The notes under the pieces are model-generated. The model was not told where the DNA came from. It was given only the letters and a program-made list of their open reading frames with translations, and made no database searches. This document shows, one piece after another, positions 1-64,000 of a DNA stretch of 64,000 nt. This DNA comes from Isoetes taiwanensis (Eukaryota; Streptophyta; Lycopodiopsida; Isoetales; Isoetaceae): contig JAJEKV010000096.1 of assembly GCA_021234155.1 (NCBI GenBank), positions 1,496,010 through 1,560,009 on the forward strand, read 5' to 3'. The position numbers and the translations under genes were made by a program. The stretch's first letter is position 1. Each line of letters opens with the position of its first letter.

Positions 1-11
1 ATCATAGTGGC

Positions 12-470
12 ATGCCGGATAAGGATCATGGGAGCATGCAGGCAGCAGAATCTGCTCAGACAGCAGTGGACAAAAGCTTGAATTTGCGCATTGTGGGTCT
101 CCCAGAGGCAAATCCCGCCTTGGATGTAGAACAGGCAGCCAATTTCTTCACAGATGTTATGCACATTCAGAGGCCTGCCATTGTTACAGCACACAGGGTT
201 GGGGCTCAGAGGCCAGACCGGCCTCGCCATATCATCGTGCAGTTCAATAGCCCACAGGACAGGTTGTATGTCCTTCAGCATGGAAGTCATTTAAAAGATA
301 CCCACTTTTCGATTCAAGAAGATCTCTCTCCGCTCCAGCTGACCAGACGACGACAGGAATTATGTAAAGTACGAGAGGCTAGGCTGCAGCAAAAGTGGGC
401 AGTGTATCGGGGAGGTATAGCAATCATCCGAGACCAGTGGCCTCAGAACCCATGGTTTGGGTACACTTAG
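12..470 (+). CDS. LINE ORF1-like RNA-binding protein, partial or isolated ORF
   Basis: This 152-residue ORF looks like the RRM and C-terminal part of an L1-type LINE ORF1 protein, which binds LINE RNA as a nucleic-acid chaperone. Visible motifs in order: NLRIVGLPE near residue 24 (RNP2-like strand), AHRVG near residue 60, PRHIIVQF near residue 70 (RNP1-like strand), then EDLSPLQLTRRRQEL near residue 104 and a charged end with KWAVYRGG. The spacing 'RIxGLPE ... AHRVG ... PRxIIVxF ... DLSPxQ ... R' is what I know from L1 ORF1 proteins. The usual N-terminal coiled coil is missing. The first ATG lies only 12 bases from the window edge, so upstream sequence may extend it. No reverse transcriptase follows within the window, so this is an isolated or truncated copy. 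Confidence 0.5.
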   Translation: MPDKDHGSMQAAESAQTAVDKSLNLRIVGLPEANPALDVEQAANFFTDVMHIQRPAIVTAHRVGAQRPDRPRHIIVQFNSPQDRLYVLQHGSHLKDTHFSIQEDLSPLQLTRRRQELCKVREARLQQKWAVYRGGIAIIRDQWPQNPWFGYT

Positions 471-2184
471 CTCATGTGCACATGTTTAGCTACTTATTAT
501 CATTTCTGTTGTGTTTTTGTTATGTTGATATTCTTCATTTCTTTGGTTACTGTCATCGAGCTTACGCCCCATCTTTTGTATTGGGTCCCATAACCCGATT
601 GGGTTTCCGCGGACGTTAAAATTTCTATCTATCTATCTTCTGGACACTTACGATCCCACTCTTCAAATCAGCTCAACCATATATTGTTTTGCAATGATAG
701 TTTTATTTCATAAAATCTTGGTAAATTATGCTCGCCAAAATTCATTGGAAGACATTCCCTTATAGTGTGCACATTGCTCTGATACTAATCATTTTAGTGG
801 CACGATGTGCTTGGTTTGACTCAATTTATTTCTTTTAAATAAGAGACTCAAAGGCCATCATTGGAGGGATTTCAAATTGGCCATCTTAATTATTCAATTT
901 ACGCCATGTTAATCATTGTCAACTTTGTGGTTGATAATCTATTCACAGACGTGATTGTCACATGTTTTGGCTTCAGCCTATAGTGTTTTGCTTTTTTTTG
1001 CATGGTTGCAAAGAGCACAAAAGCTTTTTCTACTGCATTAACTTGAACAAGAACATGCTTGGACAAATTCATGCAAATTAACTTGAACAAGAATGTGCTT
1101 GGACAAGTTCATGTCAGTTCAATATAGCATGGTCCATAAAGCAAGATGCTTTTACAATGTGGGGCGCCAAACCAAGAGAAATTCAATGCAACATTAGAAT
1201 TCAACGTCGATATTTATTTCCATAATATACTAAATTAACAATATTTTATAAGCCATCTCCAGATGAATGCACTCGGTGTTACATGGTCTTCGTCATCTAT
1301 ACCCTCAAAACCTGCAGCATCATCAACATTCTCAAAAGCAAAATCACTTACAGTTGCTTCTGAATCATATAGAGACGAATCAGTGGAGATATCTTCTTCA
1401 ACTCCCCCATACACGTTACGCTTCAAATCCATGAGATAAATAGCAGCATCAAAGGAACAAAAGATGAAATGGTAGATGGAAATCACAACAAACAGATGAA
1501 TTGTGGATGAAGAAATAACTCGTAAGGACGATTCACTTGAAGAAATAGCTCTCTATGAGGGTAAACTTGTGAGCTTTTAGACATTCTATAAAAACCTCCC
1601 CTAGTTTCTTTGGAAAGTTGGGGAGGTTTCTATAAAATATATATAAAAAAAATAGTAATTAATTTTCGCAACCATCGAGGGATGGCGCCTCTTCATTAAG
1701 ACGCACGAGGATTGAGATGCACGGGAGGGCAAATCTTGGTCTTCGTGCAAATTTAAGGAGGAGCTTCTTTTTTATTTTTATGGAAACCTCCCCATCTTTT
1801 CGTGGAAACCTCCCTTGTTTTCTTAATTGGAAACCTCCTTGTCATGAACCTACGCGAAAACAAGAAAAATATGTGGAAAATACGAAAGAAATATGCCCAA
1901 GATCGGCAAAGAATCTAATATATGAATAGGAATCAAGAGTACAATGGCCCGAAGGCAAGCAGGAACACGAGACAGATGCCTAGAAGGCTCAAGACTAGAG
2001 TTGAACTAGAATGGTTCGACAAGACGAAGGTGCCTCCTTATATATCTAGGCCAACGGTCAGGATCGCGCCACTCCAATGGATGAGATCTCGCCAAGTGTC
2101 GCGCATGCATTTAGGTTCTAGAGTATTATAGACCTCCTGGAGGTAGTCCTGCATATGAGAAAGATGTGAGATAATGTCTGCAAT
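471..2184. other. No gene recognised; short AAACCTCC repeats only
   Basis: Small ORFs at 1235-1486 (minus) and 1717-1929 (plus) show no recognisable domain or splice context. The only structure I see is the AAACCTCC motif family described separately. Confidence 0.5.
1592..1840. repeat. AAACCTCC motif cluster with a 10-bp inverted repeat
   Basis: AAACCTCCCC at 1592-1601 pairs perfectly with GGGGAGGTTT at 1620-1629 across an 18-base spacer. The related motif GGAAACCTCC recurs three times at about 1782, 1804 and 1829. Five copies, one inverted, lie within 250 bases. The function is unknown. Confidence 0.6.
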
Positions 2185-2260
2185 AAATATTGGTAGCGCA
2201 CTTGGCAAAGGTGTGTGACTTGCAACTGGAAGGTTGCGAGTTCAAACCCTATCTTGTGCA
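2185..2260 (+). repeat. tRNA-derived SINE head (candidate)
   Basis: An A-box-like stretch TGGTAGCGCACTTGG starts at 2191 and a B-box-like GAGTTCAAACCC lies at 2238-2249. The spacing fits an RNA polymerase III internal promoter. No cloverleaf acceptor stem can be formed, so it is not a functional tRNA gene. A tRNA-derived SINE is the most natural reading, but I could not find its tail or target duplication. Confidence 0.4.
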
Positions 2261-2531
2261 ACGACCCTTTTGCATCCGTGTGACGACCATCTTTTATACA
2301 TACGAGTATAACATTCGTATGATACGAATATCCATATGGTCATCACACCATCCCCCTCCTACGATGGCGACGAGTCCTCGGAGCTGGAGCCAGAGTATTG
2401 AAACTTGGCTTGTCCGGGTAACGTCGGTGAAACTCCACAATATTATCAGGAGCATTATTCAGATTCTCGGCAGGCTCTCAGGTTCTATCACTTGGTGAGT
2501 AACCTTTTCAATCGGTGAAGTAATACAATCG

Positions 2532-3338
2532 TCAACAAAGAAACTTGGAGTCTAGAATCTCTCGAACCTCGAACTCCTCATGATCATCAATTTCTACTGG
2601 TGGTGGCGGCGGAGGAACGCGATCTGGGAAGGTATTGACTGTGTAGGGCTCCAATAGAGAAACATGGAATACTAGATGAAGCCGAACAGCTGAAGGGAGC
2701 TCGAGCCGGAATGCCATATTGCTGATCTGAGGACCAAGGCGACGATAGTCAAACTTATTGCAGGGACGTGAGATAGGGAGGTCCCTACGAAGAAGCCAGA
2801 CAAGGTCACCAACGTGAAATTTAGGAGCTTCCTGCCGATACAAATCAGCATAATGCCAATAGCATTCCTGTGCTCGGTGAAGATGATGTTGAAGATCCGA
2901 TTGAAGAGCCTGGAGTTTCTCAAGTCGAGACTCAGCACTAGGATTGACAGAGTCACCGCCAGCGACGCTAAGGGACCAACGAGGATGCTAACCAGAGTTT
3001 AGAAAGAACGGAGTCTGGCCAGGGAAGCATGTACTGAGTTATTATAGGCAAACTCAGCTAGTGGAAGATAATCGACCCAATCATCCTGCTGCTAACTGAT
3101 AAAGCGCCTTAAATATTGCTCCAGAGTCTGATTAGTGCACTCCGCCTGCCCATTACTTTATGGATGATGACCGGATGTCAATGAGCGGCCGATATGCAAT
3201 AACTCCAAAAGCCGCTTCCAAAAACCTACGATGAACTGTGGTCCACGATCGCTGACGATAGTATCTGGCAAGCCGTGAAGTCTGACTACATCACGAAGAA
3301 GAAGATCTGTTGTTCCCTCACTGGTGATTGTGACGTTG
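2532..3338 (-). pseudogene. Ty3/gypsy chromovirus integrase and chromodomain remnant
   Basis: Read on the minus strand, this is the C-terminal end of a Ty3-type Pol polyprotein. From 3338 downward it shows the integrase core (LHGLPDTIVSDRGPQF, then a stop inside the GHHP-SNGQAE segment, then QDDWVDYLPLAEFAYNNS). The C-terminal domain follows (KFHVGDLVWLL, then RRLGPQI, then LPSAVRLHLVFHVSLLEPY). It ends in a chromodomain-like tail (PVEIDDHEEFEVREILDSKF, stop near 2532). Chromodomains at this position are typical of plant chromoviruses and direct integration into chromatin. At least two stops or frameshifts break it. The integrase is cut at 3338, exactly where the LTR of the next element begins, so the rest of Pol (reverse transcriptase, RNase H) is missing. 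Confidence 0.85.
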
Positions 3339-5675
3339 TGATGCTGCCACATTTTGGCAGCATAGAAGAGCCATTTGCATGAACTACACCTTTGGCTAAC
3401 ATTTGGTTTGATACATGTGCGCATGAGCTAATCAAGCAACTGAATTGAAGATATCTACCTTTGAAGACTCTTAGAAGACATTTGTGATGAAGAACCAAGG
3501 GAGAACATTGATTGAGCATCATACAAGTATGGCAAGAAAGTTGAGATTCAAGCAAGAAGATTTGAGCCTAAATTGAAGACCCCTTGTTAGAGTTTGGAAG
3601 ATCCCTCAAGGTTCATTGGTATGTGGCTAGATCCAAGTCATTTTGGCGTGAATTCCATTTTCCAAGGCTTCTTTCATGTTCTTACCATCTTGATCCCATT
3701 CATGACTTCCTATCTCCATACTCCATTACCATTTCCCCTAGCCAAAGGTTGGCAAAGTTTCTTTTTTCTAGTCAAAGCACATCACATACCTATTATTCAT
3801 CCACTTTCTTGAGAAAATGCAAAAAACTCCACCAAATTTGGCTATTCCTAAGGTCTAAGACCATTTGTGCACAAGTGCCAAATATTATGCCAAATCATCC
3901 ACATCATCTTCAAAATGCCAAATATCATCTACATCATCACTCAAGTACATCCACATCACCATACACATGTCATCCACCTCATCACCACATCACAAAAAGT
4001 TTTGACTAGAAAAAAGTTATTTAACCACCTTGCTTGCCACATCATCACCTCATTGTGCCATGTCATCACCCATTTGCCACATCACTCCATAACCTTGCCA
4101 CCTCACCAAAATTAGCCTTATTTTGAGCCAAAAATTAAGATGCTTTTTTTTTGCTAAAAGATTCTACCCTCACGTAGAGCATCAAAAAAAATTCCATGTG
4201 GAAAAAAGAATTTTTGAAAAAGACCCTGTTATGACCCTCATATTCCATTTCTTGGGAACCGTGCCAAATTTGAAAAAACAAAAAAAATTCCTATTTACTT
4301 CCCCTGGCCTAGTCACCCATTTCCCCAATCACCTTTTGCCACATGGCACCTCGGGTATGTGAGGTGGCAACCACATGGAAATAGCATATGAATAAATTAT
4401 AAAGTTTAGAATTTTGTGCCTTATATATCCGAACTTTCTTTTGTAAAAATGCCTATGGGATATTTCCATGAATTCTTAAAGAACCCTAAAAAGTTGATCA
4501 TGCCAAGAACCATTTTTTCTGATGATTCAACGGCCTAATCATGGTCTATGGGTCTCGAAATGCCTGGATCCAAGCCAAGAAACAGACCCATGCACTAAAA
4601 ACAAACAAAAGCCACGGATTTTACCAAGAATCAACCAAAAAAGGGCATTAGAAAAAGGGGCTTTGGCTATCAGAGAAGAGAGAGGGCTTGGAGCATGAAG
4701 AACAGGTCGAGTTGGCTCTGAAAGAAGGATTGGGGACTCTTACTTGAAGAATAGCTTCCATATTTCAGTTTTTTGACATGCCTTGAGCAAAAAAATCCGA
4801 ATTCTTGATGTATTTTCATATTTCCTTTGAGATTCTAATATAATACTACCTTTGGCATTGTTATGAAGTTCAAATAGATGCTATTCAAGTTGTTTCATGC
4901 ATATTTTCTGATTTTTGAGCAAAATCCCTGATATGTGCACTGAAATTTCACTGTCTCAAGTCTGCAAGTTTAGCCATGCCCTATATGCAAACTTTATCTC
5001 CAAAAAAATTGAGCTTAATTTCCATGACTCTCTTGCTATTCATCTTTCATTCAAAATAGATTTCATAATTTTAGCACTCATAAATCGATAGTTATGGCTT
5101 TGCAAAGTTGGCTGTTCTAGAACTGTAAAAATTTCTGAGACAGTCATTGAAATTTCCTCTTCCAAGTTTGCCTTTTCAAAAGTCCATAGATTTCCAACTG
5201 CTCATCCAAAAATTATGAAACTTTGTCATGTGCATGCCTTCCTATCCATCTTACCCCAGTCCAAGTTTCATGATTTTAGGACTTTTTCATCTCAAGTTAC
5301 AGATCCCCAAAGTTGGCTGTTCCAAAAGTTTCAAAATTTCTGATACACTCATTGAAAATTGTCTGTTTCAAGTCTGCTTGTTCAAAAATCCATAGTAAGC
5401 AAAGGAAACGTCCAAAAATCCTGAAATTAAATAGCAAGCATCCCCTACTACTGTTCTCTCACTATTCCAAGTTTGAATAAATTTTAGTGCACGTATCCCA
5501 AGATATGGATATGCAAACTTGGCATTTCCAAAACAGTCAAAAATTCAGGGACAGTTGAACTTTTGCAATTTGCTTCATTCTAATCCATCATTTGCATTGA
5601 GGATTGATCACCCTAAGTGATTTGGAGGTTCTAAACCACTGAGGTTGAAGGTTTTGCCAGGAACACCTTCAACAT
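3339..5675 (+). repeat. 5' LTR (right boundary approximate)
   Basis: It starts TG, followed by the hairpin ATGCTGCC/GGCAGCAT with a 7-base loop. The end is estimated from the related copy at 10325-12567: both run to a shared stretch 'GAGGTTCTAAACC...TTGCCAGGAACACC' ending near 5673 and 12567, and then diverge. That makes an LTR of about 2.3 kb. It contains a CACATCATC-rich block (3890-4110) and no convincing ORF. The primer binding site is not clear. Confidence 0.6.
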
Positions 5676-5799
5676 TTTGGAGGTTCTACCGAGATCCTTT
5701 CCTGGTAGACATTCTCGTGGCTATTGAGCAATTAAGCATGCATGTTTCTGATGCTCAGAGTATTCTTGATGGTCTTTGAGTGCCTAAAGTTTTGATAAT

Positions 5800-7641
5800 G
5801 TGATGGAGCAAGCTTCTCAAGGAGAAAAGGTTGCAGCAGTTCCAATTCCCATACAAGTTGATGTGATCTTTCCAATTCCAGCACCTCTTTATCATGGTCT
5901 TGAAGAACCTGAGCTTTATCTTTGTAGATTTGAAGAATATTTTGATGATTATGGTAAGAGAAGAGGAGAAAAGATTGATGTATTTGGCAGGTGCATGAAA
6001 GAGGAAGCAAGCCATTGGTTTGAGTACCAAAAGACTTGCGAGGTACATGATTGGGATGAACTCAAAAGGAACTTCATCAAGAGATTTGGGGTGCCAACCA
6101 CACAAGAGGAGGTCATTCAAGAGCTGCCAACAATTGTTTTGAGGAAGAATGAAGGGGTGCCAAGTTTCGTGCAAAGATTTCATGCCTACATGCTCAAGTG
6201 CAAAAGGTACAAAGTGGAATGGCCTACTCTTCATTTGCTTGTTTACTTTGTGCAAGGTTTTAGATTACATTCCACTGTTTACAAGAAAATGCTGAAATGC
6301 TTTCATAAAGGTATGTTCTATTCTATACAACAAGCCTTTGAAAAAGCTTTGGAAATAGATGATCTTTTGACATATCTTCAAAAGCATGATGTTTATGAGC
6401 AGCCTCTTGATACTAAATCTCTCATATGCGAAAGAAAGATAAGCTCAAATCAAAGGGAAACCTTGGAGGAGAAAATGAAAGAAGATGAGGTATGCTTGGA
6501 TGCTAGTATGTCTCTCTTTTCTTGCGACCATGGAAAATCTCAGCAAGAATCAGTCATGACAGTAAGTAATTCAGCATATTCATGTGACAAAAAGGTACCT
6601 CATGATGTTCCCAAGGTGTTTTCCTTCTTGGATACCATTGCCAAATCTGATTTGCAGGAGTTAGAGCATGTTAGCAGCCATATAAATCCAAGATTTGCAT
6701 GTTTTGAAGGTGATTCACATAAGGCCAGCCATGACACCCTAAAGAATGCACATGGATCAGAGGTTTTCATTGCTAATGAAGTAAGTCTTATCACATCTCA
6801 TATGGTTGAGGAGTTTGAGCATGTTCTCTTGTATGATGTTGCTGAGTTTGAGCATTGCCATGAAGAAAAGAGTGTTGAATGCATGAGCAGCCCTGAGTAT
6901 GAGAATTTTTATACCATTCAAGCATTTGAGGATGATTATGAACCATGTTTGTGTGAATTAGAAGTGGGAAACATTGATCTCTCACTATTTCAATGCTCCA
7001 AAAATAAGTTCCAAGGACTTGAATGCCATGACAGTCATAATAGCAGCTCACATTATGAAGTTTTTAGTTTTGAAACCTGTCTATCAGCTGAAAACTCAGG
7101 TGAGGATGATTTGCACATGCCTCAATTGGAGAATTATGCTTTCTTGGATGATTTGAAGCAAACTTTTGAGTTAAAGATGCAAGTTTTAGATGATGTAATA
7201 GCATATGAAGCTTGTGCAGATCTGATCAGTTCTAAATTTCAGCTTTGTGGCAGTCCAAAAAAGTCTGAAAATGATAAGGAATCAGTCCCATGTGTGGTTG
7301 AGCATGAAGAAGTTAATTTTTTGACTAGTTTTGAGCATGACAATGTAGTTGAACTTGAGAAATCAGACTTGAGCAACATCTTATCCAAATGTGCAGCAGA
7401 AAAATATGAATATCCAAGGTCCTTTTCAGCATTTGAGAACAGCAAGTTGATTGGATCATGCCAACATAGTAGGTATTACTATGTTACATCAGATTTGCCA
7501 CTTTTGTATGCTCGTACAATCATCTTTGAGCAGGCCATAGCATTGTGGCATATTGTTTTGCCACTTATGTTGATGCAAACACAAGTTATCTGCATCCTAC
7601 TATTTGGAGGATGTATACCTGACAGAGTTGGAGTTGGCTAA
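5800..7641 (+). CDS. Retrotransposon Gag-domain protein
   Basis: The 613-residue protein starts at an ATG 125 bases after the inferred LTR end. Residues about 25-200 form a Retrotrans_gag domain, the capsid precursor part: PAPLYHGLEEPELYLCRFEEYF, then EEASHWFEYQ near residue 67, WDELKRNFIKRFG near residue 85, and a long LLVYFVQGFR stretch. The remaining 400 residues are acidic and Cys/His/Ser rich, with loosely repeated short motifs. I see no CCHC zinc knuckle and no protease motif. The ORF is open over its full length, so this insertion is fairly young or Gag is maintained. The C-terminal part could be a family-specific extension. There is no Pol in any frame downstream to 8278. Confidence 0.8.
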   Translation: MMEQASQGEKVAAVPIPIQVDVIFPIPAPLYHGLEEPELYLCRFEEYFDDYGKRRGEKIDVFGRCMKEEASHWFEYQKTCEVHDWDELKRNFIKRFGVPTTQEEVIQELPTIVLRKNEGVPSFVQRFHAYMLKCKRYKVEWPTLHLLVYFVQGFRLHSTVYKKMLKCFHKGMFYSIQQAFEKALEIDDLLTYLQKHDVYEQPLDTKSLICERKISSNQRETLEEKMKEDEVCLDASMSLFSCDHGKSQQESVMTVSNSAYSCDKKVPHDVPKVFSFLDTIAKSDLQELEHVSSHINPRFACFEGDSHKASHDTLKNAHGSEVFIANEVSLITSHMVEEFEHVLLYDVAEFEHCHEEKSVECMSSPEYENFYTIQAFEDDYEPCLCELEVGNIDLSLFQCSKNKFQGLECHDSHNSSSHYEVFSFETCLSAENSGEDDLHMPQLENYAFLDDLKQTFELKMQVLDDVIAYEACADLISSKFQLCGSPKKSENDKESVPCVVEHEEVNFLTSFEHDNVVELEKSDLSNILSKCAAEKYEYPRSFSAFENSKLIGSCQHSRYYYVTSDLPLLYARTIIFEQAIALWHIVLPLMLMQTQVICILLFGGCIPDRVGVG

Positions 7642-8278
7642 AGCACGTACCATTCCATGATGTAGTCCAAAGCAAGACTTTACTTTGGTGCTACAGTAAT
7701 ACATGTGCTCTTCATCAGAACATGTTTGCACATGTGAACAGATCATACATAGCTGATTCTATCATATTGCCACCATCCCATCATGTCCACACCATGCGCA
7801 CATCTCATTTGTCATGTTTCCACATCCTTTTCCATCTGCACATCTCATTTGCCATGTTTCCACATCCTTTTCCATCTGCACGTCTCATTTGCCATGTTTC
7901 CACATCCTTTTCCATCTGTAGATCTTATTTGCCATGTACACGTATGTCCCATCATGTCCATATTATGTGCTCACAAGTGTATCCTTATCATGTCCACACC
8001 ATGTACACATCATTCCCAACCATTCATCTCAAGTTACCATCATGCCTCCATATTGTCACCTCTATTTTGCTAACCATACATTCATTTGTCATGCAGGTCC
8101 ACCACATTCATAGTTCCATGATCATTTGCACATCATTTGGCCTACCTACCATACTACCTTGCTTCTCTTTCTCATGAAAACCCATGTTGCCAACCATTTT
8201 TCCACATTGGCAACCATCAAGTAAATCCACATCTAGTTCAAGAGGCTGGGGGACCAGCCTATCCTTCTTTGTTTGGCA
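7642..8278 (+). repeat. Element 3' interior: 40-bp tandem repeat and pre-LTR palindrome
   Basis: Three copies of a 40-base unit run at 7801-7840, 7841-7880 and 7881-7920 (key core TTTGCCATGTTTCCACATCC), with a partial fourth copy. Just before the 3' LTR is the palindrome AGGCTGG/CCAGCCT (8243-8249 and 8254-8260). It is conserved in the related element at 10290-10307, so it is probably part of the family's 3' priming region. Confidence 0.7.
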
Positions 8279-8942
8279 TGATGCTGCCACATTTTGGCAG
8301 CATAGAAGAGCCATTTGCATGAACTACACCTTTGGCTAACATTTGGTTTGATACATGTGTGCATGAGCTAATCAAGCAACAGAATTGAAGACATCTACCT
8401 TTGAAGACTTTTAGAAGATATTCGTGATGAAGAACCAAGGGAGAACATTGATTGAGCATCATACAAGTATGGCAAGAAAGTTGAGATTCAAGCAAGAAGA
8501 TTTGAGCCTAAATTGAAGACCCCTCGTTAGAGTCTGGAAGACCCCTCAAGGTTCATTGGTATGTGGCTAGATCCAAGTCATTTTGGCATGAATTCCATTT
8601 TCCAAGGCTTCTTTCATGTTCTTACCATCTTGATCCCATTCATGACTTCCTATCTCCATACTCCATTACCATTTCCCCTAGCCAAAGGTTGGCAAAGTTT
8701 CCTTTTTCTAGTCAAAGCACATCACATACCTATTATTCATCCACTTTCTTGAGAAAATGCAAAAAACTCCACCAAATTTGGCTATTCCTAAGGTATAAGA
8801 CCATTTGTGCACAAGTGCCAAATATTATGCCAAATCATCCACATCATCTTCAAAATGCCAAATATCATCCACATCATCACTCAAGTACATCGACATCACC
8901 ATACACATGTCATCCACCTCATCACCACATCACAAAAAGTTA
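8279..8942 (+). repeat. Truncated 3' LTR
   Basis: It matches 3339-4003 with few substitutions and stops within 'cacaaaaagtt'. About 1.65 kb of LTR present in the left copy is missing, so a later deletion or insertion removed its right end. Confidence 0.85.
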
Positions 8943-10288
8943 AAAATGAGAGCTCCTACCCGTGGCTCTGACTCATAAGGAAGTCGACTGACTGGATAGG
9001 CCTCAAGATAGAGCAGACCGAGTCATAACAATGGCGGGGCTGGCTATAGACAATGGCTAGGGTTGACCACTCCATCCGCCCCTCCTGTGCATACTTTGCA
9101 GATGGGCTAGATCAAGCTCTGGCATGACTCTAGCCTTCTGGATACGCAATCCCATGGCATCACCCATCGGGACTACTCCAGGTTGCATCTCCCTGGTCCG
9201 TCGAGGAAGGAAGGGTTGCATCTCCCCTTCCCGGGGTCTAGAGGTTCCACGGGCGGCTAGAGAATCGTGGCGACACACGATTCGTCAACCCCCCAAAACA
9301 AGAGCCAAGCCAACACTTGCAACTCTTGAGAGGCAGGGCGACACCATTGCCCCAGGAGGTGTGGACTCATGCCCGACCCACACGAAGTGACCGACCATAA
9401 GCCTAGCCCACTATGGGATCCCCAGTAGCCACGCTCAGCAGGGATCCTCCCTCCGCATTGCCTCTAGCCCCGTTGTGTAGTGCTGAGTCACATCATAGCC
9501 TCCATAGCCCGGTGGGTTCCTATGCACAGGCCGCAAGAATAATAGGAACTAAGGGGTCTAAACTAGGAGCATACTACTAAGTAAGGCTACTAGGTCTCTA
9601 CCCCCCTTCCCAATACAAGAGGAGCAAACATGATCAACCATCATCACATCACATCACATCATATCATAGTAACATCATAAGAACATCTTAACCTAATCAT
9701 ACATACCTAACTTACAGTTAGGATTCCTTGATTAGGGTTCAAGATGTTCAACAAGGGTTCTAGGATGGCTCTACTCTAGATACAACATACAGACCCATCT
9801 GGAGTGCTAACTTCCAGATGAACTACCATGACTCTACTCCACCTACCTGCTCCAGAAGCACTTCCTCCCATCCCTGGTGTCTCCATGCTCCTTGACGTGA
9901 TCGAAGTCGTGCTCCCTCCTGGTGCACACACTTCGGGGGCTGCTGCACCAGGCTATGCTACGACGAACGATGCTCGAAACGGGGTTTCGAGCGCGTAGAT
10001 GAGTGTTCAGGTGCTAGAGTCAGGAAAAGGGGTCTAGGGTTAGGGTTTGAGCCAATATAGGTTAGGGTCCACATGGGATGCCACGTGGCACCAATAGGAT
10101 GGGGCCGTGTGGCGGTTGCCCAATAGGATAAGGCCATGTGGAAATGGGCCTTATCCTAAGGGTATCTAAGTTAAACAATTAACTTAGATATGTGCCCCTT
10201 GTCACTTCTAAGGTATACAAGAGACTTGTATAGTGACGGGTCCAGGAATATACGTATTTATGGCGTATATTCCCCTGGAACGTCACAA
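8943..10288. other. GC-richer repeat-like DNA, no gene recognised
   Basis: The composition is richer in G and C than the neighbours between about 8950 and 10100. Short ORFs on both strands (for example 9124-9390) have no recognisable domain. A (CATCA)-like microsatellite sits at 9640-9675. It may be interior sequence of an unidentified element. Confidence 0.4.
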
Positions 10289-12567
10289 AAGGCTGGGAGA
10301 CCAGCCTGTTCTTTCTGTTTGGCATGATGCTGCCATGCTTTGGCAGCATAGAAGAGCAAGATACATATTGATTTACTTGTGTCTGCATGTTGATTTGAGC
10401 AAGATACACAAACACCATTGATTTGAAGAGAACACTTCCTTAAAAATCATAAGTGGACACTTGAAGACCAAGGTGAAGACATTCATGAAAGATCACACAA
10501 GTATACTAGGAAAGGTGATTCAAGCAAAGCAACTTTGAAGTTTGGAAGACCCCTTGAGTGTTCTTGGTATGTGGTTTTGCTATTGAATTCTTGGCATGAC
10601 TATTTCATATGTTCCATATCTTAAGCTCTTCATCTCCTTTTCTATGCAAAAGATCCCTATGACTTTAAATTCCATGCCTAGCCTTCATATCCTATAGCAA
10701 ATTGGCTAAGGGAACCTTTTTCTAGTCAAAACATGTCTTTCATACACCATTCACACCTCACACATCCACCATAGCACCATCATCTTGAAAAAGCAAATTA
10801 ATTTGGCCACCTCCATGGTCTAGGGTCAAATTCTCTCTCTAGAAGTCAAAACAGAGAGAGAGAGTGCAAAAATTCCTATGGGAAGCAAGAAAACTCAAAC
10901 TATCAAATTGTTGCCTAAACTTTGCAATTTTATATGCACTAGTATCAAATTGATCCATGTCACCACTCAAAAGTTGCCAAATCATCATACACATCATCAC
11001 CATTGCCATGTCACACCATACACATGTCACCCCTCATTAAAAGTCCATTTTCTTTAAAATTCTCCAAAACAAGTTGTTTAGACCATTAAGGAGACATGTT
11101 GTCATGCCACATCATCAGACACCTCCACATCACCACACACGTGTCACACTCATCACTTCCACTTCATCAAAAGTTTTGACTATAAAAAAGATACCTTGCC
11201 AACTTGTTTGACACCTCACCATCTCTCATTGCCATGTCATCTTCATCTTGCCAACTCACCTTTCCCTCTTGCAACCTCACCATGTTATCATCCCACATTG
11301 AGTCCAAAAGTCAAAGAGCCTATTTTGCAAAAAAGATGGGATATATTGAGAATTCTCCCCAGAACCCTAAATCCTCTGTCATGCCAAGATCCGGCAGTTC
11401 AACCAGAATTAATCACCTAATCATGAAGAAATGCCTTCGGACCTGCCTACACCACACTAAAAACTCGATAATTAAATGAAAAGACAAGATTCTGACCCGG
11501 ATTTGCCAAGAACAGGCCGGAACAAGGCATTTTGGAAAGGGGAAAACAACAAAGAACATTTTCGAGGGCTTTGGACAGATTGGATCGAGACTCTTTGGAG
11601 AAAGACCGATTCTGAAGACTTGTGCTTGAATTTGCCTTTCAAGCATCATATATCTATGGATTTCTTGATGTTATCAGTTGATTACTCGATTTGAAGTTTG
11701 ACTTGAGCCTATACCCAAGACACAGAGCTTGGGATTCTGTTTAATTACTGTGTGACTCTTGAATGAATGAAAATCTGACCCAAACTGAGTATAGTTTTTC
11801 GTTGGCATTCTAAAAAATATGACAGTATATTTTTCTGTGCTTGCACACAGTTAAAAGATATTTGCAGTAAGAATTGCACACAGGTAAGAGCATAACAGTT
11901 GAAGGATTATCAAAAGGCTTGCATATTTCATTAAACCATTAGAGATTCTTGCTTGCATTGCATTATTAAGCCAAGAATTTGCATATTTTAGTCTGTGATT
12001 GCATCTCTCACTAGCTGAGTGGTTGTCCCTCTTGCAAGGTATAAATACTTGCAGGATTTGTTCCAAAAACAAACAAGAGCCCACAGAAGATCGATTTGTC
12101 AAAGCTTTGCTTGCTGTTCATAGTCTGTGACACTCTGTCAGACCTAAATCCAAGATTTCAAGATACTTTGCACCTGTTTATGCAAGAAGTGTACTTGACC
12201 ATTGTGTGCAGGCATATTGAAAGGAGATCCAAGCATCAAAACACAAAAAAGATCTACCTCTTTGGATTTGTAAAAAATCACTCTCTGCCAGGGATATTGA
12301 CCAACTTTTGACCCAGTCAGAAATGTATATTTGAAAGATTTGCACTAATCATAGGACATCTGACTTTTTGCCTAACATTCCTCAAGATCTTAAGTAGCTC
12401 TGGCATTTGAAATCATGACCAAATCCTTGTTTGTTTGCATATGGCATCATCTTTTCTAAGGCAGTCTTTTTTCTGATTTGGAATTTTCTCACATAGAGTG
12501 GTTGCCTTAAGCAACCTGGAGGTTCTAAACCATTGAGGTTGAAGGTTTTGCCAGGAACACCTTCAAC
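10289..12567 (+). mobile_element. Related LTR remnant (pre-LTR palindrome plus LTR)
   Basis: The palindrome AGGCTGG/CCAGCCT (10290-10307) and the LTR start TGATGCTGCC at 10325 repeat the organisation seen at 8243-8279. The LTR body is clearly diverged from the first element. It ends with the same 'GAGGTTCTAAACC...CCAGGAACACCTTCAAC' stretch at 12519-12567. The preserved palindrome upstream means this is a 3' LTR with a sliver of interior, not a solo LTR. An AG-rich run at 10850-10865 and two short CAT-rich ORFs have no coding look. Confidence 0.65.
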
Positions 12568-13860
12568 TTGATCCAGCTGGTTTGACAGGTATGAAGAAGC
12601 AACTACTCCTTCTCCAACTCTTCCCAAATTAATTTGGACCAGAATTGGGCTAGAGACCCATTACTTCTCAAATGAGTAAGTAGCCTGAGCCAATCGAGTT
12701 GGTCCAGGTGGCTTTACCCCATTGGTCAAATTGTCCTAATTAATAATAAATAACTAGGCATTTAGTTATTAAATAGCTTAGTTAACTGGTATATTAGCAT
12801 AGCTAATTTAAACCCTTTTATTTTATTCCACAATAGTGTTGTGTCATGATATTTATGCATATTCGTATAAATACATGGAACGTCACATTGATAAAGTGAT
12901 TTTTGTTTATATTGCTCCACCCCCGTTAGTCAACAACGTTGCTGGTTGTGCTTCGGTTATATGAGCCAGCTTGATATTCACCTTTTCAATCATCTTCGTG
13001 TGTATGTCATCGACCATTCTATTGTTTGCATGCGTGTAAGAAGGCAACCTAAATGCAAGTCACACCTTAACAACCTATTAAAATGCCTCATTTATTGCTT
13101 TATGCTCTAATAGATATGAGGACAACACAACCCCTCGACAACTTTTTGTTCAACCTGACAAAGCTGCTGTATAATGAGACATTGGTCAACTCTCCCCTAT
13201 TTGCTTTGATTGGAAACCAACTCCACCATTTTAGGCATCCGTTGTTTTCGTGCAGTATACGTATCTAGTCTGATTGCATCAAGCCTACCCTCAAATAAGA
13301 ATATTGGAGGCATCATCATATCCTAAATGCATTCACCTTGTGTTTGCTCGTCCTTTACAATTTTTCCAGTGTCCCTTCCATACCCACTTTGCACCCTTCT
13401 TGTACTTGTGTTCTTCTACTATTCGAACGGCTTGAAGCATCCTGATTTTCTTAATGCATCCTTACGAAGTTCCTTCGGGGCTTAACATTGTACTATCCAA
13501 TTAGTTTTGTCTCCTTTCTCTGCTCTTCCCAAAATATAGGCACGGACTCGAGTAGCACCTCCATTCCTTGAGACATGTCCACGAAATTTACATGATCACT
13601 CTCCAACAGCCAACCTATCCACATACTCCCACTCAATCCATGGTTTTCTATCTGATGACATATCTCCTTGGCCTGTGCGCGCTTTTTGCTAGCTCCAATA
13701 ACCTTTATTGCATGAGAAGTAGAAGCACGACCCGTATTGCATGGCATAGCTTCTGCTCAATTGACCTTCGAGTGGAGTTCATAACTAGAGGCCATTGTGT
13801 ATAAGCAAAGGAGCATCTCACTTGTATATGTCATACTATCTCTAATCGAAGCTAATGCCA
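12568..13860. other. No gene recognised
   Basis: This is AT-rich DNA with small ORFs in both directions that lack domains. The 12-mer TGGAACGTCACA at 12876-12887 also occurs at 10276-10287. Confidence 0.4.
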
Positions 13861-14023
13861 CGGTTCTATTGCGACAGCAATAGAACCGATCGCAATAGAA
13901 CCGACATTCCTTGGATGGGGACGTCCCTTTGTCACTCTTCCTATTTATTCGGCCTCTCTTTATTGTTCTATCATCGGCATTCTCTTGAGCTAGATTTCTC
14001 CTTCGTCTCTATCCTATCAGTTT
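13861..14023. repeat. Direct repeat copy 1 with 12-bp hairpin
   Basis: It begins with CGGTTCTATTGC, a 4-base loop and GCAATAGAACCG (perfect 12-bp arms), plus a further partial copy of that arm. The body then matches 22140-22284 base for base with few changes (key stretch CCTTGGATGGGGACGTCCC). Confidence 0.8.
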
Positions 14024-15193
14024 TATCAATCATCTACCTGCCAGTTTGTACCAATGATCTACCACTAGGACTTAGGTTTTCCTACCAGTCGTATCAATCA
14101 TCTACCTGTTAGTTTGTACCGATGATCTACGACTCAGACTTGGATTTTCGTGTTGGCATCACCTCTGTTGGGCGCGGCTGCATCTTGCATCTAGCAACAG
14201 GATGGGTGGCAGCATCCAGGGACAGTCCTGTTCAGATTCAAGCGGATATAGATTGTCACGGCACAAGGAGGATGGCGGCATCTCTGTTCCAGAACCTTCT
14301 TTTCGACAAGCAACGTGATTCAAACACACAGGTCCGTAGTTTCTTGCTCACTCATAGATTTTATTTTAGTGGCATCTCGGTTTTTGTCCAAATTTGTGCC
14401 AATAGATGAATCTGTATATGATCTGGCTTGTGGTTTCGTGCTTTCCGATTTTTGAATTGTTTGTGTCTTCGATTTGTTCAAATTGGGAATCTGGGTATGA
14501 TCTGGCTGCAGTTCCTTAGTCTCGAACTTTGGGGCTGCTTCATCGCCTCTGTCATTTCTTGCTTTGTTTGGCTACTATGGCTGCTTCACCGTTTTTGTCA
14601 TCTCTTGCTTGGACACCCTTCAATACATCAGCTTGTGCAGACCTGAGTTGTTTAGGGCCCCCTTTGTTCTAGCCGGCAGAGGCCAAGGATTCTTCTGCCG
14701 CTTTGCCCTTGCCGACTTTGTGGCTTTATGATTCGAGTTTTTGGTGTTAATCGGTTGAGAGATTCAACCAATAGAACTCTCGATGGTCTTCGCTGCATTT
14801 GAAAGAGATCCGCAGAACGAAAAAACAAATAAATAAATAAATGAATTTATGTGAACAGAGCCATTTCTTTGTGACAACTGATTGATTGCAAGGCAGCAAG
14901 CGATCTGTCAAATCCATGCCTTTCTCTGTTACTTTCTAATTCGGAGATTGTTTCTGATTCTTTTGTAATCTAAGCTTCTAGATCCTTTTGTTGTTGAGAA
15001 TAATTGTGATATGTAGGCTTGCAAATCATATATTCATAAGTGATCGATGAAGTTTGATGGACCGATTCCGCTGCTTCTAGCCTATCCTTCTGCATTCCAT
15101 CGCTGGCCCCCCTTTTTATCTTCTGCATTCCATCCCTGGCCCTTTTATCTTCTGTTTTCAACGTAGCCACAAGCTTATTCCTTTCTATTCTAA
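14024..15193. other. No gene recognised
   Basis: The ORF at 14122-14409 (95 codons) and others show no domain. An AAAT-type run is at 14822-14850. Confidence 0.4.
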
Positions 15194-15230
15194 CTAGTAA
15201 TGGTGCCCAGCACATTGTTGGGCACCATTA
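15194..15230 (-). mobile_element. Helitron-like 3' terminus
   Basis: On the minus strand a perfect 12-bp hairpin (TAATGGTGCCCA/TGGGCACCATTA, 9-base loop) is followed by CTAG and then T. This is the classical Helitron 3' end (hairpin, CTRR, insertion at A/T). The 5' TC end would lie to the right but I could not find it. The same arrangement occurs at 31309-31337. Confidence 0.55.
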
Positions 15231-18200
15231 TTCTTTACTCATAATGCATACAAAGTTTATCAAGACGTCTATATAAGAGTTCACCTAATATAATATGCGT
15301 TATATGTCAAGGGTAGTTAGGCACCACGTGTGCTTTAGAATGGAACATAAATTAACATCAATAATTTGTATTATTTGTGCTTAATGTTGGACTAATATTA
15401 TGTCATGCACGTATTAGAGATTTATTGCGTATTCCTTTGTCAAGATGATTTTATGACGATGTTTTATGATATCACATGATATGATATGACATGACATGAC
15501 TTGACATGACATGATATGTGTGTAGTTCCATGGCTTTTATTTGTGGTTATTGTTGGTAAATGTCTAATTTAGAGATGTCTAGAGTGCAGTGGAATGTACG
15601 GTAACTGGAAATGATTGAAAATTGCAGCAATGGAATGGAAGTTAATTTGTTTTGATTATTGAATATGCTCAAAGTGTGGTTTAGAGGTATCTAGATTATA
15701 GATGTCAATGTTAGTTCGAATTGAGCCAATGAAAACTATGAATACCTTTGCAAAAATGATGTGGTACGAACTCATAATTAATGCTTTGGGCTTTTGTAGC
15801 ATGATTGGAAACATGGCTAGGAATCATCATTGTCTGCTAGGTGTGAATGATGTTAATATTGTAAGGGTTTAAACAACAGACAAACAAATAAAAAGAACAT
15901 TGATACTCTTCATGTTGTTCTGATGAGAAGAGTTGCTTCTAAGGATAATTTGGAAGAACTTGGCAAGAGTGTGTCTTATAATAGAACAATTAGTTATGGT
16001 TACCATAGTTGATTACTTATGGTCATTATAGTTGACGAAATTGATGAGTACCATGGGCTTATTATGACACGACTTGTCCCCTAAGACATTTGTAAAGGAC
16101 ATTTCCCCTAAGACATTTGTAAAGGACAGCCGAGGGCAAAGGTTCCATAAATTTGTTATGGAACTATAATCCCACAACATAGATAATTGAAGGACTCAGT
16201 TGAACAGAATCATATCATCTCATTTCAAATTTGAACCTGACAAACTACAATACTCTAGTTTGATAGGCGTAAACGTATAAGAGATATTTTTATGCTTAAT
16301 TGCTCTGTTTCTTATAGCACCTTGACCATGGAGTCAAAACAGTCAATTCCAAAGATTATCTCTAGCATAATGGAAGATTAACTGGTAAAATCGTATATTT
16401 ATTTAATCATTATTGGTCTAAGGGTTTGTATATCTCTCTAGGTTGCTTGATTGCATTGCATCAGTTCCCTCTTAACAACTAAATTCTAGATTCTACGAAA
16501 TGTACCAATGTCACGTTCATGTTTATCTCCTGTTGATAAGCCAGCACATCAAATACACATTTGACATCTCCCGTGCAGAAGCTGCTTTATGCGTTTAGTT
16601 AATTTGTCAAACGACTCTTCTGAACCATCTATCAACACAATTGAAATTTCCTAATAGGGAAGGAAATGGAGGGAAGGGTTTTGCTCGAGAGTGGTAATAC
16701 TTATCAGAATGAAATGACATTCCTCAAACATCTCTTCTACCTTACTAAATGCAGAAGAGGCAAGGGATACACATTGTCACATGTTCATGCAGACCAAAGC
16801 TGCCATCCACTTTCATATGATGTACAGAGGCAAGATTTTCAATAAATGCAAGTCAATATCATCAAAGGAAACTGATGTCGCCTCTCAAAGAAAATAATAA
16901 CAAACTGTAACATGCAAGAGTAATAGGCAAGAGGTGCAACATGACCTTAGATAGGAAAATATGGTGTAGATGATTTGAAGCTTCACGATTCGGCATGTCT
17001 TCTATGGTGCCCACGATGTCTTAAACAAATTAAGAAATCTGGAAGGGTTGCTCTGCTAAAACTTTGAAAGTTGGAAGATATGATTCGAGTGCAGACTAAT
17101 AACAAAAACAGACTCTTCAGATGCAAAAATATAGAGACCTTACAAATGATTGCTCTTTACCTCTCTATACCAAGGATGCGCATTTACTCCTGCATGTTCG
17201 GCATGTGAATCTAAATTCGTTGTTTGGATGCTTCTCAACCCAACCAATGATCTGGCGAATCTCTACACTGAACCTGCAATAACTGAGACTGGTTGTCCTT
17301 GACAAACAAATTTCTCCTCCTTTATCCTTTAAGATGTGCTAGTTTAAGATGTGCTGAACCATAGTAGCATATTGCAAGTCATAAACAATTGGATGGATAT
17401 GCAAACAGTTTAGATGGAAGTCTATGTTCCGACAAACCTGCAAACCTTCTCTGTAGGGAAGTTTTTTTATTGTGTGCAGCAGGAGCATTTATGTCAAAAA
17501 AACCGAGTCTGTACCTGCAAAACAAAAGCAATGGATGTTCTTAAGGGATCAAAACTACCTAGCAGAATATCAGTGCCATATCACCTTTTTACATGTATAT
17601 TGCCATGAAAGCAATTCTTCCTGCCATCTCCAGCTCTGTGATTACCTACAAAGCATTCTAGCGATGCCAAAAAGACCTCAACGGGATGGCAGGCTAGAAA
17701 TGGATCTGAAATAATCTGGATTTGGCCGAAGTCATGCTAAAGAGGGCCGTCTTTTATAGACCGTACCTTATCTCATGCAGGGCCCCAACATCACTTGCCA
17801 AGTGAAAGAGAAGAGTAGGGAAGCGGACATCCACTGCACTTGCGACCACTGCGGATCTCCCCCCCTGCTCAGAAAAGCCAGAACCAAAGCACCAGATTGC
17901 ATGTTTGGTTCGGCGAGTTTGGCTTATATTCCATAGCCCGGCATCACGCGTCACGATGAGTGGAAGGAGCGGACGCCGTATATATCGGACATGTTATATC
18001 CGTGGTATATCCGTGTCTTTGACATGTTATAGCCACGCCCAAAAAAATTTACACGGCGTTGTTGTGGACTTAGTGGATTTTTTGCCATTTAAGGTTGGCT
18101 ATAACATGCCCACGTTCGACATTTACCGTAGATGGCCAGCAGACCAAAATATGGCAAACATGATCGTGACCGTCGAAATTAGGGCGTGAAATCTCGACCG

Positions 18201-19400
18201 TCGAAATTAGGGCGTGGTTCAAGACACACCCTAAAACATTATAATAAAGATTATTCCTTTCTAATCTCAGCTTACCTTGGTTGCAAAACCGGAACCGCCT
18301 CCGCAGCTGTAGCATAGCTATCGCAGGTTCTTTGAGAGAGGGTTACCCGGTCTTGGATTCTCTTGCCCCCCTGGCTGGGGAATACCGGGTCCCCGCTTTC
18401 CCCCAATTTTATTTTTGTTAATTCTAATGGTTGATTTTGTTTTTGTTAGATCATCTAGCTTGCCTTAGTAGACATCAATTTCTTGGGCTCCAGATCATCT
18501 ACTTTGTGCTAAGGAGGGTGTGTTTTTCTCGCCACCGCTGCCCGTATCTACACCGGTCTATGAGGCATTGTTGAATAGCTGCTTTGAGGAGTTTCGCATT
18601 TAAGCAAGACCGGGTCAAGAAGTTTAATTTGAATTATTATTGGTCACTTTGTGAGTTTGCTTGTGTCTCTGTGCGAATCATTATAGGTTTTACTAGCGTT
18701 ACAAACTTTTTGTTGTGCATTATGAGCTTTGTGCACCCAACGAATATTTTATCCCCACTGTGATGTTTCTTTATATATCCCACTGCAATTTTTCCATATA
18801 TATCCTAACACTCACTTTGCCTTTGCACAAGGAAGTTCGATAGGTTATTTTTGTTCTCTCTATGAGATTCTATCAGATGAATGGCCGTCGAGTGTTTTTT
18901 CACGTTCCATTTATTCGTCCTAACAATGCGTATCTATGTTCCGTACAGAGTTCCAGGGTAGTTTCACAAGGGAGTGGCCCTAGGGTGTTTGCACATTCCT
19001 GTTTTATTCATACTCATGCTACATAAATTTCTACATGTGTTGGGACCATGTTCTTGTTGATTTCATAAGAGATCACTAACGCAGTGTTGTTTGAGAAATT
19101 TTGAATTTACCATTGGCCCATGGGCGAGGTTGTGGGTTGTCCTGCTTGTTGGTGCAGGTACTGAAGGGCAAAATCCAAGTCCGGATTCTTAGCCTCGGCT
19201 CTCCTCGTTTCTGGCTTCTATTTCAATGGCTGTTGCGAATCCTCATTGGCTAATCTGGCATTCTAACAGAGGCTTTTGCACTCGTTCCTCCAGTCTCGTG
19301 TCTCTACAATACGGTCAATTTCTCATGTGTGATCTTTGCCTGGGAGTATTTTTTGCTTGGAAACTCGACTTTTTTGAACATTCCTTAGGGCTTGCATGTT
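15231..19400. other. No gene recognised; small tandem duplications
   Basis: A 27-base unit (core CCCCTAAGACATTTGTAAAG) is repeated at 16078 and 16105. GACCGTCGAAATTAGGGCGTG is repeated at 18168 and 18196. A run of ATGACATG-like repeats lies at 15470-15520. ORFs such as 17414-17608 and 17905-18189 have no domain. Confidence 0.45.
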
Positions 19401-22371
19401 ATTAGTTGGTTTGGACTTGCATGTTTCCGACTTGTTTGTGATCAGTTCCATTAGAAGTTATATCAAGCATAGAGGTTATGCTCTACTTTAGCATGTGTAT
19501 GTCCTCGGGATGTTTATTTCGTTTGATAGAAATGTTATTGTCTTTGTTTTGCGAACTATGAGTTAATATTTATTGTGTTTTGTAGCTATGTGGTTCGATT
19601 TCGTTTTATAGTTTTCATGATGGGTGATTCATTCTCTATAATTTTCATGATGCGTGCGTGTATTTTTTGCTTGCCTTGGTCCATTTGTCTCATGACTTCC
19701 ATTCTCTTCTCTTTTGATGTCTTGCCTCTTTATACTTCGTCTAAGCTTCTTGTACCATTGCCAGATTATCCCATTTGGTCATATTGTTTTCTCAGCTTCG
19801 ATTATTAATCGTTTGTGGTAGATTATACTTCGAGTTACCCCATGGCACCAGAATTCTGGGCTTCTTGTGCTTTTACCACATTATCCCATTCGGTCATAGT
19901 ATTTTCCCCATCCGAATTATTGGTTTCTTTTGTATTGTGGTAAATCTTATTCTTGTCGTCAGAAGTGTGCTACATATTACAAGTTTCATTGCTTTGTTTT
20001 CGTGATATTGTGGTAGATTCTTAGTCTTGCCATCGGAAGTTCGTTAAATATTGCAAGTTATGATCTATTCTAGTGGTTTTATTTGCTTCTTGTGGACGGT
20101 AAGATGCACATCTCTTCGTTTATCGAGTTTGTAGTGCTTTCGTTTATGCCATTTTTCCCTCTGAATTGATTTGTCCCTGTTCATTATGCTTATTCTTGTT
20201 TCATTTGAACTTATTTGTTTCATTAGCTAATATTGTGTTTGTTCTATTTTGCCTAGCCTATTCCATTTGCTCTCTCAATGTTGCTTTGTCCAAGGTTCTC
20301 ATTGGCTCCATTATTCTTGATTGCCATATAGTCCATTTGTTCCCTCATTCTTTAGCTTGTTAGTTTCTTTTTTGCACCATTCGCTTCATTGGCTTAAATT
20401 TACTCTTGTTGTTCGTCTTTCCTGGATGTCTTTGTTGATATACGTTACCCTTTGATTCCATTTGCTTTCTTTTGCCTCTTCCTGATTTGCTCCTTTCGTT
20501 CGATTTCTCTTTCATTTTTGTTGTCCCTTTTCTTCTCTTTCTTTTCTTTATCATATGTGTCTCATCCTATCTCCTGTTTGTAGTCAATTATGTCATTTGC
20601 ATTGCTGGTTCCTTTTACCATATGTATACCACTATGTCTCCTTTATTGGCTTTAACTCTTCTATTTCTTCCATTTGTACGATGTTCCTCTTGTTACGATC
20701 CCATTTCCTATCAGTGTCACTTTGTTTTCTTGTTTGATGGGTCCCCTCAATTTGATATTGACACATTGGGCATCCTGTTGACCATTGTAAACTCGTTCTT
20801 CCATTTTGCTTCTATATTTCATGTTCAGTTTTGGCTTTTTGCATGTGCAATTGTCGCCACGGTACCTGGTCACTATTTTTCCTGTTCTTTCTACCATTGA
20901 TTCGTAATCCTCTTAAGATTCATCATACTCTTGTTTGCCATAGTTGGATCGAGATCTTTTATATACTATGTTGTCATTTAGATGACATTGAGGGTGATAG
21001 CTATCTTGACTTAAAGGAAAGGGGTGTGAGAATATTTGTTCGTATATTTGATTGGTGATTCGCATTAAATATTTTCACTTCGTCGATTCTTATATGGTTT
21101 TATTCATATAGTTTGCTTCGACCTTCGACATTTTGCGCTGTTTGTTTAATGCATATTTTGGTCATATGCATCTGGTAGATAATGCTTGTACTGCATAGTT
21201 TTATTGTGCTTTAGGATTTGTACATGTGCCTATCTGGTTTCATCTGATATATGCTTCTCCTCCATAGATCCATTCTTAGCATTGGTTTTTTTTTATAACT
21301 CATTTGTTTCATTTGATCACTTGATCCATGCTTGGGATCTCTTATATATTGTTCGTGGATTTTGTTTTTTATCATCGTACTTCCTTATGGTCATCTTGAG
21401 TTACCTCCAGCATTTCTCGAGCATGTTTTGTGGTATTGATGGACCGTGTGTTCCGGTTTGTTCCTCTGTTTCTGATACTCTCTTAGGGTTGTTCTGTACG
21501 TAGGTTTCTCATTTCAGTGCCAGGTGTGCGGTTAGTCTAGTTGGTCGTATGAGTTCCATTGTTGTTCTCTGCTTGGCTAGTTCCTTTTTCACCCCATTGA
21601 CTTTGTTAAAACATTGGCCTTTTGGTTTTTTGCCATGTGTTTGCTCCATGGTTTTCATAAGTTCCTTTGCCCCTTTGTATGTATTGGCTCCAGTGTCATC
21701 TAGTCCTTTGCTTCAGTTTGATGTTTGCTTCAGATGTTACCCCTTTGTGCCATTTGCCCACTATTGGTCCCTTTTTTTTGTGCATTTATTCTGGTTGGTT
21801 TTACTTGGTGTCTTTTGCATCCCTTTAATACGCTTAGTCTATTTATCATGATTGTCGTTTTTGCTCTAGGTTGCTCCAGTCTCCTGCTTGATATCATTAT
21901 TCTAGTTATTTGTATTCCTATGAACTTGTTGTTGCGATATGGTCCATTCACTCGCCATTGCATCTCAATTTGTTTTCTAACCTCATTTGCTCATTGTTTC
22001 TATTAAATCTATTTTCAAGTACTTTATGCCTTTATTTTCGTTTATTTCATTTTGTCAGTAGATTTATTTGTTTCTAGGTGTGCTCCATTTGCTATCATTT
22101 CTCTATTTGGTTGTGCTTGCATTGTTTCCTTAATTTATTTTCTATTGCGTCAGCAATAGAACCAACATTCCTTGGATGGGGACGTCCCTTTGTCACTCTT
22201 CCTATTTATTCGGCCTCTCTTTATTGTTCTATCATCGGCGTTCTCTTGAGATAGATTTCTCCTTCTTCTCTATCCTATCAGTTTCCCTCACCCTCCCTCT
22301 CTTGATGGTTTTTTCATTGATCGTGTTCGTTATTTCCTGTTCTATTTCCTTTAAATTTGCATTCTTTATTT
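19401..22371. other. Strand-asymmetric T-rich block
   Basis: The plus strand is strongly rich in T and poor in A over about 3 kb. This makes many spurious plus-strand ORFs full of Phe, Leu, Ser, Ile and Cys. None shows a domain, and their resemblance to membrane proteins is a composition effect. Intron-like or long non-coding transcript sequence is possible. Confidence 0.5.
22140..22284. repeat. Direct repeat copy 2
   Basis: It matches 13864-14023, starting at TTCTATTGCG and ending at CCTATCAGTTT, and lacks a 15-base piece present in copy 1. The two copies lie 8.28 kb apart in the same orientation. They may be ends of an unidentified element or copies of one small repeat. Confidence 0.8.
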
Positions 22372-22689
22372 CCTCAGCGTGGCTTTGTAGCCTCTGAGGC
22401 ATACTTATTGGTTTACTCTTTCTCGGCATGGCGCTAGTATTTTATTTATTCATTCATGTTTTCTCTCGGTGTGGCATTGTAGCCTCTGAGTCAATATTTA
22501 TTATTCATGTTTTCTCTCGGCGTGGCGTTGTTGCCTCCGAGATCATATTTATTGGTTTTTTCTCGGCGTGGCGCTGTAGCATCCGAAGTAGCACTGATCG
22601 ATTGTTTTTTCCCGCGATGGTCATTCCGCGGACAGTTCCCGATTGGTCGGCTGTTGTTTCTTTCTTGGCGTGGCCCTGGAGCCTCCGAG
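22372..22689. repeat. Degenerate tandem repeat with self-complementary core
   Basis: Five or more copies of a unit around CTCGGCGTGGCGTTGTAGCC followed by TCCGAG recur at variable spacing of about 50-70 bases. CTCGG and CCGAG in each unit can pair as a hairpin. Confidence 0.65.
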
Positions 22690-23547
22690 TCTTCTTGCTT
22701 ATGGTATCTAACTCATTGACGGGTTATTTTTCTTTCAGTCTTGATTCTGCAGGATTGTTTAAGGTCTTGTGGTTGCCATAGTGCGTGGGGTCGTGCTTCA
22801 ACTAGTTGCTTGGATTTCCTCAAAAACCTAAGAAGGCGTGGTTCTCCGGCCAGTATATGCCTATCATAGGACCCATCCTAGGAATGAATTTACGACTAGT
22901 GATCCCACGGCCACTACACTACAACTAGCAAAGGAGCTAACTCGCTTTGTTAAATACTGGCATTAGGTCTACAGGCGTAGTTACAACATCAAAAAAAGAC
23001 TGTTCACAAGCAATTATGAATTGCACTTAGTAGTCAACACTTTGAGGAAAGGATACCAATATGAACAAACTTATCATATAGTAAGTTGTGTGCTGCAGCA
23101 TTGCTGCATGAATGCTGCAGTAACAACTAAATTGCGGCACAAGCTGCACACATCAGCATCCACTTAAAACGATAAAATTTGGAACGTGTCTACATATCCT
23201 TCTTCATGCGTTTGCATTATAACAAAGACGTCCATGATTACAACAACTTGCGGCTGCAACAAGGAGCCCCAAATTCCAAGGTTTGATTGCGTCCCTGTGG
23301 GCTTCATGCTGCATCCACAACCATTGTGTGACATCAGCGCACAAATAAGAATAAGAATAAGAATAGTTTTTTATCGTTCACTGAGACCAATCGGCCTATG
23401 GGACCCAGAAGGAGCGCAGCAAACTTGTTACTGTCCGGGTTAAAAAAACCCTCGCCTCGAAGAGTTTTCGAGGGAAAAACCGTGGCAGTAATAAGAATGC
23501 TGTCAAACTGTACAAGTATACATCATCATGAAATAAATATGTACATG
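22690..23547. other. No gene recognised
   Basis: Nothing beyond short ORFs and a CCCTCG/CGAGGG inverted repeat near 23450-23475. Confidence 0.4.
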
Positions 23548-23853
23548 TCAAGCGCGTGCCCGAGGACATAGCTGATCTCGCATGTTCATGACCTCCTGAA
23601 GGTATGATCCTAGCACCTGTACGGAGGCCGTGCTCAATGTCACATGTAGCGGCTGGCCAGGCCTGACCAACTCAGCATAGCGCGTCCGGATTTGATCATA
23701 TGCTGAGCAACTTTGAAGGGTATGAGATTCATCCTCAATGACTCCCATTTGGCAGCATTGACAGAGCCTGTCCTGACGTGGCTCACCAATCCATCTGCCT
23801 GTCTCATCTACTATCATCATGCAGCCGCGAGCCAACCACACAACGGAAGCCAT
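23548..23853 (-). pseudogene. LINE ORF2 C-terminal zinc-finger remnant
   Basis: The 101-residue ORF matches the tail of LINE reverse transcriptase proteins: VDETGRWIGEPRQDRLCQCC, then MGVIEDESHTLQSCSAYDQI. This gives a C-x2-C ... H-x4-C finger and the 'IRxRYAEL' helix that follow the reverse transcriptase domain. No reverse transcriptase is visible upstream on the minus strand, so it is a 5'-truncated insertion, the usual fate of LINE copies. Confidence 0.7.
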
Positions 23854-24487
23854 GGCGTGGTAAGTGCAGTCACATACTTGAAACTTATTGTGTATGTGAG
23901 GTCGTGAAACAAGGATGTGCTATACGCAGACTCGCCTTGAGTCTTTTCGACCACGTCATTTTTTAACGATTTCTACTAATCAAGTTCTCTTGTTTACATA
24001 TAAAATCCATATTTTTGCAAAAAAAAAAGGGGTCTCATATGTTGCATACTTTTATCGTATTTTACATATGCAACTTTGGACCTATCCCTGCTTTGTATAG
24101 GCAGCTACATCTAGGTACAATATATGGCATTGCTTTAAATAATATTAAGCGTCATAGTGCATGGATCCATCTCCAGTCATTCATTAAACCACTAGATGCA
24201 AAGTTTTGTAGAAACAAAAGCTAGAAGGCCCTCAAACAATTTTTTGGGTCAAGTTTGAACAAAATAGAATAGAATAGAGAACATAATAGAGTATTATATT
24301 GTCCCTTTGATTGGGCAGGCCATCGGGCTTATGTAATGCCCACTAGTCTTCTTATAAAAGAAGAGCTACTAGCCAGGTGACACTAATTCATGCAGCCATC
24401 CTGTGGGTTAAAATTGTTCTTTTAATGTCCCAAATCCCCCCTCCCTCCCTCCCTCTCCGGTTCAAAAAGCAAAGTTGGAGCAGATAG

Positions 24488-24546
24488 TTGGACGCAAACC
24501 AGTTGGAAGTAGACCAGTTGGAAGCAGACCAATTGGGAAGCAGATG
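24488..24546. repeat. GCAGACCAGTTGGAA minisatellite
   Basis: Three to four imperfect copies of a 14-15 base unit produce a peptide-like PTGL repeat on the minus strand. I regard that as a by-product, not a protein. Confidence 0.6.
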
Positions 24547-25410
24547 GGTATGGAGCAGACTAATTGGGGCAGACCGAGCAGACCGAGAGGAACCCTGCCC
24601 TTAATTTGGCACCAGTTCTTTCTTCTTGGTCGAGGGGTCCCCATTCTTTTTTATTTTCTCAGTCCTTCTGGTAAAGAGCACCCTGTCTACATATTCAAGT
24701 GTTTTTCTTACAACAGTTTACACATACCTTAGCATAGTCACCCATCAGTAGCACATGTTGATCCCTTTTGAATTTAATTTCCCCAATCAATTGCAGCACA
24801 TTGAAGCACTTCAATTATCTATCTCTATCCTCTTGCTTTACTATGTCATTTCTGTCTCCCAAGACTACCACTATCTCTAACACCCTTAGATTGTAGCCAG
24901 AATCCTTCGTCTTGTAGATGATATAGCCGGTCACAATGTAGGCAATGTACCTTCCCACAAGCCACACAAGAGTTCAATCCCTTCCCAAACAAAGGCATAC
25001 CTCGTTGCACAGGCACCATGGTCCTACATCCTCCAATTCCTTGTTATATGGGACTGTCAGATTGCTAGGTTCCTTGAATTTCTTTCTCTTCCTGGCTGGC
25101 CTGTCATCTTGAGCTATCGCCTCCACAATCTCTTTCCTCTATCCATCTACTTTGCACTTGATGCTTCCGCGTGAAACCGACTCCGCTTTTGGAAGTGCGG
25201 CCGATGTGTTGGCTATGTCGCTTCCCATTTGCATCGCATCCCTCCTCTGGTCTGAGTGTTTCATACTTATGTTCGTTCCCTCTCCTTGACTCTATGACTA
25301 TTCAGTCGCCCGTATAAAATATTCAATGTGAAAATCTGGTATTTGAGTCTGTGCCCACACCATGTACCGTAAATCATAGGGCTCCATGAGACAAGATGAC
25401 CTTAAAACAT

Positions 25411-25523
25411 ATTCTATTCTATTCTATTCTATTCTATTCTATTCTATTCTATTCTATTCTATTCTATTCTATTCTATTCTATTCTATTCTATTCTATTCT
25501 ATTCTATTCTATTCTATTCTATT
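25411..25523. repeat. (ATTCT)22 pentanucleotide array
   Basis: Twenty-two uninterrupted copies of ATTCT run from 25411 to 25520, with a partial copy after. A short AGAAT run on the same strand lies near 24262-24278. The perfect array implies recent expansion. Confidence 0.95.
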
Positions 25524-26685
25524 ATGTATTGTGGACATTTTTTATGGCTTTAGGTTGCCTGTTACGTGGTGATGAGAGTCCTTTCAGTTAAGCATAGTTT
25601 GATGCTTGCGCAATATATGTATTGTAAAGTCACCACTACTGCACCATTGTGAAGAATGATTATTTTCTATTCTAGCACCAAGGTTTGTTTGGTCTAATTA
25701 TGAACGTGCTATCTGCTAAATAAGTTTTTGTTGAATGCATGCCTAACCGACACTAGAAAATAGTTTTTTTTTTTCTATCTGTAAATAGAAGACAAATATA
25801 AGGGAAGGAGCTGCTATGATGGTGAATGTCTGGAAACAGCTTCACATAATCCCTCACAATATACATCTCTTTTAAGTTCTCCTTCCTTTTTATTATATGT
25901 TATTTTAATTGAACATATTTGTAGTTTAGAGTGAGGAAGCTTTTTTAGAGGTGTTGTAGCTTTTCCCTTTTGACAAATATGAAATTGCTAGGTCGTTTTA
26001 TTATTTCCTGAGATACTACAATTACCGCGGCGGTAACACACGTCTTTTCTTGTAGAATAGTTTGGTTGTCATCAACTCAATGCCCAAGAATATGTGCACA
26101 ACGTGAAAGGCACGACCCCTATTCAAGGGAATAAAATTAGCTCTATAAAAAAATATTCTCTTATATTTCTATGAAATGATGGTAAGATAACATCCCAATA
26201 AAATAGAAAATAGAATCAACTTACCATCTAGGGAATGGCAGTGGGGCTATCCAAAGACCAATATGAGACCAAATCAATCGAATTCTTGGACTAGATTGTA
26301 CCAAAGCGAGACCCATTTTTGCGATACTGGAGAAAAATCCTGAGACTTCAGGCCTGTATGCCCAAGAAAAGACCGAAAGCATGCGCAAACGATGTGAAAC
26401 TGGTAGCTCGCAATCAACATAGCCGCTGCTAAGAAAAATCAATGAAAAAAAGATAAATGACTAAAAAAACAAAAAAAAAAGATCCAGAATTAAAGGTCTC
26501 TAAGTAGCCGAAAAAGAAAGACCAACAATTCAGACATAATTTTTTGTATTGTTGGGGTGTTGGTTTTGTAACATACTATTCATAAGATGGCCTATATCCC
26601 ATGTGCCAATAAGTACAACAATGCAATTCTCCATGTTTCATAAGCTTTAACGTATTCATACCTGCATTGAACTCGTGCTTTAGCA
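25524..26685. other. No gene recognised; upstream region of the AP2/ERF gene
   Basis: AT-rich DNA. The TATA box is described separately. TTACCGC/GCGGTAA near 26025 is a small palindrome. The minus ORF 26221-26442 has no recognisable domain. Confidence 0.4.
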
Positions 26686-26693
26686 TATAAAAA
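26686..26693 (+). promoter_or_regulatory. TATA box of the AP2/ERF gene
   Basis: TATAAAAA lies 45 bases before the start codon. The stretch between about 26600 and 26740 is recognisably copied at 29500-29620. Confidence 0.55.
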
Positions 26694-26737
26694 GCACGAA
26701 ATGCAGACAAGGGAGCCCAACCATTTCTCTTGATGTT

Positions 26738-27288
26738 ATGGAGCCTCCCTACTATTTGGATTTAGATCAGATTTTGGATGCCTTACCTGAACCCAGCTCA
26801 GAGGAAGCAAAACCATTGTTGTTTCGTTGGGATTGGCTAGAAAATATAGAAGAATTTAGATCAAAGGGTTCGACACAAAGAGGTGAGAAAATAAAGCCAT
26901 GAATGTGTTTTGTATGGCAAAAATCTGTGTTGCTAAAGAACGTTTATCTTCCTCTACAGAAAAAGGAAATGGAAGGAGATATCGTGGCATAAGGGAAAGA
27001 ACTCCTGGAAGATGGGTTGCAGAAATTAGAGATCCGATAAAAAGACGTAGGGTTTGGCTTGGAACTTTTGATAGTGCTGAAGAAGCAGCTAGAGCTTATG
27101 ACAATGCAGCCCTGAGCTTGAAAGGTCCCAGAGCAAAGCTGAATTTTGTGGAGGAGGCCATTTGGCTGCATCAATGTCTACCTAAGCATAAAATTCCACA
27201 TGTCATGCCGGATGATCCTGGCACCTTGGAAGCTTTCATTGCAGAGATAGCAAGAATCCAACAATTTGGCATAACAGCTAGTATCTGA
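26738..27288 (+). CDS. AP2/ERF-domain transcription factor, two exons
   Basis: Exon 1 is 26738-26882 and exon 2 is 26960-27288. The 77-base intron has GTGAGA at its start and CTCTACAG at its end, and joins in phase to give 157 residues. Exon 1 encodes an acidic leader ([20 protein letters not shown], then [14 protein letters not shown]) that may be an activation or interaction segment. Exon 2 opens with the AP2 DNA-binding domain at residues about 53-110: [40 protein letters not shown] and GPRAKLNF. It keeps the conserved YRG, WLG, AARAYD and LNF elements. WVAEIRD mixes a DREB-like valine with an ERF-like aspartate, so I do not place it in a subgroup. After the domain come 46 residues without a known motif. 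It probably acts in the nucleus on GCC-box or DRE-like sites. An ATG-started ORF at 26899 begins inside the intron and is less likely. Confidence 0.9.
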
Positions 27289-28718
27289 CAAGGTGGTATT
27301 ATTTTGCATGTTTAGTGAGAGGATGTATGTGGGTTATCCAATTTCATTCAGTACATATCAATCAAGTCATATAAAGATTCCTTTGTTGTGCCATCGAATT
27401 ATTTATTTGATTAATAGTTGACATGCATTGTAATCGATGCAAGCTCTGAAATTCATTAGATTTTTTATGCAGCTTTGATGTCTCTCTTCCTTTTCTTTTT
27501 GAAGGAGGTATAATATATACATTCCATTATAAGATTGCAATATTATTTTCTATGTCTTGATAGAGGCTAGAGTTTATTTGTCTATATTTAAAACGTCATT
27601 GTAATATTGTTTTTTTTGTATATTTGAAGGTTTTTAATGATGTGAAGGAAGGGTACTAATGAGCCTAAAATAGACCGCAAGGTGTTAAAATAGTTTTTCG
27701 GTCAATTCATTCCATATCAAGCTCTTTGTTAGGCACATATTTCTTGGTTCATATCATCTTTGTGATGGAGCATATCTCCAACAACAAATTTAGGATTGGC
27801 ATGACAAGCCTTGTTTATTGTAACAAATTTTATAAGGATTCAAAAACACAACCCTTTGTTACAATGCTAATGTATCTTTTCTTACAATCCTAATGGAATT
27901 CTAAAGCATATCAAATTGCACAAAATCAGCGAAAATGCCCATTACAATGCTGATACAGATGCATCAGCACACTGTTTTTGATATGGTTGACTTGTTGCCA
28001 CATCTGTAAGAGCATCATGTTAAGTTCTCAGTTCTATCCTTATGCCACTATCTAAAGCTCATATTCATACACAAACACATTAATCAGCAGAATAAAGATT
28101 CTATGCTCAGAAGATTGGAAAAGCAGAATTTTTATTTCATGTAAAAATAACCTCAAGTAAAGAGTGAAATGGAGATTATAGGAGCCTTGAAACAAATCTT
28201 ATCAATTTATAATCCCAACAATCTACCAAGCCTCCTTCAATAATGTTGGATTCTGAGGTAAGGATAAGAAAATCTGTTAAAAGGAAACCTGAGCTTTATG
28301 TCACCTTTATTTTCTAGACTCCTTTATGCCAACAAAAGAAGACAATGTCCAAGTGCTCATGGAAAACAGGCATGCTTTAATTCATGCACATATCAAACTG
28401 CGATAGATGATCATATATCCATTTCGAAACAGAGCTTTTCATTTATGAGGCTCCAAGATTTGATGAAAAACAGAAAAGAATTACATTGTACCTTTGATTC
28501 TGTACCTTTGATTCTGGATTATACATCGGCCACATTTTAACGAAAAAGACATGAAAGATATCTTTCTTATAGAAACCTAGCACGACTCTCTCTTCAATAA
28601 TTGTACTAGAAAGAGGGGGAATGGTTAGTAGCTTGCTACTACAAAACATCTTTGTTTATTTATTTTGCATAATGAGTGACATAAATCCTAGATGTGGATT
28701 CGAGTGCATGATCTGCAC
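27289..28718. other. No gene recognised
   Basis: 3' flank of the AP2/ERF gene followed by AT-rich DNA. The ORF at 28298-28540 has no domain. Confidence 0.4.
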
Positions 28719-28826
28719 GCGACTTCCATTTTTATTGCTATTACATGATAGTTTCTATTCTATTCCATGACTGCGACTTCCATTTTTATTGCTATTACAT
28801 GATAGTTTCTATTCTATTCCATGACT
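28719..28826. repeat. Perfect 54-bp tandem duplication
   Basis: Two adjacent copies of a 54-base unit (28719-28772 and 28773-28826), starting GCGACTTCCATTTTTATTGC, appear identical. Confidence 0.9.
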
Positions 28827-29190
28827 TATAGGCACACGATTATGGATATGCTAGACCCATATGTTGATTTATTGAAGGTATTGGGATGTCATGTTGGCAT
28901 AGAACTTCAATGCTTGCAAGGCTGCAATGTAAGTGATAAGATTTGGGAATGATTTTTTTTTTATTTGCTTTTTGTAGTCAAATGGGTGATAAAGCCAAAA
29001 GGACCTAATTTCTTGATGTTCATGCGACATACGTCTTTACATACGCTCGTCGCATCGTGCACTTTGACACGGCCATTAGGTATCTTGGAAGAACATACTA
29101 AATTTCTATATTGCGTCTGGACTTTTGTGTGGTAACACACTAGTCCTAAAACATCCGTGTCTCGAGTTCAAAGCTGCACTATGTAGAGTT

Positions 29191-29350
29191 TTGTCCAATG
29201 GCATTTATCTGACTGCATACCTGTTAAAATATGATATATATACATGGCATTAGCCAATGGCCGCATATTATTGTCCAATGGCATTTATCTGACTGCATAC
29301 CTGTTAAAATATGATATATATACATGGCATTAGCCAATGGCCGCATATTA
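29191..29350. repeat. Perfect 80-bp tandem duplication
   Basis: Two identical adjacent copies (29191-29270 and 29271-29350), starting TTGTCCAATGGCATTTATCT. The identity implies a very recent event. Confidence 0.95.
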
Positions 29351-29499
29351 TTGGCTTCTTAGACTATAAACAACCACTAAGGTACATGCTTGCAACATAG
29401 AACCTAGTTTAGAATGGAATAGAACTACGATTTTCATGGGGTTAGAGAAACTTTTCAAGAAAGATGAGATTCCCTCTTAGCGCAAGAAGGCCCATGTGT

Positions 29500-29803
29500 C
29501 CATAAATGAAGTGGTGCAATTCTCTACATTTTATAGGTTTTAACTTGTTCTTTGAACTCATGCTTTACATATGAAAAATAGGAAGGCAGGCAAGGGAGCC
29601 AACTACTTCGCCTTATGAGATGGAGCCTACTCCTTACTATTTGGATTTAAACTAGATTTTAGATGCCTTGTCTGATCCCAGCACATAAGAAGCAGAACCT
29701 TTGTTGTTTCGTCGGGATTGGCTATAAAATGTAGAAGCATTTGGACCAAAGGATTCGGCACAAACATGTGGGAAAATGGAGCTATAAATATGTTCTGCAT
29801 GGT
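29500..29803 (+). pseudogene. Broken partial duplicate of the AP2/ERF gene (promoter, exon 1, intron start)
   Basis: The stretch follows 26600-26920: same leader 'GGCAAGGGAGCC', start codon at 29620, then MEP-TPYYLDL-like coding. In-frame stops follow (TTTAAAC becomes a stop after DL, then further stops in the EEAK and LENIEE positions). A one-base insertion near the start also changes frame. Homology ends in the intron near 29803, before any AP2 domain. It cannot encode the DNA-binding domain. Confidence 0.85.
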
Positions 29804-31308
29804 ATGGTATGGTGTTTTCCTCGTTTTATTGAATAGAAGGAAAACAAAGTTCTAAAACTACGGAGATAGTTAGAATTTGAGTTATTTTTGTCCTTTTCCC
29901 TTTCAGCTCTCTATTTAATTTCTTTCTGGTCCCTTTCTTCACCGTCAGGCTCGATTCGAGAAATTTTTTAAGCATAAAAGTCAAATTTCCTGTTGGTCTA
30001 GCCCAGGCTACCACCTCCATGTTCCGACTCAATTCCTGCCAGAAGTAACCAGCGAAATCACTATTTTTAGCAGGAAATTTTCCTGCTATCTCAAAACCGT
30101 AGTGTGAATTTTCAGATTTACACGGTAGCTTACAAGGGTTCCGGGGAATTTCCCGAACCAAGCCGTCATGCGTCAGCTCTCGTGCATCTATTTCTTATTC
30201 CTAATGTTGGGCAGTCTCCTTTTTCAATGAAAATAATGAGATTCTGCCAAGTGGCACTTCTTCCTCAATCACTGGAGCTCCTTATGGTCGGCAAGAATTA
30301 CTGAAGTTTAAGTCTGCTGTGAGGTCGGCAGTATTGAGAAGCGGCAATATTCAGAAGCTCTGTTTATTTTCTAAGTGGCAAATCAATCTTTGAATCACAT
30401 ATACAAAGATGTGCAACTCATAACAATGAAGGTTTTTGAATTTGTGGGTCCTAGGTTGAATTATCCAAACGGAGTGATCTGGTCGGTGAGAATAAGGCTG
30501 CAAGTCTAGGTATGCCATGTGGTTTGCTTATTTCATTTGGATCATTAAACATCTTTGCAACTGATATATGAATCTTTGTTAGATGTTAGCCGTGTAAATT
30601 GGCAGCATTTAAGTTTCCTTTTTCTTTAAGACAGCAGCACAGAAGTTTGAATCTTTTTTTTCTGATAATTTCATGCTATAATGTGAACTCTATTCCGGCC
30701 CTGAGAATAAGTTCTGATCTGATTATTGTACTTTATTTTCGCTCATGTTGGCTTTAGATAGTAATAATTTTGTCAGACTTCCGCATATTCTCTTACCTGG
30801 CATGCCGAAACAGATCTTAAAATCTACAGGAAGCATAAAACGGTGGAAATTTTACAGTCAATGAGCAAAAATTATCTCTGGCTAGAGCTCTATTCTTAGA
30901 ACTTGTATTCCTTTCTAACCTATCAGAGTATCTGCTTGTGTTCAATAAGTCTTTCATCACAACCTCCAACAAGTTCTGCTTAAAAATGCTAAAAGACGTC
31001 AAAATTTCCTTTTTACACTATCACCTGTGACAGAGTAAGTATATACATTCCAAGATTGATGTAACTACTTGCTTTGCCGATCTTTGTATACCCTGGTGAT
31101 CAACTTTCATGCCCACCCCTAAATAGGTGTCCTCCCCTTCCTTCAAAGAAGGGAAAAAATTTATAGCCATGATGAATAAGGGTGGCATAAAAAAATGCCC
31201 TTCCCGTAAAAGGGAAAAAAAATAAACAACCTTGAAAATAAGGGCACGGATTTATAAAACCCTTAGAATTCTACGAAGGTCAATAAAAAATGCATATAAT
31301 ACTATATA
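29804..31308. other. No gene recognised
   Basis: The minus ORF 29826-30161 and others show no domain. Nothing else is supported. Confidence 0.4.
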
Positions 31309-31337
31309 CTAGTAATGGTGCCCAGCGTTGCTGGGCA
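31309..31337 (-). mobile_element. Helitron-like 3' terminus
   Basis: On the minus strand the hairpin TGCCCAGC/GCTGGGCA with a 3-base loop is followed by CCATTA, CTAG and T. The end sequence ACCATTACTAG is shared with 15194-15230, so both are ends of one family in the same orientation. Confidence 0.6.
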
Positions 31338-31484
31338 TAAGTTGGAAGTCTGTAAATGCTTTGATCTCAATGAGAAAAGTGTGCAGTAATCTTTTAATAA
31401 AACAAAAATATCGATAGATTTAACAATGTTTAAATAGAACTTAGCTCCTTCATGCTAGATAGTATTGCTTTGGTATTTCCGAGA

Positions 31485-31677
31485 CACTACTACAAAAATA
31501 GCTAGAAATGGCACATAAGTGACGTTTTTGCTCTGCCATTTGCAGAGCATGAATGTCACTTTTGTGTCATTGGAGGTACAAACGTCATATATGGCACAAA
31601 AGTGACGTTTCTGGTCCGTAAAAAGGCAGAGCATAAATGTCACTTTTGTGCCATTTCTGCCTATTTTTGTAGTAGTG
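31485..31677. mobile_element. CACTA (En/Spm-type) MITE
   Basis: The 193-base element has perfect 17-bp terminal inverted repeats: CACTACTACAAAAATAG at 31485-31501 and its complement at 31661-31677. Both ends are flanked by AGA, the 3-base target duplication expected for CACTA transposons. The interior is a near-palindrome with repeated GTGACGTTT/AATGTCAC stretches, so it folds on itself. It has no coding capacity and needs a CACTA transposase in trans. Confidence 0.95.
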
Positions 31678-31850
31678 AGACCTTTGAATAGAATAGCATA
31701 GTGCTTATATGAAATGGGAGTAAAGTGTTAATTTGAGCAAGTTTTGAGGCGCTGTAGTCAAAGTCTATAAGTCTTTGTGAGGATGGGCATAAGGTGGAAC
31801 ATTGTAGGTTATGAACTCGCACCATCATCTTAGTATATACAAGAAATTTA

Positions 31851-31876
31851 TCGCGGCGGCCTTACGGCCGCCGCGA
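31851..31876. repeat. GC-rich perfect 11-bp hairpin
   Basis: TCGCGGCGGCC and GGCCGCCGCGA around a TTAC loop. On the minus strand it is followed 17 bases later by TATATACTAAG, so it could be another Helitron-type end, but the spacing is longer than usual. Confidence 0.6.
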
Positions 31877-32091
31877 ACATTTCTCTTCTCCAACCTACTG
31901 TAAAAAGAATTTTTGTGCCAAGTCGAATAGTTCTCAATTCTGGACAACCTTTGAATGTGAAATAACATGCAGGAGTTGAACCTGCACAATTGCCATTTGT
32001 TTTGTGCCCGTATGATAGATAGGTGCTATAACCGACTACCATGGGATTCACAATTATTACCATTGCCATCATTTATTTTATTTTATTTTTG

Positions 32092-32431
32092 CATCCGATG
32101 ACAGTCAGTGGGTTTTGGGCATTGGATGGGGTCAACCATTAACAATAGCTTGACCACTAAACTGTCATCGCGATGGATGTTCTTTTGATTTATCTGATCT
32201 TATTTTTTACATCCAATGACAGTCAGCGGGTTTTGGGCTTTGGATGGGGGTCACCCATTACCAATAGCTTGACCACTAGACTGGCATGGCGATGTTATTT
32301 ATTGAATGCTCTTTTCATTTATCTTATCTTATTTTTCACATCCAATGACAGTCAGCGGGTTTTGGGCTTTGGATGGGGTCACCCATTACCAATAGCTTGA
32401 CCACTAGAATGACATGGCGATGTTATTTATT
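32092..32431. repeat. Three-copy tandem repeat of about 118-129 bp
   Basis: Copies start at 32092, 32210 and 32339 (the second and third with CATCCAATGACAGTCAGCGG) and contain TAGCTTGACCACTAGA-like ends. Copies 2 and 3 are closer to each other than to copy 1. Confidence 0.9.
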
Positions 32432-32526
32432 AAAAAATGAATGACGTGAATGCAATGGTGATCAGATAGCACATTATCTATCACACGGGCAGAGAATGAA
32501 GATTTTTTTTTTTTTTTTGGGGCCAT

Positions 32527-32690
32527 ACCTTATCCGAATAACGTTGAAGAAGTCGTTTGTACATGCCTAATTAGTGGTTGAAGAAAACAGGCGTTAGCAG
32601 AGAAAATGATTGAGAAAACATACTTCTGTATAAGAGACATGAAGAAGTTGCAAGCATCTGCATATATGATCGTCACGGAAAAACTAGCTT
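32527..32690 (-). mobile_element. Segment homologous to the 3' part of the Helitron at 57.7 kb
   Basis: GAATAACGTTGAAGAAGTC and the following stretch (GTTGAGGAAA-like, GAAGTTGCAAGCA, ATATATGAT) match 57739-57915 in order. This is non-coding sequence next to the helicase stop codon in the other copy. It supports a deletion derivative of the same Helitron family here. Confidence 0.7.
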
Positions 32691-33759
32691 GTTAGCAAAC
32701 GAGTCCTTTAGTATATATTACCTCTTGCATAAGGGAGTTTTTTTGGGTTGCCCCTAGGGGGGCAAACCCTCGTTTATGTGGGTTTGTGGGATATACTGAG
32801 TATATGCTGGAATATACTCAGTATATGTTGATGATTGCTAAAAACCCTTTGTTCCCTGTAAATGCACGGTCAGTTGCGTTGTGGATCAAGGATGTTCTGG
32901 ACCGGGTAACTGGCGGCTCAATCGATGAATAAGAACACGGGGAGGCGATAAATTTGCTTATGGCTATATAGAAAAAAAGAGTTCGAATTAGAAACGAGGG
33001 GTGAGCATCCATCTGGTTCTCCTTTTTTTCGGGTGTTTCTTCATATAGTAGCGTGTATAGCTAGCCTTGCCTTAGGTTTACGTCTTTCCAAAGTGAATCC
33101 ATGCTTATATCTAAGCGACCTCAAGCTTTTCTCGGGTGTTCTATCATCAAGTATTGAGACATATAGCGGGGAAATACTCCTTCGTTAAGCTATCTACGGT
33201 TGTAGATTCAGCGAAGAGGTCAGTAAAACCAAAGACCGACCATGTCCATGTTGGTAGGCGGTCAGAAAACCCAAAGACCAACCATGTCCATGTTGGTAGG
33301 CATGATATTTTGGTCAGACCATGGCCACATCCAGATCCATTGGAACCCATGCTTCCTATATATTAACGAGATGCGAGACCATGATATAGTGTCATGGAGG
33401 CTAGGCCTGGAATAGGTATCACAAATCTCATCTCAGAACATTCTAAAAGGCACAACATATCTCTGTAGTATTATAGAAATTGTGAAATGCTAACGTTGTT
33501 GTGCACTGACCTTGTCTTGCTTAATTTCTAGTATTTGTGTAACAGATTCAATACTCCTGTATGTTGCGCAATTGCCTTTCTTATTTTCAGGCGGGTTATT
33601 CGCTGTGTCAAGTTATGTTCAGTTGCAACATGAAAGGGTTTAAGATGGAAGTTTCCATTTCTTCAGTTTTTTCAGGAAAAATGCCAAGTTGATCCTACGT
33701 CTTCCTACATGCTGTTAATGCTTGACCTTGTTACCTTTGTTCTCTCATTTTATGCATAG
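32691..33759. other. No gene recognised
   Basis: There is a GGGTTGCCCC/GGGGCAAACCC inverted repeat at about 32746-32770. A stretch with three related copies of 'ACCATGTCCATGTTGGTAGGC' type lies at 33225-33302. No coding evidence. Confidence 0.4.
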
Positions 33760-34305
33760 TTTCTGAGTCAGGTGGAGCACCAGACTTAAACAGAAAAGGA
33801 AATCCTTGCTCAAATGGAGCAGTGGTCCCAAATGAACCAACAAAAATGGGGAGATATACAAGTAAAGCCGCAGCCAGGAAGCAGGCAAGAAAAACAAGGA
33901 ATGGACCTGGAAGAGGACAGAATACAGGAGGGAGAGTCAGTCATATTGATGGGTTCTCACCTCACAGTTTTGACAAAGTTCTTTTAGATGCACCTTGCTC
34001 CGCCCTTGGCTTACGCCCAAGACTTTTTGCTGGCGAGGTGAGTGAGTGCTTTTACTGTTCAAGCATATGTTGGAATCACAAATGTTAAGATAAAATTGAT
34101 GTTCAGCAAACTAAAGTCGGAAGACAGTTCTGCTATTGTTTTAAATATTTTAATTTCTCTTTTAATCATCATACCATAAATTGATCATGTTCTTTTATAG
34201 GAGACATTGGATTCTCTAAGAAGACATGCAAGCTACCAAAGAAGGATGTTTGATCAAGCAGTGCAACTGGTTCGTCCTGGGGGAAACATTGTCTACTCTA
34301 CGTAG
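33760..34305 (+). pseudogene. NSUN6-type RNA cytosine-5 methyltransferase fragment
   Basis: Two exons are visible: 33760-34037 (splice sites ATAG and GTGAGT) and 34201-34305. They encode a basic KAAARKQARK stretch, then GGRVSHIDGFSPHSFDKVLL and DAPCSALGLRPRLFAGE. This is motif IV of the NOL1/NOP2/Sun family with its PC pair. The second exon gives ETLDSLRRHASYQRRMFDQA and LVRPGGNIVYST. These match the plant NSUN6-like protein, which methylates C5 of cytosine in tRNA. A TAG stop replaces the position of the catalytic TC cysteine right after VYST. The N-terminal PUA and SAM-binding parts are not found upstream. It is a dead fragment, plausibly captured by a transposon. Confidence 0.8.
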
Positions 34306-34770
34306 TATAATGCTACATTTTGCAGCTGGCATGGAGGGATTCGTGCTGGATCCCTCTTAATATGTTTGCCATTGCAATCACTTCCAGGTGGGATATTGTT
34401 GCAGGCCCTGCCTTATGGGCTTTAATCTTGGGTGCAGCCTACTGCCTATTTACAAATAGGTTTAATAGGTTCAAAATGCTAGTTTCAATTTCAAGTATGC
34501 ATGTCGACATGCACACATGTGGTGAACATGTGTTTGTGTGGCTGGGAACAATTTGATTGGGCTTTTCTCTCAAATAATGTTGAACACAGCCATGGACCAG
34601 TTTATAATGAACAAATGATGTGAAGGAGATCAAATTGTGTCCGATTTTTCAGAAGTAATTGCAGAAATATCTGAATGCTGAAGAATCTAAAAAACTAAAG
34701 GCAGAATTTAGCTCGCCGCTTGCATAATTCTTTCAACTGTTATGGCCATTGAACTTGTTGCTTTATGCAG

Positions 34771-35655
34771 GCACATCTGACCAAGAACATCACAGCCCAA
34801 GTGAAAGTTCTTTGTAGGGCTGGAGTGCCTGGCAAAAATGCCATTGGACGACTCTGTCTTTCCGTATGTATGATGGGAGTTCATGGGTTACTATTCAGGT
34901 ATGACCTTTTTTCCTAATGCTCATCTAAATTTGGTAGGACTTGAAGAGCTTTACGAACTTGCTAAAGTAAGGACACCATTTTTTAATCCGCCTCACAAGC
35001 TTTTAAACGCATAGAGAAATGTAATTCATATGATTATTACTTCCCTGCTGACTCTTTGTGGTTGTTATGTCAGGCTCTAGCAGATGGTGTTATTCCTAGT
35101 GAACATGGGATGAACCCAAAATATTAATTTAAAATTGGTGCTAAGGTCTGTCTCTTCTTTCTGTTCTTCTATTTGTTACTCTTTCCAAGCCTCAAATTGT
35201 AGAAATATGAATGCTTAGCCCATGCTGTCAGCTTTTAGATATAGGTGAAAATTGTAAGAGATAGAATATGCAAATTTTCCAAAGTCATTTTTCCTTGAGT
35301 CTTACGCTACTGTAGAGGTTGAAGACGTTGCTTTCAGATGGTTTCTTATATGTTTGCAGGCAGCCAGAGAGGTAGCAAAGAATAGGCCTTCTCCAACTAA
35401 GGAATCACAAGGCCAGAAGTTTGGAGGTGAAATATCCAAATTTATGAATGTATATTTCTAGTTTATATTTATTTATCCAACTATCTGGAGGTTGTACAGA
35501 TAGAACTGAAAAGTGCCTTTCGTCATGTTTGTACGATGCCTATGTTTATAGGGTGTGAACCAAATATTCATTGTAATTGACCATGATGATGTTTCAGATA
35601 GACTTGTGGAATTTCAGCTTGTTGCTATGGCTGGGTTTTCTCATTTAATGAGGTA
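34771..35655 (+). pseudogene. Unidentified exon series, stop-containing
   Basis: Four or five exon-like pieces with proper splice signals follow one another: about 34771-34898 (LTKNITAQVKVLCRAGVPGK), 34937-34967 (GLEELYELAK), 35074-35143 (ALADGVIPSEHGMNPKY, then a stop), 35361-35427 (AAREVAKNRPSPTKESQGQK) and 35598-35653 (DRLVEFQLVAMAGFSHLM). The conserved look and splice sites imply a real gene origin, but the in-frame stop implies decay. I do not recognise the family. It may be a second captured fragment beside the NSUN6 piece. Confidence 0.5.
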
Positions 35656-36153
35656 TGTGACTGAATCATGGTTGTCAGTGGTACATTGAGTTTGGATATT
35701 ATTCCATCGGTTGTATGTGGGCTCTTTAATATCCTTCTGAGTTATATAAAATAAGAATTATGTGCGTGCCTTTATGCTATATATGCTATCGGTATATTTA
35801 TGCTTGATATATGCCATTTTCCGCCCGTCAAGCACTTTTTTAGCAGTTTTGTTCTGTAATATTTAGACGAATTTCGCGTGACGGCCTGCAGTCAGATGGC
35901 CCGTCAGGCATACATATGAAGGCCGCTGACGGTCACTGACGGTCAGAGAAGGCCACCAGTCATCAATTCTTTTCTGGCGCGAATCATTTGGAAGAATGAT
36001 TTTATGCATAATTCTTCCTCGGGCTCTTCAAAATCCTTAATTTCTTGGACTGTCCGACCGGATTGATCTGTCCTTTGCCTTAATGCGAATGATAATGCTT
36101 CATCTTGCTTCAAATTCTTCTGTTTTTTGAATTCAACACTCGAAGAAGAAAAC

Positions 36154-36985
36154 ATGGCGACCAAAACCAATTCCGGCGAGGTAAGAAGCATTTTTTTTTA
36201 GTCCGAGTTTGTTTTTTTTCTTAATATAGAATGTTCAATCGGGTTTCCAGGACATGCTTTTCGCAAGAACTCCTCTTGAATTTGCTAAGTATCGTAAGCT
36301 TTCTATGGAGGGCAAAAATGCAAGAAGCATCAAAAAGGGAGATGTTTCAGATGCAGAATTTCAGCAAGTTTGGCAGAAGCCCATGCCCAAGACGGGCAAG
36401 ATTCATGTAAAGCTGATCAGGCCTGAGTTCAAGACATCTCTGACAGACTTGATCGAGAGGGTTTACCAGAAACCCCTTCCAAACAATGAACTTCGAACAT
36501 TGTTTGCCAGAGCATTCGCCTGGTCTCATAGTGCTAAAGCCTTGCAGAATCCTGATGAGTACAAGGTCAATTGGGCGAGTTTAGCAGCAGAGGCTTACAG
36601 AATTGGGCAAGTACAGTTGAACAAAGAGCATGGGAATGCTTTTGAAAAGAACACCAAATCCCTGCTGAACCACATGAGGTCTCTTTCTACAATGTTAGAA
36701 GACAGTAAAAAGGAATTGGTGGAGAAGCAGGCTGATCTGTTGAGGATGGAGGGTTCTGCTAATAGCTCGATGGCATGCTTTAAGGATCTTGAAGATGAAA
36801 TTAAGGAGAAAAGGCAGAACTGGTTGGCCTTGGAGCTCTTCAACCCTGAAGAAGAGGATGCAATACAGTTAATACAAAAGGAAGAGCAAGCTTTGCAATC
36901 ATTTTTAGACAAAACACGATTGCAAATTAAACGGGAGTGTTGCAGCACTCCCGTTTCAAAGATTCCCTTGAAAAAAACAGCCTGA
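36154..36985 (+). CDS. Gene A: unidentified coiled-coil protein
   Basis: Exon 1 is 36154-36180 (MATKTNSGE), the intron is 36181-36250 (GTAAGA...TTCCAG), and exon 2 is 36251-36985. The product is 253 residues and fully open. It has a conserved-looking start (DMLFARTPLEFAKYRKL) and a basic middle (KTGKIHVKLIRPEFKTSL). A helical second half is likely coiled coil (MLEDSKKELVEKQADLLRM, then FKDLEDEIKEKRQNW, then IQKEEQALQSFLDK). It ends in a basic tail (STPVSKIPLKKTA). I recognise no family. The MLFARTP motif recurs as MFARTP in gene C. It is convergent with gene B. A structural or DNA-bridging partner is only a guess. Confidence 0.7.
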
Positions 36986-37440
36986 TCTAGAAAATGACAC
37001 TTTTTTCCTTCTAATTGGGAATTCCAATAGGCTTAATTTTTTTTTACCTCTTTTTTGGCCCCCTAGTGTAAAATAACTTGGAATTTGCCAAAACCAACAC
37101 TTGAAAAGGGAAGAATTTAGACATGCTTTTGTATTCTCAAAAAGTACTATCTTGAAAACACCAGAATGTAGTGAATAAAATAATTATTATATAATGAAGA
37201 GTGTTTCAATGATACAATTTGTAACATCACATGGTGGTCAGTATTAATGTTTTTTGGAAAAGACAGACTAAAGGTCCAAATCAAAGTCTTCATCATGCTT
37301 TTTGCTTGATTCTCACAGGCTGATTCTACTGATCGATCCTTTTCTTGTGCCTTACCCTTGTCTACTTGTGCGGTGTCTTCAGAATGGTAGCTAGTGCCAC
37401 TTCTTTCAGCTCTGCAAAAGTAGCTTCATCCTCTAAAGAG

Positions 37441-38722
37441 CTAGTGAATGGAGGTCGTATCTCGAGAAGAGGTCACTTTGGCAAAATCGGATGAGGATTT
37501 GGCCCCTAACTCTTGGTGCTCATCTGGTAGGGTAGGCAAGGCTGCCAGTCTCATCTTGATGAATTGCACAGCTTCTTTATCAATGTCCACTGCTACACAA
37601 TTCCGGCCCTTCCTAAGTGCACAAGCTATTGTTGTACCAGAGCCAGAGAAGGCATCAAGCACCCAATCTCCTGGACGTGAAAACATGTCTAGGAGATGGT
37701 TGATTAGCTTTTGAGGCTTCTGGTAGTGATTAACAATTCTACCTTGTGCACTAGGGTCCTGAAGCTTTTGAAGCACTGACCGAAATTCCAACACATTAGA
37801 AAATTCGCATGTCATGCCAGTTAAAATGCTCCATGGTGCGTTTTCCATCTAAACTCCAAAGAAGCAACATGGAGGTATTCAACCTTACTCAAAGAATCTC
37901 GCCCGCCGCCATGGTAGTTTATATTTGTTTTGTACTGTAGAAATTAGAGTGGTGTCACTAACGAAAAAACAACAAGAAACAAACAAAGAGAACAAGTGAA
38001 AGGCAATTATATTCGAATAGAAAACTAAAACAAAAAGAAGAAACAAGCCCAACGTATTCCGTAATAAAGTACTCACCAAACCAAATTCTCATAACCAGCT
38101 TTTTGCACCGGGATCCGGCGAGTTTTAAACGTGGACTCCACAAGGCCGATTGCATGCTCGAGTGAAACACGACAAGACGCCGCTGCTTGGCGTTGTGACT
38201 TGTTTTGATGCCGCCGACGAAAGCGTTAAACTCTGAAAATTTAAAAGGTCGGGTCGTCAGAATTACCGTCCTTTAGTTTAAAGCCATAAGGAAGGTCCGC
38301 AATCACCAAAGGAAATCTTGTGGCTTTTATCGTCCCAACCAAATTAGTGCAGTCCCCGTGAATGATGGAAAACAAATTATTTTGGTCAAATAAATTAAAC
38401 TTTTCATAATCGAAAGGCTCCACATCTAGAGTTCTCCTCTCTGCCAAGTGTTCTTTCTTCTCGTGCGGTCGACGAGGTGCATAAAACCTTCCGGCGGTAC
38501 TTATTTTTCTTCTTGTTCTCGCAAACAAAGGGGAGATTGAGACGTAGACAAGTAAAGTATGACGTGTTTAATCAAGCACCCCATCCTTCAAAAATTTGGT
38601 GCGTCTTCGAAGCATACGCCGTCGGATGTAGCTATGGGATAAAGCTCCTTGCACCTCTCCCACGCCTCCACGCTGAGTTGCTCCATCGACATGTCCGCGG
38701 TGTGATAACATTTTTTGGCTAG
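37441..38722 (-). CDS. Gene B (3' part): beta-class N6-adenine/N4-cytosine DNA methyltransferase
   Basis: Transfers methyl groups from S-adenosylmethionine to an exocyclic amino group in DNA (N6_N4_Mtase family). From 38722 downward there is a coding-like piece (CYHTADMSMEQLSVEAWERC), then 38528-38241 with IHGDCTNLVGTIKATRF and the catalytic motif IV DLPYGF. The next piece (FVGGIKTS, then RRLVVFHSS) continues only after a one-base shift in a TTTT run near 38243. An intron follows at 38076-37849 (GTGAGT...GTTTAG). The last exon 37848-37441 holds the SAM-binding motif I, DAFSGSGTTIACALRKGRNC, then VAVDIDKEAV. Motif IV before motif I marks the beta arrangement. The single shift may be decay or an assembly error. 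It shares strand and direction with the ParB module, and one fused gene is likely. Confidence 0.75.
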
Positions 38723-38883
38723 AAAGAAAAAACACAACCTTTTTAGCAGTTGAAAAGAGAAAACGCCAAGTAAACTATCTTCCCGCCACCTAAAGTTATT
38801 CTAGAATACAAGCGGCGAATCAATATTTTTTCTTGTTGCGCGTATGTATTCCGTATACACTTTAATCAAGAAAGAAGAAGCGA

Positions 38884-39025
38884 AAGTGTATTCGAATACA
38901 CTTCTACAACGCAACAAGTTAGAGTGTGTATTCCGCATCACGCTTTATTTGACTCAAAGGAGTAAAAGTGTATTCGGAATACACTTTTACACTACAAGAA
39001 GAGAGAACGTGTATTCTGAATACAC
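38884..39025. repeat. Palindrome cluster 1 (three copies), candidate operator or parS-like sites
   Basis: 38884-38903 is AAGTGTATTCGAATACACTT. 38962-38990 has 14-bp arms around one G. 39009-39025 is GTGTATTCTGAATACAC. A diverged copy lies at 38843-38861. The cluster sits in intron-like DNA between the ParB exon and the methyltransferase exons. Confidence 0.9.
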
Positions 39026-39131
39026 TCGCTCCCATCGAGGGTGCGAAAAGCATTTCCGTGACCACTAAATTGCTTTGTTATCCGGACAGAATTCTACAAG
39101 TGAAAAGGCAAAGAATGATTGTATGCTTACT

Positions 39132-40431
39132 TGTGCAACTCCTTCGACATTTCTTCGAAAGTGTGAACTCCTTGTCCACCACCTTTTGCGTAAGTCGTTC
39201 TAGTAATTACGGTCGCTGAACCCCCGCATCTCCCTCCGCATGCTGATGGTCATTTCTTTCTTTGGGACGTCGCCTTTCTTCTTCTCCGACACCTTTCCCT
39301 TACTTTTTAGCTCACCGCTCAAACATATTAAATATTTCGCTCAAGCTCCCGTGATTCGCAAACAAATTAAAAACTTAGAAGCTAGTTGCACACTAAATCT
39401 TATTCTGGAATACGCTTGTAACCTTACCCGGCCATCCCTGAACGCTAGCTGAAACCAATTGTCATGACCAATGAGTGATGCCCGTTTGTTCGCCTCGTCG
39501 TATTTAAGGCAACACTCAATGGCACAAGCTTCTTTAAGTTCAAGGGAGTACTGTGGCTTTTTGAGATCCTCTCCATACTTTTCCTTGAAGATAACATATT
39601 CTCTGTGCATGAATCTGATTTTGTCGACAAAGCTCATTTTTAACTTGTACTCGTTGTCAGCGTTGTGAGTGTTGGCAACGATTTTGGCTTCCTCGTCGGT
39701 CAAACCACAGTGAGACAAAGAACAGAGAACATACAAGTACCTAGGATTCTTTTTTTCCTTGTATAATTGCCTCCTTGCCTTAAAGCTGTGGTTCCCACCC
39801 AAAACATAATGCGTATATGTGTCCGCATTTTCTCTATCGTACTCTGCAGGAGTTGTGCACTGCTCTCTATCAACAAGAACAACAATTGGAGCTACATGTG
39901 CATTGGGATTGCTCCGGATTCTGTCCTTGAGGTTCCTTAGATGGTCTGCATATATCTTTCGAACCTGCAGTGGTCGTTCTCCAGCATTTTTTGAGGAAGC
40001 TTCATAGTCGGACCGGGTAATAAATGACACCTTGCACAAATTTGTGCGTGTTTATCTCTTCCATTTTCTCTGGCTTGTTTTATCAACTTTTTTTTTTTTT
40101 TGATGGCAACGCCAGTGCTTTGCCTTTCCCCTTCTTCTTCTTGTGTGCATCCTCAGGAGCATCTTCTGTTTCAATGATAGCCGTTTTTCTTTTCTTAGGC
40201 TCTTTAGCAGCTACGGTTTGCCTCTGCTTCTTTGCTGGTGGTGGAGGTGGCTGCTCTTCCGAACCTGATGAACTCACGGATGGGCTCGCCCGACCGTGAT
40301 GGACTCCCCGATAAATTCCCTCGATCTTCCTCTTCCCCTTGTTCCGACTGTTGTAGGGGGAAGTCCTCGCCGTTATTAGCAACGTAATTAATGATGGCGA
40401 GAGCGACCTCTTGTTCACGTGAGAGAAACAT
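39132..40431 (-). CDS. Gene B (5' part): ParB/sulfiredoxin-fold domain with basic N terminus
   Basis: From 40431 down: an N-terminal segment MFLSREQEVALAIINYVANN, then a Ser- and Pro-rich, Lys-rich stretch (QPPPPPAKKQRQ, then KKKKGKGKALALPSKKKK) that looks like a nuclear localisation signal. The reading frame shifts once between these pieces. Exon 40030-39428 is open and carries the ParB-like fold: RPLQVRKIYADHLRNLKDRI, APIVVLVDREQ, HYVLGGNHSFKARRQLYKEK and EEAKIVANTHNADN. 'GGNHSFKARRQL' corresponds to the GxxR box that contacts nucleotide in ParB proteins. The exon ends at a GTAAGG donor. A small exon near 39203-39132 (GGGQGVHTFEEMSKELHK, GTAAGC donor) leads toward the methyltransferase. ParB domains fused to N6/N4 methylases are known in phages and plasmids. 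In a plant genome this is unexpected. Confidence 0.7.
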
Positions 40432-41042
40432 ACTTATAAAGAGGATGTGGATTTACCTTCACAAGTCTAAGGTAGGATTCATCAACATGAATAAAGCCTT
40501 GAGATGTCCGAAAAGACAATCTCCCTCCCTTACCGGTCTGCCCGCCTACCTCACTCCACTTTACGGACAGATGGTGCCCATGCATAAATTCCCCATCATC
40601 GCATTACCTTTTGGTTCCGGGCTCCCACGGACATGTAGAAAAGTCGTGGTGTTTGACTTTCCGTAAGTACCCCTTGTAAAACCATTGAGTTTGGAAGTTT
40701 TCAGAAATAGCGGTAAATCCGACTCCTCAACCCTTCTCTGGTGCGGTTTCAGACGATTTTAAGAGGCTTCTTCATTTGTTTCTTCTTGCCGCCGTCATGT
40801 TCAGGTAAATTGTGTGTAAACACGACCTTGTTAGAAAAAAAAAAGGGTGGCAAAGAACTATTCCGTAATACAAAATGGCTTACAAAAAGGGAAAAAAGAG
40901 GGCAAAAAGAGGACAAAATGTCAAAAAAGCACTCTAATCTTGACAACAAAAGTGGTCTAAACAAGCTAAAAATGCAGCAAGAACGCCTAAATTAACTAAA
41001 AAAAAAACGCAAGGAAAAGTAACCCCTAAAACCTAAAAACGT
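40432..41042. other. Divergent intergenic region between genes B and C
   Basis: It holds short ORFs without domains and a lysine-rich spurious ORF at 40741-40995 caused by poly-A runs. It probably contains the promoters of genes B and C, but I see no clear TATA box. Confidence 0.4.
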
Positions 41043-41217
41043 AAAGTGTATTCGAATACACTTTTCGAGTGGAGGGCGAAAGTGTATTCGGAATACACTT
41101 CGCCTCACCGGCAAAAGTGTATTCGAATACACTTTTCGCATCTCCAAGGCTAAAAGTGTATTCGGAATACACTTCGCCCACTGGTTAAGCGAAAGTGTAT
41201 TCGGAATACACTTTCGC
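41043..41217. repeat. Palindrome cluster 2 (five copies in 175 bp)
   Basis: Full copies are at 41043-41064 (11-bp arms, no centre base), 41080-41100 (10-bp arms, one centre base), 41113-41136 (12-bp arms, no centre), 41154-41174 (10-bp arms, one centre) and 41189-41217 (14-bp arms, one centre). The core is GTGTATTC(G)GAATACAC. A half copy follows at 41229 and weaker relatives at 41310-41580. The spacing is 30-40 bases. The types without and with a centre base alternate. Confidence 0.95.
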
Positions 41218-41637
41218 CGAAAGTGAAGGCGAAAAGTGTATTCCTAATAAGAAACGTACATGCAAATGATTGTGCGTTGTACTTTCTCACTGACCTGTCC
41301 ATGGTTTCTCTATGTGAATCGGAATACGGAATCAAATATAATAATCGAAGTATTTGGCGCCGGCGACTTGAGCTCGTGAGACCGAATACATGAACCGAAG
41401 GCGCCGAAATTTCCTTTTAAAGGTATCATTTTCGTCTTGCTCTTTTTCTATGTGATCCGGAATACGTTCAGCTTTACTATCCTACTCTTGTGTATTCCAG
41501 AATAGCTTTTATTTTGACTTTCACTTGATTAGTACTGGAACTTCTACTTGTACTACGTGGGCGTGTATTCGGGAATAAGAAAAGCTCTGCATTACAGAAA
41601 GTTTCTCAAATCTCTTTACTATTTTGCAGTTGTCAAG

Positions 41638-42588
41638 ATGACGAACCGCTTCGTGAACAAGCTTCCACCACCTTTTGTTGTCTCAAGCTCGTCTGGTTCT
41701 GAGGACACGCTTGGGAACAACGTCATTTCTAGTGAAGACCGGCATTCTCCGACTCCTACCTCTGCTTCATCGTTGTTGCTTCTCGAAGACACACCGAGTC
41801 CAGCACAAAACAGACTTCCACCACCCTTCCAACCGTCACCAAGTCCTGTAGACAGCACACTGGCATCTCCTTCCAAAGAATCACCACCAGTTCGGAGCAG
41901 GTTGCCACCACCCTTTGTTCCATCCCCGGGACCTACAGAAGCTCCACAACAAAGGGTGCTCAAGAACAAGCTACCCCCCCCTTTTGTAGTTTCGCCCCCT
42001 TCGTGCAAACATACAAGGAACACAGAAAACACAGAAGACTGTGAGATTCAGTACAATTTCTCTCACCAGGACTTCACTACAAATGAGGACGACGCTCCAG
42101 CATGCACTCCTCTTCACACAACAACGGTTGTGACACATGGATTTGCAGAATTCCAGTCCGCTCTAAAGGAGATGTTTGCAAGAACTCCTTTTCAAGATGG
42201 TACAAGAACAGCTGATGCCACAACCTCTTATGGGCCATCACCATCCTTTAACACTGTACCCCCGCCTATTCCGGGAACAACTTCACGTGGTCTGTTTTCC
42301 TCTACAAGCACACCACTCAGGACAGAGGAAGTCACCCCCAGAGTAGAAGTTTCATCAGAAGATGAAGACACCAACGAGGAACAAAGAGATTACATGTTCT
42401 CAAGCCAATCTTCAAAGAAATTCAAGGTGGATTTTGGTTTGAGGGCGTGCTCCTCTGCAAGAAGAAGAAATCTTATGGATGAACACAAAATGAGGAGACT
42501 TTTGAGAACTAAATGCTGCTCATTGGGTTGCATCAACAGATTTAATATGGCTAAATTACGAGCAGTTAGAGACAACTACGCCCCATGA
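41638..42588 (+). CDS. Gene C (5' part): proline-rich protein with KLPPPF repeats
   Basis: The start MTNRFVNKLPPPFVVSSSSG is chosen because a TTTTGCAG acceptor stands just before it at 41628. The 316 residues to the stop at 42588 are open. Four copies of a linear motif (N/S)(K/R)LPPPF(V/Q)xSP occur near residues 7, 61, 90 and 114. An EMFARTPFQDG segment is near residue 180 and an acidic-serine stretch (SSEDEDTNEEQRD) near 245. The end carries KCCSLGCINRFNMAKLRAVR, the cysteine motif that opens the conserved part of DUF7869-type proteins. The reading frame then breaks, while recognisable core sequence continues to 44290. Linear proline motifs suggest binding to a partner such as an SH3- or EVH1-like domain. 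That is inference. Confidence 0.65.
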   Translation: MTNRFVNKLPPPFVVSSSSGSEDTLGNNVISSEDRHSPTPTSASSLLLLEDTPSPAQNRLPPPFQPSPSPVDSTLASPSKESPPVRSRLPPPFVPSPGPTEAPQQRVLKNKLPPPFVVSPPSCKHTRNTENTEDCEIQYNFSHQDFTTNEDDAPACTPLHTTTVVTHGFAEFQSALKEMFARTPFQDGTRTADATTSYGPSPSFNTVPPPIPGTTSRGLFSSTSTPLRTEEVTPRVEVSSEDEDTNEEQRDYMFSSQSSKKFKVDFGLRACSSARRRNLMDEHKMRRLLRTKCCSLGCINRFNMAKLRAVRDNYAP

Positions 42589-44290
42589 CATTGGCGGCAC
42601 CCGTAATGCCTACTTAGCTTATCATGTAAGACTAGACCGCAACACCTTCTTGCACTACATTAACCGTCAAAGAAGTTTGCCGAAATGCTTTATGGTTGTC
42701 CACCGCTTAGGGTCCACCGTAATGTCTAGAATACACAAAAGATCGGACAAAAATCCAAAGAATCGATGATCATTGTGGACCAAGAAGAGTTGTAACCATG
42801 CATGCCCTTCTTGGGCCGTGTCATGGATGGAGAAATATTTTAGAGAAACATGTGAGAAGCTACCTAACAAAGAACATGTATCATTTAACCGATAACATCA
42901 CCAAAAGATGTTTTTAATGAGTACAAAGAGACTTGCACTCGCCTTCAAAGACATCTCTTACTCACACTTCACCGTGATCGTGGAAAAGTGAATTCGGTCT
43001 TGTGAAAATTCCTAGAAAACATAGAATGTCCGCTTGCTCGAGGTGTGCGTAATTAAAGAGTCAACGAAAACCGCAAAGACAGAGGTCGAAAAGAAGTAAG
43101 CTCATGTTCTCCAATCTCTCACTTGTTTTTCCGAGAAAATGTTTTGACCTGATTTCTTCTACGATATTGTGCAACGTAACCTTGCCGGACATCGTGAACA
43201 ACAAGCAAGCAGAGAGAAGAAAGCTTGCCAAGCATAGAAAAAAGCTCTTGAACGTCCAATCGCAATACATGTCTCATTGTGATTGATGGAATGGACCAAA
43301 AAAACAACTCTACCACATTTCTTGAACATTCCTAAGGATGTGCGGAGGAATGTTTTGTTAAGGTCCACCTTGTAGGAGCTATGGTCTTCAAAGGAAGTCT
43401 AAAGTGCAAAGTATTTTTGACGATCCAAACTTGCATGGTGACCCGAACCTCACAATTACAATTCTTAACAAGGTCCCGTATGAAGCAAGAGCAATTACCA
43501 CCAAAGTGCTTTATCCGCAACTTGACAATACTACAAGGGAGAACAAGAATCAAACACTCTTTGCGTCATCGTGCCATGTTAGTGGAGCTAGGGATCTTTA
43601 GAAAAGTGAAGCTTGGTTTCTTACTTGTAGGCCACACTCATGATCGATTGACCAAATGTTCAAGCAGATTTTTCAGTGCGCTTTAGAAGGAAGAAGGCTT
43701 TTCTGTCTTCCTTCTTTAGTTCGAATTATTGAAGATTCTTACACTCCTACTCCAAAGGTCGATCTTCTTAAAGAGACCGCTGATTTTAGAGAGTTTGTTT
43801 TCTCTCAACGCTCAAACAGAGAACAAGTCGTGAACAAGTTGAATGATCTCACCTTTCAAAGATCATATCAAGTTCTACTTGAAGGATGGCCAAAGCTTCT
43901 TCTGTGGGAAGAAGTATACCACAACTAAGGACCGGAGTCCACCGGAGGGATTACGCTTCCTTAAATACATTCCGGACACTTCCTTCATAGAGCGTCTTTA
44001 ACAACTTCCTCTCAAAAATCCTAAGAGTCCAAGGTAAGAAAAAGTACCCCGAGTCATCCTTAAAAGCCATTGAAAATGGAATTTCCTCAGCTTTAAGTAC
44101 TTCTTAGAAGAAGATCGGATGTGGTGGAGTAATTTCTTTCTCGAACAAAAAATTGTTGTACAACATATAGCTCTAAGACAGCGATTTGCAAGAACCATTT
44201 CAATGGCCTAACACCTTCCATCAACCCCAAAGACTAAGCGTGTCCAAGCAAAGCTACATTTGCACCTGCAGTAGAAGACGAGGAGGACCG
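42589..44290 (+). pseudogene. Gene C core: DUF7869-like transposon protein, many frameshifts
   Basis: Pieces of a conserved core appear in order in different frames: KYFRETCEKLPNKEHV near 42830, ECPLARGV near 43026, ALERPIAIHVSL near 43245, FDDPNLHGDPNLTITILNKV at 43415, LDNTTRENKN at 43521, LVELGIFRKVKLGFLLVGHT then HD at 43582-43644, and CLPSLVRIIEDSYTPTPKVD from 43707. 'DNTxRENKN ... LVGHTHD' is the signature I know from DUF7869 proteins, which are found in transposon-rich animal, algal and plant genomes and look RNase-H-like. Stops and shifts occur about every 100-200 bases, so no intact enzyme can be made here. Confidence 0.7.
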
Positions 44291-44294
44291 AGTC

Positions 44295-44861
44295 ATGTAC
44301 CTCGGACCAAGACGCAGGAATGAGCCTCAAGGTAATATCACAGAAATTACCAAAGGTATGCTAATTGCTCTTCCGACTGAGGAGGATGACAAAGGTCGAC
44401 CGTTCTGGATAGCAAAAGTGCTTGACACAGTCAAGGAGGAAGGCTTAGTCACTAAACTCAAGATTCATTGGCTTGCAACACGCTCAGAAAATGCTTTTGA
44501 AGGTAGATATGAGTTAGAAATGAGAAGCCAAGGAAAAGGGAGAAAGTCCAAGAAGGTGGGTTGTAGGGACGAGCTAAACCTTAATGACGTGACTATTTTG
44601 TGCTATGATTTTAAATTGAAATCTGACAATCGTCTACGCCAGAAGACTATCAATTTGCTTAAAAAAGCTTGTAATTACGAAGAAGATGATGAAGAAGGTG
44701 GTGACAATGCTTCACCGTCTGTTGATAGTGATGAGGAAGATAACTCAAGCACTTCCTGGATGACAAAGGAAAGAAGTGAAGGTGATGACGATGGCATAAA
44801 TGAATATGAAGACGTCCTGGATCCCTCTCTCATCACTCCTCACACTTTTGCACATAACTGA
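44295..44861 (+). CDS. Gene C (3' part): C-terminal domain, intact ORF
   Basis: This open 188-residue stretch continues gene C after the broken core. It has ITKGMLIALPTEEDDKGRPF, then WIAKVLDTVKEEGLV, then KIHWLATRSENAFEG, then ELNLNDVTILCYDFKLKSDN, LRQKTINLLKKA and a long acidic tail (YEEDDEEGGDNA, DSDEEDNSST). The 'PFWIxKVL...IHWLAT...VTILCYDF' pattern is the BAH/Tudor-like end of DUF7869 proteins, perhaps reading chromatin. The ATG at 44295 is internal, not a true start. It is unexpected that this part stays open while the core is wrecked. Confidence 0.6.
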   Translation: MYLGPRRRNEPQGNITEITKGMLIALPTEEDDKGRPFWIAKVLDTVKEEGLVTKLKIHWLATRSENAFEGRYELEMRSQGKGRKSKKVGCRDELNLNDVTILCYDFKLKSDNRLRQKTINLLKKACNYEEDDEEGGDNASPSVDSDEEDNSSTSWMTKERSEGDDDGINEYEDVLDPSLITPHTFAHN

Positions 44862-45208
44862 GTCTTAGAAAAAGACTGTAAATTTTGCATGTGAATATGA
44901 AGATTCTATCTTCAAATTTTGAGAATACTACAGTTTCGATTCTGCACTTACTTCAATTTTTTGTTACATATTTTATCCTCTGAAATTAGAGTTTCTCTCT
45001 TTAAACATACTTGAAGAACATTCTATTTGCTAAGAAAAGTGACACTTTAAAAAAGTCAATTCTTTCGTTGCAAAAAAAAATTAGTCATTTGGGGGGGGTC
45101 AAAATAGAATTTCATGCATCTTTTTTTTTTTAACCTCGTTTTACCCCCTTTTTTGTAAAAAAAAAGGGAATCTTTGAGGAATATTCCTTTTGCTCTCGTT
45201 TCAATGAT
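44862..45208. other. Spacer between genes C and D
   Basis: Poly-A, poly-T and poly-G runs. A TTTTTTTTAACCTCGTTTTACCC stretch resembles the one following gene A at 37040-37070, suggesting repeated non-coding units in the element. Confidence 0.4.
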
Positions 45209-46745
45209 TTGCTCCCGTTTAATACGCAATCTTGTTACAAGCAGAAGTCGAAGACCAACTCCTCAAGTCTGCAAGCACTAAAGTTAAGTATTTCTATCCT
45301 TGAGTCTGAAATTGAAGAATATGAAGTTAACTTGAAATATTGGCATGCAAAGTGCAAACATGTGGCATATTTGCATCAGAATCATAAGTCAAAGAAGAAT
45401 CTGCCAAAGATAGGAATGGGAAATTATTTTTTCCCAATGTCATCAGATGGGGGAAGTACTTGTGAGGGCTGTGGCCTTCTGTTTTCAGAGGAATATGAGT
45501 TGCATGTCAAACTCAAAGAATGTGGACACATTTACCATGTAATTTGCTTCAGTGTTGTGCTGGAAAGTATGCAATGTATTGCATCAGGTTGTGAAGCTGA
45601 GGTGCCTGCCACCATTTTGGACGAGCTTGGCTTCAAGGAACTGAAGCCACCAGTGTCTGATGATGAAGAAGATAGTGATGAATCTGCAGAAGAAGTGGAA
45701 AAAATCAGCAAAGAAGATTTCAAGTCCAAAAGCACAAAGAAGGAGGTAACTCCTAAGAAAAGATTCAGAGATGATGCAAGCTCTAGTACCTCCTTATTCA
45801 ATGAACCAGCAAGTAAAGACTTTCAGCCAGTCAGACAAGCAAAGAAAAGATTGACAAGGAGTTCTACAAAAAGTAATGCATCAAAGCCAGTTGAAACAGG
45901 TATGAAATTTGCTGATTACTAAATTGTTTAGGTCTGTTAACTTAATTGTGTTCATATGTATTCATTATAGATCCAATCGATGTGGACAAAGTTAGTCCTG
46001 TAAAGTTTTTACACTTGACTCGTGAAGAGGGTTTTCAGCTCAGATCTAAGTCAGCATGTATTAACTTACCTGTATCAGCAAAAGAACATCAGTCCCTTAA
46101 CATGCAAGGTAATAGTATTCCAACATCTCATTCAATGAAGTCTTAAATATCTTAGAATTGTTTGTTTATGTAGCTGAAGGTAGTTCAAAAGCTGGTAAGA
46201 GTTCAACAGAAAAGAGTTCACCAGCTAAACAAGTACCATTGAACAATGGTAAGTGAGTTTTGCACATTAATTCAAACCCTACAAATCTCTGACATGAATG
46301 TCTATTCTTAACAGAAACTGAGATTGAAGAAAATCACTCCCTCTCTCCTATGAAGACTCCAGTTAAAACTGGTAAGCAGTTTTTCAGCAGTTTTCTTCTA
46401 ACTAGTCCTAATTAACATTATGCAGATAATGAAGTCACTGAAGGAGATGGTGCCGACACCAAAGAAGATTCCAACTCCCCCGAGCACCCTGTGAGTTAAA
46501 ATTTCCGAGGTTCTTTACATAGGGTATTCTTTACATAGTTTAATTAGTTAGTTTCTTGCTCATGCAGGTCGAGAACTGAGCATTGTAGTAATATCACCAG
46601 TGGGTGTGGTGCTAACTCCATCACAGCGGCAAGTACTCCAAACTCCAGAAAGCCCAGACAGCCCAATGGAGGAGGAGCTTACCATGGAAGGGTGGTTGAA
46701 GAAGAAGGAGCAGATGAAGGGAGTTGTGAAAAATATCTTCAAGTG
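45209..46745 (+). CDS. Gene D: RING-like zinc-binding protein, six exons
   Basis: Exon 1 (open from 45209, true start not identified, ends 45899) encodes a coiled-coil start (LESEIEEYEVNLKYWHAKC). A RING-like finger follows: CEGCGLLF, KECGHIYHVICF, MQCIASGC, that is C-x2-C ... C-x-H-x2-H-x2-C ... C-x4-C. RING domains recruit ubiquitin-conjugating enzymes. The rest is acidic and basic low complexity (DDEEDSDESAEEVE). In-phase exons follow at 45971-46108, 46174-46248, 46315-46371 and 46426-46490, all with GT/AG ends. They carry short SSPAKQ- and SPMKTPVKT-like Ser/Pro motifs. The last exon begins at 46568 and stops at 46579. A longer open frame (SPVGVVLTPSQRQ to 46745) fits if splicing differs by one base. 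Gene E converges on it. Confidence 0.6.
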
Positions 46746-47430
46746 ATACTTGTTTTGTTGTCAGAAAAACTTTCAGTTATTTTAACTTCTAAGTTATATT
46801 TTCATGTAAAACAGTGAGCACCAATTTTCCCTTTTAGGTGCCAGTTTTGTAAAGTTTTACATGAATACATATCTCTATTATCTTTTGAGGATACTTGTTT
46901 TGGAATATGAAGTTGTTTGCAGTCATAGGAGTGCTAATGTTTTGAGTTATCAATCCCTTGTTTTGCAAGCAAAGTATTAAAAACATTAACTCCAAGTTTT
47001 GAAGATTGGCAACTCGAAGTTTTGAAACTAAACAATGAAACTAAAAACTTAATGTTATAAACAATGAAACTAAAACAATGAAACTAAACAACAAAAGAAC
47101 AACTAAACAATGAAACTAGAAACTTAATGTTATAAACAATGAAACTAAAACTTCATGAATCAATGAAAGAATCCATGTTACAATCAATGTTACAATTAAA
47201 GACTTGGATGCAGACAATTTGATGCAGACTTGGAATTTTTTTTACACTTTGATTCATTATGAACACTTCATGTAGGCTGATCTCGATTCCCCGAAAGCAA
47301 ACAAAGCAATCGCTTTTGTGGCAAGTCATCCAAAGATTTGGTTATGTATGTCTTCCGGCAAATTGAAGCAATTTCCAATTCCATCACTATTGCTCATCTC
47401 AAAACAAACCGGTTACCAAATGATCAAACA
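46746..47430. repeat. Intergenic; AAACAATGAAACTA repeats
   Basis: AAACAATGAAACTA-type units recur at least five times between 47030 and 47150, with the longer unit ACTTAATGTTATAAACAATG twice (47047 and 47126). Nothing coding. Confidence 0.7.
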
Positions 47431-50400
47431 TTACACTGGTTCATTCACAAGTAGCTCATATCTATTGCACCCTAAATACTTGTAGAATAACCCAGTAACA
47501 ACAACTTCATTTCTGCCAAACTTCTGACCCCATGGATCTTTGAATGCCTTCTCAACAACATGTTTGACTTTGGTGCATTTGAGAACATAAAAGTCCACCT
47601 TCTCTTTATTGTCAGGCTCTGAAACTACAGCAAAATTATCCCCAACTGCAAGAATATCAGATATCCATTGTGGATCACCTTCAAACACAGGACCATCCAC
47701 AATATCTTCCACATAATTAGCACATGGTCTAAGTTCTGAGTACTGCCATGTACCTATTCTGGCTTTGTTAGGACACTTGGCATGTTTGCCTAACCAGCAA
47801 TTATGGCAGAAACAATTATAATCCATATGAGCTACCTGTGTTGGATCTGTTGTTTGAATTGGCCTGATAGAATGAAATTTGCTTGAACCTACTAGTGTAG
47901 CACAATCAAACCTCTCTGACCTGTCGACTTCATCCACTCCAATTTCCCAAAAGAACCTGTAAAAAGAGGATTATTTCTCATATTGTAAGAAAAAAACAAC
48001 ACTATTTCAGCATACCTGTATCTGTCCTTTCCCTCGAGTTGGGAGTTGTCACTGAAATGTTTAATTAGAAATACCACTGCATCATGTGCATTTCTTAAGG
48101 GTACTGAGCTCCTCTTCAGCATCTCATGAGTTAAAGCTCGTTTGATGACAGCTCCAGCACCATCATGCTCACCTGGTATACAATTTCCATGAGATAACAA
48201 GAATACATTACAAACACAAAGTAAAACCATAAAAGTACTTACCCTTTCCATGATATGAGGCAAAGTAGTTCCAATTTATTGGAATGCCAGTGTTGTGGTA
48301 GTTCCTGCCAAGGAAATAGAAGGTTCTTGATCCTTTGAACTGATGAGAACATCCATCAGACCACATGATGTGCTTGTTGTATTTCACACCTTTGCTGCTC
48401 AAGAATGCAGCATGCTTATTCAAGCAATGCTGCACAATCAATGTATCATGGTCCCTGTCATCTGATATGTAGAAGTGAGTTTCCTTCACAACCCTTCTCT
48501 CTTTCTCGTCAAGATTAATGTCATCTAACTTGGTAGCGTGTCTATAAGTAATATGCACCAAGATTGTGCATTGGTCATTCCTCCAATGCAGACTTTGTAT
48601 CTCTTGCTGAATCTTAAAACTATAGTTTTCAGCAAAATCTATGACTGACACAATTGTGTCCTTTGGGAATGTTGCCAGGCATTCTCTGAATTGCTTGGCT
48701 TGCCATCTCCCTTCATAGTTATGTGGAATAAATTCTTTTAGAACTGTTTTTGCTTCCTGGAAAATGCAAGCAGCAGTTGTGCATTTGTAAACTAGTTTGG
48801 TAATTGGTTTACTACCAACTTTGAACCCTCCTTTCCCATCAGGCTCTGGCTCTCCTGTAGGCTCAAGTACCTGCAACAGTAGTGACAAATCATTGACATT
48901 AGACATCACAAATAGAAATCATGATACTATTAGGTTGAACTCTTACCTTGTCATAGGTTTTCCACTCGATTTTGTGATCTGATCTGTGTTCTAGCTCCTT
49001 TGGACATGTAGGTAAATTGGCAGGTCCACATTTCTTGCATTTTAGAGTTAAACACTCATGTGTATGCCACTCTTCTGTTTCTTCATCCTTTTGACAGACT
49101 AATGACCTCCACAACTCACTAGTAGCTGCATATGTGCATGATTTGGCCATGCAAATAGGTCCTGGACCACTCCCTAACTTTTCTCACATATGGTGGCTTC
49201 AAAGCATGAAACATTGAGAAAGATACCTCAAATTTTGGGTATTCTGCTGTAAACCTCTTGTAGAAACACACCTAGGAGAACATCAAATTGAAGAAACAAC
49301 AAAAGTAAGTAATTGAATTGAAATAAGAATCACAACTACTTTAGAAAAAAAACTGACCTGAGTTTCTTCCAAGAAATGCAAGGGATGCATTACTTTCACT
49401 CCTTTGGCTAGTCTGATCTTCATGACATGTTTTTTGCAAGGTGACACTCTAGTGTTGTTTCTCCAGAAGTCAACCACAAATTTTCTTTGATCATAAGAAA
49501 GCTTGTCACATCGAAAGTGCTCTTCTTAAGCATTGACCATGGACCTTTCCCATGTTCACCGCCAACCTTCTATTGACAAAGAATCGATACAATTCTCCTA
49601 TTCAAGTTCAATTGCTTTGCAAAAGCTCTTCTATTGGTATCAGAATTTACAGAGAAAGTCATAGCAGTACTTCTTGCTCTCCAAATATCCATATCCTTAG
49701 CATACTTGTGAGCTGCAAATGATTTCTTCAAGTTATCCACTATAGCTTTCATAGTCTTTACTTCTTTGATGGATTCAACACCAAGTTGAGGCAACCATTT
49801 GGCTGCCCCCCTTAAGATATCTTCCTTGTCCTTTTCACTTGCGTTATCACAAATTTCAGTTACAAGTTTGCCAATGTTTTTTGACAGCCTTTTCTTCTTC
49901 TTTGTGTTGAATTCACCATTGACTTTGGCTTGCTCATCTGCAGCAGCCTCCCTCTCTCTCTATTTTTGCCTCTCCTTCCTTCTTTGTTCAGCTCTCTTCT
50001 TCCTAAAAAGGACAGCTACATATGCTAACAATAGCTAAATTTCACAAAGCAAGAGTCATTTAATCAACATAAAGAAATAAACATTTCTTACTTTCAATAT
50101 CCGTGTCAGCACTTGTATGTTTTGGTATAAATGCAGCCTCTACTTGTTCATTGGATAATCCTGCACCTACAGTTGAACAGAAAGCTTTAAAAATGAATTC
50201 AGCACCATTTCAGCATAAAAAAAATGACAGCAGTACTTGAAAGTAAATAAGTTACCTGTTGCCTCAGCCATTGTTTCCTCTTGCAAGTACTCAGCAACTG
50301 TTTCTTCTGCAACAAATTCACCATGTACCTCTTCAACACATGTACCAAGACCTGGCAATGAGGAAGTACAATGAAAGTAAGTGCAAGACCTTGACATTGA

Positions 50401-51053
50401 GTCTGAAATCAAAATTGCAAACCAATTTGGCAAACCAATTTGAAATACCTGAAATGTGAAAGCCGTTTATGCTTTCATCTTCCATGACTTGTTGTCCATA
50501 ATCTTGAAAACAAGAAAGACATATATACTGCTAATAAGTACAAATTTCAATGGTTATTGAAGCAGCACACAAATACAAATGCTAAACCTTCATGTCCAGC
50601 TTCTTGATAAGCTTCTTCAATAGTTGGTCCATCTAGGGGGGTAGCAAATCCACCATTTCCTGAAAAAAATAGAGTAGAAGTAATTAAGAATTAAGAAAGT
50701 ATTGCAAAAAAAAATTAACAAGCAGAGGTTACACCTCTGTCTTCTTGGTTCACTTCTTTAATTGAAGATCCACCTGAGGGGGCAGCAATTCCAGCATTTC
50801 CTGAAAGAGAATAGCATTGTTCACAGTTATGTCATGCAAGAACAAATTATCGAGCAGAAGTAAGACCTCTGTCAATAATTGTGCTGAATTTTGAACAAGA
50901 TTCCATAAATCTTTTGGACTGTTGTTCGAATTCATGGAGGCCGGAAAGAATTGATGCAGGATCAAACGCCACCTTGTTCTTGGCCAGAGAGCCGAGGAAG
51001 GAGGCGTTCCATTCCATTTGAGAGAAAAAAATGAAACAAAGAATTTCGGCCAT
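47431..51053 (-). CDS. Gene E: multi-exon RNase-H/DDE-like transposon protein
   Basis: From the 5' end at 51053 (or the ATG at 51017): exon 1 (FDPASILSGLHEFEQQSKRF) ends 50868. Two homologous short exons follow, 50800-50735 and 50659-50588, both starting GN(A/G)G(I/F)A(A/T)P. Several more phase-1 exons lead to a basic stretch with one stop (QRRKERQK, stop, near 49964) and PQLGVESIKEVKTMKAIVDN. A second break occurs near 49575. Then come SPCKKHVMKIRLAKGVKV, a zinc-like segment (WHTHECLTLKCKKCGPANL) ending at 48947, and the catalytic exon 48870-48243. That exon has SVIDFAENYSF (about 48639), MWSDGCSHQFKG (about 48357) and FASYHGKG. The next exon (from 48172) continues EHDGAGAVIKRAL. Asp, Asp and Glu in these motifs are the likely metal ligands. 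A Cys/His segment (CFCHNCWLGKHAKCP) and a BAH-like end (DNFAVVSEP, WGQKFGRNEVVVTGLFYKYL) finish it. I know this motif set from uncharacterised proteins of invertebrates and algae. Confidence 0.7.
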
Positions 51054-51294
51054 AATTTAAGACAATTGCAAGAACCCGAGCTTACTCCGCCATTACCCAT
51101 TTCAAATTCAACTTGATCCGGCGCCCAGTCGATCCAAGAATGGAAGCTCTCTCCCGCCCATGAAAATTGGATGACGGTTGGATGAAGGGCAGAACTTCGA
51201 CGACGGGCGCTGAAGGGCATGACGCTCGGGGTTGAAGTTCGAAAAGCAGTTTTACAGCACCAATGTCGCCCACATGCTTTTTGGCCTATATCAA

Positions 51295-51781
51295 TTAAAA
51301 ACACACCCGCACATGGTATGTAAGAATCTGAACAATTCTTACGTGGGTTAGTTCAGTCTAAAAATTCATTATTATTATGTTGATTTGCTCTTCAAACAAG
51401 AGCTTGGATTGTGGCTTGCAATTTTAGAGCTTTTTGTATAATTATGATCTGTGGCAGTGTCATTGATTGGCTAAATTCTTTGAGATTTCTTGATTAACAG
51501 AAGCGCCATTCAATGCATTTACAATGCGATAAGAGCTAATGGCTAGGAATTTATGTTTTACCGCTACCCTTTTGCAATGATGGTGAATTAATTATTAGCC
51601 CATCAGGTTATGTCAGTGTACATCGGCAGTTAATATGGATGGAGATGTTGCGGCCTTAATGATAGAGTCAGGTTGGCTGTTTGTTAGCCTACGAAATGAA
51701 TTGAAAATGGAGTTAAACCTTTCCTTCTGTAGATAGTTGTTATGTTCTTGAAAGTTGTTCTGATGTTTTCTAATATACAGG
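51295..51781. other. No gene recognised
   Basis: AT-rich flank between gene E and the next gene fragment. GTAAGAAT/ATTCTTAC forms a small inverted repeat at 51321-51343. Confidence 0.4.
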
Positions 51782-52372
51782 CATGGAATATGACAGCTTC
51801 TGCACAGCAAGGTGTGATGGACCTAAGGGACAAGTTTATGCTCTTGCGGTGCATGGGGACTCAGTATTTGCTGGATGTAATGCAAGGCTTTCTTTGTTTC
51901 GACCTAATTGCAGGTTTCATGGCATGCTTTCCTGAAATTGCAGTCTGCGCAAACTATTCACTTGGCACTTTGTATTAAGACTAGTCTGTATATATTGTTA
52001 AAGGATGGAACTATTCTGGCATGGAGGTTGAGCGTGGCTACTTTCAATAGTTTAAGTAGTCGTGGTGCATTGTTGTCAATGTTAAAAGATAGAGGCTATG
52101 ACATTTCTGAAGAAAAATTTACCAAATGTTTTGTATCTTCTTGCCTTTTTTGGATCCCTGAAACTTCGAGTCTGGCAAGGCATTCTAGCTTTGTGCGGGA
52201 CAACCGATGCTTAGGGGAAGCCAGACTTCTTTTATGTTCCTTCAATGACAATACAGTCTTCGAGTCTGGCAAGGTGTTCTAGCTTTGTGCGGGACAACCG
52301 ATGCTTAGGGGAAGCCAGTTCTTTTATGTTCCTTCAATGACAATACAGTCCGGGTTGCCAAAGTACGACATT
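51782..52372 (+). pseudogene. CCCH-zinc-finger/WD40 protein fragment with internal 94-bp duplication
   Basis: Read in shifting frames it shows DGPKGQVYALAVHGDSVFAG, then LKDGTILAWR, then VWQGILALCGTTDA and SFNDNTVRV. These are WD40 blades in the order found in plant ZFWD proteins (CCCH finger plus WD40). Stops occur after RFHGMLS and elsewhere. A 94-base unit starting TTCGAGTCTGGCAAGG occurs at 52165 and 52259, duplicating one blade. It has no CCCH finger and no start. It is a dead fragment. Confidence 0.75.
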
Positions 52373-54647
52373 GTAATTCAAGAATTTCCCATGAATTTAA
52401 TTTACTTGTGTTATCTGACAAATTTGTTACAACTTTCATAATACATGAAAATTGAATGGTTTCACATTGAATGGTTTCACATAATTGGATGATTGAACCT
52501 CAATCCTTTTCTGTGCCATGTAAGAACTTCTAGGACCCATGGTCAGGGAATTGAAAATACGATGGTAGTCTTTTCATAATGTTAAAATATTGTCACAATG
52601 TACACAAATGTTAAAATATTGTCACTTACAATGTACACAAACTTCGGAAATTTCATCAATGCTTGAATTTTGCTTAAGTTGTCTACACGTGCATGGGTGA
52701 TCCTCACTTTAAATTATTCGGAGGCTTACATTAACATGTTTTAAGTTGCAAAGCATGCATTTTTTCAGGGCTTAAGATACAAGCATGGATGGCCTCGCTT
52801 TAAATGATTCAGGGGCTTACATTAACATGTTTTTAGTTGCAAAGCATGCATTTTCAATGGTTTAAGGTTTAATCTCTGTTTTTGAAAATATAATTGGAAG
52901 GAGCAAAAGTAGTCAACTTCAAAACACTGAGTTAGATTTCAGACTTCATGCGAACCAAGCATTGCTGTTGTATCTTAGCAAACATTCATAAGTTCTAGAC
53001 TTCACCTATACAAGAACCTAGCAAACTGCTGCCCTTCGTCAAACTCAAAGTCTGTTGGTAGTGGCGCATGGCAACAATCAGAATAAAATCTAGACAACCA
53101 AAAATAAAAGTTATACATCAGATAGAAGATTGAAACAAGAACATTCCTCATATCAAACCAAAGACGTGCAGATAGGCTAGACAAGTTCCAAACTACAAGA
53201 AAAGATAGTCCTTACTTGAATGTCTGTATATCTTTGCCACTTGAAATGCATATTCTTCAATGACATTTTGTTATACCACATTATACAAAATCTGGCCAGT
53301 GCCTATATCAAAAGTTTGAAAGGCAGGACAGTTGTTAAAAGAGATTTATTATCCTAGATAGTAGAATGGCCACATAAGATGACATGAAATGAAATGGTTT
53401 TTCAAAAGTCAAACTTACCACTGTACCCTTTCTATTTGCTTGCGTCTGCATTTTTTTTGCCTTTTTTAAATATGTGGCGAGCTATAAGGCTGAGCCAATT
53501 ACTGGCACGATACGCTAGGTGATTAATTTTTGCATTAGCTGGCCGGCATTTCAGTTCTTCATTATTATTTTTTTGGTTATTAATTATTTGATTTGGATAT
53601 GGCAGATACTCGGCTTGTTTGGCGCTGAGGGAGTTTATTAGTTTGCTTCAATGGCATTCAAGATTGTGATGCAGTGTCAAGCTGGTTTCCGGATGAATTA
53701 TAGTTCCTAGACAATGATGTAGTAGCGACACTCACAAACAAAGACTTCGCAACACACGTTCTAGAAAATACCAAGGTATATCTTTTGCCACTAAAATTAA
53801 GCCAAAATTGTCCTTGCTTCTCACCTTATTCCACGTGCAGGAACGACGACATGATAAATGAGTTAACAATGTTCGGCGATATCGACACTGCATCCAAGAT
53901 GCTACATGTCACAGTGGTAGGAGCATTGCTTGACAAATTTCTCGGTTATCCATTAGGATTGTGTTATTTTCTTTTCTTTTGTTTATGAATTGTTCATGGG
54001 CCAAGCCTGTTTCTAGCATGGAGATTATGACTTGAGATCTCTAACATGAGATGTTTATTATTGTTTTTGCCCGTGCTTTACATACCTTGTAGCAAGAGGC
54101 GTAATTTTGTTGTTTTTATGTCTAAAGCATGAACTACAGTTCCAAGACCTAGATATGAGACCTTTAGGAATGATAGCCATATATGAGCATTGATGCGAAG
54201 GTGTGGTGCAGTTTCTATGTTTTAATCTTGGACCAGTGGATGGGCAAGACCAAGAGTGTTAATTTGGAATTTCATTGATATGGTGTAGGAATGGTATCAA
54301 TATGATGTAAGAATGCTTGAGCCATAACTTATTACATCGATGTATTGTTGGATTCCAGTAGCTTAAGTTTAAGATGTAATCACTTGCACAATCTCTAGCT
54401 TATAGGGAATGATGCAATACCCTTGCGAACTAAATTTTTAAGCATGTTGAAGTAAAACATGATATATAAAAAGTTGTGCATGGTTGATTTATATGTAACT
54501 TTAACATGCTCGTTCACTTATCAAATACTTGCAATGGTGTAATATTTCATGTGTCATAATGGAAGGATCCTTGGATTTATTGTCGAAAATTATATGTGTT
54601 ATTGCACTAGATACATTAGATATGTAATGTTTTGTGCAAGCAATTAT
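52373..54647. other. No gene recognised; small repeats
   Basis: A repeated stretch 'GGGGCTTACATTAACATGTTTT' type occurs near 52722 and 52811 and is followed each time by AGTTGCAAAGCATGCATTTT. An exon-like piece near 53640-53930 (NDDMINELTMFGDIDTASKM) has no recognisable family. Confidence 0.4.
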
Positions 54648-54965
54648 CGTTATTTTTTTTGTTGAAGGACGTCAGACTTTATTCAATCAAAGAGTCAAAT
54701 ACAAGTATAAATGCAGAGACAGGAATAAAATCTCAGCGGATAAGCGGAGACCCACCGAGTGAAGCAACCTGCCTAAGCATAAGAGTGCACATCCAAATAC
54801 TCCTCAAAAATCAATCGCCTCTTGCGAGGGGCAAGTGAAGAACAATGATACGACTTTACAATGTAACCTTGAGCTTCTTGGAGAACACGATTATCTGCCA
54901 CATCCAGACCTTTGAAGATTACCAATCTTCGTCTTTTCCAGATAGTCCAAAGCAGATTTTGAGTG
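54648..54965 (-). pseudogene. LINE 3' end remnant
   Basis: On the minus strand LLWTIWKRRRLVIFKGLDVA, then NRVLQEAQGYIVKSYHCSSL, with a stop at 54775-54773. This is the C-terminal tail of plant LINE ORF2 proteins (the 'IWKxRN' segment). The 3' untranslated part ends in an A-rich tail (plus strand TTTTTTTT at 54653). It is strongly 5' truncated. Confidence 0.65.
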
Positions 54966-55661
54966 CGTCATTATTGTAAAGAACATGCGATTGATTATTT
55001 ATTTATTGAGGTGTAAGTTCTAGAATTGAGAACTTAGAGTATATTCTTGCAAAGAAATAGTAGTGACGAGATTAGAAAGTTCTGAAAATAAATATGTAAG
55101 TTATATATAGATAAGGTGATTTTCTTTAAGTTCTTAGTAATTGATTAGTGCCTTGGAGGCTATCACCCTCCTTGAGATTCATAATTCTGAAAGTTTTCAG
55201 TCTAATATGGATCTCCCGTGAACATTGATAAATTCTTTCTTTCTTATCTGACCTATCAAGCATATGCTTTTCCTTTTGCCTTTCTTTTTTATTATAAAGA
55301 TTCCACATTTAAATTCATAAATAGGAAATGGCACTTACCATAGAAAAGGCACCTCCATAATAAGGATATGCAGCCTTGATGAACCTCTCATACTCACTAT
55401 GCCTAAATGGTCTGACAGGTATCTAGAAGAGCAGAAAGTATATGTTTATAAAAACTCAATGGACCTCAAATAGAAAGCACCAAGTGAAGCAGACTTCATA
55501 GCAGATTAGAGAGAAGAGCAAACCTAGACCTTAAACTGAAACATGCCATAGACATCTGGAACTTGAAATGGTGTTCACACAAATGTTACATGCTGGGAAG
55601 GATATGTGATTCTATTGTGCTTTGCACTTCAATCTCTGTTGTTATGTATCGGCACTGAAAG
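54966..55661. other. No gene recognised
   Basis: AT-rich. The minus ORF 55126-55308 is lysine and arginine rich without a domain. Confidence 0.4.
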
Positions 55662-55867
55662 TAGTCCGCCATTGCAGTCTTCGGTCTAGGTGCACTTGGA
55701 CTTGCAGTGAACGTCCTGTTAAGGTTTTTCAATTTATATTAAACGTAATGTTGCACATGTGCATTTTATTGACACAATTATTTTTATGCAGGTTATGATA
55801 GGTGCAAAAATGGCTGCTGCTTCCAGAATAATTGGCATTAATACCAACCCTGCCAAGTTCAACAAGG
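55662..55867 (+). pseudogene. Alcohol dehydrogenase fragment (two exon pieces)
   Basis: Piece one reads AIAVFGLGALGLA up to a GTGAAC donor at 55707. Piece two begins after TTTATGCAG at 55792 and reads VMIGAKMAAASRIIGINTNP, then AKFNK, ending at a GTATTT donor. Together they form the NAD-binding Rossmann start of zinc alcohol dehydrogenases (GLGxxGLA ... GAKxAxASRIIGIDxNPxKF). The class III (S-hydroxymethylglutathione dehydrogenase) type is the nearest in my judgement. Zinc-ligand regions are absent, so it is a fragment. Confidence 0.7.
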
Positions 55868-56478
55868 GTATTTATTTATCACTCTCATTCTTTACTGCAA
55901 AATAGAGATCATATCTTGCATATGTCTTGTTCGCATTTGTTTAACAGCCAAAGCTCTCAGGCAACTGATCTTTCAAATCCAAAGAACTGGATAAGCCAGT
56001 TGAACATGTAGTCTAGATTGTTTAAAGAAAGGAGCCCCGCTGGAAGTTTATTTAACTCTATATATATTACGTGTAATTCAAACGATGACATAGGGATGTA
56101 GACTACAACCTTGAGTGTCTCAGAAATAAAGAGGTGATGCAATCAACGTATGAATGCTATCACATAGTATGTTTGTGAAAATTTGATGTGCCAAAGCGAG
56201 AAGCGTAAAAAAGATATTCTTTGTGCTTTTGCTCATTCAAAAGAACATATGGTAAAGTCTTCTTCAATGATTTATTTCCCATAATTGCTATGAATTTGAA
56301 CATGTTAAGAAGTTGAAACGCAAATAAGAAATATTTATCTTACAAGCTAAGCATCAAATGATGTATAAGGTTTGACAAAGATTAGGTTACAGGAACTTGA
56401 AAGTGGGACAAATATAAGGTTGTGTAAAGCTCACAAACAATGTGATGGAATAAATGTCCGATAGATATAACATCTCAC
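55868..56478. other. No gene recognised
   Basis: No further alcohol dehydrogenase exons were found. A TATATATATTACG stretch is near 56060. Confidence 0.4.
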
Positions 56479-56890
56479 TTGCAATTGCAATATGAAGTAT
56501 TAGTGCAAAAAGAGCTTGGCTATGGAAAAGCAATTGCTATTGTGGCAATAGATGTGTCTAGGGCCCAAATGATATCACGCGTGTTTCATTATATGCTCAA
56601 CATGACAAGGCTTTTTGCTTTACAAAGATGCAATGATATGCAAAATGAAATTACATCCTCGTGCATTTTCAAAGCATGTGGTAGCGTTGGAGTTAAAGAG
56701 CATGACAGTGCATGCGTGAACTTGTTGCGAAAACCGAAAATAATATGTTTGCAAGGCATGAAAACATGGAGGAGACTTCGTCGGGTTTTGATAAGCCACC
56801 AAGGGGACGTGGCATTATGGCTTAAAATGATAACAGGATGCCTTGGGTGATGACGATCTTGGCATGGCTGTAATTTGCCTCTAGAGTATG
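56479..56890 (+). pseudogene. Pentatricopeptide repeat (PPR) fragment
   Basis: The 123-residue ORF contains QNEITSSCIFKACGSVGVKE (typical L-type PPR helix A: NEIT(F/S)xCILKACGSVG) and later QGDVALWLKMITGCLG (the 'DVxxWNxMIxG' helix). Between them the register is lost. PPR proteins edit or process organelle RNA. This is only about two repeats, without start or targeting peptide, and with altered residues. It is a fragment. Confidence 0.6.
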
Positions 56891-57738
56891 CAGCACTATG
56901 ACAAGATCGGGCGAAATATCTTGCTCACTGCAATCCTTAGTGCAATGCTAAAATGCCATAGCATAGACATATATCTATATCATTGTATGCGCATGTTGCC
57001 CTTTTGGGTCATACTTTAGGGAAGCTAAAGGTATATTTGAAAGCTATAAGGCAACCCACATCTATACATGGATGATTTTACTCATGCTACAATGCATGGG
57101 AACATTAGAGTTAGGAAGATATAAAGATTAATTTTTTCTTAACACATTTCGTTCATTTAGATTAAAACATAATTTTTTTATACCACTCAAAATTTCATGG
57201 TCTATGGTGCATTAGATAAACCCGTAGTGGTAATAATGATAAATAAAAGTGGTGAACACAAAGCTTGCAGATTTTTTCCAATGCAAGATGTGTTAAGTGG
57301 TGGAGTTTAAGGTTTACTAAATGGAAGGCTATCTTTGGAAGCATTTTAGATCCAATATTATTTTTCCTCTTGTTTAGATATTAGCCTGTTGCACTTATCT
57401 TTTAAGAGTCTAGCTTTGTGGATATATTAGAGTTTGCTTGCTTTATAAAGTATAGAGTCATAACTTCTAGGTACCATAGTTTTTGTTGATTCTCATTTCC
57501 TTAACAAGTAGAGAGTTCAGATTTGTATTAATACTTGTGGACTAGTTAATGTTTGTTGAATTTGCTTGTTTAATTGTGCAATTTCAAAGGGATCTGATAC
57601 GAAATACCGTGCTAAAAACTAGTCACTCAAATCTGCTTATCTGACACAAAAAGACGAAACATGAAAACACACTTTCGGGCCACCGGAGGGCAACCCGTCG
57701 TGCGCAGCACCTTGTTTTTTTCTTTTCTTTTCTTGATG
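56891..57738. other. No gene recognised; candidate Helitron 3' hairpin
   Basis: CGGGCCACC/GGGCAACCCG at about 57681-57702 forms an imperfect hairpin on the 3' side of the Helitron, but no CTRR end stands at the expected distance. A CTAGT lies at 57619. Confidence 0.4.
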
Positions 57739-57918
57739 TACCTTATATTTGAATAACGTTGAAGAAGTCATCTGTACCTACTTAATTAATGGTTAGGGAA
57801 AAGAAGATGCACATTAACATAGAAAAGGATTTAGGCAAACGTACCTTTGTAAAAGAGAATTGAAGAAATTGCAAGCACCTGGATATATGATGTGATAATT
57901 AAAAAAAAACTTGGCTAG

Positions 57919-59604
57919 CTAGAAAAGTAATTCTTTGTAGACGACATTCGCGGTATGTTTTGTTGTGTTATCCGGAGATAGGAGGATGAGTACATCTTCC
58001 CTCTTTCGTATGCGCGTGAGGGCTGTGTATAATTGACCGTGTGCAAAGACATTTGTACGTAAATCAAGGACAACACGGTCCAACGTTAATCCTTGGCAGC
58101 TATTGAAGGTGGTGGAATATGCTAGTCGTAATGGTAGCTGGCGTCTGTGGATGGTCCATGGTCTATTTTCTGGTTGGTAAAAGAAGTCAGTTCTCGAAAT
58201 AGGATATGTGCAATCATTTGAACGCGCTGTTGACCCTAGGACTTTTACCATTACGAACTTATCATGCATTGATGTGATCATGGCTCTTGCATTCTTTACC
58301 AGACCTTTTTCGTGTCAAGACGTTTCATAATGTGGCATATTGCTCCTACTTTAAGGTTCAGTTCGTGTTCGGGGATGCCAGAATGCGTGAAATTGTTCAA
58401 AAAATCTGATGTTGCATAACGGTGGTCGATATGATTTCATCCTCGTTTCACCGATGTGATCGTGGCTATAATATTTCTTACTGCATTTAACACTTTATCT
58501 AGCGTGCGACGCCGTTGAAATCTTTGACGTGCTTGTTGATTGGGCTTGGAGATGTGAATGCTTGTTTCTCACATTGGCTTGGATTCTTCAAGATGTCGGT
58601 GCAAAAATAAAAAATAAAAAATCACATTGGCTTGGATTAAAATTATTCAAGATACATGAAGTCTTCAAGGCGTCGCAATTTTGGTAGTTGTGTTAAATAT
58701 GTCTAATGAAACTGGATTGCTGCCAGTTTTCTCCTATGTTATCAACGTACTGCATTAGCTCGGGATCACCCGCATTTAAATTGGCGCAGCCCAATTTTAG
58801 AACGTGAAATGTTCGCCATAATGGAGATGATTTTATGGACGCATTGGTCGCTGCGGTTTTACCACCTCCCTTAACGACAAAAAGCTACTTGCCTAAAATC
58901 TCCGTAAGCTATGAAGTGTTTTGCTCCAAAGGGAGAATCGTTTTTACACAACTGCAAGGTACAAAGTTGTGTACACTCTCTATAACTGCTTTATTAGCCA
59001 TTGGGAATTCATCCCAAATTATCGCTTTTGCTGCAGCGGCTCCTGAATCCCGTTCTAATAATGAATGTAGGCCTACATTTTTTTCTACAACTGGTATTTG
59101 AAAAAGCGAGTGAGCAGTTCGACCCCCTGGGTATTGAAGAACTGCAAGTGCTGTTGTTCCGCATGGAAGCACTATGTTCTTGTTCCCGCGTATTAATAAA
59201 CATATACAATTGAGAACAAACGTTTTTCCTGTACCAGCCTTGCCATTTACAAATATTGGTTGGTTGCTCTGTATCTGTTTTATCTCGTCTCGTATATAAG
59301 TATACACCTCTAATTGATTAGTGTTCATTGCGCTCGACATCTCTGCTACAGCTTCTAAATAAGCTTCATGATCGGCAAATGTAGATAACTCATGCATTAC
59401 ATCTCTTACGAGACGAGCGTGCAATTGTAATGCGAAAGCTACGATGTTAGTGCCATGCTGAGTCAATATATTATTGATTAGGTGGAGTGATTCGTTAAAT
59501 GCAACTGTTTCATCATTCGAGTATTGGTCTAGCAAGTCAATGCTCATCGGTACTCGGAATCTACTCCATATCTCGAGTGCTGGCGCTTGATCAAGTAAGA
59601 CCAT
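57919..59604 (-). pseudogene. Helitron PIF1-like DNA helicase domain, broken
   Basis: From 59604 downward: AEMSSAMNTNQLEVYTYIRD, then Walker A FVNGKAGTGKTFVLN, PCGTTALAVLQYPGGRTAHS, and Walker B AIIWDEFPMANK, up to 58909. A decayed middle part follows (58282-58908). The last piece 58281-57919 has QLPLRLAYSTTFNSCQGLTL (motif V), FAHGQLYTALTRIRKREDVL (motif VI) and a stop at 57919. This superfamily 1 helicase unwinds DNA during rolling-circle transposition. Motifs I, II, V and VI are retained but lie in separate frames. Confidence 0.85.
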
Positions 59605-60920
59605 TGCAAATAAAAATCGTAGTTGGGACTTAGAGACAACGACGTTGCTTCTTCCATAATCAGCGTTGCCTCATTACACGCTGCAAGTAGTCCATGTGCC
59701 TCTGCAGCTTGTCGATAAGTTTCATGTTCCAAATTATTTACGATTTTGATTTCATCCCATGTTCTTACAGGCCGATGTAGGATTTGCCTTAAATAAAATG
59801 CTTCACCAACCCGAGGTAATAATAAACGTACTCTACATATAATCGGTTGCATAGATCTCTTCTTGACAATGTTTCTCACGTATCCTGGTCGCTCTTGCTC
59901 TAGATACTCACCATGTTGCAAGATAGATGTCCCATTATATGGAATTAATGTGTATTGTTCATGATATTGGATATACGTGAGAGAATCAAACTCAGAATCT
60001 AGTGGCCGTGAAAAATAGTGATCCAAGAGCGAGTTTGTATTTGGTAACCATAGGTGCAGTGGGAGACATCTGACGAATGGCGATTTATGTGTTATATGAT
60101 AGGACATTATTCTCCATGATGCCTCCATGGCAGACAGATACCGTCCATTCACGTAGTCCCGTATTTCGTTCGTAGCATTTGGTTTAGTAGGTTTATCCGA
60201 TAATATATTTTCGAAAGAATCTTTAGACGTTTCTATTCCTTGCCCTCCATTTGCTAACGAGGTACATGACATGTGTTGAGTTGGTTGACTATTTATTGAT
60301 GAAGATTGACCTGCAGACTCATTATCTAGTGCTACTCGAAAGTTGGCACTATCGAACCCTTTATATATATAACCATAGAGATAGGAAAAGACGTGCACAG
60401 TAGATGCAACGTCCACGGTGATATGGCAATCTAGTTCGTGAAGCAAGAACGCATTGTACGACACCACCCACATATCATCTGCACTTCTTCTTCTATATTG
60501 TACATAACCTCTCGAATCAAGATATGTCGTGGGATTCACGGGCTTTGGGAAGTTGTAACAGCAGGAAGAATTGTTAGAAGAACATCTCTCTGCATGCCTA
60601 TGAATCATGAACTTTTGTACTTGTGCTCGAAGGACTGGATCCGATGGCAGCTCAGCAGGAATGATCTCATCGATACAATCGATCGGTATATCAGGTTCTG
60701 TGCGTAGCACAAGGTGAGCATGGGGCAATCCTCATTTCTGGAACTCTACAACATGTATCATATATGATATACGTTGAAAGAACTTTCGTAGCAACTCTTT
60801 TAGTCGTCGTAGTCTACCGTGGAAACACCGAACTACGATCATAGGAGCATCGGATGCATTTTGTCCCCGCCTAAGTGCGCCTCAGATCTCGGGCCAATCT
60901 GTGTTTGTCGTCATCGTAAT
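59605..60920 (-). pseudogene. Helitron Rep (HUH endonuclease) domain, broken
   Basis: Between 60920 and 60729 GRPTLFITMTTNTDWPEI, stop, LRRGQNASDAP, then stop and GLPHAHLVLRTEPD. HAH is the HUH metal-binding motif. The ORF 60728-59544 continues with the CCYNFPKPVNPTTYLDSRGY segment and the catalytic tyrosine region VFSYLYGYIYKGFD, where both tyrosines of the Y2 type are kept. It runs on to the linker before the helicase. Rep nicks the strand and joins the ends in Helitron transposition. Two stops upstream of HUH make this copy inactive. Confidence 0.85.
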
Positions 60921-61140
60921 AAATAAGGTAGGGCGACCTTTTGCCCTTGAGAGTGCTAATGCGTCATACTTGTACCGAACACCATCTTTACAACCCAAGA
61001 ATGATGCGTAAGATAATGTCATTTTCATCATCGTTATCGTGTGTTCTAATAATCCTCATCATATTCATTCTTCTCTTATATGAACGCCGTTGTTTTAAAA
61101 TAATTCAGACGGGCATCCTCAACTCTCGAATACATATCTA

Positions 61141-61728
61141 CTAGGTATTCTCCTCGCAGAGTCGACCTAACCGCAAGAACCGATCTTCATGTAATAACCT
61201 TGTCCTATACCATTGCAATTCGTCCAAGTTGTGCTCATTTCCAAGTCCCCATCCTAATGTGCCATGGGGAAAGAACAAAGGGTATTGAAGTGGTTCATAC
61301 ATGGGATCAAGGATATTTATGAAGGTCGGTTCTCCTTGGTTCCAACCCGTAATCCAAAGAACGCGAGGTCGGATGTCTGCTGTATTGTTGACCTCGGCAA
61401 TAGATGCAATTTCATTAATAGCAACAGCTCCTTCTATTGTTATGTATGTCGATGGCATATCCATGCTTCCCATAGTTCGAAGGTGTCGTATGAATGGGTT
61501 TAATTGGTTAAGAGCCGATCCAACTGTCACAATCCATTGGAATGGCACTCTTTGATTACGTGCATGTATGTAACGTTGCGATTCATTATAGACATACCAA
61601 TGGATAGGATTCCCAACATCTGCTGTAGGGAGTAATCTATTATATGTACGACCCGTGATCGCAACGGAGGATGGAAAATCTAAGTTCACGAAGCTGCCAT
61701 CAACTCCAAGTACACTGAAACAGAACAA
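61141..61728 (-). CDS. Helitron RepHel N-terminal region (part 2)
   Basis: The open 195-residue stretch contains VNLDFPSSVAITGRTYNRLL, NPIHWYVYNESQRYIHARNQ, INEIASIAEVNN and EPLQYPLFFPHGTLGWG, then LDELQWYRTRLLHEDRFLRL. This is the segment just before the Helitron_like_N domain ('YEPLQYPLLFPHGTxGW ... YRxRLLxExRF'). The join to the preceding ORF at 61734 is out of frame or by a short intron. It is part of the same broken gene. Confidence 0.75.
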   Translation of the reverse strand: MFCFSVLGVDGSFVNLDFPSSVAITGRTYNRLLPTADVGNPIHWYVYNESQRYIHARNQRVPFQWIVTVGSALNQLNPFIRHLRTMGSMDMPSTYITIEGAVAINEIASIAEVNNTADIRPRVLWITGWNQGEPTFINILDPMYEPLQYPLFFPHGTLGWGLGNEHNLDELQWYRTRLLHEDRFLRLGRLCEENT

Positions 61729-61733
61729 CTTGT

Positions 61734-62645
61734 TTATTCGTCTGGCGGTGTGTTGTACAAATTAATTAATACTGTAGGCAAAGGTGGTAACGGTGGAAGT
61801 AACCATCTTCCATTATTACAACAAAAACCATTTTCCTCAATGTTAAGCAGCAAGATTTGACAATATGTGCACCTCTTATTCCATGTGCACATTACGTAAG
61901 TTCTATTCATTGCCAAGTTCATACGTCGTGCACATGCACGCCAATGTGTTAGATCTCGTTGATCTGAGCTCTCAAGTCTTTCATTTAATTCTGTTATGGA
62001 ACCAAGAATATCATTATATTCGAGTTGCGCAATGGGTAAACTACTTGTGCCTGCAGTCGTTTGGTCAACTGGGCACATGTCTACCATGGATGCAGTTGAA
62101 CATAAACTATGTCGATGTTTCCTTGCAACATCCACTAATCTCTCACGTCTCACTGGGGCTATACACAGTACTGTGGGTTGTTCCACTGAGACAGTTTCTG
62201 CTGGCGCCTCAGTAGACCACCCAGCTCGCCAATGCGCGGAAGATTCCTCCCCTGACTCCCTCAGTGCAGAGCTTGCTTGATCAGGTAATTTGCTTGGGCC
62301 AGCAACTTGTGATTGCAAGTTATTTATTTCAGCCATATTTGCATCTATTATTGGGGTATCTAAGCAAGTAGACTCTGTGCTCCTATCAATTCGTTGCCTA
62401 GACAACTCTCGTCTATATGCATAGCGTTCTCTTCTTCTTTGTAATGCTCTTTCACGTTCTTCTTCGGATCGAGCTGCATAACGCTCTCTTTCTCTTCGAC
62501 GTATTCTCTCCCTACCTTCTTCACTTAAGTTCGAATACCACTCTCTAGTAGGCATTGGATTATGTATGCTAGTTAACGTAACAATCTCATGTGTGAAGGG
62601 ACTTACCTGTGTTGTTTGTTGTTTCTCATTCGCAATGTTTCCCAT
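61734..62645 (-). CDS. Helitron RepHel N terminus with RERERYAAR repeats and zinc finger
   Basis: Starts MGNIANEKQQTTQVSPF. Residues about 48-85 form arginine-rich repeats (RIRRRERERYAARSEEERER, ALQRRRERYAYRR), as in plant Helitron proteins and some F-box-like transposon products. The end has CTWNKRCTYC, then ENGFCCNNGRW and LLPPLPPLPTVL, the zinc finger and 'CCxxGxWxLPxLPxxP' motif that precedes the Rep domain. The 303-residue ORF is open. Confidence 0.75.
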   Translation of the reverse strand: MGNIANEKQQTTQVSPFTHEIVTLTSIHNPMPTREWYSNLSEEGRERIRRRERERYAARSEEERERALQRRRERYAYRRELSRQRIDRSTESTCLDTPIIDANMAEINNLQSQVAGPSKLPDQASSALRESGEESSAHWRAGWSTEAPAETVSVEQPTVLCIAPVRRERLVDVARKHRHSLCSTASMVDMCPVDQTTAGTSSLPIAQLEYNDILGSITELNERLESSDQRDLTHWRACARRMNLAMNRTYVMCTWNKRCTYCQILLLNIEENGFCCNNGRWLLPPLPPLPTVLINLYNTPPDE

Positions 62646-64000
62646 ACATTTCTCCTACTTTCTATCTCTCATCTCTTTCCGTCACTTTAGAGGCATCACA
62701 TTATCAATGAGCAAAAATAAAGCCTGTACAAATGGAAGAAATTGACATGTCAGAGCCATCGTTGCTATCTCATCCAATCAATATTAAACAATTATATTGA
62801 TGCTAACGTAAGGTGTTTAGCTTATATAGACTTGGACATGGTAGCATTACCTTAACCTCATAAAACTTCCCATTAGTGTAAAGGGATAATAACCATATGT
62901 TCTAAATTTCTTTATATTCACAATTAACATTTCCACATCATATGTTGCCTAATTTTCAAAATTGATCTTTATAACCAACCATCAATGTAGATGTACCTCT
63001 ATATAAAATTTCATTTTGTGAAAAAAATAAGCTATTTGGCTTTTGACTTATTTCGATGACCACATGAACACGTCAAAATTGTTCTCTCTCTCTCTCTCTC
63101 TCTCCCTCCCTCCCTCCCCCTTGCCTTTTAACTCACTTACACCTAGGTACCATTCGAGTATTCTGTATATAATCTAGAGAATGTATACAATAGTGCTATT
63201 TGTTGTACACGATTACGTTAGATTTGGGGAACATCCAGAATAGGATCTATGTATCCAAATTTAATCATCGTCTAGATTGGGAAAATTGGAGGAATATTTC
63301 CCTAGCATTATGATAAGATTTAATAAAGCTTTAATTAAGTTGAGAAAGGAATATTTAGAATAAAATAGCCATGGTCTCGTAACAGGATGATTATCTTTCA
63401 TATAACATATAACATGAACATGAACTATACACTACTCACGGAGGCCGTGCCATAGAGAACATGAGCTCCGGTCAAAGTTAGGCTATGGAGTTCGAATGGC
63501 CATTCCTGCTTTGTGTTTTGGAAGTTTTTGCATTTGTTGTGGTTTTAATATGGATAATTCGGAAGTATGAATCTTGTGGATTTAGCAGGCGGAATGATCG
63601 CCATTAAATTGCCACGTTATTCATGACCACCTATAGTTAGTCCGTTTTGAAAACGTTCATCCGTTTTGGCTCCTTGCATTTCGAGGTATCTCGTTTTTCT
63701 ACGTGTTTATACAACGCCGTTGTTGCAGGCGTGTTCTTCTTTTACACATAGTAAGTCTCTTCCTTCCTTCTGCTGTTACTTTCAGTATTCCTTGCCATTA
63801 TTCAATTTTGCTATGCAACAATATAGACTTCCACCGTTTAGTTCTTCATAATGTTGCTTTGACAATTGGGGGAAAATGGATACGTTTAATGCTTTCTAAA
63901 TACAGTCTAAAGTTCTATCCCGCTGAATTTCACAGCATTTAAATACATTCTGTCCTGTGTATATAGCAATAACCATACTTCAATTGGTGTATAGTGTGTT
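62646..64000. other. No gene recognised; CT-rich microsatellite at 63082-63120
   Basis: 5' side of the Helitron. A (CT)n stretch grading into (CCCT)n is at 63082-63120. ORFs near 63666-63942 have no domain. The Helitron 5' end is expected here but I could not pick a TC start. Confidence 0.45.

Follow-up and report, generated by a model that had tools for sequence, protein, structure and literature searches.

The 64-kb window of Isoetes taiwanensis DNA analysed here (the whole stretch, 64,000 nucleotides) carries an 8324-bp copy (36913..45236) of a DDE-type DNA transposon that is present in high copy number; the borders were taken from the identity break and the terminal inverted repeats (TIRs) of 10 two-ended copies. 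The left TIR (AACACGATTGCAAATTAAACGGGAG, 36913..36937, + strand) is paired with a right TIR on the - strand (45212..45236), and both ends are flanked by the target site duplication (TSD) ACAA (36909..36912 and 45237..45240, both +). The TSD is 4 bp in 10/10 two-ended copies, a score that leaves out the 6/16 copies lacking one or both end motifs; Sola2 transposons likewise have a 4-bp TSD. Joining the empty site of the window copy leaves the interrupted frame open, and the Isoetes taiwanensis genome holds thousands of first-look candidates on many contigs. The TIRs, a TSD of fixed length and a transposase with a predicted RNase H-like fold and acidic triad place the element in the DDE cut-and-paste class, although the window copy itself is decayed or partly mis-assembled. 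The element carries two divergent genes, one for a DUF7869 transposase and one for a spliced ParB-like/beta-class DNA methyltransferase protein. A preliminary description had singled out 37441..41217, a real feature but only part of the mobile unit at 36913-45236, whose divergent transposase gene went unlisted; its suggestion of a mobile element in a eukaryotic nucleus agrees with the copy number and with the introns described below.

The transposase gene (41638..44858, + strand), located by Pfam and tblastn, has broken frames in the window copy. Pieces of it at 43336-43928 (+) match Pfam DUF7869 (E=2.8e-12 and 5.5e-6), and a structure prediction made on the relative P0004 suggests a fold like that of DDE transposases. 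We found no DUF7869 elements without the methyltransferase that could serve as a natural control.

The ParB-methyltransferase gene (37268..40827, - strand) was assembled from tblastn pieces and a splice model; its ends were read by eye, its 5′ limit is approximate and without an assigned start codon, and its frames are broken in the window copy by decay or assembly error. The model, built on a related copy, confirms the introns noted earlier and puts their number at four, all GT-AG. The ParB-like exon (39428..40061, -), supported by its frame and by NCBIfam profile TIGR03764 (ICE ParB) on related copies, lies largely in an open frame (39341-40051, -) that carries the motif GGNHSFKARRQL. The following exon (39130..39341, -; frame broken in the window copy) is conserved with a Riccia homologue, and we infer that it completes a ParB-type DNA-binding region as its second half. 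The ParB reading of the preliminary description holds only in part: the GGNHSFKARRQL frame is there, and TIGR03764 matches the spliced ParB exons of related copies with E=1.9e-4, but the 21.2 bits fall far below the curated cut-off of 143.75 and Pfam gave no ParB match for either the window frame or the spliced protein. Nor was a ParB profile match obtained for the Riccia homologue P0001, or any match for the ParB part in a PDB profile search, and the assignment of the accessory protein to ParB by profile is weak.

The methyltransferase part is encoded by two further exons on the same strand, one with DLPYGF (38153..38494, -; frame broken in the window copy, with DLPYGF itself inside an open frame at 38241-38567) and one with DAFSGSGTT (37486..37934, -; identified by Pfam); we take these to be motif IV and motifs X and I, respectively. 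The profile search that had been proposed for N6_N4_Mtase returned a match to frame 37441-37848 (-) with E=4e-17, and this domain, together with the order of motif IV before X-I, identifies a beta-class DNA amino-methyltransferase, as had been read from DLPYGF and DAFSGSGTT. The best solved chains are CcrM (2.8e-11) and MboIIA (2.8e-8), with cytosine-N4 chains reaching only ~0.02. Motif IV is DLPY in the Isoetes element and DAPY in homologue P0002; according to an excerpt of PMC8885841, SPPY and DPPY distinguish N4-cytosine from N6-adenine enzymes. Because motif IV reads DLPY/DAPY rather than SPPY, N6-methyladenine (6mA) would be the more likely mark, rather than N4-methylcytosine (4mC).

The DAFSGSGTT exon is under strong purifying selection: its median dN/dS is 0.015 in intact copies, as estimated from stop-free stretches of at least 85% length above an amino-acid identity floor which itself pushes dN down (0.90 for this exon, 0.80 for ParB and 0.75 for the DLPYGF one), pairs whose synonymous sites are saturated being excluded. 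On this filtered measure, which for the transposase comprises one pair each, no other stretch measured is as constrained as the catalytic exon. When all copies including broken ones are compared, the medians are 0.041 for the DAFSGSGTT exon (75/120 pairs, dS above 0.3), 0.282 for the ParB exon (39/105 pairs) and 0.448 for the DLPYGF exon (28/91 pairs).

We were unable to trace the fused protein to a viral or phage source. Among 6433 candidates scored at 1e-3, the only homologues were one liverwort and one fern protein, both incomplete as annotated: P0001 (Riccia) lacks the motif IV exon and P0002 the GGNH part. A wider search with a three-sequence alignment gave one match, covering 9% of the query, among 8000 candidates scored; none of 42 pattern matches in viral contigs was confirmed; and none of 366 matching phage records reached 80% query coverage, the 20 listed being 23-26% identical.

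The second component of the element is a palindrome, GTGTATTCCGGAATACAC, repeated in arrays with a spacing of ~42 bp. Array 1 (38844..39026, unstranded; 4 sites, 1 of them degenerate) lies in an intron of the ParB-methyltransferase gene, and array 2 (41046..41211, unstranded; 5 sites) between the divergent genes. The single consensus proposed earlier is upheld: the window element has 9 sites (8 good, 1 degenerate), one 19-mer pattern allowing <=3 mismatches is found 6 times against 0.04 expected, and 16 copies together hold 141 sites where Markov shuffles predict 0.15. The intron array is present in 16/16 copies and the intergenic array in 15/16, and copies picked by transposase have both arrays in 2/2. 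The palindromes reported beside the ParB-like and amino-methyltransferase protein lie inside the element: none occurs elsewhere in the 64-kb window or in 63 kb of element flanks. A ParB-like domain beside parS-like palindromes might suggest a plasmid-like partition system, as the preliminary description had considered, or bacterial contamination; we reject both as exceedingly improbable, given the introns, the TSDs, the spread of many copies over many contigs, and the liverwort and fern homologues, and given that the unit is a DNA transposon bounded by TIRs and TSDs.

Could the arrays be passive tandem repeats whose 42-bp units multiplied through slippage or gene conversion, or hairpins, in either case without a protein reader? 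The spacers are indeed quasi-palindromic, their own arms pairing at 0.450 and 0.461, compared with 0.389 and 0.414 for swapped partners and 0.244 and 0.256 for shuffled letters; this covariation exceeds that of swapped partners by only ~2 to 2.5 sd, and we therefore make no structural claim. Between copies, however, the palindromes keep identities of 0.85 and 0.91 and the spacers 0.40 and 0.54 (11/16 copies, 41-43 bp units only, with site selection biasing the palindrome figure upward), and half-sites are also scattered through other noncoding stretches of the element; we judge passive repetition very doubtful. A known structured RNA was rejected separately, as an Rfam gathering search of the window gave no matches.

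A different reader is conceivable. The palindromes could be bound by the transposase or a host factor, and the target of the methyltransferase could lie elsewhere, such as the ends or DNA after excision; binding to internal repeats is common among transposases, and the transposase gene adjoins one array. We consider this rather unlikely, since the arrays are not subterminal (their distances from the element's left end are ~1.9-2.2 kb and 4.1-4.5 kb), and one of them is within an intron of the methyltransferase gene. That same placement, one array between divergent genes and the other in the regulator's own gene, would suit autoregulation, in which the ParB-like part, on the palindromes of its own promoter region and intron, would control copy number by setting transcription of both genes, the methyltransferase doing no more than fix the resulting state; autoregulation alone leaves the strongest constraint, that on the catalytic exon, unexplained, and we regard it as unlikely.

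The anatomy makes it reasonable to infer, as had been suggested, that the ParB-like protein binds or modifies the palindromes, and we put at about even the chances that the element is a DDE-type transposon with a self-targeting module, in which a ParB-like reader sits on the palindromes, an amino-methyltransferase is the writer and the effect is anti-silencing. Specifically, i) the ParB part would recognise the arrays in the intron and the intergenic control region; ii) it would bring the methyltransferase to them; iii) the methyltransferase would write an amino-methyl mark there, probably 6mA; and iv) the element, having marked its own control regions, might resist host 5-methylcytosine silencing. 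We know of no case in which an amino-methyl mark has been established as anti-silencing in plants. The centre of the palindrome is not constant (CCGG, CGG, CG); a rigid dimer would cope poorly with such variation, which we count against the reader model, as we do the excess of unfiltered over filtered dN/dS, the weak ParB profile and the two incomplete homologues. All copies read share a single palindrome word, which leaves no variation against which reader-target co-evolution could be demonstrated.

The following comparisons draw on the available parts of the papers cited. ParB-methyltransferase proteins as such are not unprecedented in transposons: accessory proteins of this kind are reported from brown, green and red algal elements, including Ectocarpus Sola1-1_Ec32, which join a ParB-like part and an N4/N6 DNA methyltransferase in one protein encoded opposite to the transposase, as in Isoetes, and whose authors already propose that they bind and mark their own transposon (PMC12477816). 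The Isoetes gene shares this layout, compared by description only and with the ParB part recognised by a weak profile match; the element differs in its land-plant host, its 8.3-kb length, DUF7869 transposase, 4-bp TSD and mapped palindrome arrays, target sites not being mentioned for the algal elements in that part of PMC12477816. The earlier remark that no such described plant system was known must be narrowed accordingly: neither the land-plant case nor the palindrome arrays turned up in the literature searched, but the algal proteins are on record.

A parallel in layout is the VANC system of Arabidopsis VANDAL elements, in which short motifs form tandem repeats in the VANC21 and VANB21 introns and upstream of VANA21 (PMC5735166); in both systems the element encodes a factor and has repeated motifs, placed within introns as well as upstream of the transposase. 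The VANC motif, YAGTATTAY, differs from the Isoetes palindrome, no ParB part or methyltransferase is described in the available text, and VANC causes loss of methylation, unlike the amino-methyl writing proposed here (PMC5735166). The likeliest benefit to the Isoetes element would be sequence-specific anti-silencing functionally like that of VANC. Other mobile elements also encode DNA-modifying enzymes: DNMT retrotransposons of Symbiodinium and Klebsormidium (the latter reportedly under purifying selection) and Dam-like DIRS elements, which differ in being retrotransposons with C5 or Dam-type enzymes and for which the excerpt mentions no ParB part (PMC5890265); fungal DNA transposons with TET/JBP, an enzyme whose substrate is the methyl group of 5mC, whereas the Isoetes enzyme is predicted to add an amino-methyl group (PMC12730594); and cut-and-paste Mariner elements integrated in viruses, which carry a methyltransferase gene but have a Mariner transposase and an endonuclease partner, again with no ParB part mentioned in the portion available (PMC3627910). 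Bdelloid rotifer N4CMT, with SPPY and a chromodomain, and the Marchantia 4mC enzyme, without an extra domain, are likewise bacterial-type amino-methyltransferases in eukaryotes but are described there as host enzymes, not transposon genes (PMC8885841).

In its most specific form our reading is tentative, and we think it more probably wrong than right: a vascular-plant transposon may carry its own sequence-specific epigenetic writer. A reader of ParB type would cover the palindromes of the intron and promoter region, which follow one another at intervals of about four helical turns, and the attached methyltransferase would deposit 6mA (or 4mC) on them to counter silencing; a reader-writer pair of bacterial kind would serve as a plant counter-defence parallel to VANC. 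6mA in eukaryotes has so far been controversial, according to the available part of PMC12695648; here one 8-kb unit brings together a candidate writer, the sites that it may target and a natural substrate in high copy number, and since the Isoetes taiwanensis genome was sequenced with nanopore reads, existing data may suffice to test the 6mA question. If the reading is true, plant transposons would have a second, enzymatically different route to target their own DNA, and one ParB-methyltransferase module may join algal and land-plant transposons.

The mobile element proposed in the preliminary description is borne out as a DNA transposon, with terminal inverted repeats and 4-bp target duplications, and the ParB-type exon, beta-class methyltransferase and eight palindromes reported in 37441-41217 were all found there. 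Across the genome (1,658,258,908 bases, 1110 contigs), at least 150 copies were scored with the methyltransferase exon (from 2821 first-look candidates), at least 150 with the ParB exon (from 3368), and at least 82 matches were obtained with P0004, a relative of the element's DUF7869 transposase (78 of 10889 candidates scored), tallies that are not comparable because the queries differ in length. We compared 16 copies: that of the window, 13 fetched copies, and two fetched later. Specifically, i) the copy alignments all stop at common points, which are inverted repeats, those of the copies read having AACA(C/T/A)(G/T)(A/G)TTGCAAATTAAACGGGAG at the left end and its partner at the right end; ii) both end motifs are present in 10 of the 16 copies, including the window's, and one or both are missing in the other 6; iii) the 4-bp target duplications are equal on both sides in all 10 two-ended copies, and differ in sequence from copy to copy; and iv) the window element (36913-45236, 8324 bp) splits an open frame on the + strand which becomes continuous when the flanks are rejoined at ACAA. 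These features identify the unit as a DNA transposon.

The split frame itself (36230-36985, + strand), possibly a gene of another transposon, had no Pfam match at cut-off (the query had one mistyped residue), and the word FARTP is common to it (36260) and the element's transposase (42175). A hairpin, AAACGGGAGTG-TTGCAG-CACTCCCGTTT (36929-36956), is found just within the left end and is nearly invariant among the copies read, although the neighboring sequence is about 70% alike; a related CTCTCGTTT..CTCCCGTTT repeat takes its place at the right end. The C985 copy carries a nested insertion (oriented positions 6522-13051, L011-L012), probably an LTR retrotransposon, with repeats of about 620 bp that are 87% alike. 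The C-terminal third of the transposase (44223-44858, + strand; P0004 residues about 396-480) is predicted to form a separate beta-rich domain, perhaps a chromatin-binding barrel.

The ParB-methyltransferase gene lies on the strand opposite the transposase, and in a related copy (which itself contains a stop and small frame shifts) has five exons and four GT-AG introns, possibly with more upstream. A ParB-like exon is followed by one that may encode the second half of the ParB DNA-binding region, a short exon, and methyltransferase exons carrying DLPYGF, NHYQKPQKLI, and DAFSGSGTT in beta-class order. Profile searches upheld the methyltransferase, which matches Pfam N6_N4_Mtase, PHROG 67 (5.3e-24), and PDB CcrM (2.8e-11), but not ParB to the same degree: the ParB-like part had no match in the Pfam or PDB profile searches and matched NCBIfam TIGR03764 at 1.9e-4, far under that profile's cut-off, nor did profile searches find ParB in the Riccia homolog. 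Support for ParB is thus weaker than for the methyltransferase. Searching with the joined protein, we recovered two relatives from 6433 candidates. One, R1sor_003872 from Riccia sorocarpa (30% identity over 47%), has the ParB-like part but no DLPYGF exon in its annotated form; the other, L7F22_061151 from Adiantum nelumboides (29% identity over 53%), is annotated with DAPYGF but without the GGNH part.

Together with their flanks, the 16 copies span 235,302 bp and contain 141 palindromes with at most 2 mismatches, where 0.15 would be expected. The array in the ParB-methyltransferase intron (38844-39026 in the window) is present in all 16, and the array between the divergent genes (41046-41211) is represented by one or more sites in 15 and by none in C1044. 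The 10 two-ended copies hold 89 palindromes in 92,714 bp of element (counting the C985 nested insert) and none in 63,487 bp of flank; in these copies the half-site word has a density of 9.90/kb in noncoding element DNA, 0.34/kb in coding element DNA, and 0.44/kb in the flanks. The commonest spacing is 42 bp (39 intervals), and the 7 intervals of 84 bp seem to reflect loss of one site. Between copies (11 of 16, units of 41-43 bp), identity is 0.85 and 0.91 for palindromes, inflated by selection of the sites for similarity, versus 0.40 and 0.54 for spacers, which in both arrays are quasi-palindromes in many copies, their arms pairing with their own partners slightly more than with swapped ones. 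Palindrome centers are CCGG (49), CTGG (29), CCAG (18), and others including shortened CGG or CG, and the transitions would fit deamination of methylated CpG. As a test, two further copies were selected by transposase alone, with none of the listed methyltransferase or ParB places nearby; each proved to have the ParB-methyltransferase gene, divergent from the transposase, along with the two arrays (10 and 6 sites). Of 76 typed transposase places, 40 have a typed place for ParB or the methyltransferase within 25 kb, divergent in all 40, although this is no rate, the neighbor lists being partial and partly chosen by eye.

The last methyltransferase exon is clearly conserved, whether copies are filtered (no stops, at least 85% long, above an identity floor) or not. 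In the filtered set, its median pN is 0.029 and pS 0.696 (11 copies, 55 pairs), and median dN/dS 0.015 (38 usable pairs, dS above 0.2); dN/dS is 0.070 for the ParB exon (10 copies, 11 of 45 pairs usable), 0.120 for the DLPYGF exon (10 copies, 7 of 45), and 0.11 for transposase stretches (a single pair each), although the floor pushes these values low and synonymous sites are close to saturation in many pairs. With broken copies included, the medians are 0.041 (last methyltransferase exon), 0.282 (ParB), and 0.448 (DLPYGF). The element looks mosaic: among the 14 pairs listed, the transposase half, which starts at about 42500, is nearly uniform (86-98% identity), whereas the methyltransferase half splits into three or more old groups, roughly 60-82% apart, a pattern suggestive of module exchange between lineages.

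We wish to stress that the window copy, with frames broken in several exons, is decayed or mis-assembled, so that any function belongs to the family and not to this copy. Short-read polishing is unreliable in repeats, and some broken frames may therefore be assembly errors; the published Isoetes taiwanensis assembly (1658.30 Mb, 204 scaffolds and 909 contigs) was built from nanopore reads with Illumina polishing (PMC8566536).

The placement of the arrays, in an intron and between divergent genes, resembles that described for VANDAL21, whose motif repeats occupy introns of VANC21 and VANB21 as well as the region upstream of VANA21, and in which VANC brings about a loss of DNA methylation (PMC5735166). 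Fusion of a ParB-type reader to a methyltransferase could allow both array regions to be marked directly, with adenine the favored target judging from DLPY here (DAPY in Adiantum) rather than SPPY, by the SPPY-versus-DPPY rule (PMC8885841). By analogy with VANC, such binding might be anti-silencing; the main rival is that it serves repression or copy-number control instead. The claim that no such plant system had been described stands only in part: the protein kind is already known, from brown, green, and red algal transposons (PMC12477816), while neither a land-plant case nor mapped target arrays for ParB-methyltransferase transposons appeared among the matches listed, in the portions of open-licence papers covered. 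Relative to the known kind, what appears to be new here, as read from sequence, is the land-plant host together with the mapped target arrays.
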